In this document: positions 1-64,000 of the stretch, piece by piece
Layout: every line of letters starts with the position of its first letter
Position numbering within the stretch: position 1 is the first letter of the stretch
DNA from: Donghicola mangrovi
GTDB lineage: Bacteria > Pseudomonadota > Alphaproteobacteria > Rhodobacterales > Rhodobacteraceae
Reading direction: 5' to 3'
DNA: 64,000 bases
NCBI RefSeq assembly: GCF_013377535.1
Contig: NZ_JABCJE010000001.1
Location: forward strand, 744,001 to 808,000
The notes under the pieces: generated by a model
Told to the model about the DNA's origin: nothing
Databases searched by the model: none
What the model saw: the letters and a program-made list of their open reading frames with translations, nothing else
Translations under genes and position numbers: made by a program

Positions 1-365
1 TGCACCGCGCGGTTCAGGAAATCGTCCGCCGCGGGAATGCGCAACTGATGCCCGAAGTCGCCCTGAATCTGCGCAACTTCCTCGAGGATGTGACGCCCCA
101 GTTGGGTCTGCCCAAGTCCTCGGAGATCGAGATGTACGGCCCCGACCTGCGCGAGGAAATGTTCGACCGGTTCGAGGATGTGCACGACTATCTGGGGGAT
201 CTGACGGGGCAGGCGCAGTTCTTCTCGAACATCGACAACATGCTCCGGTGCCGCCCCATCCGCGAACTGGACGCCGTGGCGGACGCGCTGCCGAAAATCC
301 GCGCCCAAGCCCGCCAGTTGTCCGACCCGGACGCCCGCGCCTTTATCGAGGGGTTCGCGCTCTAG
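1..365 (+). CDS. Partial hypothetical protein (3' end only)
   Basis: The gene begins left of the window. The reading frame is open from base 3 and runs 121 codons to a TAG at 363-365. The visible 120 residues are acidic, without a membrane segment, and include DLREEMFDRFEDVHDYLGDL and a C-terminus ending in EGFAL. I do not recognise the family. Its stop codon overlaps by two bases the stop of the convergent epimerase gene. The polysaccharide genes that follow make a related role possible, but nothing in the visible part shows it. Confidence 0.75.
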   Translation, partial: HRAVQEIVRRGNAQLMPEVALNLRNFLEDVTPQLGLPKSSEIEMYGPDLREEMFDRFEDVHDYLGDLTGQAQFFSNIDNMLRCRPIRELDAVADALPKIRAQARQLSDPDARAFIEGFAL

Positions 366-1183
366 TCCGCGTGAAGCTGCCAGTCCCGATACAGCGCCTC
401 GGCAGAGGTGGCGCGGGGCTGGGGGAGACCGCTGGCCCGAAGGCGGTCGGTGGCGATGGTGGCGCTTGGCAGGGCACCTGCGGGGGCATCCTGCCATTCA
501 AAGGCACGTCCGGCCGCATTCATAATGGCGTCCATCGGCAGATCAACGGGCGAAGCGATGTTCATCACATCGGGGCATTGGTCCAGCGGGCACGTCACGA
601 GCGCCGCGATAATGCGGGCCAAATCCGCAATCCCGATAAAGCTGCGCACAGGGCCTGAGCCGTCGGCGAACCGGTCCAGAACGACGGGCGCATCACCGGC
701 CAAACTGCGCGAAATGGCATCGGCCCCGATCACATTGGCCACCCGCAGGATCACCGGCTTGGGCGCGTGAATGCCGCGCAACATCTCTTCCATCTCGGCC
801 TTGGCGGTGCCGTAGGGGTTCGCGGGGGTGGGGGCCTGATCCTCGGCGGCGTTCTGGCATTGGCGGCCATAGACGGACTGCGTGGACAGGTGGATCACCC
901 GATCCGCTCCTGTCGCTGCGGCCAAGTCCTGCGCCGCCTGTGCCAGATCCAGATTGACCCGCGTTTCCTCTAGCGTCCCGAAACACACACCCCACAGGCC
1001 CACGACAGCCCGCGCCCGCGAAACCACTGGCGGTTGCCCTGCATCCCACGCCTGCCAGTCCGGACCCGCTTGCCGCGCCACGGCGACATAGTCGAAATCC
1101 GGCGCCTCATGCCGCCAAGCGCGCAGGACGCGGCGCCCGACTTGACCGTTCGCGCCTGTCACGATGACCGGATGTTCTGACAT
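362..1183 (-). CDS. NAD-dependent epimerase/dehydratase family protein
   Basis: An extended short-chain dehydrogenase of 273 residues. The Rossmann motif TGANGQVG is at residues 9-16, an HLSTQSVYG segment supplies the usual Ser/Thr, and YGTAK gives the YxxxK catalytic pair (Tyr124, Lys128). This family usually epimerises, dehydrates or reduces nucleotide-sugars. The frame stays open upstream, but I chose the ATG at 1183 because the fold starts there (MSEHPVIVTGANG) and AGGGACAGG lies just before it. The flanking polysaccharide genes suggest a sugar substrate, although the exact one cannot be read from sequence. Confidence 0.85.
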   Translation of the reverse strand: MSEHPVIVTGANGQVGRRVLRAWRHEAPDFDYVAVARQAGPDWQAWDAGQPPVVSRARAVVGLWGVCFGTLEETRVNLDLAQAAQDLAAATGADRVIHLSTQSVYGRQCQNAAEDQAPTPANPYGTAKAEMEEMLRGIHAPKPVILRVANVIGADAISRSLAGDAPVVLDRFADGSGPVRSFIGIADLARIIAALVTCPLDQCPDVMNIASPVDLPMDAIMNAAGRAFEWQDAPAGALPSATIATDRLRASGLPQPRATSAEALYRDWQLHAD

Positions 1184-1346
1184 GTGGCCTGTCCCTGCTT
1201 TTCTATGTCCGCACCATCGGCAAGAAGATGCGTGTTTTCCGTGTTCTGTACGCATCTTTCTAGCGCCGACGCGAAAGCTTGTCTTGGACCTGTGGGGAAA
1301 AAATGGCATCAACGGCGCAATTGACTGAATGCGTTAGGGTACTCGA

Positions 1347-2456
1347 ATGTTGCGCCTAGTTCTGAGCCTTGTGGTTGTGTCGTCGCTTGCGGCGTGTGGT
1401 ATCCCGCGCGGAGCGGCCCTGAAGTCCGAGGTTTTGCGTGGCTCCAGCAGCCAGAACGCCGCCTACGACGTGGTCGAACTGAACCGCGCCAGCCTTGCGA
1501 TGGTCGAGAAATGGCCCTCCACCGGAGCGAGCCTGCAGCACGGTTGGGTTGGTGGCAGCACCGGCTCGCCGACCTATGTGATCCGTCCGGGCGATCTGCT
1601 GTCGTTGAGCATCTGGGACAGTCAGGAAAACTCGTTGCTGACTGGTGCGAACGAAAAACAGGCCCGTGTGAACGATGTGCGCGTGTCGAATTCTGGCAGC
1701 GTCTTCCTGCCCTATGTGGGGAACGTTCAGGTCGGTGGCCTGTCGATCGAAGCGGCCCGTGACGACATCGCCAACCAGATGGAAAGCATTGCGCCTTCGG
1801 TGCAGGTGCTGCTGTCTGCGCAGCCTGGCCGGAATAACCTTGCGCGTATCGTGGATGGCGTCGCCCGTCCCGGAGCCTACCCGCTGGTTGATCGCAGCTA
1901 TTCGGTCCTGAACATGATCGCGGATGCGGGCGGGATTCAGGATAACATCCAGAACCCCGTTGTGCGCCTGATCCGTGGGGGTCAAACCTATGAGGTTTTC
2001 GCCAATGACCTGACCGAGGATGGCCGTCTGGATGCCGTTCTGCGCGGCGGAGACAAGGTGACGATCGCGGATATGCCCCAGAACGTGACGGTTATGGGCT
2101 CGGCTGGCCGCGAGACGCTCGTGCCGCTGAAGAATCCGCCGGTGACTGCGCTACAGGCGATCAGCCTTGCCGGTGGTCTGAACGACAGCCGCGCCGATCT
2201 GAAGGGCGTTCTGGTGCTGCGCCAGTACAAGCATGACGCGGTCCGTCTGGACACCCACGGCCCTGACAAGGACATGGTGATCTTTGCGTTGGACCTGACC
2301 AAGGCCGAGGGTCTGTTCGCCGCCCAACAGTTCGAAGTGAACCCCGACGACATCATCTACGCGTCCGAGGCGCCGCTGGTGCTGATCTCGAACTTCCTGA
2401 GCGTGTTCCGCTTGGGTGGGGCCAGCTATACTCAGGCACAGAATCTGGTGAACTGA
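1347..2456 (+). CDS. Polysaccharide export outer-membrane lipoprotein (Wza family)
   Basis: A 369-residue export protein. The N-terminus is a lipoprotein signal with lipobox LAAC (Cys17). The polysaccharide-export domain starts around residue 76 (YVIRPGDLLSLSIWD), and SLBB-type beta-grasp repeats follow (for example GVARPGAYPL and GSAGRETLVPLKNPP). Wza-like proteins form the outer-membrane channel for capsule or exopolysaccharide. The partner inner-membrane Wzc/PCP kinase is not in this window and may lie to the left. A strong terminator follows the gene, so it is probably the last gene of its transcript. Confidence 0.9.
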   Translation: MLRLVLSLVVVSSLAACGIPRGAALKSEVLRGSSSQNAAYDVVELNRASLAMVEKWPSTGASLQHGWVGGSTGSPTYVIRPGDLLSLSIWDSQENSLLTGANEKQARVNDVRVSNSGSVFLPYVGNVQVGGLSIEAARDDIANQMESIAPSVQVLLSAQPGRNNLARIVDGVARPGAYPLVDRSYSVLNMIADAGGIQDNIQNPVVRLIRGGQTYEVFANDLTEDGRLDAVLRGGDKVTIADMPQNVTVMGSAGRETLVPLKNPPVTALQAISLAGGLNDSRADLKGVLVLRQYKHDAVRLDTHGPDKDMVIFALDLTKAEGLFAAQQFEVNPDDIIYASEAPLVLISNFLSVFRLGGASYTQAQNLVN

Positions 2457-2480
2457 TCGCCGCTTGATTGCACTGAATTC

Positions 2481-2513
2481 GGGGCCGGTTTCCATTGGGG
2501 ACCGGCCCTTTTG
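2481..2513 (+). terminator. Intrinsic terminator after the Wza-like gene
   Basis: GGGCCGGT (2482-2489) pairs perfectly with ACCGGCCC (2501-2508) and is followed directly by TTTT. Confidence 0.85.
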
Positions 2514-2522
2514 CTTGGCTGG

Positions 2523-2537
2523 TTAACAGGGGGTTAG
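2523..2537 (+). promoter_or_regulatory. Near-consensus CtrA-type site (TTAA-N7-TTAG)
   Basis: TTAA, seven bases, then TTAG lie about 80 bases upstream of the DUF2793 gene. The alphaproteobacterial CtrA consensus is TTAA-N7-TTAA, so this is one base off. Such matches are common by chance, hence the low confidence. Confidence 0.25.
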
Positions 2538-2614
2538 GGCTGCGTTTCCCATCGTGAAGCTGTGTTTACCCGCATGCGGCTCTGCTGCGGGCAAAGCAAT
2601 CACGGAGAATCCCC

Positions 2615-3688
2615 ATGACCAGCGCATCCCCGCGGCTCGATCTGCCCCTGTTGCAGCCCTCGCAGGCGCAAAAGCACGTCACCCATAACGAGGCTCTACT
2701 GCGCCTTGATGGAGCGGTGCAGATGGTATTGCAGAGCCTGTCGCAATCGGCACCGCCCGAGGCCCCCGCAATCGGAGCCTGCTACTTCACCGCGGATGCT
2801 GCGACTGGCGATTGGTCACCGTACCCGCGCATGGTTGCGGCCTACACCGCCAGTGGTTGGATTTATCTGCAGCCGGCCGAAGGCTGGCTCGCGTGGGATG
2901 CGTCTGGTGGGCGCTGCGTGGTTTACCAAGAAGATGAGTGGACCGACCTTCCGCAGCAGCTTCAGAACCTGCCCTATCTGGGGATCGGGTCCAGCGCGGA
3001 TGATACTAATCGTCTGACCGTGTCCTCGGACGCCAGCCTCTTTAACCATGCCGGAGGGGGGCATCAGATCAAGGTGAACAAGTCCGCAACCGGCCAGACT
3101 GCCAGCCTGCTGTTCCAGTCGAACTGGTCTGGCCGCGCGGAAATGGGCTTGTGCGGTGACGATGCGCTGCACCTGAAGGTCTCGGATGGCGGCACATGGC
3201 ATGATGCGGTGGTCATTGATCCCTCAACCGGCCACATCTCGGGCGAGGCAATCCAGAGCAGCTCGACGGATGTCACCTCGGGCCGCTTGATGCGCGCTGA
3301 TTATGGATACTGTCGTGGGAACGCGGTTGGGGCGGTCTCTATGGCGGATGGCCTACCCTCGGGCGCGTTGATCCAGCGGATCGAAGGGACCAATTCGGTG
3401 GCTCTGCGGTTTGCGGATGGCAGCCAGATTTGCTCGGGCCATGTCACGGTTTCTGGCGCGGCCGCTGCGTACGGCGCAGTATTCGAATCTGACGGCGTTG
3501 CGTTTCCCTTCCCTGCCGCATTCACCGAAGCTCCGACGATCAGCATGTCTGCGCAAGGTGTTGGCGGGATTTGGGCGGCAAATGCCTCTGCCGCGACTGC
3601 TACTCAGGCCGATGTCATGGCGATGAGCGCAGTCAGCACCGCCGAAAATATCCAGATCAATGTGATCGCTGTTGGTCGCTGGATTTAA
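2615..3688 (+). CDS. DUF2793 domain-containing protein
   Basis: A 357-residue protein with the DUF2793 signature at its N-terminus (LDLPLLQPSQAQKHVTHNEA). DUF2793 proteins in Rhodobacteraceae occur near gene-transfer-agent or phage-like genes and are thought to be virion or surface components, but their role is not established. There is no signal peptide. The C-terminal half is Ala/Gly/Ser-rich with a beta-type pattern, suggesting a fibre-like or carbohydrate-contacting region (inference). It is a single gene between two terminators. A near-CtrA site upstream would fit CtrA control of phage-like functions, but this is weak. Confidence 0.82.
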   Translation: MTSASPRLDLPLLQPSQAQKHVTHNEALLRLDGAVQMVLQSLSQSAPPEAPAIGACYFTADAATGDWSPYPRMVAAYTASGWIYLQPAEGWLAWDASGGRCVVYQEDEWTDLPQQLQNLPYLGIGSSADDTNRLTVSSDASLFNHAGGGHQIKVNKSATGQTASLLFQSNWSGRAEMGLCGDDALHLKVSDGGTWHDAVVIDPSTGHISGEAIQSSSTDVTSGRLMRADYGYCRGNAVGAVSMADGLPSGALIQRIEGTNSVALRFADGSQICSGHVTVSGAAAAYGAVFESDGVAFPFPAAFTEAPTISMSAQGVGGIWAANASAATATQADVMAMSAVSTAENIQINVIAVGRWI

Positions 3689-3690
3689 AC

Positions 3691-3722
3691 AAAAAGGCCC
3701 GGAAATCTCCGGGCCTTTTTTT
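3691..3722. terminator. Bidirectional terminator between DUF2793 and capD-like genes
   Basis: A perfect palindrome of GGCCCGGA, a 4-base loop and TCCGGGCC is flanked by AAAAA on the left and TTTTTTT on the right, so it can stop transcription from both convergent genes. Confidence 0.9.
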
Positions 3723-5604
3723 ATGAAATCAGCTGTGCGGTCGATTCGATCTTGAACGGCTCACGCGGCATGGACCATTTGAAGGCCGCCTCTCTGGCGG
3801 CTTCATCGTCACCGGCTTCAATCGCCAGGCGCAGATCGTTTAGCGCAGAGGCGACTTCGATTTCGGACAGCTTACCTTCGCGGGCCCGCAGGATTTTCGG
3901 GTGCGGCGTGGTCAGCATATCCTGACCGATCAGCAGTTCCTCGTGCAATTTCTCGCCCGGGCGCAGGCCGATGTAGCGAATCTCGATATCACCATCTTTG
4001 TTGTCGCAATCGCGCACGCTGTAACCGGCAGCTTCGATCATCTGACGAGCAACTTGTGCGATGCGCACGGGCTTGCCCATATCCAGCACAAACACGTCCC
4101 CCCCGCGGGTAAACGACGCGGCCAGCAGCACCAGACGCGACGCCTCGGGGATGGTCATGAAATAGCGGGTCACCTCTGGGTGCGTCACCGTCACAGGGCC
4201 GCCGAGGGAAATCTGCTCCTCGAACAGCGGAATGATCGAGCCCGACGAGCCCAAAACGTTCCCGAACCGCACCATGGAAAAGCGCGTGTCGCCGCCACGG
4301 GTCGCCAAGTCCTGAATGACCAGCTCTGCCAGACGCTTCGATGCGCCCATCACGTTCGAAGGGCGAACGGCCTTGTCGGTCGAGACCAGAATGAACTTCT
4401 CGACCCCGACACTGCGGGCGGCCTCGGCGGTAATTTTCGTGCCGAAAACGTTGTTCCACAGGCCCGCAATGGCGTTGTTTTCCACCATAGGCACATGTTT
4501 GTAGGCGGCAGCGTGCAGAACAACCTGCACCTTTTTTGCCCGCATGATCCGCTCGATTGCCTTGCGGTCGGTCACCGACATCAGGATCGGAACCAGCTTG
4601 AGCTTGCGGTTCAGGGCGGTCAGTTCCTTGGTGATCGCATAGAGCGCGTATTCACTGTGATCGACCAGAATCAGTTTGCGCGGCTGGCAGTCAATGATCT
4701 GACGGCAGAGCTCCGACCCGATCGAGCCGCCCGCGCCGGTGATCATGACAACCTTGCCTTCGTAGCTTTCGGCGGCCTGCGGGATCTGATCCTCGAGGCG
4801 GGCGCGGTTCAGCACGGCGTTTGCGTCAAACCGGGGTTCGCCGGATTGCGAGGTCAGGTTCACCATGTCTGCGAAAGAGGGCAGCAGGCGGGTCTGGCAG
4901 CCCATCTCGGTCAAGCGGCGGGCGATTTGGCGCTGGCGGGGCAGGCTGACCGAGGGCATAGCCAGAATCACGCGATCGACCATTTTCTGCTCGACCAGAG
5001 ACTTGATCTTGATCGGGGAATGCACGCGCAGACCCGAGATATTCAAGCTCTGCAAAGTGGGGTTGTCGTCGACGAACCCGACGGTTTCTACCGAGCGATC
5101 GGTTTTCAGCGCGGCGGCCAGCTGCTGTCCGGTTTGGCCCGCACCGTAAATCAGGATGCGCAGGCGTTTGTCCCCACGGCGATAGACCGCCAACAGGATT
5201 TGGCGGATCAGAGCGCGTGCGCCGACGCTAAGCCCGCCGTGAAAGGCCGCCATCGCGATCCATAGCCGCGGCAATACCTCTACGCCGATGATACCGGTCA
5301 GCACCGCGCCGACGCTTGCAATGATCAGGGCGGCCAATGAACTGAGCCCCGCGCAGGCCATGTCATAGCTGTTCAGTCGCACCTTATGCAGGCCCAGCGC
5401 CAGAGACGCCAGCATCGATGTCACGGCGATTGTTCCGAAGAGAATGACGCTCAGCCACGGGGTTATCACACCGACAAACTGCTCCAGCCCGACCAGATGG
5501 AAGGCGAGTAGTAATGATACCGGGGCTATCACGACATCCAGCCCGAGCATAAGCATCGTCTTGCGCGCGCGGCTGGTCCGCATAAGAAGATTGTACAGTA
5601 TCAT
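3721..5604 (-). CDS. Nucleoside-diphosphate-sugar dehydratase/epimerase, CapD/FlaA1/PglF type
   Basis: A 627-residue membrane enzyme. About four transmembrane helices lie in residues 15-140. A first Rossmann fold has GAGQTGQQ (154-161) and the catalytic SDR domain has TGAGGSIGSE (289-298). The active site STDKAVRPSNVMGASK (408-423) has Met in place of the usual YxxxK tyrosine, which is the hallmark of the 4,6-dehydratase family making UDP-linked 4-keto-6-deoxy sugars. It acts at the inner membrane face to supply an activated sugar for glycan synthesis. The phosphoglycosyl transferase gene lies 154 bases upstream on the same strand, so the two may be co-transcribed. Confidence 0.92.
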   Translation of the reverse strand: MILYNLLMRTSRARKTMLMLGLDVVIAPVSLLLAFHLVGLEQFVGVITPWLSVILFGTIAVTSMLASLALGLHKVRLNSYDMACAGLSSLAALIIASVGAVLTGIIGVEVLPRLWIAMAAFHGGLSVGARALIRQILLAVYRRGDKRLRILIYGAGQTGQQLAAALKTDRSVETVGFVDDNPTLQSLNISGLRVHSPIKIKSLVEQKMVDRVILAMPSVSLPRQRQIARRLTEMGCQTRLLPSFADMVNLTSQSGEPRFDANAVLNRARLEDQIPQAAESYEGKVVMITGAGGSIGSELCRQIIDCQPRKLILVDHSEYALYAITKELTALNRKLKLVPILMSVTDRKAIERIMRAKKVQVVLHAAAYKHVPMVENNAIAGLWNNVFGTKITAEAARSVGVEKFILVSTDKAVRPSNVMGASKRLAELVIQDLATRGGDTRFSMVRFGNVLGSSGSIIPLFEEQISLGGPVTVTHPEVTRYFMTIPEASRLVLLAASFTRGGDVFVLDMGKPVRIAQVARQMIEAAGYSVRDCDNKDGDIEIRYIGLRPGEKLHEELLIGQDMLTTPHPKILRAREGKLSEIEVASALNDLRLAIEAGDDEAAREAAFKWSMPREPFKIESTAQLIS

Positions 5605-5758
5605 TCAACTTATCCGATTATCGGAGTGTGCGCAAAAAGCGCTCATATGCAAATCTGCAAAGGTACGGGGTATTTACCAGTCCGGTATACTAGATTGTTT
5701 TGCCGACGACTACCGCGATGCTTCTCACTATGAGTCAGATTCGGCACGCATTTGGCGG

Positions 5759-6358
5759 CTATTTGCGCAAAGCCGTCTTTTTGATGAGCCAACAGTCCAT
5801 ACAAAGATTACGTTTTTCCTGATAAATCAGATCCAGTTTTGCCTTTCTGGGAACACAGCGTTCCGAATAAACTTTGTCTGTTTCTTCGGCAGTGCCACAC
5901 TGCGAAAGCAAAAGTTCTTCATGTTTATGAAAGAAAATTGTCGCCATGCCGGTGATTCCCGGACGGCTGCGCAGCACATTTTTGTAAAGCTCGGGGAATC
6001 TCTCGACGTACAGCCTGAGAGGTGGGCGCGGTCCGACAAAGCTGATGTCACCCCTTAAAACGTTAAAAATTTGAGGGAGTTCGTCCAGCCTGTACTTGCG
6101 CAGAAAACGGCCCATCGGGGAAATCCGGTCGTTTTTGTCGCCCCCCGAAACGCCCGAGTCCTGAGCAACAACGCGCATTGTTCTGAACTTGAACAAGGTG
6201 AATCCGGTAAGGTGATCCCGCATCCTCTCGGATTTATAAAACACGGGGGCGCCGTCTGTAGCGACAATCAGCAAAGAAATCAGGGCGATTGCGGGAATCA
6301 GGAAGGGCAGAAGCAGAATCGATAGGGTCAGGTCGAAAACCCGTTTGGACAGGGTCAT
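5759..6358 (-). CDS. Initiating sugar transferase (polyprenyl-phosphate phosphoglycosyl transferase)
   Basis: A 199-residue monotopic phosphoglycosyl transferase of the WcaJ/PglC superfamily. One hydrophobic re-entrant helix (residues 13-33) is followed by KSERMRDHLTGFTLFKFRTM and the DELPQIFNVLRGDISFVGPRP core. These enzymes transfer a sugar-1-phosphate from a UDP-sugar to undecaprenyl phosphate to start a repeat unit. It is the short form without the extra N-terminal membrane domain of WbaP. The 3' third is clearly poorer in GC than its neighbours (42% in one 60-base line counted), and the Cys-containing C-terminus is unusual, both hints of transfer. It is divergent from the yjbE-like gene. 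Confidence 0.9.
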   Translation of the reverse strand: MTLSKRVFDLTLSILLLPFLIPAIALISLLIVATDGAPVFYKSERMRDHLTGFTLFKFRTMRVVAQDSGVSGGDKNDRISPMGRFLRKYRLDELPQIFNVLRGDISFVGPRPPLRLYVERFPELYKNVLRSRPGITGMATIFFHKHEELLLSQCGTAEETDKVYSERCVPRKAKLDLIYQEKRNLCMDCWLIKKTALRK

Positions 6359-6420
6359 TTGTATATGTTTCCGTTACAATTCATCGGCGGGTTCATGCTG
6401 AAAACACCAGTAAAAAGCGT

Positions 6421-6451
6421 TGTTGCACGATTCCAGATCGAAATTGCAACA
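6421..6451. promoter_or_regulatory. Inverted repeat in the divergent promoter region
   Basis: TGTTGCA (6421-6427) and TGCAACA (6445-6451) form a perfect 7-base inverted repeat with a 17-base spacer. They sit between the divergent initiating transferase and yjbE-like genes, a good place for an operator of a dimeric regulator. A second, shorter inverted repeat (GTGAA/TTCAC) lies just before the yjbE-like ribosome-binding site. No regulator is assigned. Confidence 0.35.
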
Positions 6452-6576
6452 CATGGGTTGCTCTACAGGTTTAACGGGCAAAACAGGCTGGAAAAACGTA
6501 TCGAGCTATGTCATGGCTAAGTCTGGGCCTGTTTGCGTGTGATGTGAACGGGAATTCACGCTTTGGAGATAGCAAT

Positions 6577-6846
6577 ATGAAAAAGTTTATCACTCTGACT
6601 GCTGCATTCGCACTGGCTGCATCGACCTCGACCGCAGTTCTGGCGCAGACTGAGGCTGGCGCTTCGGGTGTTGGTGGTGCTCAGGCAGGCATGACCAACG
6701 TTGTTTTCGCAGCAAACGGCGCGATCATCGCAGCAACCGTCGCTGGCGTTGTTCTGACCGGTCTTGCTCTGCGCAACTACCTGGCATCGCTGGACAAAGA
6801 AAACGACAACGGTTCGAACTCGACCACCACTTCGACCACCAACTAA
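6577..6846 (+). CDS. Small secreted/membrane protein, YjbE/GfcA-like
   Basis: An 89-residue protein with a clear Sec signal (MKKFITLTAAFALAAS, cleavage near TAVLA-Q at 23/24), one hydrophobic segment around residues 42-65, and a Ser/Thr/Asn tail (NSTTTSTTN). I chose the ATG at 6577 because TTGGAGAT lies 7 bases before it; an ATG at 6508 would bury the signal peptide. Size, composition and the adjacent yjbF and yjbH homologues suggest the YjbE/GfcA role in exopolysaccharide or group 4 capsule production. Unlike in enterobacteria it is on the opposite strand from yjbF. The assignment rests on context rather than on clear homology. Confidence 0.7.
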   Translation: MKKFITLTAAFALAASTSTAVLAQTEAGASGVGGAQAGMTNVVFAANGAIIAATVAGVVLTGLALRNYLASLDKENDNGSNSTTTSTTN

Positions 6847-6874
6847 TCTGGTCAAAGTGGCCTAGAGCCATGAA

Positions 6875-6905
6875 GCGCGGCGGTTTTGCCGCGCTTTTCT
6901 TTATT
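6875..6905 (+). terminator. Intrinsic terminator after yjbE-like gene
   Basis: GCGCGGC (6875-6881) and GCCGCGC (6888-6894) enclose GGTTTT and are followed by TTTTCTTTAT. Confidence 0.88.
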
Positions 6906-6923
6906 TCTGGGGTCTGGTTCGCG

Positions 6924-7592
6924 CTAGTAGCGCAGATACTCGATCGAGATGTAGCCGTTCGCCTCGTTCAGCCATTGGTCGGATTTGGCAAGGCGATCGG
7001 TCCCTTCGACAAATTCATAGATATTCCGGAACGCGTCGCCGGGCGTGGTGCAGTTTTCCTTCATCCGGTCGGGACCGCTAAAGCCGAGGCGACAGTCAAA
7101 GGTCGTGGCAACCTCGTGCCCCTCGCCGTCCAGAGTGCGCATCACCCGCTGATAATCCCCCTCTTGGCGGTTCGCGAGCATTTGCGGCAGCGGGCCATTC
7201 TCTGATGACATTAGATCATTGCCCAAGCGGCGGGTTTCGGCCAGCACGCCCCCTTCGAGGGTAATCGTCGCTCCGCTGCTGGAGGCGAAGACGCGATAGG
7301 GGCCGACCTCTCCGTTCAGGGCCAGAATATCCAGTGTCCCTTGGCGTTGCTGGCTGAATAGCAGAACGGGGCCCGAGACTTGTTCGATCAGCGCGGGTGC
7401 GATCTCTCTGACTTGCTCCGGGGTGAGCCCTTGTGCGGCAGCCTCGCCTTGGCCGGTGATCTTGTTTTTCAGTGAGTTGAAGACGCTGGCGACAATCTCT
7501 GCGCGGTCTTCTTGCCGTCTATTGGTGCCGCAGGCCGCCAGAACGCCAAGCCCGAGCATGGCGAAAAGTGTAACACGCACAGGCCGTTTCAT
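6924..7592 (-). CDS. YjbF-family lipoprotein (group 4 capsule / exopolysaccharide)
   Basis: A 222-residue lipoprotein with lipobox LAAC (Cys21), followed by an extended polar region and a C-terminal domain ending WLNEANGYISIEYLRY. This resembles YjbF/GfcB, the outer-membrane lipoprotein of the yjbEFGH (gfc) set linked to exopolysaccharide secretion in enterobacteria. Its start ATG overlaps the stop of the upstream YjbH-like gene by 4 bases (ATGA), so the pair is translationally coupled. No YjbG homologue is present. Confidence 0.82.
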   Translation of the reverse strand: MKRPVRVTLFAMLGLGVLAACGTNRRQEDRAEIVASVFNSLKNKITGQGEAAAQGLTPEQVREIAPALIEQVSGPVLLFSQQRQGTLDILALNGEVGPYRVFASSSGATITLEGGVLAETRRLGNDLMSSENGPLPQMLANRQEGDYQRVMRTLDGEGHEVATTFDCRLGFSGPDRMKENCTTPGDAFRNIYEFVEGTDRLAKSDQWLNEANGYISIEYLRY

Positions 7593-9742
7593 CGCCAGAA
7601 CCTTCCGTATTCGTTATCGAGCGAGGTGCGGTGATATTCCTGCACCTGTCCGTAGAGGCGATCCCGCACCCCGAGCTTTGCACCACCGTTACGCTGCAGC
7701 GGGCGGATCACTTCGGAGAAGCTGGTGCGAGAGGGTTTTCCGCTCGCAAAGCCCAGAGGCATGGTGAACATGATCCCTTTGTCGAAGCTGCCTTCGCCGA
7801 AATCCTCGGCCGAGATGTTTGTTTTGGTGGCAAAGCCGCCGATCACCCAACCGTTGTCAAAGGTGCGCTGCAACAGCAGTGTCGCGCCGCGGTCCTCGGC
7901 CAGATACTGGCCCACGTCCAGCTCGGCAAAGTACCCGTTGCCAAAGTCATAATAGGCCGAGACGTGGCCTGTCGTGGCCTCGTAATCGCGGAAGCCGAAC
8001 AGGCGGTCGAAGTCGCGCTGCTTCACGTGCGCCACCTCGACACCCAAGGCGAGCGGGCTGTTCACGGGCTTCCACAGAACTTCGCCGGAAACGCCGCCGT
8101 ACATGTTTTCCAGATAGCCGACGCCCGCGCGGACATAGATGTTCTTCAGCGGGTGCCCCAGATAATAGAGACCCAGCGACTCAATCCCGAACGGATCGTC
8201 AAAGAACAGCGGCCCCAGTGTCCGGACAGGGGGCACGACGCCGCCCCAATCGGGTCCGGATTCGCGCAGATCCCCCACAAGGCGGTAGGTTGCAGATCCG
8301 GCGATCTTGAAGTTCTTGTTCAGCTGCAAGGCGCTGCGCAGGCGCAGGCCAAAGTCCGCACGGAACGGACGATGCACGTCAAAGTATCCCGGCTGCATGT
8401 AGGGCGAGAACCCCCACGAGAAATCAGGGAACTGGTCTTTGTCGAACGGCGGCACGTGGCCAGCCGCATCCGACAGCACCATCTGGTCGTGAATGGCTTT
8501 GCTGGTGTTGAACTGCAGGTTCTCCAGATCGGTGCGCTTGAACGTGATCCGAGAGGTCGCGATGCCGTTCACCACGGGAATGATGTGGAACGTCTCGATC
8601 GAGTAGGGCAGCTGGTTCGCCATCGCCCGTGCGGCGCGGCCAATCGCTTGCGGTTCGTAGTCAAAGCGCGCGTTCTTCAGAAGCAAGGTGGCTTCGTGCG
8701 CCGAAACCTCGAGCCCCGCCATCTGCAGATCGTCGTAGTCCAGACCGTTCTGGATGTTCTTGCGGATGGTCTTTTCAACGCCTTCGGTCTCGGTCCAGCC
8801 CAGTAGGTCAGCCTCGCCGGGGGCGCGTTTACGGATCGGCAGGGGGGCCTCTTCGATACCGGTGTTCATGCCGGGATGTTTGGGGTTGATCGTAAAGGTC
8901 GCCTGAACCCCGAACTTGTCCCCGTTCAGGAAATAGGCGCTGATCTGGCTGTCACGGCCAAGGTCATAGCCCAAGGACAGGTTGATCGGCGTGCGGTTCT
9001 TGAAGAAACCGGCATCCTCTTCGGCGTCGAAGGCATCGCTGGAATATTCGGCAACCAGACGCCACTTGTCATTGATCGCCCAATTCATGCCCGCAAAGGG
9101 TGCAACATCCCCGCGGAAATAGTTGCTGAAGTTAAAGTTGCCCCCCGTCCCCGAGAACTGGTAGGCCCGACGCCCCAACTCGGAAATCAAGCGTGACGGG
9201 CGGTCCCCGATGGTGGTCACGGGATTATAGCTGCCTAAACGGCCGAAACCGATCCCGCCGGTCAGCGAAAATCCGGGGCTGATGGTTTTCGAGGCGACCA
9301 CGTATTCGCCGGAATACAGACCCGTCCCCGCAAAGTCCTGCAGACCGATCGCGACGGACGGCAGATAGCGGCCTTCGTCCAGTATGCGGTAACGCACGTC
9401 AAAGCTGCGGTCGAAATAGGTGTCCTGCCCCTGATAGGGGTTAATGTCCCCGTTCACACCGGCAAAGCGGAAGGTGGCGCTGATACGGTCGGTGAACTGG
9501 AAGGTCAGCGCCGCAGTGGCCGTTCCGTCCATGTAGGTAAAGGTCGAGGCCGCCTCGGCGTCCGGTGCGGCATAGGCATCGGGCAGGGTAATCAGGCCCG
9601 GCGTCCCCCAGATGGTATAGTTGGTTTCCGATGACCCGTCGCCCGCATGGGCGCTTGCACCGATCAGGCATCCGACCGTGGCAATGGTGCCCATCAGATG
9701 CTGGCGCAGGGGCCGACCGCTTTTCCGCTTTGAAATGTTCAC
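7589..9742 (-). CDS. YjbH-domain outer-membrane protein
   Basis: About 717 residues. The protein begins with a charged stretch and a signal (IATVGCLIGASAHA), then TIWGTPGLITLPDAY, typical of the YjbH/GfcD beta-barrel family, and ends in an aromatic residue pair (RFWR region). Members form outer-membrane barrels for exopolysaccharide. I favour the GTG at 9742 (VNISKRKSGRPLRQ) because AGGCGG lies about 9 bases upstream and the n-region fits a Sec signal; an ATG at 9694 or one at 9895 cannot be excluded. The gene is coupled to the YjbF-like lipoprotein by an ATGA overlap. Confidence 0.85.
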   Translation of the reverse strand: MNISKRKSGRPLRQHLMGTIATVGCLIGASAHAGDGSSETNYTIWGTPGLITLPDAYAAPDAEAASTFTYMDGTATAALTFQFTDRISATFRFAGVNGDINPYQGQDTYFDRSFDVRYRILDEGRYLPSVAIGLQDFAGTGLYSGEYVVASKTISPGFSLTGGIGFGRLGSYNPVTTIGDRPSRLISELGRRAYQFSGTGGNFNFSNYFRGDVAPFAGMNWAINDKWRLVAEYSSDAFDAEEDAGFFKNRTPINLSLGYDLGRDSQISAYFLNGDKFGVQATFTINPKHPGMNTGIEEAPLPIRKRAPGEADLLGWTETEGVEKTIRKNIQNGLDYDDLQMAGLEVSAHEATLLLKNARFDYEPQAIGRAARAMANQLPYSIETFHIIPVVNGIATSRITFKRTDLENLQFNTSKAIHDQMVLSDAAGHVPPFDKDQFPDFSWGFSPYMQPGYFDVHRPFRADFGLRLRSALQLNKNFKIAGSATYRLVGDLRESGPDWGGVVPPVRTLGPLFFDDPFGIESLGLYYLGHPLKNIYVRAGVGYLENMYGGVSGEVLWKPVNSPLALGVEVAHVKQRDFDRLFGFRDYEATTGHVSAYYDFGNGYFAELDVGQYLAEDRGATLLLQRTFDNGWVIGGFATKTNISAEDFGEGSFDKGIMFTMPLGFASGKPSRTSFSEVIRPLQRNGGAKLGVRDRLYGQVQEYHRTSLDNEYGRFWR

Positions 9743-9958
9743 CAACTTGGACCGCCTATCACCGTTCAGACCTGTCTTTGGCGTCCCGATCCGGTACCGC
9801 CGCAGCGTCGCGACCCTAGCGCGAGTTGCGCGCGCCGTCCAACCGAAGTTTCCTGACGGCCCCCTCGCGAAGCGCCCCTGATGCGGGAAAAGCATTTTGC
9901 TGGCTGTGAATAACTGTTATCGGGTTGGCCTCAGACGATATCGGGATAGACAGGCAAA

Positions 9959-10915
9959 ATGACAGAGAACGAGATCTCGCAATACGCGCAGGATGTCCTG
10001 AAAGCAGAGTTACATGCGCTCTCTCTGATGGCGGATGCGCCTCCTGCCCAAATCCCCGCTGTTGTGCGCCTGATCCAAGGGATCACCGGCCGCGTGATCG
10101 TGTCCGGCATGGGTAAATCCGGCCATGTGGGCGCGAAAATGGCAGCAACCTTTGCCAGTACCGGCACCCCCGCGCAGTTCGTTCACCCCGGAGAGGCCAG
10201 CCACGGCGATCTGGGTATGATCACCAAGAACGACGTGGTGATCCTGATCTCGAACTCGGGCGAGACCAAGGAACTGGCCGACATCATCGCCCATACCCGC
10301 CGCTTCGGGATCAAGATGGTCGCGATCACCAAGAACGCGGACAGCACCTTGGCGCAGCAGTCGGACTACCTTCTGCAACTGCCCAATGCCCCCGAAGCCT
10401 GTGCAATCGGCATGGCGCCGACCACCTCGACCACGCTGACGATGGCGCTCGGGGATGCGGTCGCGGTCGCCCTGATGCGCATCCGTGGTTTCGAGAAAGA
10501 GAATTTTCTGGCGTTCCACCCCGGTGGGAGCCTTGGCGCGCAGCTTCTGCCCGTCGCTGCCCTGATGCACAAAGGGGACGAGCTGCCTCTGGTGGACGAA
10601 GACACCACCATGGGCGACGCGCTGGTCCAGATGTCGGCCAAGGGCCTTGGCATCGTCGCGTTGACCGAGAACGGCAAGCTGAACGGCATCATCACCGACG
10701 GCGACTTGCGCCGCAATCTGAACGGGTTGATGGAAAAAACCGCCGGTCAGGTCGCCACCCGTGGCCCCCGCACGATCCGCGAGACCGCCCTCGCGTCAGA
10801 GGCGCTGGGGATCATGAACGACAAGAAAATCACGACCCTCTGCGTTACCTCGGAAGAGGGCGTTTTGCAGGGCATTATCCATATCCACGACTGTCTGCGC
10901 GCAGGTGTTGCATGA
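9959..10915 (+). CDS. kpsF: Arabinose-5-phosphate isomerase (KpsF/GutQ family)
   Basis: A 318-residue sugar-phosphate isomerase. The N-terminal SIS domain carries VSGMGKSGHVGAKMA and SNSGETKEL, and two C-terminal CBS domains start near residue 200 (DEDTTMGDAL, DGDLRRNL). It converts ribulose-5-phosphate to arabinose-5-phosphate, the first step of Kdo synthesis. It is the first gene of a tight operon: its TGA overlaps the kdsB ATG (ATGA). Placement in a capsule-type locus means it could serve capsule Kdo rather than, or as well as, LPS Kdo. Confidence 0.95.
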   Translation: MTENEISQYAQDVLKAELHALSLMADAPPAQIPAVVRLIQGITGRVIVSGMGKSGHVGAKMAATFASTGTPAQFVHPGEASHGDLGMITKNDVVILISNSGETKELADIIAHTRRFGIKMVAITKNADSTLAQQSDYLLQLPNAPEACAIGMAPTTSTTLTMALGDAVAVALMRIRGFEKENFLAFHPGGSLGAQLLPVAALMHKGDELPLVDEDTTMGDALVQMSAKGLGIVALTENGKLNGIITDGDLRRNLNGLMEKTAGQVATRGPRTIRETALASEALGIMNDKKITTLCVTSEEGVLQGIIHIHDCLRAGVA

Positions 10916-11712
10916 GCACTGTTATCCTGATCCCCGCCCGTTACGCCTCGACCCGCTATCCGGGAAAACCGCTGGTGCTGCTGCATGGCGCGACCGGCGT
11001 GGCAAAGTCCCTGATTCAACGCTCGTGGGAGGTGGCCAAGGCGACACCCGGCGTCGATGCGGTCTATGTTTGCACCGATGACGACCGTATCGCCAACGCC
11101 GCTAAAGCGTTTGGCGCGGATGTCCTGATGACCTCGGGATTCGCGAAAAACGGCACCGAGCGCTGCGCCGAAGCGGTCGCCCAACTGCCCGAAGACACCG
11201 ATCTGGTGGTCAACCTGCAGGGTGACGCGCCCCTGACCCCCGTCTGGTTCCTGACCGCCCTGATCGACGCGATGAAGGCCGACCCCGAACTGCCCGTCGC
11301 CACCCCCGTCCTGCGCTGCGACGCCGAGACCCTGAATAACTTCCGCGAAGACCGCCGCGCCCGCCGCGTGGGCGGCACCACCGCCGTGTTCAACACCCTC
11401 GGCCACGCGCTCTACTTCTCCAAAGAGGTCGTGCCCTACACTGGGGACGAGCCCGCAACCGGCGACAACACCCCCGTGTTCCACCATGTGGGCGTCTACG
11501 CCTACCGTCCGGCCGCGCTGAAATCCTATATGTCGTGGCCCGAAGGCACGCTGGAAAAGCTCGAAGGACTGGAACAGCTGCGCTTCCTCGAAAACGGTCA
11601 ATCCGTCGCCTGCGTGCAGGTCGAAGGCCGTGGCCGCGTGTTCTGGGAACTGAACAACCCCGTCGATGTGGAACGCATTGAATCTGTGCTGAAAAAGGAA
11701 GGCACCGAATGA
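10912..11712 (+). CDS. kdsB: 3-deoxy-manno-octulosonate cytidylyltransferase (CMP-Kdo synthetase)
   Basis: A 266-residue nucleotidyltransferase that activates Kdo with CTP. The N-terminal IPARYASTRYPGKPL gives the nucleotide-binding loop, FAKNGTERCAEAV the base-contact segment, and FWELNNPVDVERIE the C-terminus. The usual QGDEP metal-site motif reads QGDAP here, and a stretch around residues 145-155 (DRRARRVGGTTAV) departs from the enterobacterial enzyme. The operon (kpsF before, kdsA after, both ATGA overlaps) strongly supports Kdo, but a modified or related ulosonic acid is possible. Confidence 0.88.
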   Translation: MSTVILIPARYASTRYPGKPLVLLHGATGVAKSLIQRSWEVAKATPGVDAVYVCTDDDRIANAAKAFGADVLMTSGFAKNGTERCAEAVAQLPEDTDLVVNLQGDAPLTPVWFLTALIDAMKADPELPVATPVLRCDAETLNNFREDRRARRVGGTTAVFNTLGHALYFSKEVVPYTGDEPATGDNTPVFHHVGVYAYRPAALKSYMSWPEGTLEKLEGLEQLRFLENGQSVACVQVEGRGRVFWELNNPVDVERIESVLKKEGTE

Positions 11713-12527
11713 AAACCGTCACCGTCCGCGACATCAAGATCGCACAGAACCTGCCCTTCGTCCTGATCGCCGGCCCCTGCCAACTGGAAAGCCTAGACCA
11801 CGCGCGCATGATGGCAAACGGCATCGCCGAAGCCTGCGCCGCCTCGGGCATCCAGTGGGTCTTCAAGGCCAGCTATGACAAAGCCAACCGCAGCTCCCTG
11901 TCCGGTGAACGCGGCCTTGGCATGGAAAAGGGCCTCGAGGTTCTGAACACCATCTCCGAAGAATTCGGCGTCCCCACCATCACCGACGTCCACGAACCGT
12001 GGCACTGCGCCAAAGCGGCCGAGGTCTGCGACATCCTGCAAATCCCTGCCTTTCTGTGCCGCCAGACCGACCTGCTGCTGGCCGCTGGCGAAACCGGCAA
12101 AGCCCTGAACGTGAAAAAGGGCCAATTCCTTGCCCCTTGGGACATGGGCAATGCGGTGAAAAAGATCGAAAGCACCGGCAACGAGAACATCATGCTCTGC
12201 GAGCGCGGCACCACGTTCGGCTATGGCCAGCTGGTGTCCGACATGCGCGCCCTGCCGATCATGGCTGAAACCGGATACCCGACCGTGTTCGACGCAACCC
12301 ATTCGGTCCAGATGCCGGGCTCCAAGGGCACCTCGACCGGCGGTCAGCGCGAGTTCGTCGAGCCTCTGGCGCGCGCGGCTCTGGCTGTCGGCACCGCTGC
12401 GGTCTTTATCGAAACCCATCAGGACCCGGACAACGCCCCCTCGGACGGCCCCAACATGGTCCCGCTGAACGAAATGACAGCCCTCCTGAAACGCCTCAAG
12501 GCCTATGACGCCCTGACCAAAGGCTGA
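11709..12527 (+). CDS. kdsA: 3-deoxy-8-phosphooctulonate synthase (Kdo-8-phosphate synthase)
   Basis: A 272-residue TIM-barrel enzyme condensing phosphoenolpyruvate with arabinose-5-phosphate. Family segments are IAGPCQLES near residue 19, FKASYDKANRSS, TDVHEPWHC, and DATHSVQMPGSKGTSTGGQR. The length is normal for KdsA. The start overlaps the kdsB stop by 4 bases. The sulfotransferase follows 8 bases after the stop, so a four-gene operon is likely. Confidence 0.95.
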   Translation: MKTVTVRDIKIAQNLPFVLIAGPCQLESLDHARMMANGIAEACAASGIQWVFKASYDKANRSSLSGERGLGMEKGLEVLNTISEEFGVPTITDVHEPWHCAKAAEVCDILQIPAFLCRQTDLLLAAGETGKALNVKKGQFLAPWDMGNAVKKIESTGNENIMLCERGTTFGYGQLVSDMRALPIMAETGYPTVFDATHSVQMPGSKGTSTGGQREFVEPLARAALAVGTAAVFIETHQDPDNAPSDGPNMVPLNEMTALLKRLKAYDALTKG

Positions 12528-12535
12528 TCCGGCGC

Positions 12536-13096
12536 ATGGCCAACTTCCGGCTGCACGACCCGGATTGCGTCATGATCCACATCCACAAGACCGGCGGAAC
12601 CACCATCCGCCGGCACCTGTGGCAAGGCCGCTTTTCCGGCCGTGCCTTTGGGGAAACGCGCCCCGAATGGCAGGGTCTCTACACCTTTGCCTTCGTGCGC
12701 CACCCGCTGGACCGCTTCGTCTCGGCCTACTCCTATTTCAGCCAGCAGCGCGGGTTTGATGGTACGATCGAAGATTTCGCCGAAATCACCCTGAATACCA
12801 CGATCGACCACACCGGCACCCGCAGTTCCAAGGCCGAGATTATCCGCCACCACACCATCCAGCAGACCCACCGGTTCTACTGCCTGAACTCCGCCGACGA
12901 TCTCTACCGGTTCGAGGATTTCGACAACGAAATCGCTCGTCTCGCTGTAAAAACCGGCCTGAAATACAAGAAAATCCCCCACGCCAACCGCAGCGAACAC
13001 GGCCTCTGGCAGGACCACATCACCGGCCCGCTTCTCGACCAACTCTGCGCCTTCTACGCTCGGGACTTCGCCGAACTCGGCTACCCCGCGCCCTGA
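12536..13096 (+). CDS. Sulfotransferase family protein
   Basis: A 186-residue protein of the Sulfotransfer_2-like group. HIHKTGGTTIRRHLW (about residues 16-30) matches the 5'-phosphosulfate loop of PAPS-binding enzymes, and FAFVRHPLDRFVSAYSYF matches the 3'-phosphate-binding motif. It likely moves sulfate from PAPS to a glycan. It lies 8 bases after kdsA on the same strand, which suggests that the Kdo-containing polysaccharide is sulfated (inference). It is on the short side for the family. A dispersed repeat fills the gap to the convergent ghrA. Confidence 0.85.
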   Translation: MANFRLHDPDCVMIHIHKTGGTTIRRHLWQGRFSGRAFGETRPEWQGLYTFAFVRHPLDRFVSAYSYFSQQRGFDGTIEDFAEITLNTTIDHTGTRSSKAEIIRHHTIQQTHRFYCLNSADDLYRFEDFDNEIARLAVKTGLKYKKIPHANRSEHGLWQDHITGPLLDQLCAFYARDFAELGYPAP

Positions 13097-13162
13097 TCTT
13101 CATCTTGGTAAAAATACTCCGGGGGTGAATTGGCCAACGGCCAAGAGGGGGCAGCGCCCCCT
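13093..13162. repeat. Dispersed intergenic repeat, full copy 1
   Basis: The element reads CTGATCTTCATCTTGG, TAAAAATACTCC, GGGGGTGAATTGGCC, then GGCCAAGAGGGGGCAGC and GCCCCC. It holds two hairpins, TTGGCC-AAC-GGCCAA and GGGGGC-AGC-GCCCCC. It fills the whole 65-base gap between two convergent genes and ends at the ghrA stop. A near-identical inverted copy is at 55237-55301, with partial copies near 20814 and 29157. Confidence 0.85.
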
Positions 13163-14091
13163 TAGTACCCAGCCGCCCGATCCACCACGAACAACAAGGG
13201 CTCCCCGGCTTCGGCTCGCCGGATGTTCTCGGCAATCACTTCGGACGCGGTATCCGCCCGCGTTTCGGACGCGATGTGCGGCGTCACAGTCACGTTCGGA
13301 TGCGCCCAAAAGGGATGCTCGGCGGGCAAAGGCTCGACCCGAAACACATCCAGCGTTGCATGGCCAACTTGGCCGCTATCCAACGCCGCCAGCAGAGCGT
13401 CGTCATCAATCAACGGACCACGGCCAGGGTTAATCAACTTGGCGCCGTGCGCCAGAACGCCCAAAGCCTCCGCATCCAGAACGTTCTCGGTATCTGGCGT
13501 GTCGGGCAGCAGCAGGACCACAATTTCGGCGCCGCGCAACGCCTCTAGCAGCCCGTCCGCGCTGGAAAAACACGACACACCTGCAACCTGACGCTGACTG
13601 CGCGACCAACCGCGGACCTGAAATCCGAACCGCACCAGCATCTCGGCGCAGGTCCGGCCCAATTCCCCCAGACCCAGCACCGTCACCTTGCGATCCTGTG
13701 CCAAAGGCGGCGGGCTGTGACGCCACACGCCGTCCTGAACCAGAATGTGCTGATCCATCCCCAAGTGATATCGCAGCACATGGCCGGTCACGAACTCGAC
13801 CATACCCTTCTTCAATCCGGGGTCCACCATGCGGGCCAGCGACATCGTCAACGACTGATTCCCCACAATCTTTTCCACACCCGCCCACAGACTCAGAACC
13901 GCCTTGCACCGCTTAAAAGGCGAGAAATCCTGCAATGCCTTGTGGGGGGCGTAAACGATGTAATCCACATCCTCGGGCGCGTGATCCATGGACAGATCTG
14001 CGTCCAGTCCCGCAGCGGCCAAAGCCCGACCCAGCGGCGCCTCGTATTCATCCCAATAGGCGGGCGGCGCAGCGAGCAGGACGTTGATCAT
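13162..14091 (-). CDS. ghrA: Glyoxylate/hydroxypyruvate reductase A
   Basis: A 309-residue D-isomer-specific 2-hydroxyacid dehydrogenase. The NAD(P)-binding GLGELGRTCAEM is in the middle, the catalytic Arg is in NPGRGPL, Glu in DVFRVEPLP and His in VTPHIASETR. It reduces glyoxylate and hydroxypyruvate in the cytoplasm. It starts 6 bases after the rodA stop, so it is read with the cell-shape operon. There is no obvious functional link to cell shape; read-through expression at the end of the operon is the simplest view. Confidence 0.9.
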   Translation of the reverse strand: MINVLLAAPPAYWDEYEAPLGRALAAAGLDADLSMDHAPEDVDYIVYAPHKALQDFSPFKRCKAVLSLWAGVEKIVGNQSLTMSLARMVDPGLKKGMVEFVTGHVLRYHLGMDQHILVQDGVWRHSPPPLAQDRKVTVLGLGELGRTCAEMLVRFGFQVRGWSRSQRQVAGVSCFSSADGLLEALRGAEIVVLLLPDTPDTENVLDAEALGVLAHGAKLINPGRGPLIDDDALLAALDSGQVGHATLDVFRVEPLPAEHPFWAHPNVTVTPHIASETRADTASEVIAENIRRAEAGEPLLFVVDRAAGY

Positions 14092-14097
14092 CGGGAC

Positions 14098-15237
14098 TTA
14101 CCTCTGTTTGTGGACGTGGGCACTCTGGACCAGACCAAAGGCGACCAGCAACACCAACATCGCCGATCCGCCGTAACTGACCAGCGGCAAGGGCACACCC
14201 ACAACGGGAGCCAACCCCATCACCATCGACATGTTCACCGCAAAGAACAGAAAGAACGTCATCGCGATCCCCAGCGTCAGCAAGGACGAGAACCGGTCGC
14301 GGTTACTCAGCGCGGTCGCGATGCAGAAGGCGATGATCAAGGCATAGATCGTCAGCAGGGAAATTCCGCCGATGAACCCGAACTCTTCGGCCAGCGTAGT
14401 AAAGATAAAGTCGGTGTGTTTTTCGGGCAGAAAGTTCAGGCGGGTCTGGGTGCCCTGCATATACCCTTTGCCCGTCCAGCCACCGGACCCCAGCGCGATT
14501 TTGGACTGGGTGATGTGATAGCCCGCGCCCAAAGGGTCGCTTTCAGGGTTCAAGAAGGTGTCGATCCGGCGGAACTGGTAGTCCTTGATCAACTGCCACG
14601 CGGTGCCGCGGCTTTGGAACACGGCGGCCACCATGCCGACGCCCGCAGTAATCACCACCCCGAAATAGGCCCAGTGCACACCGGCCATGAACATCACTGC
14701 CCCGCCGCCGATCATCAGCAGCAGCGCCGTCCCGAGGTCGGGCTGCTTCAGGACCAATGCCACGGGAATCATGATCAGCATTACGGGGATGAACACCCAC
14801 AGCGGTCGAGAGGTTTTGTTCACCGGCAGCCAGTCGTAATAGGCGGCCAGCAGCATCACCACGGTGATCTTGGTCAGCTCGGATGGTTGCAGGCGCATGA
14901 ACCCTATGTCGATCCAGCGCTGCGCGCCCATGCCGACCACCCCGAACAGCTCCACCACCAGCAGCAGCAGAACCGACAGCCCGTACGCCACCGCCGAGAT
15001 GTTGCGCCAGAACCAGATCGGGACCATCGCGATCACCAGCATGGCGAACATCCCCATGCCAAAGCGGATCATCTGGGCCCAGGCAAACGGCCGCAGCGAA
15101 CCACCGGTCACCGAGTACAGCATCAAAAATCCTGCACTGGCAGCCGCCGTGATCAGCAGGATCAACGGCCAGTTCAGATAGAGGATCTTGCGCGCGCCCG
15201 TGGGCACATATTTGACGTTATACTCGAGATAGCTCAT
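14098..15237 (-). CDS. rodA: Rod shape-determining protein RodA (SEDS glycosyltransferase)
   Basis: A 379-residue protein with about ten membrane helices. The SEDS signature is in LGSGGWTGKGYMQGTQTRLNF and the C-terminal VVGVPLPLVSYGGSAML. RodA polymerises lipid II during side-wall growth with PBP2. Its ATG overlaps the mrdA stop (ATGA), which keeps the two partners in fixed order and likely equal dose. Confidence 0.95.
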   Translation of the reverse strand: MSYLEYNVKYVPTGARKILYLNWPLILLITAAASAGFLMLYSVTGGSLRPFAWAQMIRFGMGMFAMLVIAMVPIWFWRNISAVAYGLSVLLLLVVELFGVVGMGAQRWIDIGFMRLQPSELTKITVVMLLAAYYDWLPVNKTSRPLWVFIPVMLIMIPVALVLKQPDLGTALLLMIGGGAVMFMAGVHWAYFGVVITAGVGMVAAVFQSRGTAWQLIKDYQFRRIDTFLNPESDPLGAGYHITQSKIALGSGGWTGKGYMQGTQTRLNFLPEKHTDFIFTTLAEEFGFIGGISLLTIYALIIAFCIATALSNRDRFSSLLTLGIAMTFFLFFAVNMSMVMGLAPVVGVPLPLVSYGGSAMLVLLVAFGLVQSAHVHKQR

Positions 15238-17159
15238 GCGCGTATGTTGCCTTCGGCAGTCTTGGCCTGCATCAGTTCTTCGATTTTCTTGCGCTCTTCC
15301 ATGATCTTGTCCCGATCAGCCGAGGGGTAAGCCTCGGGCGGGGGCGGGCCGCCAAACAGGGCCTCGAGCGCGATGTCACGGGCAATCGGGGCCGCCGTAG
15401 CCGAGCCACCGCCGCCATGTTCCACCACAACCGCGACGGCCACTTTGGGACGCTCATAGGGGGCAAAGCAGACAAACAGCGCGTGGTCGCGTTCGCGCCA
15501 CGGCACTTCGTCGTTGCGGACAACGCGGTTGCTGACCTGCGCGGTGCCGGTCTTGCCTGCCATGCGCTTGGTCTCGTCCTCGATCCGCGATTTATAGGCG
15601 GTGCCGCGACGGTTGTTGACCACGGCGAACATGCCGCGACGGACCTGACGCAGGTAATCCTCGTTGATGCCAAGGCTCTCGCCGCCCTGTTCGGGGGTGG
15701 GCTTGCCGTCGATCGACTTGATCAGGCGGGGGGTGACGCTGCGCCCCGTGGCGATGCGGGCCGACATGACCGCCAGTTGCAACGGGGTGCTCAGGACATA
15801 GCCCTGACCGATGCTGGCGTTCACCGTGTCACCGATCAGCCAATCCTCTCCGCGGGCCTCAAGCTTCCATTGTTTGTCGGGGGTCAGGCCAGCGGCCACG
15901 GCGGACATCGGGATGTCGAACCGTTCCCCCAGACCCAGCTTGCGGGCGGTTTCGGCGATCTTCTCGATGCCGACCTTCAGCGCGAGGTCATAATAATAGA
16001 CGTCACAGCTGTGCCGCAGTGACGAAATCAGGTCCATCGATCCGTGACCCGAACGCTTCCAGCAGTGAAAGCGGCGCCCGCCGACCTCGAAATGGCCGGG
16101 GCAATAGGCAGTGTCGTTCGAGGTGATCACGCCCGCGTCCAGACCCGCCAGCGCCGTCACCATTTTGAAGGTCGAGCCGGGCGGATAGGCATCCTGCACC
16201 GTTTTCGACGCCAACGGCCGGTGGTCGTTGTCCCGCAGGATCGAGTAGTCCGACACCGAAATCCCGCGCACAAACAGGTTGGGGTCGAAACTGGGGGCCG
16301 AGCCGATGCCCAGAATGTCGCCGGTATCGCAATCCAGCACCACGGCGCTGGCGGATTCGTGGCCAAGACGGGCCTGGATGTAACTTTGCAGCTTGTGGTC
16401 GATGGTCAGCTGGACGTTTGCGCCCGCGATCCCTTCGCGGCGTTCCAGTTCGCGCATGACGCGGCCAGCGGCGTTGACCTCTTCTTGCTTGGTGCCGGCA
16501 GAGCCGCGCAGCATGTCCTCAAGCTTGGCCTCGACCCCGATCTTGCCGATCTGGAAGCGGGGGATGCGCAGCAGCTGGTCAGGCTCTTCGATCTTGGACA
16601 GGTCATAGTCGGACACGGGGCCCACATAGCCCACCACATGCGCAAAATCCCCGGCCAAGGGGTATTTGCGGGACAAGCCGACCTCGGGCGTGATGCCGGG
16701 CAGGGCGGGGGCGTTGACGGCGACCTTGGAAATCTCTTCCCAACTGACGCGGTCGGCGATGGTCACGGGCAAGAAGGGGGCGGTGCGCATCCGCTCCATC
16801 TCGGTGCGGGCGCGGTTCAGATCGTCGGATTCCAGATGGATGATCTTGGACAGACGATCCAGAACCTCTTCGACATTGCCCGCATCCTCGGGGACGATGA
16901 CGATCCGGTAGCTGGGTTCGTTGGTCGCGATCGGGGTGCCTTCGCGGTCCATAATCAGGCCACGGGCAGGGGGCAGCAGACGGACCTTGATCCGGTTCTC
17001 TTCGGCCAGCAGACGGAATTCTTCGGCCTGATTGACCTGCATGTGCCGCATCCGCGCGGCCAGCAGCGCGACAAAGCCCATCTGCATGCCGCCCACAATC
17101 AACCCGCGCCGCGTAATGCGCCGGTGGCTGGTCGTGGTGTCCCGTTCACTGCGTCTCAT
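15234..17159 (-). CDS. mrdA: Penicillin-binding protein 2 (side-wall transpeptidase)
   Basis: A 641-residue class B PBP. There is one N-terminal membrane anchor (LIVGGMQMGFVALLAA) and then a dimerisation domain. The transpeptidase domain carries the three active-site motifs: STFK (nucleophile Ser), SCD (SxN/D position) and KTGT. It cross-links peptidoglycan with RodA. I chose the ATG at 17159 because it overlaps the mreD stop (ATGA) and directly precedes the anchor; the frame is open further upstream but that part reads as mreD in another frame. The anchor is preceded by TRRGLIVGG, which looks Tat-like but is most likely just a positive-inside N-terminus. Confidence 0.95.
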   Translation of the reverse strand: MRRSERDTTTSHRRITRRGLIVGGMQMGFVALLAARMRHMQVNQAEEFRLLAEENRIKVRLLPPARGLIMDREGTPIATNEPSYRIVIVPEDAGNVEEVLDRLSKIIHLESDDLNRARTEMERMRTAPFLPVTIADRVSWEEISKVAVNAPALPGITPEVGLSRKYPLAGDFAHVVGYVGPVSDYDLSKIEEPDQLLRIPRFQIGKIGVEAKLEDMLRGSAGTKQEEVNAAGRVMRELERREGIAGANVQLTIDHKLQSYIQARLGHESASAVVLDCDTGDILGIGSAPSFDPNLFVRGISVSDYSILRDNDHRPLASKTVQDAYPPGSTFKMVTALAGLDAGVITSNDTAYCPGHFEVGGRRFHCWKRSGHGSMDLISSLRHSCDVYYYDLALKVGIEKIAETARKLGLGERFDIPMSAVAAGLTPDKQWKLEARGEDWLIGDTVNASIGQGYVLSTPLQLAVMSARIATGRSVTPRLIKSIDGKPTPEQGGESLGINEDYLRQVRRGMFAVVNNRRGTAYKSRIEDETKRMAGKTGTAQVSNRVVRNDEVPWRERDHALFVCFAPYERPKVAVAVVVEHGGGGSATAAPIARDIALEALFGGPPPPEAYPSADRDKIMEERKKIEELMQAKTAEGNIRA

Positions 17160-17695
17160 CGTTTGTGTCCCAAGGAATCGACCTCGCCGGGGGCGGCTCT
17201 GCGCAGGCCGAACAGGGTGTTCAGCGCCAGAACCACCAGCGGGTAGGCTGCGATTGTGACAACGATCTGGGTCAAGGTTAGCCCCAGAGGTTCGTTGGGC
17301 ACCACAAATAATGTCTGTACGATCCGGTACAACAGCTTGGACATCACAAATGCCAGACCGACCACGCCCCACTCGAGCGGGAAGGGCGCATCACGCAATC
17401 CTTCCTCGCGTCTGCGCAGAAAATCGCTGAGGCCCACGGTGATGGCAGCCCACAAACCGGGCGGGCGCTGGAACAGCAGGTCGCCCATCAGCGCCACCAT
17501 CGCGATCAGCACCATCGGCACCGAATCGGGGCGGCGCAGCATCCACGCCATGGTCACGCAGATCAACAGGTCCGGTCCGGCCCATGCGGTGGGCAGCGAA
17601 TCCAGCGGCAGCAGGCGGCAAAAGGTCAGCGCTGCCGCGATCACCAGATACCCAAGGGTCAGAACCCAGCGGCCCGGAAATTCGCTATCCGCCAT
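17156..17695 (-). CDS. mreD: Rod shape-determining protein MreD
   Basis: A 179-residue inner-membrane protein with about five hydrophobic helices, the usual size for MreD. It belongs to the elongasome with MreC, PBP2 and RodA. The ATG at 17695 (MADSEFPGRW) overlaps the mreC end by 11 bases; an in-frame ATG at 17764 would add 23 residues that look like mreC in another frame. The stop overlaps mrdA (ATGA). Confidence 0.9.
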   Translation of the reverse strand: MADSEFPGRWVLTLGYLVIAAALTFCRLLPLDSLPTAWAGPDLLICVTMAWMLRRPDSVPMVLIAMVALMGDLLFQRPPGLWAAITVGLSDFLRRREEGLRDAPFPLEWGVVGLAFVMSKLLYRIVQTLFVVPNEPLGLTLTQIVVTIAAYPLVVLALNTLFGLRRAAPGEVDSLGHKR

Positions 17696-18650
17696 TGCCG
17701 GTCGCCTCGGGCTCGGGCTGAAGGACGCCGGTGTCCAGCGCGTCCACGGGGACACCCAGATCAACCGCGTCGGGGAAAGTGTCGTCGGCGCTCAGGGGGG
17801 CGACAAGACCACCGTGGCTGCCGATATCCTCGGCCGGTTGGCTGCGCAGAACCTTGAGGAACTTCAGTCGCTCATAGTCGGCGGCCAGACGCACGCGCAA
17901 ACGCCCGTTCCGGTCTTGGGCCACCTGACCCACCAGCAACCCTGCCGGAAACACCCCCCCATCGCCCGAGGACACAACGCGGTCACCGGGGCGTACCAGA
18001 TCGGGGTTCTCGATAAACTCGAGCGGCGGAGCGGGGCTGTTGTCGCCCACGATCATCGCGCGCTGGCCCGAAGGCTGCACACTGACCGGAACGCGGCTGT
18101 TGGTGTCGGTCAGCAGGATCACGCGGCTGGTGCGTTCGCCCACGCCAGCGATCCGCCCCACAAGGCCGATCCCGTCCATCGTCGCCCAACCGTCCACGAT
18201 CCCGTCACGGGTGCCGACATTCAGCAGCACCGACTGACGGAAAGGAGACCCGCTGTCCGCCAACACCTCGCCCGAGATTTTGGTCAGCGCGGGGTCCAGA
18301 CGCATGTTGTTCAGGTCCAGAAGGCGGGCGTTTTCCTGCTCCAGCTGAAGGGCGGCTTCTTTCCACGCCTTCATCTGCTGCAGTTCGCGGCGCAGTTCGG
18401 TGTTCTGTTCGGTCAGCCGTCGATAGCTTTGCAGATCGCGGAACAGTTCCACCGTCGCGGTCACAGGGGCCATCGCCCAATCCATGCTCGGCACAACGCG
18501 GTCAATCACCGCCATGCGGAAACGCTCCACACGGGGCGAGTCGATCCGCCAAACCAGAAAAATCGCAGACAGCAAAAGTATAAGCACCGCCAAGCCGAGC
18601 CTGCGTAGCGGTGCGTAATAATCTTCGCCGTTATTGCCGTGCTTTGCCAA
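17685..18650 (-). CDS. mreC: Rod shape-determining protein MreC
   Basis: A 321-residue bitopic protein. A membrane helix is at about residues 17-37 (LAVLILLLSAIFLVW), then a coiled coil with heptads (LTEQNTELRRELQQMKAW), then the periplasmic beta-domain (GLVGRIAGVG, NSRVPVSVQ, VVSSGDGGVFPAGLLVG). It bridges MreB to the periplasmic synthases. It starts 37 bases after the mreB stop and has a Pro/Glu-rich tail. Confidence 0.95.
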   Translation of the reverse strand: MAKHGNNGEDYYAPLRRLGLAVLILLLSAIFLVWRIDSPRVERFRMAVIDRVVPSMDWAMAPVTATVELFRDLQSYRRLTEQNTELRRELQQMKAWKEAALQLEQENARLLDLNNMRLDPALTKISGEVLADSGSPFRQSVLLNVGTRDGIVDGWATMDGIGLVGRIAGVGERTSRVILLTDTNSRVPVSVQPSGQRAMIVGDNSPAPPLEFIENPDLVRPGDRVVSSGDGGVFPAGLLVGQVAQDRNGRLRVRLAADYERLKFLKVLRSQPAEDIGSHGGLVAPLSADDTFPDAVDLGVPVDALDTGVLQPEPEATGNGG

Positions 18651-18687
18651 AGTTTACTCCAGCACGCGGCCGCCGAGACGGCTCATA

Positions 18688-19749
<1,062 letters not shown>

Positions 19750-19892
19750 TTAATAAATTAGATGCCCGCGACTCCGCATGGGGCAGGCGATGCCCTTATA
19801 GGGTCGCAATTCGCTGCGGAAAAGGGGCCAGAATAGTCAAATCAGCACCATTCCGCCTTTCCAATGTCCTCCCTGCACGGGTAAGAGGCGCT

Positions 19893-20678
19893 ATGCTGTC
19901 CTATCAACACATCTACCACGCCGGAAATGCCGCAGATCTGCAAAAGCATATGCTTCTTGCGGCGGTCCTGTCGTACCTGACCCAAAAGGACAAACCCCTC
20001 TCGTATCTCGAGACTCACTCGGGGCGGGGCCTCTATATGCTGGACGCCCCCGAGGCGGTCAAAACCGGCGAGGCCGAGGCAGGCATCACCGCCGCCCTGT
20101 CCCGCGCGGCCATCCCCGCAGACCACCCCTATGCGCAGGCAGTGTCGGCCATCCGCGCAGAGCATGGCCCGACAGCCTATCCCGGATCGCCGATGATCGC
20201 GGCGCATCTGCTGCGCCCTATGGACAGCATTCACCTGGCCGAACTGCACCCGCGCGAGCATGATGCCTTGCGCACCGCCATGCGCGGCACCGGCGCCAAG
20301 GTCTACAAACAAGACGGGTTCGAACTGGCCCAAGCCATGTGCCCCCCGACCCCGCGCCGCGGCCTGTGCCTGATCGACCCGAGCTACGAGGTCAAAGAGG
20401 ACTACGCCCGCATCCCACGCGAAATAGCGAACCTGCACCGCAAGTGGAACGTGGGCATCATCGCCCTGTGGTACCCGATCCTGACCTCGGGCGCTCACAA
20501 ACCCATGCTGACTGCGCTAAAGTCCCAGAACCTGCCCGACGCCCTGATCCACGAGGTCCACTTCCCCCCCGTGCGCGAAGGGCACCGGATGATCGGCTCG
20601 GGCATGTATGTCGTGAACGCCCCGTGGGGTACCACCGACGCGATCAAGCAGATCGATAGGCTGTTCCCGAAACGCTAG
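19893..20678 (+). CDS. rlmJ: 23S rRNA (adenine(2030)-N6)-methyltransferase RlmJ
   Basis: A 261-residue SAM-dependent methyltransferase. The family start MLSYQHIYHAGNAADLQKH is intact, LETHSGRGLY contacts SAM, and the catalytic motif IV reads DPSYE rather than the usual DPPYE. It modifies A2030 of 23S rRNA. RBS AAGAGG lies upstream. It is a single gene, divergent from mreB and convergent with leuA. Whether the Pro-to-Ser change is a lineage trait cannot be told here. Confidence 0.93.
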   Translation: MLSYQHIYHAGNAADLQKHMLLAAVLSYLTQKDKPLSYLETHSGRGLYMLDAPEAVKTGEAEAGITAALSRAAIPADHPYAQAVSAIRAEHGPTAYPGSPMIAAHLLRPMDSIHLAELHPREHDALRTAMRGTGAKVYKQDGFELAQAMCPPTPRRGLCLIDPSYEVKEDYARIPREIANLHRKWNVGIIALWYPILTSGAHKPMLTALKSQNLPDALIHEVHFPPVREGHRMIGSGMYVVNAPWGTTDAIKQIDRLFPKR

Positions 20679-20813
20679 AGCGGCAATTGCGCTGGCGAAA
20701 CCGCTCGATCGTTCGGGCCCACTCAGCAGCGGCAACATCCCCACAAAATACCTGCCACTCCCCAAGTCGGCACCGCATCTGGCGGCCCTCTGCATGGCGT
20801 TCTAGCGCGCGGC

Positions 20814-20842
20814 CCTGATCTTCATCTTGGCAAAAATACCCA
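20814..20842 (+). repeat. Dispersed intergenic repeat, partial copy
   Basis: CCTGATCTTCATCTTGG followed by CAAAAATACC matches the left part of the element at 13093-13121 with one change. The hairpin half is missing. It lies downstream of rlmJ and before the leuA terminator; the rest of this 257-base gap shows no gene. Confidence 0.75.
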
Positions 20843-20877
20843 CGTCGCAACGCCAGCCTCACATCCCGCCAGCCATC

Positions 20878-20909
20878 AAAAGAAAAAGGGCCAGCCAAAC
20901 GGCTAGCCC
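20878..20909 (-). terminator. Intrinsic terminator of leuA
   Basis: Read on the minus strand, GGGCTAGCC (20909-20901) pairs with GGCTGGCCC (20896-20888), with one G-T pair and a 4-base loop, followed by TTTTTCTTTT. Confidence 0.88.
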
Positions 20910-20935
20910 CCAATTCTCACGCTAAAAGACCCGGA

Positions 20936-22498
20936 TCAGATGGTGTCTTTGTAGCTCACTTCCTTGGTGTCCTTGCCCGATTTCTCGCGGCGGACCAGCA
21001 GGCGGTTCACCGCGCTGACATAGGCCTTGGCCGAGGCAACCACGGTGTCGGTATCCGCAGCCTGACCGGTCACAACGCGGCCGTCCTCTTCGAGGCGGAC
21101 GGTCACGGTGGCCTGTGCGTCGGTACCTTCGGTGACTGCGTGCACTTGGTACAGCTGCAGACGGGCGCCGTGCGGGAAGATCGCCTTGACCGCGTTAAAG
21201 GTCGCGTCCACGGGGCCGTCGCCTTTTGCGGTGTGCTGGATGTCTTTGCCGTCAACGGTCAGGATCAGGTCGGCAGACTGGGGCGCTTCGGTGCCGCAGA
21301 TCACGCGCAGGAACTTGACGCTCAGGCGGTTGCTCTCGGGTGCGGCACCCGATTGGGCCAGCGCGACGATATCGTCGTCGTAGACCTCTTTCTTGCGGTC
21401 AGCGAGCTCTTTGAAGCGGACGAAGATGTCCATCAGCTCGTTGTCGGCAACGTCGTAGCCAAGGTCGTTCAGCTTGGCGCGCAGCGCGGCGCGGCCCGAG
21501 TGTTTGCCCAGCGGCAGCGAGGTGCCGGCCAGACCCACATCGGCGGGGCGCATGATCTCGAACGTTTCGGCGTTTTTCAGCATACCGTCCTGGTGGATGC
21601 CGCTCTCGTGGGCAAAGGCGTTCTTGCCGACGATGGCCTTGTTGTACTGGACGTTAAAGCCCGAGGCCGACGCCACACGGCGCGAGATGTTCATGATCTT
21701 GGTGGTGTCGATGCCGGTGGTGAACGGCATGATGTCGTGACGGACCTTCAGCGCCATTACAACTTCTTCGAGCGCGGTGTTACCGGCGCGTTCACCCAGA
21801 CCGTTGATGGTGCATTCAATCTGACGCGCGCCACCTTCGACAGCGGCCAGCGCGTTCGCAGTCGCCATGCCAAGGTCGTTGTGGCAGTGGGTCGCAAAGA
21901 TCACGTCATCGGCGCCGGGGACGGTTTCGATCAGGCGGCGGATCAGGTCCGCGCTCTCACGCGGGGCGGTGTAGCCCACGGTGTCGGGGATGTTGATGGT
22001 GGTCGCGCCGGCTTTGATGGCGATCTCGATCACACGGCAGAGATAGTCCCACTCGGTGCGGGTCGCGTCCATGGGGGACCACTGCACGTCATCCACCAGA
22101 TTGCGGGCGTGGGTCACAGTCTCGTGGATGCGCTCGGCCATCTCATCCATGGTCAGGTTGGGGATGGCGCGGTGCAGCGGCGAGGTGCCGATAAAGGTGT
22201 GGATGCGCGGCTTGGCGGCGTGACGCACGGCCTCGGCGCAGCGGTCGATGTCTTTGAAGTTCGCGCGGGCAAGGCCACAGATGGTGGCGTTCTTGCTGCG
22301 CTGCGCGATTTCCGAAACGGCGCGGAAGTCGCCTTCGGACGCGATCGGGAAACCGGCCTCGATGATGTCGACGCCCATCTGATCCAGAAGCTCGGCAATC
22401 TCCAGCTTCTCGTCGTGGGTCATGGTCGCGCCGGGGCTTTGCTCGCCGTCACGAAGGGTGGTGTCGAAAATTTTGACGCGGTTGGTCGCAGTGGTCAT
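20936..22498 (-). CDS. leuA: 2-isopropylmalate synthase
   Basis: A 520-residue enzyme condensing acetyl-CoA with 2-ketoisovalerate, the first committed step of leucine synthesis. The HMGL-like barrel has FDTTLRDGEQSPGATM near residue 10 and the metal-site HCHNDLGMATAN; the C-terminal third is the LeuA allosteric domain that binds leucine. It is not clustered with leuB or leuCD. A leader peptide rich in leucine codons with an attenuator-like hairpin lies upstream (22570-22698), so expression is probably controlled by charged tRNA-Leu in addition to feedback inhibition of the enzyme. Confidence 0.97.
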   Translation of the reverse strand: MTTATNRVKIFDTTLRDGEQSPGATMTHDEKLEIAELLDQMGVDIIEAGFPIASEGDFRAVSEIAQRSKNATICGLARANFKDIDRCAEAVRHAAKPRIHTFIGTSPLHRAIPNLTMDEMAERIHETVTHARNLVDDVQWSPMDATRTEWDYLCRVIEIAIKAGATTINIPDTVGYTAPRESADLIRRLIETVPGADDVIFATHCHNDLGMATANALAAVEGGARQIECTINGLGERAGNTALEEVVMALKVRHDIMPFTTGIDTTKIMNISRRVASASGFNVQYNKAIVGKNAFAHESGIHQDGMLKNAETFEIMRPADVGLAGTSLPLGKHSGRAALRAKLNDLGYDVADNELMDIFVRFKELADRKKEVYDDDIVALAQSGAAPESNRLSVKFLRVICGTEAPQSADLILTVDGKDIQHTAKGDGPVDATFNAVKAIFPHGARLQLYQVHAVTEGTDAQATVTVRLEEDGRVVTGQAADTDTVVASAKAYVSAVNRLLVRREKSGKDTKEVSYKDTI

Positions 22499-22569
22499 AG
22501 GAATCTCGCTTCAATTCTCCGGGGTGCCCGGGGGCTGTTCAATGGGAAACAGGGGCGCGATAGATGACT

Positions 22570-22606
22570 CCTCTGAGCGGACGCGCCCATTGGGCACGCT
22601 CAGAGG
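22570..22606 (-). promoter_or_regulatory. Attenuator-like hairpin in the leuA leader
   Basis: CCTCTGAGCG and CGCTCAGAGG form a perfect 10-base stem, and the loop holds a second small hairpin GCCC-AAT-GGGC. The stop codon of the leader peptide is inside the first arm. A 6-base alternative pairing exists between GAGCGT in this arm (22596-22601) and ACGCTC within the leader peptide codons (22656-22661), which would break the stem. No U-run follows the stem, so it may act other than as a standard intrinsic terminator. Confidence 0.65.
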
Positions 22607-22689
22607 CGAGTTAGGAGAAGTAGGGACAGGGCCAGTGCCGAAGCACAGCCTGCAGGAGCGTTAGACGCGTTATGTCCCAAAGTCATCAT
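22600..22689 (-). CDS. leuL: leuA leader peptide (LeuL-type attenuator peptide)
   Basis: A 29-codon ORF, too short to stand out by length, ending LALSLLLLTRL. Eight of 29 residues are Leu, including a run of four (codons CTA CTT CTC CTA), just before a TGA placed inside the attenuator stem. A UUCG-capped hairpin (22635-22646) and a GGGACA/TGTCCC pairing (22623-22628 with 22673-22678) overlap the codons, the arrangement expected for ribosome-stalling control. No Shine-Dalgarno is visible. A TATAGA -10 (22703-22698) with TTTTCA -35 would start the RNA at or near the first ATG, so translation may be leaderless, as reported for the trp leader of Sinorhizobium. An in-frame ATG three codons earlier is an alternative start. 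Confidence 0.75.
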   Translation of the reverse strand: MMTLGHNASNAPAGCASALALSLLLLTRL

Positions 22690-22697
22690 GGGCGGCA

Positions 22698-22725
22698 TCT
22701 ATACATGCCAGCGACCGGATGAAAA
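22698..22725 (-). promoter_or_regulatory. Predicted leuL-leuA promoter
   Basis: On the minus strand TTTTCA (22725-22720), a 16-base spacer and TATAGA (22703-22698) resemble a housekeeping promoter, with the leader ATG 8 bases after the -10. This is a pattern match only. Confidence 0.4.
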
Positions 22726-22850
22726 GCGGGAAATGTTGATGGCGCGTGTTGGGGCACTAGGTGCGTCTGTTGAACGGCGGCTCCGTTGGATCGGGCGCGC
22801 CATTGAGTATTTTCGGCAAAGAAGAAGCATGAAGGTCTGGGAGGGGCGGC

Positions 22851-23516
22851 ATGGCGCGGGCGTTGGTGATCGGAGCCTCGGGGGGAATCGGGTCGGCCTT
22901 GGTGAGGGAGCTAGGGGCGCGCGGCTATGACGTGACGGGGCTGTCGCGGTCGGCGGACGGGCTGGATGTGACGGATGAGGCTTCGGTCGTTGCAGCGTTT
23001 GCGCGACTGGAGGGGCTGTTTGACGTGGTGGTTTGTGCGACGGGGGCCTTGGAGGTGGATGGGGCTGCGCCGGAGAAGTCTGTGCGGCAGCTGGATGCCA
23101 AGGCGATGGCGGATCAGTTTGCGGTGAACTGCATCGGGCCTGCGATTATGATGCGCGAGGCGGTGCGGCTGCTGCCCAAGGAAGAGCGGTCGGTGATGGC
23201 GGTTCTGTCCGCGCGGGTTGGTAGCATCGGGGACAACCGCTTGGGTGGGTGGCACAGCTATCGTGCGGCCAAGGCGGCGGTGAACCAGATCGTGCGCGGC
23301 GTGGCGATCGAGTTGGGGCGCAGTCATCCCGGCTGTATATGCGTGTCCCTGCATCCCGGCACTGTGGCCACCGAGTTTACCCGCAAATATCTGGGACGGC
23401 ATCCAGCTGTGCCTGCCGATGAGGCCGCTTTGCATTTGGTGGATGTGATCGAGGGGCTGACACCGGATCAGTCCGGCGGGTTTTATGACTATGCAGCCAA
23501 GGAGATCCCGTGGTGA
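22851..23516 (+). CDS. SDR family oxidoreductase (C-factor/CsgA-like)
   Basis: A 221-residue classical short-chain dehydrogenase. GASGGIGSAL at residues 8-17 binds NAD(P); YRAAKAAVNQI supplies Tyr and Lys, and an upstream Ser lies in VLSARVGSI. The nearest described type is the C-factor-like SDR often found beside photolyase genes in marine Rhodobacteraceae; its substrate is unknown. The gene overlaps the photolyase gene by 7 bases, so the two are co-expressed and may act together in light or oxidative stress (inference). Confidence 0.85.
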   Translation: MARALVIGASGGIGSALVRELGARGYDVTGLSRSADGLDVTDEASVVAAFARLEGLFDVVVCATGALEVDGAAPEKSVRQLDAKAMADQFAVNCIGPAIMMREAVRLLPKEERSVMAVLSARVGSIGDNRLGGWHSYRAAKAAVNQIVRGVAIELGRSHPGCICVSLHPGTVATEFTRKYLGRHPAVPADEAALHLVDVIEGLTPDQSGGFYDYAAKEIPW

Positions 23517-25045
23517 GTGACAAGCGGCGTCTGATACTGGTTCTGGGGGATCAACTGTCGATGGACCTGTCTGCCTTGCGAGAGGGGGATAAGGACCGCG
23601 ATGTGGTTGTGATGGCCGAGGTTGCTGACGAGGCGACCTATGTGAAGCATCACCCCAAAAAGATCGCGTTCCTGTTCGCCGCCATGCGCAAGTTCGCGCG
23701 GGCGCTGGAGGAGGATGGCTGGCAGGTCGCGTATCGGCGGCTCGATCAGGACGGCAGTGACAGCATCTGCGGAGAGCTCTTGCGCAGGGCCGAAGAGTTT
23801 GACGCCCACGAAGTGCTGGCGACCGAACCCGGTGAGTTCCGATTGATCGAGGCATTGGAAAACTGCCCCGTGCCGGTTCACATGTTCGGGGATGACCGGT
23901 TTCTGGCCTCTCATGCCGAGTTCGAGGATTGGGCGGAGGGGCGCAAAGCCCTGCGGATGGAGTATTTCTATCGCGAGATGCGGCGCAAGACGGGGCTCTT
24001 GATGGACGGTGATGATCCGGCCGGGGGCAAGTGGAATTTCGACCACGAGAACCGCAAACCTGCGCCCGACGAGGTGACCCACAAGGGACCTCTGCGTTTT
24101 GACCCTGACGAGGAGGTGCAGGAGGTTCTGGACTTGGTCGGTGCGCGGTTCGGCAAACATTTCGGATCGCTCGACGGGTTCTTCTTTGCCACCACGCGGG
24201 AGCAGGCGCTGGAGGCGATGACGGATTTCATGAAGAACGCCTTGGCGCGGTTCGGAGATTATCAGGACGCCATGCTGACCGATCAGCGGTGGCTCTATCA
24301 TTCGATCCTGTCGCCCTACATCAACGCGGGGCTGCTGAACCCGCTCGAGGTTTGTCAGGCCGCCGAGGCCGAGTACAAGGCGGGCCGCGCGCCCATCAAC
24401 GCGGTCGAGGGGTTCATCCGGCAGATCATCGGCTGGCGGGAATATGTGCGGGGCATCTACTTCCTGAAGGGGCCGGACTACATGGCCAATAACGCGCTAG
24501 GGCACGGGCGCAAGCTGCCAGCGTTCTATTGGGGGGCCGAGACGCGTATGAAATGCGTGGAATGCGCGGTGACCTCCACGCAGCAAGAGGCCTATGCCCA
24601 CCACATTCAACGCCTAATGATCACAGGAAATTTCGCGCTGCTGGCGGGGGTCGATCCCGCCGAGGTTCATGAGTGGTATCTGGCGGTGTATGCGGACGCC
24701 TATGAATGGGTCGAAGCCCCGAACACCATCGGGATGAGCCAGTTTGCGGATGGCGGGGTGCTGGGGTCAAAGCCCTATGTCAGCTCGGGCAGCTACATCA
24801 ACCGGATGTCGGATCACTGCAAATCCTGCCACTACACCGTCAGCAAAAAGACGGGGCAGGGGGCGTGCCCATTTAACCTGCTCTACTGGCATTTTCTGGA
24901 TCGCCACCGCGAACGGTTCGAGAAGAACCCGCGGATGGGGAACATGTACCGGACGTGGGACAAGATGGACGCGGATCACCGCGAGACCGTGCTGCAAGAG
25001 GCCGACAGCCTCTTGCGTAGTATGGATCAGGGGGGCGTCGTCTGA
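23510..25045 (+). CDS. phrB: Cryptochrome/photolyase, FeS-BCP (prokaryotic (6-4) photolyase) family
   Basis: A 511-residue flavoprotein of the iron-sulfur photolyase/cryptochrome group. The N-terminal Rossmann-like domain starts LILVLGDQLSMDLSAL. The C-terminal FAD domain has MKCVECAVTSTQQEAYAHH, and CKSCHYTVSKKTGQGACPFN provides the other cysteines for a 4Fe-4S cluster. Members repair (6-4) photoproducts with light or act as blue-light receptors (CryB of Rhodobacter). The start is one of two adjacent GTG codons (23510, 23513), preceded by AAGGAG. Repair versus signalling cannot be decided here. Confidence 0.92.
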   Translation: MVSDKRRLILVLGDQLSMDLSALREGDKDRDVVVMAEVADEATYVKHHPKKIAFLFAAMRKFARALEEDGWQVAYRRLDQDGSDSICGELLRRAEEFDAHEVLATEPGEFRLIEALENCPVPVHMFGDDRFLASHAEFEDWAEGRKALRMEYFYREMRRKTGLLMDGDDPAGGKWNFDHENRKPAPDEVTHKGPLRFDPDEEVQEVLDLVGARFGKHFGSLDGFFFATTREQALEAMTDFMKNALARFGDYQDAMLTDQRWLYHSILSPYINAGLLNPLEVCQAAEAEYKAGRAPINAVEGFIRQIIGWREYVRGIYFLKGPDYMANNALGHGRKLPAFYWGAETRMKCVECAVTSTQQEAYAHHIQRLMITGNFALLAGVDPAEVHEWYLAVYADAYEWVEAPNTIGMSQFADGGVLGSKPYVSSGSYINRMSDHCKSCHYTVSKKTGQGACPFNLLYWHFLDRHRERFEKNPRMGNMYRTWDKMDADHRETVLQEADSLLRSMDQGGVV

Positions 25046-25054
25046 CGCCAGCCC

Positions 25055-26593
25055 TTATTCGGTTTTGGGTGCTTCTTCGGTGGGGGCTTCCGTGGCCGGA
25101 GCCTCGGCAGGGGCGGCATCTGCTGCGGGGGCTGCGGCCTCGTCCGGAACGGCGGGGGCGTCGGTTGCCCCCTCGGCCGGTGCGGCAGCTGCGTCATCGG
25201 TCACCAGCGCGCCGTTGTCCCACTGGCCTTCGGTCTGCTGACCGGTGGTATAGCGCATGATGCCATAGCCCTGACGCTTGCCCTCGAGGAACTCGCCCTC
25301 GTAGACGTCGCCGTTGGCATAGGTCGCCTTGCCGGTTCCGCTGATCTCGCCGTTCTGCCACTGGCCTTCGTATTTGAAGCCGTCGGTCATGGTGATCGTC
25401 CCGTTGCCCTGACGTTTGCCAGCCACAAAATCACCGTCATAGACTGTGCCGTCTGCATAGGTCGCCACGCCGCGGCCCTGACGTTCGCCATCCACCCACG
25501 ACCCGTCATAGCGATACCCGTCAGGCATGGTCAGCACGCCCTTGCCATCGTTGCGGGCGTTCTTGAAGCCGCCCTCATAGACCAGACCGTTGGTATAGGT
25601 GATTTTGCCCTGCCCCTCGATCACTCCCGCCTGCCAGTCGCCGGTATAGCTGTTGCCGTCGGGATAGGTGATGGTGCCGGTGCCGTTGGGCAGGCCCTTC
25701 GATACGTCGCCGTCATAGATCGAGCCGTCGGGGTAGGTCATCTTGCCCTTTCCCTCGATCTCGCCGTTGGTCCAGTTGCCGGTATAGGTGTACTTGTCCG
25801 CGCCGCGGAAGGTGCCCTGACCGTGGCGCTGGTCATCCTGAAACGCGCCTTCGTAGGTGTCGCCGCTGGCATAGGTGACCTTGCCCTGACCCTGACGTTT
25901 GCCATCGACCAGTTCGCCTTCGTAGACGTCGCCATTGGCCAGCGTCAGCTTGCCCGAGCCGTTGATCTGCCCGTTGGACCATGTCCCCTCATAGATCAGG
26001 CCGTCCGACATGGTCAGAGTGCCCTGACCCGCGCGGGTGCCGTCCTTGATCTCGCCTTCATAGACCGCGCCATCGGGATAGGTGATGGTGCCGCGCCCTT
26101 CTTTGACGCCGTTCACCCAATCGCCTTCGTAGACATAGCCGCCGGGGCTTTCCATACGGCCCGAGCCGTGGTGCATCGCCTTGAGGAACCCGCCCTCATA
26201 GCGCACGCCGGTGGCATAGTTGGCAACGCCCTGACCGCTGATCTCGCCCTCGACCCACTCACCCTCATAGGTGCCGCCGTCCGCAAAGGTGATCTTGCCG
26301 ATCCCGTGGGGTTTGCCCTTGGCGAAATCGCCGACATAGACCGACCCGTTGGGGAAATGTGCCTCGCCTTTGCCGCGGATCTCGCCGGCGACCCAATCGC
26401 CGGTATAGGTGAATCCGTTGGGCAGACGATAGGTGCCGGTTCCGTCCTGAAGCCCGTCCTTGAACGTGCCTTCATAGATGCCACCATCGTCATATTGCTT
26501 GGTGATCACCTCGCCCGCGTCTTGTGCCAGAGCCGATCCGCCCAACATCACGGCAAACGCAGTGGTCGCCACAAAGCTTTTGAAATCGCGCAT
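25055..26593 (-). CDS. Secreted MORN-repeat protein
   Basis: A 512-residue exported protein. A Sec signal (FKSFVATTAFAVMLGGSALA) is followed by 18 complete 23-residue MORN repeats plus a partial one (pattern YEGxWxxGxxxGxG) and a disordered Ala/Pro/Glu tail. Repeats alternate between a W-type (W..GEI.G.G) and a non-W type (F..GKRQG.G), so the true unit is nearly 46 residues. MORN arrays fold as beta-hairpin solenoids that bind lipids or proteins. I chose the ATG at 26593 because AGGAGGG lies just before it. The role is unknown; it is convergent with the photolyase gene and divergent from nadE. Confidence 0.9.
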   Translation of the reverse strand: MRDFKSFVATTAFAVMLGGSALAQDAGEVITKQYDDGGIYEGTFKDGLQDGTGTYRLPNGFTYTGDWVAGEIRGKGEAHFPNGSVYVGDFAKGKPHGIGKITFADGGTYEGEWVEGEISGQGVANYATGVRYEGGFLKAMHHGSGRMESPGGYVYEGDWVNGVKEGRGTITYPDGAVYEGEIKDGTRAGQGTLTMSDGLIYEGTWSNGQINGSGKLTLANGDVYEGELVDGKRQGQGKVTYASGDTYEGAFQDDQRHGQGTFRGADKYTYTGNWTNGEIEGKGKMTYPDGSIYDGDVSKGLPNGTGTITYPDGNSYTGDWQAGVIEGQGKITYTNGLVYEGGFKNARNDGKGVLTMPDGYRYDGSWVDGERQGRGVATYADGTVYDGDFVAGKRQGNGTITMTDGFKYEGQWQNGEISGTGKATYANGDVYEGEFLEGKRQGYGIMRYTTGQQTEGQWDNGALVTDDAAAAPAEGATDAPAVPDEAAAPAADAAPAEAPATEAPTEEAPKTE

Positions 26594-26759
26594 CTTTCCC
26601 TCCTGATACGGGGAAGTTCCCATTAATCAACTCGATATGGACCCTAATTCACCCCCCGACTTCGGGCAATGGAATTCGCGCCCTCTCTTTCCCTCGGCCC
26701 CTATTCTGATAAAGCGAAGGGGACGCGACCCCTGCACCTGACCGCACGAGGCAAACGAC

Positions 26760-28418
26760 ATGACCCAGACCTTTCGCCTGACGATGGCCCAGCTGAACCC
26801 CGTGATGGGGGACCTGACCGCAAACGCCAACCGCGTGCGCGAGGTATGGGCCGAGGCCAAGGCAGCCGGTTCGGACTATGTGGTATGCCCCGAGATGTTC
26901 CTTTTGGGCTACAACCCGCAGGATCTGGTGATGAAGCCTGCCCTGCAAACCGCCTGCATGGAGCATCTGCAAGCGCTGGCTGCTGACTGTGCCGATGGTC
27001 CCGCGATTGGCATTGGTGCGCCGGTGATGGTCGGCCCGAACCTGCACAATGGGTACTTTGTCCTGCACGGCGGCAAGATCAGCGCCCAACTGCTGAAGCA
27101 CCACCTGCCGAACTACAACGTCTTTGACGAAGTGCGGACCTTCAAATCCGGCGACATGAACGGCCCTTATGTGCTGAACGGCGTCCGCATTGGCACCCCG
27201 ATCTGCGAGGATGCGTGGTATGAGGACGTTGCCGAAACGCTGGCCGAAACCGGTGCCGAGTTTCTGGTGGTCCCCAACGGTTCGCCCTATCGCCGCGACA
27301 AGTACGACACGCGCTTGACCCACATGGTGTCCCGAGTGATCGAGAATGACATGCCGCTGGTCTATGTGAATATGGTCGGCGGTCAGGACGATCAGGCGTT
27401 CGATGGCGGCTCCTTCGTGCTGAACCGTGGCGGCAAACTGGCCGCGTTGCTGCCTGTCTTCGAAGAGGCTATCGCCCACATCACCCTGAACCGCACCGAT
27501 GACGGCTGGGAGGCCGAGCAGGCTCCGCTGGCCGACCATCCCGACGCATGGGAACAGGACTACCACGCAATGGTCGTCACCTTGCGCGATTACCTTGGCA
27601 AGTCCGGTTTCAAGAAGGTGCTCTTGGGCCTGTCCGGCGGCATCGACTCGGCCTTGGTCGCGATGGTCGCCGTGGATGCGATTGGCGCGGACAACGTGCG
27701 CTGCATCATGCTGCCGTCCGAATACACCTCCGAACACTCGCTCGAGGACGCCAAAGAGATCGCCGAAAACCTTGGCGTGAAATACCATACCGTCCCGATC
27801 ACGCCCGCCCGCGATGCCTTTACTGCAACGCTGACCCCCATGTTTGAAGGCATGCCCCAAGACGTGACCGAGGAAAACATCCAGTCCCGTATTCGCGGCA
27901 CAATCCTGATGGCGCTGTCCAACAAGTTCGGGGAAATGCTGCTGACAACCGGCAACAAATCGGAAATGGCCACCGGCTACTGCACGATCTACGGCGACAT
28001 GAACGGCGGCTACAACCCGATCAAGGACATGTACAAAACCCGCGTGTTCGAGACCTGCCGCTGGCGCAACGCCCACCATCGCCCGTGGATGAAGGGCCCC
28101 GAAGGCGAGGTCTGCCCGCCCCGCATCATCACCAAGCCCCCCAGCGCCGAGCTCCGTCCCGACCAAAAGGACGAGGACAGCCTGCCCCCCTACGACGTGC
28201 TGGACGCGATCCTGACCGCGCTGGTCGATCACGAAGAGTCGGTGGATGATCTGGTCTCGCGCGGGTACGACCGCGACACCTGCAAGCGGATCGAACATCT
28301 GCTCTACATTAACGAGTGGAAGCGCTACCAAGCGGCCCCCGGCACGCGCCTGACCAACAAGGCGTTCTGGATGGACCGCCGCTATCCCATCGTGAACCGC
28401 TTCCGCACGGGCCGGTAA
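26760..28418 (+). CDS. nadE: Glutamine-dependent NAD+ synthetase
   Basis: A 552-residue two-domain enzyme. The N-terminal nitrilase-fold glutaminase has its Glu-Lys-Cys triad in CPEMFLLGYNP, LLKHHLPNYNVF and TPICEDAWYE. The C-terminal ATP-pyrophosphatase synthetase has LGLSGGIDSALVA and TTGNKSEMATGYCT. It amidates nicotinate adenine dinucleotide, the last step of NAD synthesis, which also receives flux from PncA/PncB encoded at 49.5-53.8 kb. It is a single gene; the 136-base gap upstream shows no recognised regulatory motif. Confidence 0.96.
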   Translation: MTQTFRLTMAQLNPVMGDLTANANRVREVWAEAKAAGSDYVVCPEMFLLGYNPQDLVMKPALQTACMEHLQALAADCADGPAIGIGAPVMVGPNLHNGYFVLHGGKISAQLLKHHLPNYNVFDEVRTFKSGDMNGPYVLNGVRIGTPICEDAWYEDVAETLAETGAEFLVVPNGSPYRRDKYDTRLTHMVSRVIENDMPLVYVNMVGGQDDQAFDGGSFVLNRGGKLAALLPVFEEAIAHITLNRTDDGWEAEQAPLADHPDAWEQDYHAMVVTLRDYLGKSGFKKVLLGLSGGIDSALVAMVAVDAIGADNVRCIMLPSEYTSEHSLEDAKEIAENLGVKYHTVPITPARDAFTATLTPMFEGMPQDVTEENIQSRIRGTILMALSNKFGEMLLTTGNKSEMATGYCTIYGDMNGGYNPIKDMYKTRVFETCRWRNAHHRPWMKGPEGEVCPPRIITKPPSAELRPDQKDEDSLPPYDVLDAILTALVDHEESVDDLVSRGYDRDTCKRIEHLLYINEWKRYQAAPGTRLTNKAFWMDRRYPIVNRFRTGR

Positions 28419-28449
28419 CCCTGAAATTCCCGAATCCGCTGGGGTAAAA

Positions 28450-28476
28450 CCGCAATCGCGGCCCCTGCGGATTTTG
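28450..28476 (+). terminator. Weak terminator-like hairpin after nadE
   Basis: CCGCA (28450-28454) and TGCGG (28466-28470) are flanked by AAAA and followed by ATTTTG. The stem is only 5 bases. The rest of the 157-base gap shows no other feature. Confidence 0.35.
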
Positions 28477-28575
28477 ATGTCGGTTTCATGCTGCGGTGTC
28501 GAAATCTGGCAAGACGACTCGCGGCCTGATGCCTAACGGGACGGTTCCGACTACAACTTTTACGGACTGTTCCCC

Positions 28576-29127
28576 ATGATCACTGTGCAGCAGGTACCGG
28601 AGGCCTTTAGCGCCGCCGAATGCGACCGCATCGTCGAAATCACCAATGCAGCCATCCCCAGTGACGCCAAGCTGGTCCGCGACCAGCGCGACCACAACTA
28701 TCGCCGCGCCGAACTGGTCTGGCTGGACGAACAGCCGGACACTGAATGGGTGATGGACCGCATCCTGCAACTGGTGCGCGTGGCCAACCGTGATGTCTTT
28801 GACTTCGACGTCACCGAATTCGCCGAAAGCGCCCAAGTCGCCACCTACCGCGCCAGCGCGGGTGGGCACTTTGACTGGCACTCGGACATCGGCGAAGGCC
28901 GCATCGCCAGCCGCCGCAAACTGACCATGGTGGTCCAACTCTCGGAGCCCGACGCCTATCAGGGCGGCGCGTTAGAGCTTATGACCGGCCGCGACCACAT
29001 CACCGCCAACACGGCCCGCGGCACCGCGACCCTGTTCCCCAGCTTCATGATGCACCGCGTCAGCCCCGTCACCGAAGGCACCCGCCAGAGCCTCACGATC
29101 TGGAGCCACGGAACACCTTTCCGCTAA
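28576..29127 (+). CDS. 2-oxoglutarate/Fe(II)-dependent oxygenase
   Basis: A 183-residue prolyl-hydroxylase-like (P4H/PKHD) double-stranded beta-helix enzyme. HFDWHSDIG carries the HxD iron ligands and MMHRVSPVTEGTRQSLTIW the distal His and the Arg that holds 2-oxoglutarate. Substrates of this group are proteins or small molecules and cannot be told from sequence. It is a single gene, convergent with serB. Confidence 0.88.
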   Translation: MITVQQVPEAFSAAECDRIVEITNAAIPSDAKLVRDQRDHNYRRAELVWLDEQPDTEWVMDRILQLVRVANRDVFDFDVTEFAESAQVATYRASAGGHFDWHSDIGEGRIASRRKLTMVVQLSEPDAYQGGALELMTGRDHITANTARGTATLFPSFMMHRVSPVTEGTRQSLTIWSHGTPFR

Positions 29128-29136
29128 CCCAAAACA

Positions 29137-29158
29137 AAAGGGGCCACACCGGCCCCTT
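29137..29158 (+). terminator. Terminator after the oxygenase gene
   Basis: GGGGCC (29140-29145), a 5-base loop and GGCCCC (29151-29156) are preceded by an A-rich run (29131-29139) that would serve as the U-tract for the convergent serB; the forward T-tract is weak. Confidence 0.6.
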
Positions 29159-29213
29159 CATCTTGGTAAAAATACCCTCGCCGAAGGCTGCGCGGCGTTA
29201 GCCGCGCCCCCGT
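29156..29213 (+). repeat. Dispersed intergenic repeat, divergent partial copy
   Basis: CTTCATCTTGGTAAAAATAC (29157-29176) matches the core of the element at 13099-13118 base for base. The right half differs but still forms a hairpin (GCGCGGC-GTTA-GCCGCGC), followed by CCCCG. It lies between convergent genes like the other copies. Confidence 0.7.
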
Positions 29214-30088
29214 TATCCGACGAATTCGGTCTTCGCGTAGCCCTGAATGTACAGCAGCGCGCTCAGGTCACCGTTGTTGATGCGGATATCGCATTGCGCC
29301 GCGACCGAAGGCTTGGCGTGCAGCGCCACACCGGCCCCCGCCAGCCCCAGCATCCCCAGATCGTTTGCACCGTCACCCACGGCAATCACGTCCGCCTCGG
29401 TCAGACCCAGACGTGCGCTGATCTCTTCCAGCGCCTGAACCTTGGCTTCGCGGCCCAGAATCGGGCGACCCACCTCTCCGGTCAGTTCGCCATCCGCCGC
29501 GATCAGGGTATTCGCGCGGTTCTCGTCAAAGCCCAGTTCAGCCGCCACTTTGGCGGTAAACGCAGTGAACCCACCCGACACTAGCGCGCAGTAGCCGCCG
29601 TTCGCCTTCATGGTGGCCAGCAGCTCGCGGCCGCCGGGCATAAAGGTGATGCGCTCGGCCAGAACCTTGTCGATCACGCTCTCGGGCAGGCCTTTCAGCA
29701 GGCCCACGCGCTCGGTCAGGGCGCCTTCGAAGTCCAGCTCGCCGTTCATGGCGCGGGCTGTGATGTCTTTGACGCGCTCGCCCACACCAGCCTCGTCGGC
29801 CAGCTCGTCGATGCATTCCTGCTGGATCATGGTGCTGTCCATGTCGGCCAGCAGCATTTTCTTTTTGCGACCCTCGGCGGGCTGGATCACCAGGTCCACG
29901 CCTTGCTTCTGCAGGTCTTCCCAGACGTCCCAACGGTTGTCGGGAATCACATCCAGAGAAAACTCGGCGGCGACATCGGGGCAAAGCCACTGGATATCGC
30001 CCCCGCCCCACGCATTACGCAGAGAATCAACAAGCACGGTTTCCAGCACGGGATTCGCCGGATTGGTCATAAGGGTTGCCACATACAT
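29213..30088 (-). CDS. serB: Phosphoserine phosphatase
   Basis: A 291-residue HAD-family phosphatase for the last step of serine synthesis. The catalytic DMDSTMIQQECIDELA (nucleophile and acid Asp) follows a roughly 80-residue N-terminal ACT-like domain; the distal metal motif is VGDGANDLGML. I chose the ATG at 30088 (MYVATLMTNP); the frame stays open about 300 bases further but that part is antisense to serC. It is divergent from serC-serA, so all three serine genes are together. Confidence 0.94.
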   Translation of the reverse strand: MYVATLMTNPANPVLETVLVDSLRNAWGGGDIQWLCPDVAAEFSLDVIPDNRWDVWEDLQKQGVDLVIQPAEGRKKKMLLADMDSTMIQQECIDELADEAGVGERVKDITARAMNGELDFEGALTERVGLLKGLPESVIDKVLAERITFMPGGRELLATMKANGGYCALVSGGFTAFTAKVAAELGFDENRANTLIAADGELTGEVGRPILGREAKVQALEEISARLGLTEADVIAVGDGANDLGMLGLAGAGVALHAKPSVAAQCDIRINNGDLSALLYIQGYAKTEFVG

Positions 30089-30164
30089 GGGGGTAAGTTT
30101 CCTATAGGGAACAAACGTAGTCGTTTTTGATGTCTCAAGCGGCGCTATAGCGACAAAATGGCTA

Positions 30165-30248
30165 TTGTGAAACCCCGCGAAGGGCCGTATCTGCGTCGGC
30201 GGGACACCTCTCCCCAACGAGAGGCGCTTATCTGGAAGGATACCAGCA
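30165..30248 (+). ncRNA. Candidate serC leader RNA motif
   Basis: The serC 5' leader has a CCCGC/GCGGG stem, then CCTCTC-CCCAAC-GAGAGG, then CTGG-AAGGATA-CCAG, which holds the Shine-Dalgarno in its loop just before the ATG. A conserved structured RNA called the serC motif is known upstream of serC-serA in alphaproteobacteria. Placement and hairpin layout fit, but I cannot align it to the model. Confidence 0.55.
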
Positions 30249-31394
30249 ATGGCTATCGCACAACCGACCTCGCGGCCCGCAAACCCGCGTTTCTCCTCTG
30301 GCCCCTGCGCCAAAATCCCCAACTTCTCGCTGGATATGCTGTCGGACGCCGCACTGGGCCGTTCGCACCGCGCCGCCGTCGGCAAAGAAAAGCTGAAGGC
30401 CGCCATCGAGGAAACCCGTGAAATTCTGGGTGTACCTGCTGACTACCGTATCGGTATCGTTCCGGCATCGGACACCGGCGCTGTGGAAATGGCCCTGTGG
30501 TCGCTTCTGGGTGCACGCAAAGTCACCATGCTGGCATGGGAAAGCTTTGGTTCGGGCTGGGTCACCGACGTTGTCAAACAGCTGAAACTCGACGCCGAAG
30601 TGCGCACCGCCGACTACGGCCTGCTGCCCGATCTGGCGACCGTCGATTTCAACACCGACGTTGTTTTCACCTGGAACGGTACCACCGCTGGCGTCCGCGT
30701 TCCGAACGCTGACTGGATTGCCGCCGACCGCGAAGGTCTGACCATCTGCGACGCCACCTCGGCCGCATTTGCTCAGAACCTGGATTGGGCCAAGCTCGAC
30801 GTCACCACCTTCTCTTGGCAGAAGGTCATGGGCGGCGAAGGCGCACACGGCATCATCATCCTGTCGCCCCGCGCCGTCGAGCGTCTGGAATCCTACACCC
30901 CCGCATGGCCCCTGCCGAAAATCTTCCGCATGACCAAAGGCGGCAAGGTGATCGAAGGTATCTTTGTTGGTGAAACCATCAACACCCCGTCGATGCTGGC
31001 CGTCGAGGATTACCTGGTCGCCCTGAAGTGGGCCAAGGAAATCGGTGGTCTGACCGCTCTGCAGGCGCGCGCTGATGCGAACGCTCAGGCGATCTTCGAC
31101 TTCTGCGACCAGAAAGACTGGATCGCGAACCTGGCCGAAGTTGCGGAAACCCGCTCGAACACCTCGGTCTGCCTGAAGTTCACCGACGACCGCATCAAGG
31201 ACGGCGCAGTTTTCGCCAAAGCCGTTGCGAAGCGTCTGGAAAAAGAAGGCATCGCGCTGGACATCGGCGCCTACCGTGATGCCCCCGCCGGTCTGCGGAT
31301 CTGGTGTGGCGCCACCGTCGAGACCGCAGATGTTGCGGCTCTGCTGCCCTGGCTGGAATGGGCCTTCGAAGCTGAAATCGAAGCGCAAGCCTAA
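30249..31394 (+). CDS. serC: Phosphoserine aminotransferase
   Basis: A 381-residue class V PLP aminotransferase converting 3-phosphohydroxypyruvate to phosphoserine. The PLP lysine is in [16 protein letters not shown]; the start [15 protein letters not shown] is typical of the alphaproteobacterial form. RBS GGAAGGA lies in a small hairpin. It precedes serA with a 72-base gap containing a GC hairpin but no terminator tail, so the two are probably one operon. Confidence 0.95.
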
Positions 31395-31406
31395 GCGATC
31401 CAATAC

Positions 31407-31426
31407 GGGGGCGCTCTGACGCCCCC
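31407..31426 (+). other. Intercistronic hairpin between serC and serA
   Basis: GGGGGCG (31407-31413) and CGCCCCC (31420-31426) form a perfect stem. No U-run follows, so it is more likely an mRNA stability or processing element than a terminator. Confidence 0.5.
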
Positions 31427-31466
31427 GACCCATCCCCCGAATTCCCAGATTCAAAGGACCAGTCTC

Positions 31467-33062
31467 ATGGCCCCCAAAGTTCTCGTATCCGACAGCCTGT
31501 CCGAAACCGCAGTTCAGATCTTCCGTGATCGTGGCATCGAAGTCGACTTCATGCCCAAGCTCGGCAAAGACAAAGACGCTCTGGCCGAAATCATCGGCAA
31601 CTACGATGGTCTGGCGATCCGCTCGGCTACCAAAGTGACCGCAGCCCTGCTGGAAAAAGCCACCAACCTTAAGGTCGTTGGCCGCGCAGGTATCGGCACC
31701 GACAACGTCGACAAAGAAGCTGCTTCGAAGCACGGCGTGATCGTCATGAACACCCCCTTCGGCAACATGATCACCACCGCCGAGCACGCCATCGCGATGA
31801 TGTTCGCTGTTGCGCGCCAGCTGCCCGAGGCGTCGGAATCGACCCACGCTGGCAAGTGGGAAAAGAACCGCTTTATGGGCGTCGAGCTGACCGGCAAGAC
31901 CCTTGGCGTGATCGGCGCAGGCAACATCGGTGGCATCGTTTGTGACCGTGCCCGCGGCCTGAAAATGAAAGTCATCGCGTTCGACCCCTTCCTGTCGGAA
32001 GAGAAGGCCGAGAAGATGCAGGTCGAGAAAGTCGAGCTGGAAGAGCTGCTGAAGCGTTCGGACTTCATTACTCTGCACGTTCCGCTGACCGACGGCACCC
32101 GCAACATCCTGTCGCGTGAAAACCTGGCGAAAACCAAGCCCGGCGTGCGCATCATCAACTGTGCCCGCGGCGGTCTGGTTGACGAAGAAGCACTGGCAGA
32201 ACTGCTGAAGTCGGGCCACGTTGCTGGCGCAGGCTTTGACGTGTTCGCCGTAGAGCCCGCGACCGAGAACGTTCTGTTCAACCTGCCCAACGTTGTATGC
32301 ACCCCCCACCTGGGCGCATCGACCACCGAAGCACAGGAAAACGTCGCCCTGCAGGTTGCAGAGCAGATGTCGAACTACCTGCTGACCGGTGCCGTTGAAA
32401 ACGCGCTGAACATGCCCTCGATCACTGCCGAAGAAGCCAAGATCATGGGCCCCTGGATCAAGCTGGCAGGCCACGAAGGCGCGTTCATCGGCCAGATGAC
32501 CGAAGAAGCGATCACCGCGATCAACGTTCTGTACGATGGCGTTGCTGCCGACATGAACACCGACGCGCTGACCTCGGCTGTTGTGGCTGGCATCATGCAG
32601 GCGACCAACCCTGACGTGAACATGGTTTCCGCACCCGTCATCGCCAAAGAGCGCGGCGTGCAGATCTCGACCACCACTCAGGACAAGTCGGGCGCATTCG
32701 AAGGCTACATCAAAGTGACCGTCGTCACCGAGAAGCGCGAGCGTTCGATCGCAGGCACCGTATTCTCTGACGGCAAGCCCCGCTTCATCCAGATCAAGGG
32801 CATCAACATCGACGCAGAAATCGGTGAAAACATGCTCTACACCACCAACGAGGACGTTCCCGGCATCATCGGTACCCTCGGCGGCGTGCTGGGTGAAAAC
32901 GGCGTGAACATCGCGAACTTCACCCTGGGCCGCAAGGCAGCAGGTTCGGAAGCGATCGCTGTTCTGTACGTTGACGCCCCCATCGAAGAGACCGTCGTTT
33001 CGGCTCTGAAAGCGACCGGCAAGTTCAAGCAGGTCAAGCCGCTTCACTTCGACGTCAAGTAA
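31467..33062 (+). CDS. serA: D-3-phosphoglycerate dehydrogenase
   Basis: A 531-residue long-form PGDH, the first step of serine synthesis. GRAGIGTDNVD and GVIGAGNIGG bind substrate and NAD; catalytic Arg is in CARGGLVDE, Glu in FAVEPATEN and His in TPHLGAST. An allosteric substrate-binding domain and a C-terminal ACT domain (DVPGIIGTLGGVLGENGVNI) follow, suggesting serine feedback. It is followed by an intrinsic terminator. Confidence 0.96.
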   Translation: MAPKVLVSDSLSETAVQIFRDRGIEVDFMPKLGKDKDALAEIIGNYDGLAIRSATKVTAALLEKATNLKVVGRAGIGTDNVDKEAASKHGVIVMNTPFGNMITTAEHAIAMMFAVARQLPEASESTHAGKWEKNRFMGVELTGKTLGVIGAGNIGGIVCDRARGLKMKVIAFDPFLSEEKAEKMQVEKVELEELLKRSDFITLHVPLTDGTRNILSRENLAKTKPGVRIINCARGGLVDEEALAELLKSGHVAGAGFDVFAVEPATENVLFNLPNVVCTPHLGASTTEAQENVALQVAEQMSNYLLTGAVENALNMPSITAEEAKIMGPWIKLAGHEGAFIGQMTEEAITAINVLYDGVAADMNTDALTSAVVAGIMQATNPDVNMVSAPVIAKERGVQISTTTQDKSGAFEGYIKVTVVTEKRERSIAGTVFSDGKPRFIQIKGINIDAEIGENMLYTTNEDVPGIIGTLGGVLGENGVNIANFTLGRKAAGSEAIAVLYVDAPIEETVVSALKATGKFKQVKPLHFDVK

Positions 33063-33089
33063 TCAGCTTTTCGCTGTGCTAGAGATCAG

Positions 33090-33126
33090 GCCTGTCGCAG
33101 TAATGCGGCAGGCTTTTTATTATTTT
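33090..33126 (+). terminator. Intrinsic terminator of serC-serA
   Basis: GCCTGTCGCA (33090-33099) pairs with TGCGGCAGGC (33104-33113), with one G-T pair, and is followed by TTTTTATTATTTT. Confidence 0.9.
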
Positions 33127-33137
33127 CAGGAGGCGAC

Positions 33138-33881
33138 ATGCGCAGTTACGCAATCGGGGACATCCACGGACATCTGGATAAACTGCAAGCCGTCCACCGC
33201 CTGATCGAGGCTGACCGCGCCCTCACCGGTGACCATGACGCGCCGGTGGTGCATCTGGGGGATTTCGCCGACCGTGGGCCCGATGTGCGCGGTGTTATTG
33301 ATTACGTGCGGGACGGGGTGCAGGCGGGGCAACCTTGGGTCAATATTCTGGGTAACCACGACCGGATGATGTGGTACTTCTTGCAGCCGGTCGAGCAGCC
33401 AGATCCCCTGCGCAATGACCTGCACTGGCTGATGCTGGACATCAACATTGGCGGCCGCAAGACGCTGGCCTCTTACGGGGTGGATGTGTCGGACGACCGT
33501 CCGGTGTGGGAAATCCATGCCGAGGGCCGCGCCAAAGTCCCGGCCGAGGATTTGCACTTCATCACCCAGCTCAAGGAATACCACTGGCAGGGGGACCACT
33601 ATTTCGTGCACGCTGGGGTGCGCCCGAACGTGCCGCTGGACAAGCAGGCGCAGGATGATCTGGTCTGGATCAGGGGCGATTTTCACGATCACAAAGACCC
33701 CTTCGGCCCGCTGATCATTCACGGCCACACGGTGATCGACAACGTGACCCACTATGGCAACCGCCTGAACGTGGACACAGGCGCGGCCTATGGCGGCCCG
33801 ATTTCTGCGGTCGTGATCGAAGGTCGCGATGTTTGGCAGCTTACCGAAGATGGCCGCGTTCCAGTCGCCGTTCAGCAATAA
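33138..33881 (+). CDS. Metallophosphoesterase (PPP-type Ser/Thr phosphatase family)
   Basis: A 247-residue calcineurin-like phosphoesterase. Metal motifs are GDIHGH (residues 7-12), GDFADRGPD, GNHDRM and late His residues in IHGHTV. It resembles bacterial PrpA/ApaH-type enzymes acting on phosphoproteins or dinucleoside polyphosphates; the substrate cannot be settled. RBS AGGAGG is just upstream. It is a single gene between two terminators. Confidence 0.88.
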   Translation: MRSYAIGDIHGHLDKLQAVHRLIEADRALTGDHDAPVVHLGDFADRGPDVRGVIDYVRDGVQAGQPWVNILGNHDRMMWYFLQPVEQPDPLRNDLHWLMLDINIGGRKTLASYGVDVSDDRPVWEIHAEGRAKVPAEDLHFITQLKEYHWQGDHYFVHAGVRPNVPLDKQAQDDLVWIRGDFHDHKDPFGPLIIHGHTVIDNVTHYGNRLNVDTGAAYGGPISAVVIEGRDVWQLTEDGRVPVAVQQ

Positions 33882-33885
33882 AAAA

Positions 33886-33914
33886 AGGGGAGAGGCTTCG
33901 CAACTCTCCCCTTT
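33886..33914 (+). terminator. Intrinsic terminator after the phosphoesterase gene
   Basis: AGGGGAGAG (33886-33894) and CTCTCCCCT (33904-33912) are preceded by an A-run and followed by TTG. The next 210 bases, up to the tdh stop, hold only a short CGGGAA/TTCCCG inverted repeat (34076-34089) and no gene I can support. Confidence 0.7.
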
Positions 33915-34126
33915 GAACTAAAACAAAGGTCTTCGACTTCAAGGCGCCCTTTGGGGAGCGCGCCCCGCATAGCGGGAATTGCCACCATGCCGCGGAAATC
34001 GCAGACCTAGGTTTCTGGCAGAGCGGGTTGGATCAAATCCACTCGTTGCACAAACACCTAAGTAACGGGAAAGTTCCCGACAAAAAACACAGCCCGCTGC
34101 ATTTCTGCGATTGCGAAAAGGGGGCG

Positions 34127-35170
34127 TCAGGTCCAGTCCAGAACAATTTTGCCGGACTTGCCCGAGCGCATGATCTCGAATGCTTCGGCGTAGTCGTTTT
34201 TGTTGAACCGGTGGGTGATGACACGGCTCACGTCGAGGCCGTTTTGCAGCATGGCAATCATCTTGTACCAGGTCTCGAAAATCTCGCGGCCATAGACGCC
34301 TTTGATGGTGATGGCCTTGAAGACGATGCGCGACCAATCCACGGGGCTCTTGCCCGGCGGTATCCCCAGCAGAGCGATCCGCCCGCCCATCACCAGCGCC
34401 TCGACCATCTGATCAAGCGCCTGCTGGCTGCCGGACATCTCTAGTCCCACGTCGAACCCCTGCTTCATCTTGAGGCGGGCGATGACGTCTTTCAGGTCTT
34501 CTTGGGCGACGTTCACGGGGGTCACATCCGCGACCTGACCAGCGAGGGCCAAGCGGTCGGGGTTCACATCCGTAATCACCACATGACGCGCACCTGCGTG
34601 GCGGGCAACGGCAGCGGCCATGATCCCAATGGGGCCTGCGCCGGTGATCAGCACGTCCTCGCCCAACAGATCAAAGCTCAGCGCCGTGTGAACCGCGTTC
34701 CCCAGCGGGTCGAGGATCGCGCCGATATCATCGCTGATCTCGTCGGGCAGGGGCACCACGTTGAACGCAGGCAGACGCAGGTATTCGGCAAACGCCCCCT
34801 GTTCATTCACCCCGATTCCCCGCGTTTCGGGGTCCAGATGGAACCGGCCCGCGCGGCTCTGGCGGCTGGTTTTGCCGATCAGGTGGCCTTCGCCACTGCA
34901 CCGTTGGCCAATGGATAGCCCTTCGACATTGCGGCCCATATCCACGATTTCACCGGCGAATTCGTGGCCGGTGACCAGCGGGACGGGAACGGTCTTCTGC
35001 GCCCACTCGTCCCAGTTCCAGATGTGAATGTCAGTCCCGCAGATGCCGGTTTTCTTGACGCGGATCAGCACATCGTCGGGGCCAATCTCGGGCACGGGGC
35101 GCTGTTCCTGCCAAAGGCCGACAGCGGGCTGCGCCTTGACCAGCGCGCTCATGGTGTTGGGGCGGGTCAT
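34127..35170 (-). CDS. tdh: L-threonine 3-dehydrogenase
   Basis: A 347-residue medium-chain dehydrogenase making 2-amino-3-ketobutyrate from threonine with NAD. Catalytic zinc ligands are present ([12 protein letters not shown]). The structural-zinc lobe, which in the E. coli enzyme has four Cys, here reads [19 protein letters not shown] with none, so this subunit probably lacks the structural zinc. The NAD fold carries [10 protein letters not shown]. The start overlaps the kbl stop (ATGA), so kbl and tdh are coupled and complete the threonine-to-glycine path. Confidence 0.94.
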
Positions 35171-36354
35171 GCGATCACTCCGATCTTGCGGCCAGCGTTG
35201 GCAAAGGCGTTAAGGCCGAAATCCAGATCCTCTCGGGTCAGGGAGGCATTCATCTGGGTGCGGATGCGGGCTTGGCCCTTGGGGACAACGGGGAAGAAGA
35301 AGCCGGAGACATAGACACCCTGTTCGAACAGAGCGTTCGCCATGTCTTGGGCCTTTTGCGCCTCACCCAGCATGACGGGGATGATGGGGTGCTCACCGGG
35401 CAGCAGGTCAAAGCCCAGATCGGTCAGCCCCGCCCGCCAGTATTTTGCGTTCTCGAACAGTTGCGCACGCAGAGCGTCGCCCTGCTCCACAAGGTCCAGC
35501 GCCTTGATCCCGGCGGCCACCACCGACGGCGGCAGCGCGTTCGAGAACAGATAGGGCCGCGCGCGCTGGCGCAGCAGGTCGATCACGGGTTGGGGGCCAG
35601 CGATATAGCCGCCCAAAGCGCCACCCAAGGCCTTGCCCAAGGTGCCGGTCAGGATGTCCACATCGACACCTTGGTGTGCTGCGGTTCCTGCGCCTTTGGG
35701 ACCCATGAAGCCGGTCGAGTGGCAGTCATCCACCATGGTGATCGCGCCGTACTGCGCGGCCAAGTGGGTGATCTGCGGCAGGTTCGCCAGATAGCCGTCC
35801 ATGCTAAATACGCCGTCCGTGGCGATCATGATGTGGCGCGCGCCAGCCTCTCGGGCTTCGATCAGCTTGGCCTCCAGATCCGCCATGTCGGAATTGGCGT
35901 AGCGGTAGCGCCGCGCTTTGCACAGGCGGATGCCGTCAATGATCGAGGCATGGTTCAGCGCGTCCGAGATAATGGCATCCTCGGGCCCCAGCAGGGGTTC
36001 GAACAGTGCGCCATTCGCGTCGAAACAGGCGGCGAACAGGATCGCATCGTCCTTCCCCAGGAACTCGGCCAGTCGCTGCTCCAACTCGCGGTGCAGGTCC
36101 TGAGTGCCGCAAATAAACCGGACCGAAGCCATGCCGTACCCATGATCGTCCATCGCGCCTTTGGCTGCGGCGATCAGGTCGGGGTGGTCCGCTAGCCCAA
36201 GATAGTTGTTCGCGCAGAGGTTCAGAAGTTCGCGCCCGCCAACAGTCACGCGGCCCGCTTGGGGCGAAGTGATCAGGCGTTCGCGCTTCATCAAACCCTC
36301 TGCTTCGATCTCGTGCAGGGTCTGTTTGATCTGGTTCAGAAATGCCGTGGACAT
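35167..36354 (-). CDS. kbl: 2-amino-3-ketobutyrate coenzyme A ligase
   Basis: A 395-residue alpha-oxoamine synthase with PLP. Segments are [24 protein letters not shown] and [14 protein letters not shown], which holds the PLP lysine. It cleaves the tdh product with CoA to glycine and acetyl-CoA. I chose the ATG at 36354 ([13 protein letters not shown]); upstream in-frame residues come from the operator region. The regulator gene is 117 bases upstream on the same strand. Confidence 0.95.
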
Positions 36355-36361
36355 GAATCGC

Positions 36362-36457
36362 CTCCGAATGAATTTCGGAGACGGTAGCATGGCGGATGAA
36401 ATTCCAAAATACTGGATTTCCAATTTCGGGGAAAATTTCCGTGATTTCGGAATTTCA
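36362..36457. promoter_or_regulatory. Inverted-repeat cluster upstream of kbl (candidate operator)
   Basis: Three elements: CTCCGAA-TGAA-TTTCGGAG (36362-36380), a perfect 9-base inverted repeat TGAAATTCC (36397-36405) with GGAATTTCA (36449-36457), and GGAAAATTTCC (36430-36440) between them. The gap is AT-rich compared with its flanks. It fits control of kbl-tdh by the adjacent XRE-cupin regulator. Confidence 0.55.
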
Positions 36458-36471
36458 TGTCTGTGGGCTGA

Positions 36472-37050
36472 TCAGGCGTCCTGCACGACCAGGAAAACCT
36501 GTGCGGGGCCAGCCTCGGCGCTGATGGTGTGGGGCTGGTCCACGGGGTAGCGCGCCGTATCACCGGGACCGAGCAATTCGACCTGCTGGCCTGCCTTGAT
36601 CCGCACGTTGCCCGTGATCACCGTCAGATGCTCTCGGGCGCCGCGTTTGTGGGGGGCGCTGTCCAGAATGCCGTTTTCCTTGAATCGAATGTCATAGACC
36701 TCGTGCCGGCCGACTTCCTCTGGCGGGGACAGGATCCGGATTGAGCATCCCTGACCCGCATTGGCGATCAGCGGCACGTGGGCGTTGCGCAGAACCTCGA
36801 TCCCTGCGGGTTCGTCCACGCCCTCAAGCAGCCCCGCGAAATCCACCTGCAAGGCGCGGGTCAGGTTCCACAGAGTCGCGATGGTGGGGCTGGATTCCCC
36901 ACGCTCGATCTGGCTGACCATGCTGCGGGACACGCCCGACAGTTTCGCCACAGCGTCCAGCGACAGTCCTTTGTCCCGACGCGCGGTGCGCAGGCGGGTG
37001 GGCAGCAGGGACAGGACTTCGGTTTCGGGGGTGGAGGAATTATCCGTCAT
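36472..37050 (-). CDS. XRE-family regulator with C-terminal cupin domain
   Basis: A 192-residue regulator. An N-terminal helix-turn-helix spans about residues 15-75 (LSLDAVAKLSGVSRSMVSQIERG). A C-terminal cupin (EVYDIRFKENGILDSAPHKRG to ISAEAGPAQVFLVVQDA) probably senses a small ligand. Genes of this type often control adjacent catabolic operons. Position on the same strand, 117 bases ahead of kbl-tdh with inverted repeats between, suggests threonine or glycine control (inference). I chose the ATG at 37050; the frame stays open upstream but is antisense to the thiolase. Confidence 0.88.
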   Translation of the reverse strand: MTDNSSTPETEVLSLLPTRLRTARRDKGLSLDAVAKLSGVSRSMVSQIERGESSPTIATLWNLTRALQVDFAGLLEGVDEPAGIEVLRNAHVPLIANAGQGCSIRILSPPEEVGRHEVYDIRFKENGILDSAPHKRGAREHLTVITGNVRIKAGQQVELLGPGDTARYPVDQPHTISAEAGPAQVFLVVQDA

Positions 37051-37200
37051 AGCGGAACTAAGCCTTTGCGCGTGCGGCAAGTCAAGTCGCCGGAAAGGCC
37101 CCCCGTGACGCTGCGACATAAAAATCATGACCCCACGTTTTAATGACAGGCCAAAGGGCGCGGCGTTAGGCTGTCCGCAACCAGAGGGGAGGAGCAACCC

Positions 37201-38373
37201 ATGACAGGTATCGTAATTTTGGGCGGTGCGCGCACCGCGATTGGCACCTTTGGCGGCAGTCTGGCCGCGATTGAACCGGCGGCCTTGGGCACCATCACAG
37301 CCAAAGCCGCGATGGAGCGGGCGGGCGTTGCCCCCGAGCAGATTGGCCATGTCGTCTATGGCCACATCATCAACACCCAGCCCCGCGATATGTACCTGTC
37401 GCGCGTGGCCGCGATGGACGCTGGCATTCCCGACACCGTGCCCGCGATGAACGTGAACCGGCTCTGTGGTTCGGGCGTGCAGGCGATTATTTCGTCGGCG
37501 CAATCGTTGATGCTGGGGGATGCCGAATTCGCTCTGGCTGGCGGGGCCGAGAGCATGAGCCGCTCGCCCTATATCGTGCCGGGGGCGCGGTGGGGCGTGA
37601 AGATGGGCGATATGCAGGCGCAGGACATGATGCTGGGGGCGCTGAACTGCCCCTTTGGCACCGGCCACATGGGTATTACCGCCGAGAATGTCGCCTCCGA
37701 GCATAACGTCAGCCGAGAGGATCAGGACGCCTTTGCCGTGGAAAGCCAGCGGCGCACGGCTGCGGCGATCGAGGCGGGCCATTTCGCCGATCAGATCGTG
37801 CCGGTCGAGGTGATGCGCAAGCGCGATCTGGTGCCCTTTGTCACCGACGAACACCCCAAAGCGACCACCTTGGAAACGCTCGCCGGTCTGCGTCCCGCGT
37901 TCCAGAAGGGCGGCACTGTCACCGCCGGGAACGCGAGCGGCCTGAACGATGGCGCGGCGTCTCTGGTCCTGGCCCGCGAGGATGCGGCGGAGAAGGCGGG
38001 CCTGACGCCCCGCGCCCGCATCATCGGTTACGCCCACGCAGGTGTCCGGCCAGAGGTCATGGGCATCGGCCCCGTGCCCGCCGTTCAGGCGCTGTTGGCG
38101 AAAACCGGACTGACCGTGGACGACTTCGACGTGATTGAATCGAACGAAGCCTTCGCCGCGCAGGCCATCGCCGTGAACCGCGCCTTGGGACTGGACCCCG
38201 CCAAGGTGAACCCCAACGGCGGCGCCATCGCGATGGGCCATCCCGTGGGCGCGACCGGCGCGATCATCACCGTCAAAGCCATGTACGAGCTAGAGCGGAT
38301 CGGCGGCAAACGCGCCCTGATCACCATGTGCATCGGCGGCGGCCAAGGCATCGCGCTGGCCATCGAGCGCTAA
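37201..38373 (+). CDS. Acetyl-CoA acetyltransferase / beta-ketothiolase
   Basis: A 390-residue thiolase. The nucleophile Cys is in NRLCGSGVQAI (near residue 88), His in GHPVGATGA and the second Cys in CIGGGQGIAL. It makes acetoacetyl-CoA or a longer 3-ketoacyl-CoA, feeding polyhydroxybutyrate or the ethylmalonyl-CoA pathway. It resembles the BktB group, but chain-length preference cannot be read. RBS GGGGAGGAG is strong. It is divergent from the XRE regulator with a 150-base gap. Confidence 0.92.
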   Translation: MTGIVILGGARTAIGTFGGSLAAIEPAALGTITAKAAMERAGVAPEQIGHVVYGHIINTQPRDMYLSRVAAMDAGIPDTVPAMNVNRLCGSGVQAIISSAQSLMLGDAEFALAGGAESMSRSPYIVPGARWGVKMGDMQAQDMMLGALNCPFGTGHMGITAENVASEHNVSREDQDAFAVESQRRTAAAIEAGHFADQIVPVEVMRKRDLVPFVTDEHPKATTLETLAGLRPAFQKGGTVTAGNASGLNDGAASLVLAREDAAEKAGLTPRARIIGYAHAGVRPEVMGIGPVPAVQALLAKTGLTVDDFDVIESNEAFAAQAIAVNRALGLDPAKVNPNGGAIAMGHPVGATGAIITVKAMYELERIGGKRALITMCIGGGQGIALAIER

Positions 38374-38445
38374 ACCGCCCGAATTTTAAGGGCCTATTCA
38401 CCCTGTTCCGTCAGGTTGCCTGCATACGGAACAGGGAATCGTCCT

Positions 38446-40995
38446 ATGGATCTGGCCTCCAGACTGGCTCAGGAGCGGCGCGCGCGGCTCGCTGCGGAAC
38501 GCTTGCTCGAGATGAAGCAGGAAGAACTGAGTGCGGCCAATCGCAAGCTTGGCCGTCACGCAGAGGCTTTGTCCGCCGACCTTGCCGAAACCCGCCAAGA
38601 GGTCGAAACCATCCGCAAAGACCACAGCCGCGTTCTGATCGACCTTGGGGTCGCGATGACCAAGGCCGAGGTCGCCGAAATGCGCCTGTGGCAGGCGCTC
38701 GAGGCGGTGCAGGACGGCTTTGCCCTGTTTGATGAAAATGCCCGCCTAATCTTGGCGAACCGCGCCTATCTGAACATCTTTGACGGTCTGTCCGACATCC
38801 AGGAAGGGGTCAGTTACACCAGCATTATCCATGCTTTGGCCTTCGAAGGGACGGTGGATTTGCAGGGTGAAACGGCCTCGGACTGGTGTCAGCGGATGAT
38901 CCAGCGTTGGCAAACCCCGACGCCAGAACCCGAGGTTCTGCGCCTCTGGAATGGTCAGTTCATCAAGCTGGTCGATCAGCGCACCCCCCAAGGCGGGATG
39001 GTGACACTGGGGATCAACGTGACCGATCTGATGCGCTTGTGGGCCGCTGTGCATTCCGTGCCGGACGGATTTATTCTGTATGATCAAGATGATCGCCTGA
39101 TCACCTGCAACGATACTTTCCGCGAATACTACGCCGACACCGCGCCCGCGCTGATCCCCGGTGCGAATTTCGAGGATATCTTGCGCTTTGGTCTGGACCG
39201 CGGCCAATACGCCGAGGCTTTGGGCCACGAGGAGGAATGGCTGGAACGCCGTCTGTCCCGTCACCGCCTTGGCACCGAGCACGAACAGCAAATGAGCGAC
39301 GGTCGCTGGCTGCGCATTCTGGAGCATATGACCCCCGACGGCGGCCGCGTGGGCCTGCGCGTGGACATCACCCAGACCAAACGGACCCAAGCCGAACTCA
39401 AAGACGCCAAGGTCCGCGCCGAGGCCGCATCGCGGGCGAAGTCCAGCTTCCTTGCAAACATGAGCCACGAAATCCGCACGCCGATGAACGGTGTCATGGG
39501 GATGGCCGATTTGCTGGGGGACACCGATCTGGATGAAGAGCAGCGCCTTTACGTGGATACGATCCGCAATTCGGCCGAGGCTCTGCTGGTCATCATTAAC
39601 GACGTTCTCGATTATTCCAAGATCGAGGCGGGCAAGATGGCCCTGCACAACACCCCCTTCGATCTGGAGCGGTGCATCCACGAAATCCTCATGCTCCTCC
39701 AGCCCAAAGCGCGGGAAAAGGGTCTGTCGCTGCTGCTGGATTACGACCTTTTCATGCCCACGCGGTTCATCGGTGATCCGGGGCGCATCCGGCAGATATT
39801 AACCAACCTCATCGGAAATGCGGTGAAATTCACGGAAACGGGTCATGTTCTGGTTCGCGTCACCGGTCATAAATCGGATGGAGCGGCCAACGTCCACGTG
39901 CTGATCGAAGACACCGGCATCGGCATCGCCCCTGACATGATTGAGCACATTTTTGGCGAGTTCAATCAGGTCGAGGATGACCGGAACCGCAAATTCGAGG
40001 GCACTGGCTTGGGGCTGGCCATCACCCGCCGCCTGATCGACCTGATGCGAGGGGACCTCTGGTGCGAATCCGAACCGGACAAGGGCACTTGCTTCGGGTT
40101 CCGCGTGCCCCTTCCCGAAGAGGGCAATTCTGCCCCTCCCCCCGCCGTCGGCCAACGCATCCGCCGCGCCCTGATCGCGGATGATCAGTCGACGAACTTG
40201 ACCATTCTGGAAAAGCAGCTGTCCCTCATGGGGATTGAGGTTACGGCGGTCCACGATGGCCCCGCGGTTTTGGCCGTTCTGCAGGATGATCCCCGCTATG
40301 ACGTGCTGCTGACCGATCACCATATGCCGGGGATGGATGGGCTGGAGCTGGCTCAGGCGCTCACGGACCAAGGGATTGGCCTACCGATGGTGCTGCTGTC
40401 CTCGAACCCCGGGGCGGCGGCGAACGACCCATCCAAGCACCTGTTCAAACGCATCCTGCAAAAGCCGATCCCGAGGGACTTCCTGTACACCACGCTGCAG
40501 GATCTTGCCGAAACGGCGCCCGAACCGGTGGTCGAGGTGAAGCCTGCGGAACCCTCCGCAGACATGCCCCTGCGGGTTCTTGCGGCCGAGGATAACAAGA
40601 CCAACCAACTGGTTTTCAGCAAGATGGTTAAGGGTGCGGGGATCGACCTGACCTTTGCCAATAACGGGGCCGAGGCGGTGGATCTGTTCCCAAAAATCCG
40701 CCCCGATTTGGTGTTCATGGATATCTCGATGCCCGGCATGGACGGCAAAGAGGCCACCCGCCGGATCCGCACAGAAGAAGCCGCACAAAACTGGCCCCGC
40801 ACCCCCGTGATCGCCATGACGGCCCATGCCTTGCCCGAGGATAAGGCAGAAATGCTAGAGGCCGGGGCGGACCAGTATCTCACAAAACCCCTGCGCAAAG
40901 CAGAGGTTCTGGAGCAGATTGAACTGCGGAAACAAGAGCTTCAGACGGCGGGGCGCACGAAGACCAGTTTGTCGCCCTCGCTCAGGTCGGGCTGA
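38446..40995 (+). CDS. Hybrid sensor histidine kinase with two receiver domains
   Basis: An 849-residue cytosolic kinase without membrane segments. An N-terminal coiled coil (about residues 10-85) is followed by two PAS_7-type domains, the dimerisation/phosphoacceptor helix (FLANMSHEIRTPMNGVMGM), a HATPase domain (DTGIGIAP, GTGLGLAI) and two receivers. Phosphoacceptor Asp residues are in LLTDHHMPGMDG and VFMDISMPGMDG. The signal is unknown. I chose the ATG at 38446; a TTG at 38416 would add ten residues. The 3' end overlaps the convergent yaaA by 55 bases. Confidence 0.9.
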   Translation: MDLASRLAQERRARLAAERLLEMKQEELSAANRKLGRHAEALSADLAETRQEVETIRKDHSRVLIDLGVAMTKAEVAEMRLWQALEAVQDGFALFDENARLILANRAYLNIFDGLSDIQEGVSYTSIIHALAFEGTVDLQGETASDWCQRMIQRWQTPTPEPEVLRLWNGQFIKLVDQRTPQGGMVTLGINVTDLMRLWAAVHSVPDGFILYDQDDRLITCNDTFREYYADTAPALIPGANFEDILRFGLDRGQYAEALGHEEEWLERRLSRHRLGTEHEQQMSDGRWLRILEHMTPDGGRVGLRVDITQTKRTQAELKDAKVRAEAASRAKSSFLANMSHEIRTPMNGVMGMADLLGDTDLDEEQRLYVDTIRNSAEALLVIINDVLDYSKIEAGKMALHNTPFDLERCIHEILMLLQPKAREKGLSLLLDYDLFMPTRFIGDPGRIRQILTNLIGNAVKFTETGHVLVRVTGHKSDGAANVHVLIEDTGIGIAPDMIEHIFGEFNQVEDDRNRKFEGTGLGLAITRRLIDLMRGDLWCESEPDKGTCFGFRVPLPEEGNSAPPPAVGQRIRRALIADDQSTNLTILEKQLSLMGIEVTAVHDGPAVLAVLQDDPRYDVLLTDHHMPGMDGLELAQALTDQGIGLPMVLLSSNPGAAANDPSKHLFKRILQKPIPRDFLYTTLQDLAETAPEPVVEVKPAEPSADMPLRVLAAEDNKTNQLVFSKMVKGAGIDLTFANNGAEAVDLFPKIRPDLVFMDISMPGMDGKEATRRIRTEEAAQNWPRTPVIAMTAHALPEDKAEMLEAGADQYLTKPLRKAEVLEQIELRKQELQTAGRTKTSLSPSLRSG

Positions 40996-41696
40996 TAAGC
41001 ATAGCCCCCAAGGTCAAAATCCTTCAGCGCCTCCGGATCGGTCAGCCGGTTTTCCATCATAAAGCGCGCCATCGAGCCACGGGCCTTTTTGGCGTAGAAG
41101 CTGACGATCTTGGGCGTGCCGTTCTTTTCTTCCATGAACACGGGGGAGATGACCCGCAGGTTCAAGGCCTTCTGGTCCACGGCGCCAAAGTATTCCTGAC
41201 TGGCGCAATTAACCAAGATATCGGTTTTCGCGGCCTGACCTTGGGCATTCAATGCCTCGGACAACCGCGGACCCCAATAGTCATAGAGGTTCTTGCCGCG
41301 CGGGTTTTTCAGGCGGCTTCCCATTTCCAGACGGTAGGGTTCAATCGCATCGCGGGGACGCAACACCCCGTAAAGGCCGGACAAAATCCGCAAATGGTCG
41401 TCGGCCCAACGCATCGCGTCTTCGTCCAGCGTCTTGGCCTCGAGCCCCTGATAGGTGTCGCCGGCAAAGGCATAGACGGCGGCCTTGCGATCCTGTTCAC
41501 CAAAATTGGCGAAACGCTCTTCGTTCAGTTTTCCCAGGGCATCGCTAATATGCATCAGCTTCGACAGATCGGCAGCAGTCAGTTCGCGGGCCACTCCGGC
41601 CAATTCAACGGCGCTCTCCCAGAAATCGGGGGTGGTTGTGGTGCCGTCGCGGGGCTCCATGTCCATCTTTTTGGCGGGCGAAAGGACTGCCAGCAT
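40941..41696 (-). CDS. yaaA: Peroxide stress protein YaaA
   Basis: A 251-residue DUF328/UPF0246 protein with the family start MLAVLSPAKKMD and YLVNCAS-like segment (ILVNCASQEYF). In E. coli YaaA lowers free iron and limits oxidative damage during peroxide stress. I chose the ATG at 41696, preceded by AAGGAG. Its last 55 bases overlap the convergent kinase gene; both frames are intact. Confidence 0.92.
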   Translation of the reverse strand: MLAVLSPAKKMDMEPRDGTTTTPDFWESAVELAGVARELTAADLSKLMHISDALGKLNEERFANFGEQDRKAAVYAFAGDTYQGLEAKTLDEDAMRWADDHLRILSGLYGVLRPRDAIEPYRLEMGSRLKNPRGKNLYDYWGPRLSEALNAQGQAAKTDILVNCASQEYFGAVDQKALNLRVISPVFMEEKNGTPKIVSFYAKKARGSMARFMMENRLTDPEALKDFDLGGYAYQPDLSEGDKLVFVRPAV

Positions 41697-41724
41697 GTCT
41701 GTCTCCTTAGTCTTTCGCTCGGAT

Positions 41725-43764
41725 TTAGCCCGCCTCCCGCAGGACGTCCAGAAACGCCTCGCCAAATCGTTCGGCGCGGCGATCCCCGAGCAGGCGCACC
41801 ATCGTCTGGGTGTCGCGCGGCCGCAGTTCGGCGATCTTGGCAAGTTGCGACGAAGAGCAACTGAGCGGCTTGTCCATTCCGTCAGCCCCGCGCAGCAGTT
41901 CCGCCTGAACCTCGAGCAGCGCATCGTAAAGGTTCGCGGCGTTCCGGCCCGCCAATTTGCGGCGGCTGGGGTGCAGGGCGGCGGCCTCGCCGTTAATCAC
42001 GTGCAGGAAATCCGAGCCATATCGCTCCAGCTTCTTCGCGCCCACACCTGAAATCCGCGCCATGTCGTCGAGGTTCGCGGGGCGGCGCTCTGCCATCTCG
42101 ATCAGGGTCTTGTCGTTGAAGATGACATAGGCGGGAACACTGGCGGCTTCGGCCAAGGCGCGGCGCTTGGCCTTCAGCGCAGATAGCAAGGGCATATCTT
42201 CTTCGGACACCATCATCTTGATGGCAGGGCGGCGAGACGAGACAGATATTGTGTCGCGGCGCAGGGTAATGGATTGCTCACCCTTCAGGATCGGGATCGC
42301 AGGATCGGTCATGCGCAGGGCGCCGTGGCGTTCGGGATCGGGGCGGACCAGATCGTGGCCCATCATCTGGCGGAACACGGCTTGCCAGCCTCGGCGGTCG
42401 AATTCCTTGCCCACGCCAAAGGTCGGTAGGCCGTCGTGCCCACGGTCGCGCACTTTGTCGGTGGCGTTGCCGGTCAGGATGTCGATCAGGTGGCCAGAGC
42501 CGAAATATTCACCGGTGCGCAGGATGGCGGACAGGGCTTTGCGGACGGCTTCGGTGCCGTCGAATGTCTCGGGCGGCTGATCGCAGAGGTCGCAATTCCC
42601 GCAGGGTTCGCTGGTTTCGCCGAAATAGGACAGCAGGGATTGGCGGCGGCAGGTGACGGCTTCGGCAAGACCTAGCAGGGAGTTCAGGCGCGCGTGGTCG
42701 GCTGCGCGGCGTTCGGGGGGCGCGAGCCCTTCGTCGATCTGGTTGCGGCGCAGGCGTATGTCGTCGGGGCCGAATAGTGTTAGGGTTTCGGCGGGGGCGC
42801 CGTCACGGCCGGCGCGACCGATTTCCTGATAGTATGCTTCGATGGACTTGGGCAGGTCCGCGTGGGCGACCCAGCGGATGTCCGGTTTGTCGATGCCCAT
42901 CCCGAACGCGACGGTGGCGACGACAATCAGCCCGTCCTCTTGTTGAAAGCGGCGTTCCACGTCGCGGCGGTCGTCGGGGTCCATGCCACCGTGATAGTGG
43001 CAGGACAGGTGGCCTTCGTCCCGCAAAGCTTTGGACAGGCCCTCGGTTTTGGCACGGGTGCCGCAGTAGATGATGCCGGAACGGCCACGCCGTGCGGCAG
43101 CATAGGACAGGATCTGGTTGCGCGGGTTTTCCTTGGCAGCAAAGGCCAAGTGGATGTTCGGGCGGTCAAAGCCGCGCAGAAACGATGTCGGTTGGACGCC
43201 GCCGAACAGCTTTTGAACGATTTCGTCTTGGGTTTCGGCGTCTGCGGTGGCGGTGAACGCGGCCAGAGGCACGTTCAGAGCCTGCCGCAGTTCGCCGATG
43301 CGCAAGTAATCGGGTCGGAAATCGTGGCCCCATTGGCTGACGCAGTGGGCCTCGTCTACCGCGATCAGGCTGGTGCCGACGTTGCGCAGCAGTCGCTCCG
43401 TCCCCATCGAAGCCAGACGTTCGGGAGCCATATAGAGCAGCTTGATCTCGCCGCGGTGCAGAGCATCCATGACGGCTTCGTTTTCCTCGGGCGTGTTGCC
43501 CGAGGTCAGGGCGCCTGCGCCAACACCCGCCTCTCGCAGCCCCCTCACCTGATCGCGCATCAGGGCGATCAGCGGGGAAATCACGACCGTGACGCCTTCG
43601 CGCACCAAGGCGGGCAACTGGAAGCACAGGGATTTACCCCCGCCCGTGGGCATGATGGCCAGCACGTTCTGCCCGCCGGTGACGGCTTCGACGATTTCTT
43701 GCTGTCCGGGGCGAAAGGCATCGAATCCGAATACCTGCCGCAACAGATCATGTGCGTGCTGCAT
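41725..43764 (-). CDS. recQ: ATP-dependent DNA helicase RecQ
   Basis: A 679-residue SF2 helicase for recombination and fork repair. Walker A is MPTGGGKSLCFQLP, the DEAH box VDEAHCVSQWGHDFRPDY, and the aromatic loop is included. The zinc-binding RQC region has CRRQSLLSYF and CGNCDLC. Two HRDC-like regions follow (one around MPLLSALKAKRRALAE, one at the C-terminus), more than the single HRDC of the E. coli enzyme. The ATG at 43764 (MQHAHDLLRQVFG) matches the family start. Confidence 0.95.
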   Translation of the reverse strand: MQHAHDLLRQVFGFDAFRPGQQEIVEAVTGGQNVLAIMPTGGGKSLCFQLPALVREGVTVVISPLIALMRDQVRGLREAGVGAGALTSGNTPEENEAVMDALHRGEIKLLYMAPERLASMGTERLLRNVGTSLIAVDEAHCVSQWGHDFRPDYLRIGELRQALNVPLAAFTATADAETQDEIVQKLFGGVQPTSFLRGFDRPNIHLAFAAKENPRNQILSYAAARRGRSGIIYCGTRAKTEGLSKALRDEGHLSCHYHGGMDPDDRRDVERRFQQEDGLIVVATVAFGMGIDKPDIRWVAHADLPKSIEAYYQEIGRAGRDGAPAETLTLFGPDDIRLRRNQIDEGLAPPERRAADHARLNSLLGLAEAVTCRRQSLLSYFGETSEPCGNCDLCDQPPETFDGTEAVRKALSAILRTGEYFGSGHLIDILTGNATDKVRDRGHDGLPTFGVGKEFDRRGWQAVFRQMMGHDLVRPDPERHGALRMTDPAIPILKGEQSITLRRDTISVSSRRPAIKMMVSEEDMPLLSALKAKRRALAEAASVPAYVIFNDKTLIEMAERRPANLDDMARISGVGAKKLERYGSDFLHVINGEAAALHPSRRKLAGRNAANLYDALLEVQAELLRGADGMDKPLSCSSSQLAKIAELRPRDTQTMVRLLGDRRAERFGEAFLDVLREAG

Positions 43765-43848
43765 GGGGTGTCTACTGGGATACTGCTCGAGGTGGGCGCG
43801 ACTGTCCCACACCAAGACTCGGCAGGCAAGGGGCCGAAGCCCCAAGAT

Positions 43849-44136
43849 TTAGAGGAACAGCGCGATATTGTTCTGCAGAATGATCCGGATCGCGATCAGG
43901 ATGATGAAGGCGACCAGCGGGGCCAGATCCAGACCCGGGGTCGCAGGCAGAATGCGGCGGATGGGGGCATAGATCGGCTCTAGCAGGCGGTTCAGACCGT
44001 CCCAGATTTGACGGACCAAGGGCTGGTACAGGTTCAGCACCTGGAAACTGATCAGCCAGCTCATGACGATATGGGCGATCATGACGAACCACACCACGTC
44101 AAGGATCAGCATGAGGATCTGGTAAAGCGAAGTCAT
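43849..44136 (-). CDS. YggT family membrane protein
   Basis: A 95-residue protein with two hydrophobic hairpins (ILMLILDVVWFVMIAHIVMSW and LVAFIILIAIRIILQ) around RLLEPIYAPIRRILP, the YggT core. Members are linked to osmotic tolerance and cell division, but the mechanism is unclear. The ATG at 44136 begins the family domain; an upstream in-frame ATG adds 37 poorly conserved-looking residues. It lies 84 bases upstream of recQ on the same strand. Confidence 0.88.
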   Translation of the reverse strand: MTSLYQILMLILDVVWFVMIAHIVMSWLISFQVLNLYQPLVRQIWDGLNRLLEPIYAPIRRILPATPGLDLAPLVAFIILIAIRIILQNNIALFL

Positions 44137-44274
44137 CGGCGCACCCTGTTCATTTCCGTTCCAAAATAGGTAGGCGACCAAAGCCCCAAGAGCAAGACCA
44201 CCGCATGACGCAACGTCCCGCGTTGACCCCACGCCAGCAGCCGCCATGCTGCAACGCGGAAGCGGAGGAGCCCC

Positions 44275-44811
44275 ATGTACCCATTCATACGTCTAGCCTA
44301 CGGCATCCTAAGAGAGCGTAAAAAACCTGCCATCGGGATCACCGATACGATGGAAACGACGCATATCTGCTGGCCTTGGGACATCGACATCTGGATGGAG
44401 CTGAACAACGGCCGGTCTTTGTCGATCTACGATCTGGCGCGGATTCCTTTGGCGATGCGGACCCCTTTGTGGAAGGCGCTTCGGGAACAGGGCTGGCTGA
44501 TGACTATGGCGGGGGTGTCGGTGCGCTGGCGTCGCCGTGTGCGCATGTTCGACAAGATCACGATCCGCAGTCGGGGCGTCTGTTGGGACGATAAATTCCT
44601 GTATATCGAGCAAACTATGTGGAAGTCCGACGGCGAATGCGCCAGCCATGTGCTGTATCGCACAGCCGTAACTGACAAAAACGGTATTGTCCGACCGGAC
44701 AGAGTTTGCGAGGCCATGGGTATCCCGACCCAGAGTCCGCCCATTCCCGATTGGGTCAATGCCTGGATTGAGGCCGAAGCGCAACGACCTTGGCCGCCTA
44801 TGCAAGATTGA
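44275..44811 (+). CDS. Acyl-CoA thioesterase family protein (4HBT_2/Them6-like)
   Basis: A 178-residue hot-dog-fold protein. WPWDIDIWMELNNGRSLSIYDLAR matches the THEM6-like thioesterase core with the Asp and Asn-Asn-Gly turn. It probably hydrolyses acyl-CoA or acyl-ACP; the substrate is unknown. It starts close to the divergent yggT and is followed after 56 bases by the MFS gene. Confidence 0.8.
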   Translation: MYPFIRLAYGILRERKKPAIGITDTMETTHICWPWDIDIWMELNNGRSLSIYDLARIPLAMRTPLWKALREQGWLMTMAGVSVRWRRRVRMFDKITIRSRGVCWDDKFLYIEQTMWKSDGECASHVLYRTAVTDKNGIVRPDRVCEAMGIPTQSPPIPDWVNAWIEAEAQRPWPPMQD

Positions 44812-44867
44812 CTTGCGTCGGTGACACCGAAGTTGTTCTTTCAAAAGCAACAATAAGGGTGTGACTT

Positions 44868-46220
44868 ATGACGGTTGGTAATGTGCGCAAACGCATCTGG
44901 GGTTGGTACTTTTTTGACTGGGCCAGCCAGCCCTTTGCGACCCTGTTGATCACCTTTATTTTCGGGCCGTACATAAAAGAAATACTAAAGGATGGCGCGC
45001 AGGCCCAAGCCGTTTGGGGCTTTGGCGTGGGCGCCGCCGGGATCGCGATTGCCATCCTTGCACCGATTCTCGGGGCGATGGCGGATACCACCGGAAATCG
45101 GGGTCGCTGGATCTGGGGCTTCTCGGTGATGTACGTGCTGGGGTCCTATGGCCTGTGGTACGCGCATCCTGATCACTTCAATCTGGCGCTGGTGATGACC
45201 AGCTTTGCCGTCGGCATGATCGGGATGGAGTTCGCGACGATCTTCACCAACTCGATGCTGCCTGATCTGGGCCCTCGCGAAGAGGTGGGCAAGATTTCCG
45301 GCAACGGTTGGGCCTTTGGCTATGTGGGCGGGCTGCTGGCGCTGATCATCATGCTGGCGTTCTTTGCCGACAGTCCGGTGACGGGAAAGACGTTCATCGG
45401 CCTTGATCCGGTGTTCGGTCTGGATGCCGCCACCCGAGAAGGGACGCGTGCCGTGGGGCCGCTGACCGCCATCTGGTACGTGGTGTTCATGATCCCGTTC
45501 TTTCTGTTCGTCCGTGATCCCAAGGCGAAAAAGGCCCCCAAAGGCGCCATCCGCGCCGCGCTGAACGATCTGGGCCGCACCCTGAAGGGCCTGCCCCAGC
45601 ACCCGTCCCTGAGCGCGTATCTGGCGTCCTCAATGCTGTATCGAGACGCGCTGAACGGGATGTACGTGTTCGGCGGCATCTATGCGGCGGGCGTTCTGGG
45701 CTGGAGCGTGCAGCAAACCGGCATTTTCGGGTTGGTCTCGATCATCTTTGGGGCGCTGTTTGCGTGGCTTGGCGGCAAGATGGACATGCGGTTCGGGCCG
45801 CGTCCGGTGATTGTCGGCTCCATTCTGGCGCTGGTTGCTGTGTCGTTCCTGACGGTGATGATTTCCCGAGATGCAGTGCTGTTCATGCCTGTGGCCGAAG
45901 GGTCCAAGCTGCCCGATCTCGCGTTCATGTTTGTGGGCGCGGTGATCGGTGCGGCGGGCGGTATCCTGCAATCGGCCAGCCGCACGATGCTGGTCCGTCA
46001 GGCCAACCCCGCCCGCATGACCGAGGCGTTCGGCCTCTATGCGCTGGCGGGCAAGGCGACCAGCTTTATCGCGCCTTTGTCGATTGGTATTGCCACTCAC
46101 ATAACGGGTAGCCAGCAAATCGGGGTCAGCCCTCTGATTGTGCTTTTTCTGGCGGGTCTCTTCCTGATACGCTTTGTCGCGAAAGACGGAGATCCCCAAG
46201 CATGGTCAAACGCCTCGTAA
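44868..46220 (+). CDS. MFS transporter, UMF1/Atg22-like
   Basis: A 450-residue transporter with about 12 membrane helices. The start RKRIWGWYFFDWASQPFATL is the UMF1 (Atg22-like) signature. These are thought to export amino acids or similar solutes; the substrate is not known. Its last 19 bases overlap mepA, so the two may be translated from one mRNA. Confidence 0.88.
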   Translation: MTVGNVRKRIWGWYFFDWASQPFATLLITFIFGPYIKEILKDGAQAQAVWGFGVGAAGIAIAILAPILGAMADTTGNRGRWIWGFSVMYVLGSYGLWYAHPDHFNLALVMTSFAVGMIGMEFATIFTNSMLPDLGPREEVGKISGNGWAFGYVGGLLALIIMLAFFADSPVTGKTFIGLDPVFGLDAATREGTRAVGPLTAIWYVVFMIPFFLFVRDPKAKKAPKGAIRAALNDLGRTLKGLPQHPSLSAYLASSMLYRDALNGMYVFGGIYAAGVLGWSVQQTGIFGLVSIIFGALFAWLGGKMDMRFGPRPVIVGSILALVAVSFLTVMISRDAVLFMPVAEGSKLPDLAFMFVGAVIGAAGGILQSASRTMLVRQANPARMTEAFGLYALAGKATSFIAPLSIGIATHITGSQQIGVSPLIVLFLAGLFLIRFVAKDGDPQAWSNAS

Positions 46221-47137
46221 AATTCGTTCTGGTTCTGACGCTGGCCGCTTGCGGCGGTGCGCCCAAGCCGCCCTCGGCTGAAATGAGGGCGCAATCTGTG
46301 GCCTTTATGAACGGCCCCGCCGAAGGGGTTGATGTGAACCAGCTGGCCAAACAGGCGTTCGGCGCCGAGAAGGTCGCCTCTGGTGCACCCATCGCGCCGT
46401 TCGGGTCCTATGCCAAGGGCTGCGTGTCGGGGGCAGAGCAACTGCCCGAAACCGGCCCCACATGGCAGGCGATGCGCCTGTCGCGGAACCGGAACTGGGG
46501 CCACCCTGAGCTGGTGGATTTCATCAAGACCCTCAGTGCCAAGGCCGCCCGCATGCCCGGTTGGAACGGCATCTATGTGGGCGACATGTCCCAGCCCCGT
46601 GGCGGCCCGATGACCAGCGGTCACGCCAGCCACCAAATGGGTCTGGACGCGGATATCTGGATGCTGCCCGCAACCCGCCTGAACCTGACAGCGGCAGAGC
46701 GGGAAAGCATTTCCTCGATTTCCCTGCGCAAGAATGACGGGGCCTACACCAACAGCAACTGGACCCAGCAGCATCACGACCTGATCAAGGCCGCCGCCCA
46801 AGACCCGCGCACCGCCCGGATCTTTGTCTTCCCCGGGGCCAAGGTCGCCATGTGCAAGGCCGAAAAGGGCGATCGCAGCTGGCTGCGCAAAGTGCGTCCT
46901 TGGTGGGGTCATCACTACCATTTCCATGTGCGCCTGACCTGTCCGGCCGGAGCCGTGGGCTGCGTGAACCAAGACCCGCCCCCCGCAGGCGATGGCTGTG
47001 ACGAGGCGCAGACCTGGGTGAACAACATCCTGAACCCGCCGCCGCCGAACCCGAACGCGCCCAAACCCCAGCCCAAACGGGAACTGCGCGTGGCTGATCT
47101 GCCCGGCCAGTGTGCCGCCATCCTCTCGCCCCGTTAA
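46202..47137 (+). CDS. mepA: Penicillin-insensitive murein endopeptidase (M74)
   Basis: A 311-residue lipoprotein with lipobox LAAC (Cys17). Zinc ligands are in MTSGHASHQMGLDADIW and WWGHHYHFHVRL, as in the MepA/LAS metallopeptidases that cut D-Ala-mDAP cross-links. The C-terminal region is Pro-rich. It acts on the wall in the periplasm, allowing insertion of new strands. The stop codon lies within a perfect TTAA-N7-TTAA sequence. Confidence 0.93.
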   Translation: MVKRLVKFVLVLTLAACGGAPKPPSAEMRAQSVAFMNGPAEGVDVNQLAKQAFGAEKVASGAPIAPFGSYAKGCVSGAEQLPETGPTWQAMRLSRNRNWGHPELVDFIKTLSAKAARMPGWNGIYVGDMSQPRGGPMTSGHASHQMGLDADIWMLPATRLNLTAAERESISSISLRKNDGAYTNSNWTQQHHDLIKAAAQDPRTARIFVFPGAKVAMCKAEKGDRSWLRKVRPWWGHHYHFHVRLTCPAGAVGCVNQDPPPAGDGCDEAQTWVNNILNPPPPNPNAPKPQPKRELRVADLPGQCAAILSPR

Positions 47138-47148
47138 CGCGCCGTTAA
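47134..47148 (+). promoter_or_regulatory. Perfect CtrA-type box (TTAA-N7-TTAA)
   Basis: TTAA-CGCGCCG-TTAACC overlaps the mepA stop codon, about 107 bases upstream of the yhhQ start. It matches the alphaproteobacterial CtrA consensus exactly, but in a GC-rich context it could be chance. Confidence 0.4.
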
Positions 47149-47165
47149 CCAAAGGAGAACTTGCC

Positions 47166-47249
47166 ATAAGGGGTCGATTCCCCTTATGCGCGGTCCGTTC
47201 GCCCCATCGTGGGCGCGAGTTGCCGTCACCTTCGACAAAAAACGGACCG
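47166..47249 (+). ncRNA. Structured 5' leader of the queuosine transporter gene (riboswitch candidate)
   Basis: Three stems: ATAAGGGG-TCGATT-CCCCTTAT (47166-47187); CGGTCCGTT (47191-47199) pairing perfectly with AACGGACCG (47241-47249); and inside that CGCCC-CATCGT-GGGCG (47200-47215). A six-A run (47237-47242) leads into the 3' arm, which ends 5 bases before the ATG and would hide the ribosome-binding region. The gene imports a queuosine precursor, so a preQ1-type ligand is an obvious guess, but I cannot match a known preQ1 class. Confidence 0.5.
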
Positions 47250-47254
47250 ACATC

Positions 47255-47881
47255 ATGAACCGTATCCTACCTGGCGTGATCGCCATGGCAGCCGTTGTGG
47301 TTGCCTCGAATATCCTCGTTCAATTCCTGATCCTCGATGGTCTGCTGACCTGGGGGGCGTTCACCTATCCTGTGGCGTTTCTGGTCACCGACCTGATGAA
47401 CCGTTTCTACGGCGCGGCTGCGGCGCGCAAAGTGGTTCTGGCCGGCTTTGTCACGGGCATCATCTGCTCGCTGATTGGAAGTCAGGTTATGCTAGAGTTC
47501 GGTCCCGCCGTGCCCTTGCGGATTGGTGTGGCGTCGGGGATCGCGTTCCTGATCGCGCAGATGCTGGATATCAGCGTGTTCGACCGTCTGCGCCGTGGGA
47601 TCTGGTGGAAAGCGCCGCTGGCCTCGACCGTCGTGGGGTCGATCGTGGACACTGCCTTGTTTTTCAGCATCGCTTTTTCGGGGTCGATCAGCTTTGGGGC
47701 TGAGGCCGATTCTGCGACCGCTTGGGCGTTGGATTCTATGCCTTTTATGACCTTTGGGGCGGATCAGCCGCTGTGGGTGTCTTTGGCCGTTGCTGACTGG
47801 ATGGTCAAATTTGCCGTCGCTTTGATCGCTCTCGTCCCGTTTCGGATGATTACCGGAAAGTTGAACGCGACTATCCAATAA
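47255..47881 (+). CDS. yhhQ: Queuosine precursor transporter (VUT family)
   Basis: A 208-residue inner-membrane protein with about six helices; YPVAFLVTDLMNRFYG is the family core. YhhQ imports preQ0/preQ1 for tRNA queuosine. I chose the ATG at 47255 (MNRILPGVI); an in-frame ATG at 47186 lies inside the structured leader and would add 23 unlikely residues. No queuosine biosynthesis genes are in the window. Confidence 0.9.
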   Translation: MNRILPGVIAMAAVVVASNILVQFLILDGLLTWGAFTYPVAFLVTDLMNRFYGAAAARKVVLAGFVTGIICSLIGSQVMLEFGPAVPLRIGVASGIAFLIAQMLDISVFDRLRRGIWWKAPLASTVVGSIVDTALFFSIAFSGSISFGAEADSATAWALDSMPFMTFGADQPLWVSLAVADWMVKFAVALIALVPFRMITGKLNATIQ

Positions 47882-47952
47882 TTCTTTTTGACTTCACAAC
47901 AAACTGTGCCACCCTTCTTGTTAGGAGCAACATATTGAAAGGAGGTGGTCCA

Positions 47953-48009
47953 GTGTCGAGAAAGGTATTGGAGCGAGGTGTCGGGACAATTGGGGGATTT
48001 TTCGTCTGA
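47953..48009 (+). CDS. 18-residue peptide upstream of arfB
   Basis: A GTG-started ORF reading VSRKVLERGVGTIGGFFV and ending TGA. Its ribosome-binding site GAAAGGAGGTGGTCC is nearly complementary to the whole 16S 3' tail (one G-T pair), placed 7-8 bases before the GTG, which argues that it is translated very efficiently. The function is unknown. It could be a leader peptide for arfB, or part of a free small RNA. Confidence 0.6.
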   Translation: MSRKVLERGVGTIGGFFV

Positions 48010-48078
48010 GGCAGCCCTTGGGCGCTAGATCACCCTAGTTGGCGACGGCCTAACCGGCCCGCCTCCTGGACTTTCGGA

Positions 48079-48112
48079 GGGCCCCCGTAGCTTCTGCGGC
48101 GGCCCTTTTCCT
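48079..48112 (+). terminator. Strong intrinsic terminator upstream of arfB
   Basis: GGGCC and CCGTAG pair with CTGCGG and GGCCC (48079-48105) with one mismatch, one G-T pair and a CTT loop, followed by TTTTCCTTT. It lies between the small ORF and arfB, so arfB needs read-through or its own promoter. Confidence 0.85.
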
Positions 48113-48116
48113 TTGT

Positions 48117-48149
48117 CGTTTGCCATGTCTGGTTTCCGTATGGCAAACG
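48117..48149 (+). promoter_or_regulatory. Perfect 10-base inverted repeat before arfB
   Basis: CGTTTGCCAT (48117-48126) and ATGGCAAACG (48140-48149), 13 bases apart, sit 33 bases before the arfB GTG. It may be an operator or an mRNA hairpin. Confidence 0.5.
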
Positions 48150-48182
48150 TATGGCTCGCGTCATGACACGAAGGGATGCCCC

Positions 48183-48596
48183 GTGCTGAGGGTTAACGAT
48201 TTCATAACCATTCAGGACTGGGAACTGACCGAGCAGTTCTCGCGCAGTTCCGGCCCCGGCGGGCAGAACGTGAACAAGGTGTCAACGGCGGTCGAACTGC
48301 GGTTCGAGGCCGAGCGCAGCCCCAACCTGCCGGACCCCGTCAAACGCCGATTGAAGAAACTGGCAGGCCGCCGCTGGACACTGGACGGGGCGCTGATCCT
48401 GCGGGTCGAAGACACCCGTTCCCAAGCGCGCAACCGCGAGATCGCGCGCGAACGGTTAACAGACCTGATCGTCAAATCCCTCGAGGCCCCCAAACGCCGC
48501 ATCCCCACCAAGCCCACCAAAGGCTCTGTCCGCCGCCGCCTCGAAGAGAAGAAGCAGCGGGGGGAGGTTAAGGCGCTTAGGGGGAAGGTGGAGTGA
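48183..48596 (+). CDS. arfB: Alternative ribosome-rescue factor ArfB (peptidyl-tRNA hydrolase)
   Basis: A 137-residue protein with the catalytic GGQ motif (SSGPGGQNVNKVSTA, near residue 30) and a basic C-terminal tail (KRRIPTKPTKGSVRRRLEEKK) that enters the empty mRNA channel. It frees ribosomes stalled on broken mRNA, backing up tmRNA. I chose the GTG at 48183, preceded by AAGGGA, which gives the family length; a TTG at 48120 lies in the inverted repeat. A terminator and structured ORF lie upstream. It is convergent with the orphan membrane gene. Confidence 0.93.
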   Translation: MLRVNDFITIQDWELTEQFSRSSGPGGQNVNKVSTAVELRFEAERSPNLPDPVKRRLKKLAGRRWTLDGALILRVEDTRSQARNREIARERLTDLIVKSLEAPKRRIPTKPTKGSVRRRLEEKKQRGEVKALRGKVE

Positions 48597-48602
48597 TCAA
48601 AA

Positions 48603-49535
48603 TTAATTTGGCAGTTCAATAAGCCCGCTATACCGAGAAATAGAGTACTCTTTACGTGCTACCTCACTGATCTGCTCCGGTGGTTTGCCTAGTAGACGCT
48701 TGGGAGAGGCTCTGCTGACGAGTACATTTATCATTTCGTTGGCTTCAGTTCTCAGCGCAGCGTCGTCTTTCAAGATTGCCGCCTGCAACTTGAAAAAAGC
48801 GATCGTTTCGTAAGGTTCCCACCATGGAAAATTTTCACTCGCTAATTCTTTTGAGAGAGATTTTTCTAAGATGAATTGCAAGGTCTCTTCAAAGTCGATT
48901 TGCAGAAGTTCTGCGGGTAGCTTCTCTGAGATCACCATTTCAGCAGCCAATGAGTAATAAAAACTATTGTAAGCCTGAACGTAGGCACTGATTGTTGACG
49001 ACTGCTGAAGGCCTATTTCACGGACATTCTTCGGCATACGATCAAATTTATTCAGTCCATTCTCAACTGTACTTCGTGCAAGTTTAATCTTGGCGAGTGC
49101 TTCTTTACGTTCCTCGTCTGAAGTGGGAGTTTCAGATTCGAGAATTTTTCGTAAAGTAGTTTCATAACTGAGGTAAAGGGCGAAGCTGTATTCAGTGAAC
49201 GCAATAAGCACAGTTCTAGCTTCAAACGCATCAAACATGCTGTCGATATTCGATTTCATGCTTATTTGAAGGTCTTGGCGAATAAAGCCATACAAAGCAC
49301 TTCCTGCTATCAGAACTAAACCGAGAATGCCTACAACAGCACCTAAGAGTTGTGTGAAATAGTCATTAAGAAATTGACCGCGTAAAGACTGCCAGATCTG
49401 GATGTAAGCCGGATTGTCGTAGTCTGGTACAATTGTCGCAATTGCAGTTGAACCAATTGCAAATGCTAGAAAAAGAATAGCAGCTAGGACAAGCAATCCG
49501 CAGGCGATCAGTATTCCTGTTTTCGAAGAAATCAT
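48603..49535 (-). CDS. AT-rich membrane protein of unknown function
   Basis: A 310-residue protein I do not recognise. Helices lie at residues 8-34 and 60-86, with a short outside loop between, followed by about 220 mostly helical cytosolic residues (for example EARTVLIAFTEYSFALYLSY and LKDDAALRTEANEMINVLV). Two 60-base lines counted are 43% and 45% GC, far below the flanking genes, and AGA/TTA codons are frequent, indicating recent transfer. Its ATG overlaps the pncB stop (ATGA), so it is translated from the pncB mRNA. It may be a single-gene cargo or defence-type gene, but no motif supports that. Confidence 0.8.
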   Translation of the reverse strand: MISSKTGILIACGLLVLAAILFLAFAIGSTAIATIVPDYDNPAYIQIWQSLRGQFLNDYFTQLLGAVVGILGLVLIAGSALYGFIRQDLQISMKSNIDSMFDAFEARTVLIAFTEYSFALYLSYETTLRKILESETPTSDEERKEALAKIKLARSTVENGLNKFDRMPKNVREIGLQQSSTISAYVQAYNSFYYSLAAEMVISEKLPAELLQIDFEETLQFILEKSLSKELASENFPWWEPYETIAFFKLQAAILKDDAALRTEANEMINVLVSRASPKRLLGKPPEQISEVARKEYSISRYSGLIELPN

Positions 49536-50821
49536 ACCACAACCTCTCTTCTAATCTGCTCCCCAACCCCGAACACGCGCTTGTATCGCTCGATTTCGGC
49601 CGAGGGGCCCATCGCTTTTTCGGGGTTGTCCGAGAGTTTGACCGTCGGGCGGCCGTTGGCGCTGACGGCTTTGCACACCAATGAGAACGGGGCGAGGGCG
49701 TCGTCCGGCGCCAGCCCCCGGAAGTCGTTGGTCAGGAGTGTGCCCCAGCCAAAGCTGACGCGGACGCGGCCGGCGAATTGGGCGGACAGGGCCTCGATCT
49801 GGTCCACGTCGAGGCCGTCCGAGAAGATCACCAGTTTCCGGGTGGGGTCCTCGCCCCGCTCCTGCCACCAGCGGATGGCGGTTTCGGCGCCCGAGGCGGG
49901 GTCTCCGCTGTCGATGCGGATGCCGGTCCAGCCTGCCAGCCAGTCGGGGGCGCGTTTGAGGAAGCCTGACGTGCCGTAGGTGTCGGGCAGGATGATGCGC
50001 AGGTTGCCGTCGTGTTCCTCGTGCCAGTCGGCCAGCACCTGATAGGGGGCCTGCGCCAGTTCGGCGTCGGTTTCGGCCAGCGCGGCGTAGACCATGGGCA
50101 GTTCGTGGGCGTTGGTGCCGATGGCCTCGATGTCGCGGCGCATGGCGATCAGGCAGTTGGAGGTGCCGATGAAACGGGGGCCCAGACCCTCCATCATGGC
50201 TTGGACGCACCAGTCCTGCCAGAGGTGCGAGTGGCGGCGGCGGGTGCCGAAGTCGGCGATTTTCAGGTCGGGGATGCGGCGCAGGTGTTCCAGTTTTTCC
50301 CAGAGTTTGGTCATGGCGCGGGCGTAGAGGACCTGCAGTTCGAACTTGCCCATGCGGTTCAGGACGGCGCGGCCGCGGAGTTCCATCAAGACGGCGAGGG
50401 CGGGGATTTCCCAGAGCATGACCTCGGGCCAGGAGCCTTCGAAGGTCAGTTCGTACTGGCCGTTGATTTTCTCGAGGTGGTAGGGGGGGAGGCGCAGGTT
50501 CTCGAACCATTCCATGAAGTCGGGGCGGAACATCTGGCGCTTGCCGTAGAACATGTTGCCGCGCAGCCATGTGGATTCCCCGCGGGACAGGGACAGGCTG
50601 CGGATGTGGTCCAGCTGTTCGCGCAGCTCGCCTTCGTCGATCAGTTCGGCAAGGCGGACTTTGTCAGAGCGGTTGATGAGGCTGAATTCGACGCGGGTGT
50701 CCGGTTTGTTGCGGAACACCGATTGGCACATCAGAAGTTTGTAGAAATCCGTGTCGATCAGAGACCGGACGATGGGGTCGATCTGCCACTTGTGGTTATA
50801 GACGCGGGTTGCGATGTCCAT
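49532..50821 (-). CDS. pncB: Nicotinate phosphoribosyltransferase
   Basis: A 429-residue enzyme joining nicotinate to PRPP to make nicotinate mononucleotide. Segments are TDFYKLLMCQSVF at the start, FGTRRRHS, FIGTSN and IRIDSGDP with the substrate-binding residues, and FGWGTLLTND. It follows PncA in salvage from nicotinamide and feeds NadE. In order on the minus strand are pncA, a hybrid kinase, pncB and the AT-rich gene, with short gaps, suggesting one transcription unit. Confidence 0.95.
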   Translation of the reverse strand: MDIATRVYNHKWQIDPIVRSLIDTDFYKLLMCQSVFRNKPDTRVEFSLINRSDKVRLAELIDEGELREQLDHIRSLSLSRGESTWLRGNMFYGKRQMFRPDFMEWFENLRLPPYHLEKINGQYELTFEGSWPEVMLWEIPALAVLMELRGRAVLNRMGKFELQVLYARAMTKLWEKLEHLRRIPDLKIADFGTRRRHSHLWQDWCVQAMMEGLGPRFIGTSNCLIAMRRDIEAIGTNAHELPMVYAALAETDAELAQAPYQVLADWHEEHDGNLRIILPDTYGTSGFLKRAPDWLAGWTGIRIDSGDPASGAETAIRWWQERGEDPTRKLVIFSDGLDVDQIEALSAQFAGRVRVSFGWGTLLTNDFRGLAPDDALAPFSLVCKAVSANGRPTVKLSDNPEKAMGPSAEIERYKRVFGVGEQIRREVVV

Positions 50822-50880
50822 GCTGCGGGCCCCTTCCGGTCGCGGTAACAGGACAGGTGTACGCTAGGGGCCCGTTGGTA

Positions 50881-53112
50881 TCAAAGCTGTTTTTCGGTCT
50901 CGTGCGGTTCCAGAAGGACCTTGTTCAGAAGCTCCAGCAGTTCGGCCTTGCGGACGGGTTTGGTCAGGAAGTCGTCCATGCCAGCGTCAATGCAGCGGTC
51001 GCGGTCGTCCTTTTGGGCGTTGGCGGTGAGCGCGATGATATAGGGCTGCTGGCCCCCAAGGGCGCGGATCTGGCGGGTGGCCTCTAGCCCGTCGATGTTG
51101 GGCATCTGCATGTCCATCAGGATCAGGCCGGGACGGGAGGCGGCAAAGGTTTCCACGGCCTCTTGGCCGTCCTCGGCAAAGAGGAGGGTCGCGCCGCAGC
51201 TATCCAGAAACTTCTTCATCAGCATCCGGTTGGTGGCGTTATCCTCGGCGACCATGATGGTGTGGCCGGTCAGGGTGGGCACAGGGGCCGCTGCGGGGGC
51301 AGGGGCGGGCTGCTGGGCGTCGGGGCGTTTGACGGCGCAGGGGACGGGCAGGAACAGGCTGAAGCACGATCCCTGACCCTCGTGCGAGACGACGGTCAGA
51401 TCGCCGCCCATCTCGCGGGCCAATTGCCGCGAGATCGCCAGCCCCAGACCGGTGCCGCCGAATTCCACCGAGGTCGTATCCTCGGCCTGCGCGTAATAGC
51501 CAAAGAGGCGGCGCATCCCGTCCTCGGAGATACCGATGCCGCTGTCGGTGACATCCACCGCAAAGCGGCAGGTGTTGGCGATGCGGTTGGTCTGAAGGGA
51601 CACGGTGACGCCGCCCTCGCGGGTGAACTTGATGGCGTTGTCGATCAGGTTCACCAGAATCTGGCGGATGCGCCCTTCGTCGGCAAAGATCAGGGGCATG
51701 TCGTCGGGCAGGTCCAGCGTCAGAGACAGACCTTTGGCCTGCGCGCGGGGGCGCATAAGGCCATCAAGCTTGGCAAAGAAATCGGAGACCGAGAAAACGG
51801 TCGGAATGATCTTGAGCTTGCCAGCCTCGAGCTTGGACAGGTCGAGGATGTCGTTGACGATCCGCAAGAGCGACTGAGCGGAGTCCTGAAGCGCGGCGAC
51901 GTATTCGGTGGACTCGGGGTCCAGATGTTTCTCGGCCAAGAGGTCGGTCAGGCCCACGATGGCATTCATGGGCGTGCGGATTTCATGGCTGGTGGTGGCC
52001 AGAAACTGGGTCTTGGCGGCTTCGCTGCGCTCGGCCTTGCGCTTGGCTTGGGCCAGCTCTGCCTCGGCGATTTTGGCGGTGGTGATGTCACGCTCGATCG
52101 CGACCATGCCGCCCGGACTGGTGGGGCTGGCGGGCAGGGGCACGAGGTTGGTTTCCACCCAGAAGGGATCGCCGCCCTTGGTGTAGTTCTGGATCTGGAC
52201 GCGCAGAGAGGACCCGGTGGCGGCGGCATGCTCGATGCGGGCCACAGTCTCGGACGAGGTCAGAGGGCCGTTCAGCAGCGATCCGGCCCGGCGGCCGTAT
52301 GCCTCGTTCAAGGTGTAGCCAGTCAGCTTTTCAAAGGCCTCGTTGACCCATGTGATGCGGCCCATGGTGTCGAAGACGATGACGGAGTCGTTGGCGTTCT
52401 CGGCCACGGCGGCCAGCTGGCTGAGGTGCAGTTCGTTGCGGACGAGGCGCTGGTTGGCCTCGGTCAGGGACTGGTTGGCCTCTTGCGCGGTGGAGCGGTC
52501 GTTTTCCTGTTTGCGGAAGCTGACATCGGCAAAGTCGATGATCCGGTAGCCCACATAGACCAGCAACAGGACGCCCGCGGTTTCGTAGACCAGAATGGGC
52601 GAGCCCCAGAAATAGAGCCAGCGCATGGCCAGAATGCAGCACAGCGCGATGCCATAGATCGACAGGCGGGCATAGGTGGCCTTGGTGTTGAAGAACATGA
52701 TCATCCCGGCATTCATCGCGGCCGCGAAGAGGTAGGTGATCAGGAACATGTCCACGGTTTCATATGGGCGTATGACCGCCGCAGCGATGACGACCGCCGA
52801 GAAAACGATGGACTGGAAGAAGGCGGTGATGATGCTGAAGCGGATCTCGGGCTCTAGCGCGCCGCCGCGTTCGATGCGTTTGACCGATTGGCCCAGCGAG
52901 ATGGAGTCCAGCGCCTCGCCGATGCAGACGGCGATCGCGGCCACGGCGGCATAGGGCCATGAATAGGGGGCGAACAGCACCAGCGCCCCGAAGGCCCCAA
53001 CAACCACGCGCAACGACAACAGGTCCGCGCGGCCACGGGCATAGCCTCGGAATTTGCCTGCGCCAGCGGGCAGGACGGGGGGAGTGGTGCGCGACGCGCC
53101 GGATGCGGTCAT
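50881..53112 (-). CDS. Membrane-bound hybrid sensor histidine kinase/response regulator
   Basis: A 743-residue kinase. About five to six helices in residues 30-195 form the sensor, then a short coiled coil, a PAS domain (VIVFDTMGRITWVNEAFEKLTGY), the phosphoacceptor region FLATTSHEIRTPMNAIVGL, a HATPase (DSGIGIS, GTGLGLAIS) and one receiver (LILMDMQMPNIDG). The signal is unknown. It lies between pncA and pncB on the same strand with 70- and 59-base gaps, so its expression may follow NAD salvage, though no functional link is shown. Confidence 0.9.
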   Translation of the reverse strand: MTASGASRTTPPVLPAGAGKFRGYARGRADLLSLRVVVGAFGALVLFAPYSWPYAAVAAIAVCIGEALDSISLGQSVKRIERGGALEPEIRFSIITAFFQSIVFSAVVIAAAVIRPYETVDMFLITYLFAAAMNAGMIMFFNTKATYARLSIYGIALCCILAMRWLYFWGSPILVYETAGVLLLVYVGYRIIDFADVSFRKQENDRSTAQEANQSLTEANQRLVRNELHLSQLAAVAENANDSVIVFDTMGRITWVNEAFEKLTGYTLNEAYGRRAGSLLNGPLTSSETVARIEHAAATGSSLRVQIQNYTKGGDPFWVETNLVPLPASPTSPGGMVAIERDITTAKIAEAELAQAKRKAERSEAAKTQFLATTSHEIRTPMNAIVGLTDLLAEKHLDPESTEYVAALQDSAQSLLRIVNDILDLSKLEAGKLKIIPTVFSVSDFFAKLDGLMRPRAQAKGLSLTLDLPDDMPLIFADEGRIRQILVNLIDNAIKFTREGGVTVSLQTNRIANTCRFAVDVTDSGIGISEDGMRRLFGYYAQAEDTTSVEFGGTGLGLAISRQLAREMGGDLTVVSHEGQGSCFSLFLPVPCAVKRPDAQQPAPAPAAAPVPTLTGHTIMVAEDNATNRMLMKKFLDSCGATLLFAEDGQEAVETFAASRPGLILMDMQMPNIDGLEATRQIRALGGQQPYIIALTANAQKDDRDRCIDAGMDDFLTKPVRKAELLELLNKVLLEPHETEKQL

Positions 53113-53182
53113 CTATTCCAAGTCTTTCACAGTATGGACCTGACAACCAAAGCACTAGAACAAGGGGCGAGCGTCGATCCTG

Positions 53183-53791
53183 TTAGCTCACGACCTTAAC
53201 AGAGTTACGTGTCAGTTCTGATATGGCGCTTTGGAAAGATCCTTCCAGATCAATCGCTCGGCACGCAGGCAGATAAACTGTAACATCGAAACCCAGACGG
53301 GCCGCATCGAGTGCGGAGTAGGCTACGCAAAAGTCAGTTGCGAGTCCGGCTAACATGACCTTTTGCACATTCCGTGTGCGCAGGTAACCCTCAAGGCCGG
53401 TCGGGGTGGTGCGGTCATTCTCGAAAAACGCGGAGTAGCTGTCGATCTGCGGGCGGAAACCCTTGCGGATGATCAGGTCAGCGGGGTCCGTGTTCAGGTC
53501 AGGGTGAAAGGCGGCGCCTTGGGTCCCTTGGATGCAGTGGTCGGGCCACAGGACCTGCGTGCCATAGGGCATTTCGGTCGTGCTGAACGGTGCCGCGCCA
53601 TCGTGCTGGCTGGCAAAGGACGCGTGGTCGGCGGGGTGCCAATCCTGCGTAAACACGCGCACGCCGTAATCGGGCAGCATGTCGTTGATCAGGGGCACGA
53701 CCTCTTCTCCTGCGGGAACGGCAAGGGCCCCGCCAGTGCAGAAGTCGTTCTGAACGTCGATCACGATCAGCGCGGTATCAGGATATTGCAT
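53183..53791 (-). CDS. pncA: Nicotinamidase
   Basis: A 202-residue isochorismatase-fold hydrolase turning nicotinamide into nicotinate. The catalytic Asp is in VIDVQNDFC, Lys in IIRKGF, and Cys in LAGLATDFCVAYSALDA; metal ligands are in DWHPADH. The length is normal. It starts the probable pncA-kinase-pncB unit. It is divergent from trhO. Confidence 0.95.
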   Translation of the reverse strand: MQYPDTALIVIDVQNDFCTGGALAVPAGEEVVPLINDMLPDYGVRVFTQDWHPADHASFASQHDGAAPFSTTEMPYGTQVLWPDHCIQGTQGAAFHPDLNTDPADLIIRKGFRPQIDSYSAFFENDRTTPTGLEGYLRTRNVQKVMLAGLATDFCVAYSALDAARLGFDVTVYLPACRAIDLEGSFQSAISELTRNSVKVVS

Positions 53792-53893
53792 ATCGTTTTG
53801 TCATCCCCTTTGATTTTCACGCTAGGACGCGTTCGGTGTCGCGTCAATCATCCCACTTGATACGACGGACACAGGGGAATAAGTGCACAGGCC

Positions 53894-54811
53894 ATGTATT
53901 ATATCGCTGCTCTCTATCAATTCACCCGTTTCGACGATCCTGCTGCCATTCAGGGGCCCTTGAAGGCTGTCTGTGATGCGGGGGATGTCAAAGGCTCGCT
54001 CTTGATCGCGCGCGAGGGGATCAACGGCACCATCGCCGGTCCGCGGGCCGGTCTGGACGCTGTGCTGGCCCATATCCGCAGCCTGCCCGGTTGCGCGGGG
54101 CTGGAGTGGAAAGAGGCCACCGCCGAGAAGGCGCCCTTTCCCCGCATGAAGGTGCGCCTGAAGAAAGAGATCGTGACCATGGGGCAGCCCGATGTGGACC
54201 CCACGGCCCACGTTGGCAACTACGTCGAGCCCGCCGAATGGAACGAGTTGATCCGCAGCCCCGATGTGGTGACCATCGACACCCGCAACGATTACGAGGT
54301 GGCGATCGGCACGTTCGAGGGCGCGATTGACCCGATGACCAAGACGTTCCGCGAATTCCCCCAGTGGTGGGAGGAAAACAAGGACCGCTTCCACAACAAG
54401 CGCGTGGCAATGTTCTGCACCGGCGGGATCCGCTGCGAGAAGTCGACGAACTTCCTCTTGGGTCAGGGTGTGCCAGAGGTGTACCACCTGAAGGGCGGCA
54501 TTCTGCGCTACCTTGAGGAGATGCCCGAGGAAGAGAGCACGTGGCAGGGGGAATGCTTTGTGTTCGACGGGCGAGTGTCTGTGGGTCACGGGCTGAAAGA
54601 AGGCCCGCACGAGCTGTGCCACGCCTGCCGCCGCCCGATCCTGCCCGAGGATAAAGAGCGGGCCGAGTATGAGGCCGGTGTGAGCTGCCATCAGTGCGTA
54701 GGTGAAACCTCTGACGCCGACAAGGCGCGGTTCCGCGAGCGGCAGAAGCAGATGGCCCTGGCCCGTGAACGGGGCGAGACCCATCTGGGAACCCTGACGC
54801 TGGACGATTGA
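53894..54811 (+). CDS. trhO: tRNA uridine(34) hydroxylase TrhO (rhodanese family)
   Basis: A 305-residue YceA/TrhO protein. The N-terminal domain (ALYQFTRFDDP, REGINGTIAGP) is followed by a rhodanese domain with the active Cys in MFCTGGIRCEKST, then a C-terminal Cys-rich segment (CHACRRP, CHQCVG). It makes 5-hydroxyuridine at the tRNA wobble position. A terminator follows it. Confidence 0.94.
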   Translation: MYYIAALYQFTRFDDPAAIQGPLKAVCDAGDVKGSLLIAREGINGTIAGPRAGLDAVLAHIRSLPGCAGLEWKEATAEKAPFPRMKVRLKKEIVTMGQPDVDPTAHVGNYVEPAEWNELIRSPDVVTIDTRNDYEVAIGTFEGAIDPMTKTFREFPQWWEENKDRFHNKRVAMFCTGGIRCEKSTNFLLGQGVPEVYHLKGGILRYLEEMPEEESTWQGECFVFDGRVSVGHGLKEGPHELCHACRRPILPEDKERAEYEAGVSCHQCVGETSDADKARFRERQKQMALARERGETHLGTLTLDD

Positions 54812-54838
54812 ACTGGCTGGCAGCTTGGGCGTATTGGG

Positions 54839-54873
54839 GCGCGGCGGATGGTTCTGCCGCGCTTTTACTTTTT
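54839..54873 (+). terminator. Intrinsic terminator after trhO
   Basis: GCGCGGC (54839-54845) and GCCGCGC (54856-54862) are followed by TTTTACTTTTT. The same stem sequence is used after the yjbE-like gene. Confidence 0.88.
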
Positions 54874-54885
54874 GGACTGTGACTG

Positions 54886-55227
54886 ATGACTTACGCCCTG
54901 CCTGTGCTGCTGCTGATTGCCTCGAACGTGTTTATGACGGTGGCGTGGTACGGGCACCTGAAGTACCCCACCGCGCCGATCATTCCGGTGATCCTGATCA
55001 GCTGGGGCATTGCCTTGATCGAGTATTTTCTGGCGGTTCCGGCGAACCGGATCGGCCATGCGGTCTATTCCACGGCGCAGCTGAAGACCATTCAGGAGGT
55101 GATCTCCTTGGCGGTGTTCGCGGGGTTCTCGGTTCTGGTGCTGAAAGAGAGCCTGACGCTGAACCATCTGGTCGGGTTCGGGCTGATCGGGGTAGGGGCG
55201 TTCGTGATTTTCCGCGGGCCTTTCTGA
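54886..55227 (+). CDS. DMT family protein (DUF486)
   Basis: A 113-residue protein with four helices: LPVLLLIASNVFMTVAWYGH, PVILISWGIALIEYFLAVPAN, VISLAVFAGFSVLVL and HLVGFGLIGVGAFVIF. This is the DUF486 family, related to small multidrug-resistance-like half-transporters. Function is unknown; dimerisation is likely given the size. It lies right after the trhO terminator, with no clear promoter. Confidence 0.88.
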   Translation: MTYALPVLLLIASNVFMTVAWYGHLKYPTAPIIPVILISWGIALIEYFLAVPANRIGHAVYSTAQLKTIQEVISLAVFAGFSVLVLKESLTLNHLVGFGLIGVGAFVIFRGPF

Positions 55228-55236
55228 AGCGTGGTT

Positions 55237-55301
55237 GGGGGCGCTGCCCCCTCTTGGCCTTTGGCCAATTCACCCCCGGGGTATTTGGACCAAGCTGAAG
55301 G
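55237..55301. repeat. Dispersed intergenic repeat, full copy 2 (inverted orientation)
   Basis: This is the reverse complement of the element at 13099-13161 with few changes. The hairpins GGGGGC-GCT-GCCCCC and TTGGCC-TTT-GGCCAA are intact. It lies 3' of the DUF486 gene and before the flavoprotein gene. Confidence 0.85.
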
Positions 55302-55369
55302 TGGGCTTGTGTCAGGGGCCTGCGGGTGGGTAATCATGGCTGGATTTCTGGAATAAGCGAGGGGCTGGC

Positions 55370-56527
55370 ATGGTCGAGGTTGTGGATGCGCTGGTGATCG
55401 GTGCGGGTCCGGCTGGGCTGATGGCAGCGGAGATGCTGGGCGCAGAGGGGCGGCGGGTTGTCGTGCTGGAGGCCAAGCCGAGCGTGGCGCGCAAGTTCCT
55501 GATGGCCGGTAAATCGGGGCTGAACATCACCAAGGACGAGGATTTCGGGGCGTTTGTGGCCGCCTATGGGGCGGGGGTGGAGCCTTTGGTTCCGGCGTTG
55601 CGCGATTTCGGGCCGGTGGAGGTGATGGGCTGGGCCGAGGATCTGGGCGTGCCGTTGTTTGTGGGCAGTTCGGGGCGGGTGTTTCCTAAGGTGATGAAGG
55701 CTTCGCCTTTGCTCAGGGCTTGGTTGCGGCGGCTGGAAGGCTACGGCGTTGAGGTTCGGGTGCGGCATCGTTGGGCCGGTTGGGATGGCGATGACGTGTT
55801 GGTCGATGGGCCTGAGGGGCGTGTTGTTATTCGGGCTGGCGTGACTGTGCTGGCGTGCGGCGGGGCGAGCTGGGCGCGGCTGGGTTCGGACGGTTCTTGG
55901 ACGGAGCATGTGGGGGATGTGGCCCCGTTCCAGCCTGCGAACATGGGGTTTCTGGTCGATTGGTCCGAGCATATGGCCAAGCATTTCGGCGAGCCGGTAA
56001 AGGATGTCGCCCTGATCGCCGGAGATCAGGTGGAGCGCGGGGAATTCGTTGTATCGGCCCGTGGGGTCGAGGGTGGCGGGATTTACGCGGTGTCGCGGGC
56101 GGTGCGTGAGGGGGCTGAATTGCGCGTCGATCTGCTGCCGCATGTGTCGGTGGATGAAGTGCGCAAGCGTTTGGCGCGGGGCAAGGCGAAGGATTCGCTC
56201 GCCAACCGGCTGCGCAAGGGGCTGTCGATGCCTGCGGTGAAGGTGGCCTTGGTGCAGGAATTCGCGCGGCCCTTGCCCGATGATCTGGCGCCGGTGCTGA
56301 AGGGGTTGCCTTTGGCGTTGGTGGGGCCGCGTCCCTTGGACGAGGCGATTTCGGTGGCGGGTGGGCTGCGGTTCAGTGCGCTGGACAGCAATCTGATGCT
56401 GCGGGACCGGCCCGGCGTGTTTGCTTGCGGAGAGATGCTGGATTGGGAGGCCCCGACGGGCGGCTATCTGCTGACCGCGTGTCTGGCCAGTGGGCGCTGG
56501 GCGGGCTTGGCCGCCGCGCGATATTAA
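55370..56527 (+). CDS. TIGR03862 family flavoprotein (HI0933-like)
   Basis: A 385-residue FAD protein. The N-terminal dinucleotide fold is VIGAGPAGLMAAEML (residues 9-23), then KFLMAGKSGLNITKDEDF, a family mark, and the C-terminal GVFACGEMLDWEAPTGGYLLT closes the FAD site. Proteins of this type (YhiN/BaiN related) are oxidoreductases with little-known substrates. It ends one base before the convergent holA stop, so there is no intergenic space. Confidence 0.9.
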   Translation: MVEVVDALVIGAGPAGLMAAEMLGAEGRRVVVLEAKPSVARKFLMAGKSGLNITKDEDFGAFVAAYGAGVEPLVPALRDFGPVEVMGWAEDLGVPLFVGSSGRVFPKVMKASPLLRAWLRRLEGYGVEVRVRHRWAGWDGDDVLVDGPEGRVVIRAGVTVLACGGASWARLGSDGSWTEHVGDVAPFQPANMGFLVDWSEHMAKHFGEPVKDVALIAGDQVERGEFVVSARGVEGGGIYAVSRAVREGAELRVDLLPHVSVDEVRKRLARGKAKDSLANRLRKGLSMPAVKVALVQEFARPLPDDLAPVLKGLPLALVGPRPLDEAISVAGGLRFSALDSNLMLRDRPGVFACGEMLDWEAPTGGYLLTACLASGRWAGLAAARY

Positions 56528-57556
56528 CTAGCGGGTGTTCCCCAGCATCGTCAGGCGCAGGAGCGTCCGTTCAACCACGGCCATGTCGGGGGCGGTTTGG
56601 CCCGCAGAGCGCAGTTGCAAGTCCGTGTCCACCAGCATCCCGATGGCCATTTCCAGCTTTTGCACGCGCCAACGGCCGGCCTGACGCTCCAGCTTGGAGC
56701 GGCGGGGGCCGAAGACGGGTGGGCGCAGGGCGCCGATGCCCGCAGACACGCCGCCGGGGGCCGAGGACACCGCGTGCAGCGTTTTGAAATGCCGCAGGGC
56801 AAAGATCATCAGCTCGGTCGGCTTGGTGCCTTGGGCCTCGAGCCGCCGCATGACGGGGCCGAGTTTTTGCTGCTGGCCCTCGGCGACGATATCGAGCACG
56901 TCATCAATCGCGGCCTCGGTCGAGGCGGGGGCGCAGGCGGTGATATCGGCGGCCGTCAGGGGCGAGGTGTCGCCATATTTGTACAGGGACAGCTTCTGCA
57001 CGGTTTGCCGGAAATCGCCGGGTTCCAGCGTTTGGGCTAGGGCAACCAACCCGTCCATCGCATCGCGGTCGGGGATCGCCAGACCGGATTCGCGCACGAT
57101 GCCTTCGATTTCATCGCGGCCCGGAGGGTCGTTGTAGATGCCAAGGGCATAGGCCTGCGGGTGGCTTTCGAACACTTTGCGCAGGGCGGATTTGGCGGTC
57201 AGTTGGCCAGCGGTCACGACCAGAACCGCATCACCCGGGCGCCAGCCGTTCAGGGCGGCGTCGATGGGCTTGGCGCAGGTGTCTGTCGCGTCCTCGACGA
57301 ACACGCAGCGTTGACCGGGGAAAAACCCCTGTTCTTTCAAAGCGTCGAACAGCAGGGCGCCGTCTTTGCGCACGTCGGCCCCTTGGATGCGGTTCAGGCG
57401 CATTTCGCCTTCGCCCTCGGGGCCAATGAGATTTGCGATGATCTGGATGCGCCGGTCGGCAACACGCATGGCGTCCGCGCCGAACAGCAGAATCCCCGGC
57501 CGCGACGGGTCGGGGCGCGCGATGTAACCAAGGGAATCGCGCGGCGACAGCTTCAT
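56528..57556 (-). CDS. holA: DNA polymerase III subunit delta
   Basis: A 342-residue clamp-loader subunit. The N-terminal AAA+-like fold binds the beta clamp, and the C-terminal collar domain includes PTELMIFALRHFKTLHAV. The Walker motif is degenerate, as is normal for delta. It opens the sliding clamp during loading. Its ATG overlaps the lptE stop (ATGA), the usual alphaproteobacterial order leuS-lptE-holA. Confidence 0.93.
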   Translation of the reverse strand: MKLSPRDSLGYIARPDPSRPGILLFGADAMRVADRRIQIIANLIGPEGEGEMRLNRIQGADVRKDGALLFDALKEQGFFPGQRCVFVEDATDTCAKPIDAALNGWRPGDAVLVVTAGQLTAKSALRKVFESHPQAYALGIYNDPPGRDEIEGIVRESGLAIPDRDAMDGLVALAQTLEPGDFRQTVQKLSLYKYGDTSPLTAADITACAPASTEAAIDDVLDIVAEGQQQKLGPVMRRLEAQGTKPTELMIFALRHFKTLHAVSSAPGGVSAGIGALRPPVFGPRRSKLERQAGRWRVQKLEMAIGMLVDTDLQLRSAGQTAPDMAVVERTLLRLTMLGNTR

Positions 57557-58053
57557 TTCAGGCGCGTGGCCTCGGCGGTCAGGCGGGCGACGGTCAGGTC
57601 GGCCAGCTGGGTCATCAGACGTTCCATCGCATCGGTCTGCGCGGCTTGGGTCGCCACGGTCGAGCCGGTCGCGGAATAGCCGGTAAAGGCGGTCACGGTG
57701 CCGTGGGCCAGCGCGCCGTCGCTGCCGGTGCGGCGCACGGAATAGGTGGCCTTGCCCGCCAGCATATAGCGGCTGGTGGTCTGGTCCGAGGTGATGCCCA
57801 TCGCCTTGCGCTCGATATCGAGGGTGTAGTCCAGCTCCAGATCACCGGTGGTGGTCAGGCCGATACGCTCCTCGAAGCGGCGGACAAACAGATAGTCCGT
57901 CCGCGTCTTGGGTTCGCGCGCCCGCAGGCGCCCGAACAGCGACTGCGCCGCCCCGCCCGGCGCGAGAGAGGGCTTCAGCCCGCAACCCGCCAAGGCGAGG
58001 GAAAGAGCCGCGCCAACAACAAAGGAGCGGCGGGTCAGGTTAAACGACGACAT
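57553..58053 (-). CDS. lptE: LPS-assembly lipoprotein LptE
   Basis: A 166-residue lipoprotein that plugs LptD in the outer membrane. The N-terminus [18 protein letters not shown] has a lipobox (LAGC) and a twin-arginine motif, so it may be a Tat substrate; this is unusual for LptE. I chose the ATG at 58053 ([11 protein letters not shown]), which overlaps the leuS end by 14 bases; an ATG seven codons earlier is possible. The C-terminus ([17 protein letters not shown]) fits the family. Confidence 0.85.
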
Positions 58054-60619
58054 TGACGATCCGTCCCGGCACAACGATCAGTTTCTTGGGTGCAGCGCCG
58101 TCCAGCGCTTTGACCACAGCTTCGTGTGCCAGAACCAGCTTTTCAACCTCTTCCTTGGGCAGATCTTTGGCAACGACCAGTTCGCCTTTGCGCTTGCCGT
58201 TGATCTGGATGGGAAGGGTCACAGTGTCCTCGACCAGCATGGCGGCATCCGCCACGGGCCAAGCCGCCTGAGCGATCAGACCTTCGCCCCCCAGCATCGA
58301 CCAGATTTCCTCGGCCAGGTGCGGGGTCATGGGCGACATCAGCTGCGCTAGGGTCTTGGCAGCGGCACGCTTTGCCTCGCCGCCTGCCTTGGATTTGGAC
58401 AGGGTGTTGGTGAAACCGTACAGCTTCGCGATCGAGGCGTTGAAGCCAAAGCTTTCGACACCGGCGGTCACGTCGTGGATGGCCTTGTGCATCTCGCGCA
58501 GCAGGGCTTCGTCCTGATCGGTCGCGGGGGTCTGGTCCTCGGCGGCTTCGGCGGCAATGCGCCAGACGCGGCCAAGGTGCTTGTATGTGGCTTCGGCGCC
58601 AGCGGCGGTCCATTCCACGTCACGCTCGGGCGGGCTGTCGGACAGCATGAACCAACGGGCGGTGTCCGCGCCAAAGGTCTCGATGATCGCCAGCGGGTCC
58701 ACGACGTTGTTCTTGGACTTCGACATCTTGGCCGAGGGCACAACCTCGACCTCGGCACCGCCGTCTTTCAGCACAACCTTGCCGCCAACGGTCTCGACCT
58801 CTTCGGGGTAGTGATAGACGGGGCGGCCATCGGCGCCGGTGGTCTTGTAGATCGCGTGGGTCACCATGCCTTGGGTGAACAGGGCGTTGAACGGCTCTTT
58901 CGACTTCTCCGGCAGGTGGCCGGTGATGTTCATCGCACGGGCAAAGAAGCGCGAATACAGCAGGTGCAGAATCGCGTGCTCGATGCCGCCGATGTACTGG
59001 TCGACGTTCATCCAGTATTCCGCCTCGCTCGCATCGGTGGGCGTGGTCGCGCGGGGCGCGGTAAAGCGGGCAAAGTACCACGAGCTGTCCACAAAGGTGT
59101 CCATGGTGTCGGTCTCGCGGCGCGCAGGCGCACCACAGGACGGACATTCACAGTTGCGCCAAGTGGGGTGACGGTCCAGCGGGTTGCCGGGCACGTCAAA
59201 GGTCACGTCGTCGGGCAACTGAACGGGCAGGTTCTCTTTCTTCTCGGGGACAACACCGCACGCCTCGCAGTGCACCACGGGAATCGGGCAGCCCCAGTAG
59301 CGCTGACGGGATAGACCCCAGTCGCGCAGACGGAACTTGGTCACGCCGTGGCCAACCCCTTGCGATTCGCAGAAATCGACGGCCGCATCGACAGCCTCTT
59401 CGCCGGTCTGAACCTCGGCGCCGCAGAACCCGCGGACATAGCGGACCTTCTCCGACTTCATCGGAACGAATGCGCTTTCACCTTTGTAAAAATACTCATC
59501 GGCACTGTCAGCGGCCACATCTTCGGGCACGAAAACAGGGGCGATGGGCAGGTCATACTTGGTGGCGAATTCGAAATCGCGCTGGTCGTGGGCGGGGCAG
59601 CCGAAAATCGCGCCGGTGCCGTAATCCATCAGGATGAAGTTCGCGATATAGATCGGCAGTTCCCACGAGGTGTCGAAGGGATGGCGCACGGTCAGGCCGG
59701 TGTTGAAGCCACGCTTCTCGGCTTTTTCCAGTTCTTCTTCGCTGGTGCCCATGCGGCGGCATTCCTCGCAGAAGGCGGCCAGTTCGGCGTTGTCCTCGGC
59801 CAGATGCTTGGCCAGCGGGTGGTCGGGCGAAATGCCCATAAAGCTGGCACCCAGCAGGGTGTCGGGACGGGTGGTGTAGACCTCGATGCGGTCGAACCCG
59901 TCGGGCGCGTCCACGGTCGAGAAGGCAAACTGCAGACCGCGCGACTTGCCGATCCAGTTGGCCTGCATGGTTTTCACCTTGGCGGGCCAGTTATCCAGCG
60001 TGTCCAGCGCGCTCAGCAGCTCGTCCGAGTATTCGCTGATCTTGAAGAACCACTGGGTCAGTTCGCGGCGCTCGACCAAGGCACCCGAACGCCAGCCGCG
60101 GCCGTTTTCCACCTGTTCGTTCGCCAGAACGGTCATGTCGACCGGGTCCCAGTTCACGACGGCGTTCTTGCGGTAAACAAGGCCCGCTTCCAGCATATCA
60201 AGGAACAGCGCCTGCTGCTGGCCATAGTATTCGGGGTCACAGGTGGCGAACATGCGCGACCAGTCCAGACCAAAGCCCAGAGGCTTCATCTGGTTTACCA
60301 TGGTGTCGATGTTGCTGTAGGTCCAATCCTTGGGGTGGCCATTCGACGCCATCGCCGCGTTTTCCGCAGGCATCCCGAAGGCGTCAAAGCCCATGGGGTG
60401 CAGAACATTGTGGCCGGTCGACAGCTTGTAGCGGGCGATCACGTCACCCATGGTGTAGTTGCGCACGTGGCCCATGTGGATGCGCCCCGACGGATAGGGA
60501 AACATCTCGAGCACATAGTACTTGGGCTTGTCCGCGCTGCGCTGCGCGGTAAAGACACCGGCCTCTTCCCAGGCCTTTTGCCACTTGGCTTCGATCTCGT
60601 TAGCGGAATAGCGCGACAT
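58040..60619 (-). CDS. leuS: Leucyl-tRNA synthetase
   Basis: An 859-residue class I synthetase. The HIGH motif is HMGH (residues 48-51), the CP1 editing domain has the usual size, and KMSKS is in [14 protein letters not shown]-terminal anticodon-binding and LeuRS-specific domains follow. I chose the ATG at 60619 ([10 protein letters not shown]), preceded by GGGGACC; an ATG at 60637 adds six residues. It heads the leuS-lptE-holA operon and is divergent from the glycosyltransferase. Confidence 0.96.
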
Positions 60620-60775
60620 CTCGTGGTCCCCGATCATGCATTACTTGCGCGGGGTGATAGGCTTGTGCGGCCTTTTGGTCCAGAGGGAGGCAGCTTTTTT
60701 ACTGATTTACCGTTGTTTTCAAGTATGGCATCTGGCTATCAGTGATTGCGGCAAAATTGTGTTAGTGTACTTGGA

Positions 60776-62032
60776 ATGGACCTTTTATTTATTCACAACA
60801 ACTTCCCCGGACAGTTCAAGCATCTGGCCCCCGCCTTGGCGGCAAAAGGGCACCGTGTGCTGGCGCTGACCCCGCGTGTGGATCGCCCCACGAAATGGGA
60901 AGGTGTGCAGATCGTTCCTTACCAGATTGTCGCCCCCAAGGCGCAGCAGGTCCATTCGTGGCTGCTGGACATGGACACCAAGCTTCACCGTGCCGAGGGC
61001 GCCTATCGCGCCGCGGTCGAGCTGAAGAAGCAGGGCTTTAACCCCGCAGCAGTGATTGCGCATCCCGGTTGGGGCGAATCCCTGTTCATGAAGGATGTGT
61101 GGCCGAACGCGCGACTCGGTCTGTTCTGCGAGCTGTATTATCAGGCGTCTGACGGCGGTCTGGGATTCGATCCCGAATTCCCCGCCCGCGAGAATGCGAC
61201 AGAGCCGCTGCGCATCCGCATGAAAAACCTGAACAACCGTCTTCACCACGAGGTGATGGATGCGGGCATCTGCCCGACGCGGTTCCAGCTGTCGACCTAT
61301 CCCGACGCGCTGAAAACCAAGATCACCATTTCCCACGATGGAATCGATACGGACGCCATTCGTCCGAATCCCGAGGCACGACTCGAGATCGCCGGTCTGT
61401 CCCTGACCAAAGAGGACGAGGTGATCACCTTTGTGAACCGCAACCTCGAGCCCTATCGCGGATACCACATCTTTATGCGTGCCCTGCCCGAGCTGCTGAA
61501 GCGCCGTCCCAATGCGCAGGTTCTGATCGTGGGCGGGGACAGTGTTAGCTATGGTGCCGCTCCGCCGCGCGGGAAAACGTGGAAGCAGATCTTTATCGAG
61601 GAAGTGCGCGGCCAGATCCCCGATGCGGATTGGGCGCGGGTGCATTTTCTGGGCAAGATTCCCTATGACAAGTTCCTGACCATGCTTCAGGTGACCAGTG
61701 CCCACGTTTACCTGACCTATCCCTTCGTTCTGTCGTGGTCGATGATCGAGGCGATGGCTAGTGAGGCGCCAATCATCGCGAACGACGTCGCCCCTGTGAA
61801 AGAAGTGATTACGGACGGGCACAATGGCCTATTGGTCGATTTCTTTGACGGTGAGGGAATCGTGAATCAGGTCTGCCGCGTGCTCGAGGATTCGGAGCTG
61901 GCGGCGCGTCTGGGCAAAAACGCCCGCGATCTGGCTGTGGCCAAGTATGATCTGAAAACTGTCTGCCTGCCGTGCCAGCTGAACTGGATCGAAAATCTGA
62001 TCGCCCGTCCGCGGACCGAGCCACACGATTGA
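60776..62032 (+). CDS. Glycosyltransferase family 4 protein
   Basis: A 418-residue GT-B enzyme. The N-terminal half starts MDLLFIHNNFPGQFKHLAPAL; the C-terminal Rossmann domain has FVNRNLEPYRGYHIFMRALPELLKRRP and the nucleotide-sugar region VYLTYPFVLSWSMIEAMASEAP. It probably transfers a sugar for LPS, capsule or a glycoprotein. The ATG at 60776 is chosen because the fold begins there; only a weak Shine-Dalgarno (TTGGA) is seen. It stands alone between leuS and the DUF3576 gene, a spot where other alphaproteobacteria often have the two adjacent. Confidence 0.87.
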   Translation: MDLLFIHNNFPGQFKHLAPALAAKGHRVLALTPRVDRPTKWEGVQIVPYQIVAPKAQQVHSWLLDMDTKLHRAEGAYRAAVELKKQGFNPAAVIAHPGWGESLFMKDVWPNARLGLFCELYYQASDGGLGFDPEFPARENATEPLRIRMKNLNNRLHHEVMDAGICPTRFQLSTYPDALKTKITISHDGIDTDAIRPNPEARLEIAGLSLTKEDEVITFVNRNLEPYRGYHIFMRALPELLKRRPNAQVLIVGGDSVSYGAAPPRGKTWKQIFIEEVRGQIPDADWARVHFLGKIPYDKFLTMLQVTSAHVYLTYPFVLSWSMIEAMASEAPIIANDVAPVKEVITDGHNGLLVDFFDGEGIVNQVCRVLEDSELAARLGKNARDLAVAKYDLKTVCLPCQLNWIENLIARPRTEPHD

Positions 62033-62059
62033 TATCTGGTCTGCGCCGGAAACAACAAA

Positions 62060-62084
62060 GGGGCCCGCGGGCCCCTTTTCTTTT
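62060..62084. terminator. Intrinsic terminator between glycosyltransferase and DUF3576 genes
   Basis: A perfect palindrome GGGGCCCGCGGGCCCC (62060-62075) is followed by TTTTCTTTT and preceded by an A-rich run. Confidence 0.85.
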
Positions 62085-62101
62085 GCCGTGATGGCAGGGG
62101 C

Positions 62102-62584
62102 TTAGAGCCCCAGTTCGGCTACGCGCAGCTGGCGGGCGCGGGTGAGAATCGCATCCTCGACCGCGCGCTGGGTGTCGATGCTGACCGGACCGCCCTGCGA
62201 TTGCAGCGAGACATTCAACGAACGGGCGTCGAGCGCGCTGTCGGTCACATAGATCGTGGCGCGGTACGCGCGGCCACCGCCCGGAGGGGTGCCGTACCCG
62301 GTCGAGATCACGCCGGTGAAGGGGTCAATCGTCTCGATCGGCAGGAAATTCAGCACTTCGAGCGATGCGTTCCAGAGGAATCGGTTAACCTCGCCAACCT
62401 CTTTGCGGTCGGGCTTGATGAACATATTGAAGATGCTCGACCGTTTGGTCTCTACGCCCTGTTCCTGAAAGAACTCGTCGCGCGCATCGGTGGCGGATTT
62501 CTGGGAGGCGAACTTCCCGCACCCGGTCAGGGTGGTGCCCATTGCAAGGCTAATGAGGACAATTTTGGCCATCGCGCGGGTCAT
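62102..62584 (-). CDS. DUF3576 lipoprotein
   Basis: A 160-residue lipoprotein. The signal VLISLAMGTTLTGC ends in a lipobox (LTGC, near Cys22), followed by the DUF3576 core (VNRFLWNASLEVLNFLPIETIDPFTGVI, ending AILTRARQLRVAEL). Members are probable outer-membrane lipoproteins found near leuS and lptE; function is unknown. I chose the ATG at 62584 because AGGAGA lies 8 bases before it. Confidence 0.87.
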   Translation of the reverse strand: MTRAMAKIVLISLAMGTTLTGCGKFASQKSATDARDEFFQEQGVETKRSSIFNMFIKPDRKEVGEVNRFLWNASLEVLNFLPIETIDPFTGVISTGYGTPPGGGRAYRATIYVTDSALDARSLNVSLQSQGGPVSIDTQRAVEDAILTRARQLRVAELGL

Positions 62585-62859
62585 GCGGGCTCTCCTAGGC
62601 ATTCGAAAAGTCACCTAAGCTGCTTAGCGGTCCTGATCCCCCGCGACAAGGCGGGTTTTGACCCTTTATATAAGAGAGACCGCCGAAAGTGTATGGAAAT
62701 GCCCCGTAAAACCGCTTGTGGCAAATGAGCATCACTTAACTGTTTGTTGCCCCATGCAGACATCGTTGGCTTGCAACAAGGGGGGGGAAGGGTGCATTCA
62801 AACTTCATCAAAACCGGTACACCGGATTGGTACGTGCCTTACGACACATGAGGGAAAAA

Positions 62860-63825
62860 ATGAAAAACGTTCTTTTCGCGACCACCGCGCTGATCGCAAC
62901 CGCTGGCTTCGCGTCGGCAGAAGTAAGCCTGTCGGGTTCGGCAGAAATGGGTATCTTCGGCGGCGACCAGGGTATTGCTGGCTACACTGCAAATGGCGAC
63001 ACCATTCAAAACCGCGCTGACCAGTTCCACACCGACATCGACGTGACCTTCACCCTGTCGGGCGAGTCGGACAACGGCATCACCTTCGGTGCAACCATCG
63101 ACCTCGACGAAGAAGGCGGTTTCGCTGCTACCAACGGTGGCCCCGAAGCAGTATTCATCTCGGGCGACTTCGGCACCCTGACCATGGGCGACACCGACGG
63201 CGCGCTGGACAAAGCTGTTCAGGAAACCGACATCATCGGTGACATCGCTGACGCATCGACCACTCACTCGGTCAAAGGCTTCGGCGGCTTCGACGGTCGT
63301 CTGGACGGTCAAGTTGCACGCTACGACTACTCGGTTGCAGGCTTCGGTCTGTCGGTTTCGGCTGAAACCGCTGACAACGGCGTTGCACGTTCGACCTGGG
63401 GCTTCGGCTCGACCTACACCGTTGCACTGGGCGGTTCGGACCTGAAACTGGGTGCCGGCTACCAGGGCGGCGAAGACTTCGAAGCATGGGGTCTGTCGGC
63501 TGACACCACTCTGGGCGGTGTTCGTCTGGTTGCCAACTACGGCGAAGAAATCACCAACACCATCGGTGCTCTGGACGTAGTTGCAGCACGCTACAACGTT
63601 GCAGCAGTTTACACCATGGACGCACTGTCGCTGGGCGCTAACTACGGTGAAGTTCACACCGATGGCGTTTCGACCGACAAAGGCTTCGGTCTGGCAGCCA
63701 ACTACGATCTGGGCGGCGGTCTGGTTCTGCAAGCTGGCTACGGCGAGCAAGTTGTTGACCTCGTAGGCGTATCGGGCGACGACGTAGTGAACAGCTACTC
63801 GCTGGGTCTGGCAATGTCGTTCTAA
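62860..63825 (+). CDS. Outer-membrane porin (Rhodobacter type)
   Basis: A 321-residue porin. The Sec signal MKNVLFATTALIATAGFASA is followed by EVSLSGSAEMGIFGG and a series of amphipathic strands, ending with aromatic Phe (LGLAMSF), the usual terminal signal for barrel insertion. It is acidic and Gly-rich with codon choice that looks biased toward a highly expressed gene (few rare codons). RBS GAGGG lies before the ATG at 62860. The 275-base gap upstream, between it and DUF3576, holds its promoter; no clear hexamers are seen. Confidence 0.93.
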   Translation: MKNVLFATTALIATAGFASAEVSLSGSAEMGIFGGDQGIAGYTANGDTIQNRADQFHTDIDVTFTLSGESDNGITFGATIDLDEEGGFAATNGGPEAVFISGDFGTLTMGDTDGALDKAVQETDIIGDIADASTTHSVKGFGGFDGRLDGQVARYDYSVAGFGLSVSAETADNGVARSTWGFGSTYTVALGGSDLKLGAGYQGGEDFEAWGLSADTTLGGVRLVANYGEEITNTIGALDVVAARYNVAAVYTMDALSLGANYGEVHTDGVSTDKGFGLAANYDLGGGLVLQAGYGEQVVDLVGVSGDDVVNSYSLGLAMSF

Positions 63826-63848
63826 GATCATCTGATCTTGAATGCGGA

Positions 63849-63879
63849 AGAGCGGGCTTTTGCCCGCTCTTTTCTTTTG
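63849..63879 (+). terminator. Intrinsic terminator of the porin gene
   Basis: AGAGCGGGC (63849-63857) and GCCCGCTCT (63862-63870) with a 4-base loop are followed by TTTCTTTTG. Confidence 0.92.
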
Positions 63880-63945
63880 TGCAGCGTCTTTTTTTCTGCA
63901 TGTGCAAAGGCTATTTCGAGCAGATGTTGCGTAAAGGAATAGTTT

Positions 63946-64000
63946 ATGGCCAAGCCCTCGCCCGCCCAAATCAAGGCTGCCCTGCAGCAAGCGATCAAGC
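63946..64000 (+). CDS. Partial hypothetical protein (5' end only)
   Basis: The ATG at 63946 is preceded by AAAGGA and begins MAKPSPAQIKAALQQAIK before the window ends. Only 18 codons are visible, so the family cannot be assigned. The clear ribosome-binding site and the open frame support a real gene. Confidence 0.55.
   Translation, partial: MAKPSPAQIKAALQQAIK

Follow-up and report, generated by a model that had tools for sequence, protein, structure and literature searches.

A candidate rreR-type small mRNA with an internal mimic of the 16S rRNA tail, usually found upstream of arfB in the Rhodobacterales

Introduction

In the 64,000-nucleotide stretch of Donghicola mangrovi DNA analysed here (the window), the short region in front of the ribosome-rescue gene arfB holds a Shine-Dalgarno sequence (SD) complementary to the 16S rRNA tail, an 18-codon ORF, an anti-SD that imitates the 16S tail, and a terminator. 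The question that this locus raises is what the element is and whether it controls arfB. A first-pass annotation had read it as a terminator switch that senses ribosome availability. The element is almost certainly rreR, a gene already known from bacteria related to Rhodobacter. Every sequence named at first pass was present in the window at the position given for it.

Results

Of 61 relatives examined by DNA search, 27 carried the element, all 27 being of the same family, and a pattern scan of named genomes added more than 100 further loci. The named loci belong to Rhodobacterales genera that include Ruegeria, Paracoccus, Cereibacter, Sulfitobacter and Roseobacter. The locus set comprised 144 Rhodobacterales loci, with the window and a few duplicates included, and the 128 distinct elements among them are those with both the 18-codon ORF and the anti-SD. 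To be picked up by the scan, a named locus had to match in parts of codons 2, 3, 6 and 7, and codons 4–5 and 9–19 were free; conservation in codons 2, 3, 6 and 7 of these loci is therefore a product of selection by the search.

The element and the two genes beside it lie on the forward strand. The upstream neighbour (47186–47881) belongs to the VUT/YhhQ-like queuosine-precursor transporter family (NCBIfam TIGR00697, 98 bits over the cut-off; its start codon is unsettled). Such a transporter gene was found within 900 nt upstream of the element in 133 of the 144 loci, and seven of the remainder had too little upstream DNA. Behind the transporter gene, a predicted promoter (47888–47915) is composed of TTGACT (47888–47893), a 16-nt spacer and CACCCT (47910–47915), which would place the +1 of the small mRNA at about 47922–47923. 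A plain consensus scan for this promoter found none in the window; among the relatives, TTGACA-N16-CANNNT was conserved in 98 of 142 loci, mostly 46–51 nt before the SD. At the other end of the element, the predicted intrinsic terminator (AGGGCCCCCGTAG-CTT-CTGCGGCGGCCCT followed by a T-rich tail, 48078–48112) has its hairpin at 48078–48106, and a hairpin occupies the same position in relatives. A stand-alone small RNA, which the first-pass annotation had allowed for, is supported by the conserved promoter and by the match to rreR.

The extended SD, GAAAGGAGGTGGTCCAG (47937–47953), complements the whole single-stranded 16S tail, and its core is invariant in relatives. The window's own draft genome was searched for a 16S tail and none was found in it. 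In a same-genus genome the tail ends in ...GGCTGGATCACCTCCTTTCT, and from this sequence the SD is able to pair over 17 nt, with 16 Watson-Crick pairs and one G-U. The near-complete 16S complement seen at first pass is thus borne out, and it is conserved among the loci. To our knowledge, it is rare for the SD of an mRNA to match the 16S tail in full; the SD core here, AAGGAGGTGRTCC, has a single occurrence in the 4.3-Mb genome. Two loci, L027 and L190, have an extended SD with a one-base deletion (AAAGGAGGTGGCCAGTG) and keep the element otherwise.

The ORF (GTG...TGA, VSRKVLERGVGTIGGFFV, 47953–48009) is conserved in length and in the position of its stop codon, with exactly 18 codons in 137 of the 144 loci. 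Among 119 distinct ORFs the stop was TAG in 48, TGA in 46 and TAA in 25, all at the same position. Single-base differences among these ORFs were synonymous in 70% of cases in codons 9–12 (33% expected), and codons 13–18 showed no synonymous excess (26% vs. 28% expected). Diverged orthologues (L180, L188, L202 and L203) encode unrelated residues and still have 18 codons, as their peptides MSIGIQEQLVRITCEVRI, MSHGILESVIGTKLETEI, MSSDRSEKMVRFQEEQLV and MVSEISEMAVGTIRGASV illustrate. Going by these patterns in the sequence, we take the ORF to be translated. At two loci the ORF is cut to 12 codons (VSRKGLERGVGT) and the anti-SD is degraded together with it, as if in joint decay. Another two have the extended SD followed by longer, unrelated ORFs of 26 and 31 codons, and look more like the Rfam family CC2171 than like rreR.

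Downstream of the ORF lies the anti-SD, CCGCCTCCT (48059–48067), within the 16S-tail mimic ACCGGCCCGCCTCCT (48053–48067). When the 3' region of the window sequence by itself was shuffled, 6.5% of trials gave an equally good partner for the SD, which is marginal for a single sequence, and so the case rests on comparative evidence. The 7-bp core of the SD:anti-SD helix pairs in 26 of 26 aligned relatives (25 of 26 at the last position). Across these 26 sequences the anti-SD varies solely between C and T where it faces G, and between A and G where it faces T; its site was found via its CTCC core, so the independent positions are the flanking ones. A 7-mer that pairs fully with GGAGGTG was present in 138 of the 144 loci, compared with 40% of shuffled 3' regions. 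L184 and L202 have GATCCG at the SD edge and, as anti-SD, CGGATCACCTC, which is nearly identical to the 16S tail; the two form 11 consecutive Watson-Crick pairs, in which an A-U pair at the edge of the SD has been exchanged for G-C by compensatory change. The SD:anti-SD pairing proposed at first pass is upheld by this pair-preserving variation. From the conserved 18-codon length, stop position and pairing, together with the compensatory change, we conclude that both the ORF and the SD lock are under selection.

The RNA of the element folded better than 200 of 200 dinucleotide shuffles (z −3.8), and its minimum-energy structure had the SD closed by the anti-SD. In single-sequence ensembles of the aligned relatives the mean predicted SD:anti-SD pairing was 0.69, and it was predicted to be weak or absent in L015, L016, L018, L021 and L027. 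A second helix, the start-codon hairpin (47949–47972), pairs TCCAGTGT (47949–47956) with GTATTGGA (47965–47972) and covers the GTG. Each of its eight pairs was kept in 87–100% of the 128 distinct sequences, although TTGGAG had been prescribed when the named loci were sought, and the mean predicted probability of the hairpin was 0.68. With the SD in one helix and the GTG in another, both are predicted to be masked in the free RNA. A hairpin at the stop codon was plausible in some lineages and not uniform. RNAalifold, run on a first and partly misaligned alignment, favoured other partners for the anti-SD, and paired codons 10–11 with UYUCGR before the terminator and codons 13–15 with the anti-SD. 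We rejected these pairings because the anti-SD was misplaced in several rows and they carried little weight in single-sequence ensembles, where codons 12–17 paired with the anti-SD at 0.02 on average.

The gene arfB itself (48183–48596, GTG start at 48183; NCBIfam ArfB equivalog NF006718, 181 bits) was found within 500 nt downstream of the element in 105 of the 144 loci and farther downstream, at 0.56–2.9 kb, in 11. It was absent downstream in 28, and in 17 of these the sequence available on that side ran to 2 kb or more. Four genomes have arfB elsewhere and an intact element, so control of arfB cannot be the sole role of the element; adjacency to arfB is the usual arrangement, not a constant one. 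The terminator-to-arfB gap had a median of 34 nt and was at most 35 nt in 49 of 97 loci, a few gaps being misjudged by the terminator finder. In the window, the 66-nt gap that precedes arfB yielded no promoter in a consensus scan. Among the relatives, the 75 nt in front of arfB contained TTGAC at 8 of 105 loci, about the chance rate, compared with 67 of 105 upstream of the small mRNA. Because the gap is short and has no promoter motif like that before rreR, arfB is probably transcribed mostly by read-through of the small-mRNA terminator. The first-pass annotation had named, among results that would undo its reading, that all transcripts end at 48112 and arfB is expressed solely from its own promoter; the short gaps and the chance rate of TTGAC suggest that arfB probably has no promoter of its own, and it might have one that lacks a TTGAC box.

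Repeats occur in this gap. In the window, a perfect 10-bp inverted repeat (CGTTTGCCAT/ATGGCAAACG) lies at 48116–48150 between the terminator and arfB, and words resembling ATGGCAAACGT occur six times in the window (1.2 expected). Congeners carry variants or tandem copies of this word in the gap, and two further loci have other repeats of ~11 nt there (GTACACACCCC, GTGCACC).

Among Rfam families, the serC leader RNA (RF00517, 30197–30248) was the sole above-threshold match in the window. The element aligned over the full length of CC2171, a Caulobacter sRNA (RF01867; model positions 1–159, E 5e-6), with a score of 34.4 bits that lies below the gathering threshold of 75 bits. CC2171-type loci in other alphaproteobacterial orders contain internal 16S-tail mimics such as CTGGATCGTCGCCTCC, and no arfB match was found in the ~1.5 kb flanks examined around CC2171-type loci. 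Six whole genomes had two or three CC2171-type matches each, and the family can therefore be multi-copy.

Discussion

In the Bradyrhizobiaceae, the gene rreB reportedly has a 17-nt SD, associates with the 30S subunit and is weakly translated. This translation is said to be gated by ribosomes, with altered stability of the small mRNA. Its 18-aa homologue in the Rhodobacter/Roseobacter lineage, the small mRNA rreR, is almost certainly the window element. Earlier work on rreB and rreR is not known to treat an arfB linkage or a conserved anti-SD. A literature search found no description of rreB or rreR beyond Hahn et al. 2017. As far as could be checked in literature other than Hahn et al. 2017, the read-through linkage to arfB and the family-wide mimic of the 16S tail are undescribed.

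The reading that we favour, and hold to be reasonably probable, identifies the element as rreR and sees in it a small mRNA that ribosomes gate, that a mimic of the 16S tail locks, and whose leaky terminator supplies arfB. By comparison among relatives, rreR would code for an 18-residue peptide on a small mRNA of ~190 nt that has a promoter and a terminator to itself. An SD able to pair with all of the 16S tail would bind an arriving 30S subunit very tightly. As long as the RNA is free, the internal imitation of that tail would close the SD, with the GTG held within a hairpin. The 30S subunit and the mimic would consequently compete for one SD, whose pairing with the mimic is shown by conservation. 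The output would be weak, ribosome-gated translation and a changed stability of the small mRNA, as is reported of rreB. Some polymerases would pass the terminator and yield arfB mRNA, as the spacing and the missing promoter motif suggest. Several observations speak against this reading: the few sequences with weak or absent predicted SD:anti-SD pairing, the 40% of shuffled regions that contain a 7-nt partner, the other anti-SD partners in the RNAalifold run, and the chances that the anti-SD acts in trans and that arfB has a promoter lacking TTGAC. An SD that is joined in one RNA to an imitation of its own 16S partner allows a direct test of how a ribosome competes with an rRNA mimic encoded in cis. 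The arfB linkage, in turn, suggests that this backup gene for ribosome rescue owes its expression to read-through from a ribosome-binding small mRNA.

The alternative that survives best, although we regard it as unlikely, is a trans-acting sRNA whose peptide is incidental and which works either through its CCUCC mimic, by pairing to SDs in other mRNAs, or through its 17-nt SD, by titrating 30S subunits. The conserved anti-SD could act in trans on other mRNAs, and the conservation of both 16S complement and 16S mimic would suit such a role, as would the listing of the family in Rfam as the sRNA CC2171. The strict 18-codon length, the use of three different stop codons and the synonymous excess in codons 9–12 favour translation instead.

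Somewhat less likely still, the 18-residue peptide would be the functional product, and the RNA features would merely set its dose. Purifying selection on residues 9–12 points this way, whereas the lack of synonymous excess in codons 13–18 and the orthologues with entirely different residues point away from it, and nucleotide-level constraint accounts for part of the first 12 codons.

We are equally doubtful that ribosomes control arfB read-through by a route other than GGAGG, for example through their state on the 18-codon ORF. The order of ORF, terminator and arfB would fit such control, as would the conserved stop position and, at about half of the loci, a gap too short for a promoter. Against it, the sole alternative antiterminator found, in which GGCAGCCCTT after the stop codon pairs with the 5' arm of the terminator, showed no co-variation and was rejected after failing a swap test (own pairs −16.05, swapped −16.48 kcal/mol). 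Ribosome-controlled termination is possible but unsupported. We give similarly little credence to the combined proposal that, with rreR and arfB joined in a single transcription unit across most Rhodobacterales, the state of 30S subunits or ribosomes on rreR sets read-through and a shortage of free ribosomes would thereby raise the rescue factor.

The switch proposed at first pass, in which plentiful ribosomes on the SD free the anti-SD to pair with GGAGG (48076–48080), break the terminator and turn arfB on, with few ribosomes leaving it closed, is highly improbable and its GGAGG mechanism is rejected: the required pairings can be written in the window sequence and arfB is usually the next gene, seemingly without its own promoter, but GGAGG is not conserved (relatives read GGAAGG, CGAAGG, CGAGG, etc.), the anti-SD:GGAGG pairing had a predicted probability of 0.00–0.02 in the ensembles of every sequence, the closed SD and the terminator are present together in the predicted fold so that neither excludes the other, and the element is retained in genomes with arfB elsewhere. 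Among the relatives we found neither a conserved anti-anti-SD that competes with the terminator nor arfB always downstream, as a ribosome-sensing arfB attenuator would have. Of the first-pass interpretation, the ORF, the extended SD, its pairing with the anti-SD, the downstream arfB and the stand-alone RNA are supported; the GGAGG/terminator switch is not.

Compared with known systems, rreR resembles the trp-type leader-peptide attenuators in that a short translated ORF is followed by a terminator and then a gene, and differs from them in that neither regulatory codons nor a conserved antiterminator of the mutually exclusive type were found here. With CC2171 it shares the same 5' box through the GTG, a short ORF, a terminator and, in many CC2171 members, an internal mimic of the 16S tail. 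The ORFs of CC2171 differ, having 18–30 codons and another sequence, and its long-range helix, in which UCAUUGU behind the start codon pairs with the pre-terminator sequence, is unformed here, the UCAUUGU block being replaced. With rreR/rreB the element shares an SD of ~17 nt complementary to the 16S tail, a GTG start, an 18-aa ORF and the same lineage. At least 16 nt of complementarity between the SD and the 16S 3' end would be expected of an rreR/rreB member, and 17 nt including the one G-U were found against the same-genus 16S; a discrete small transcript is predicted from the conserved promoter and terminator sequences. Because every testable feature fits, we assign the element to the rreR kind.
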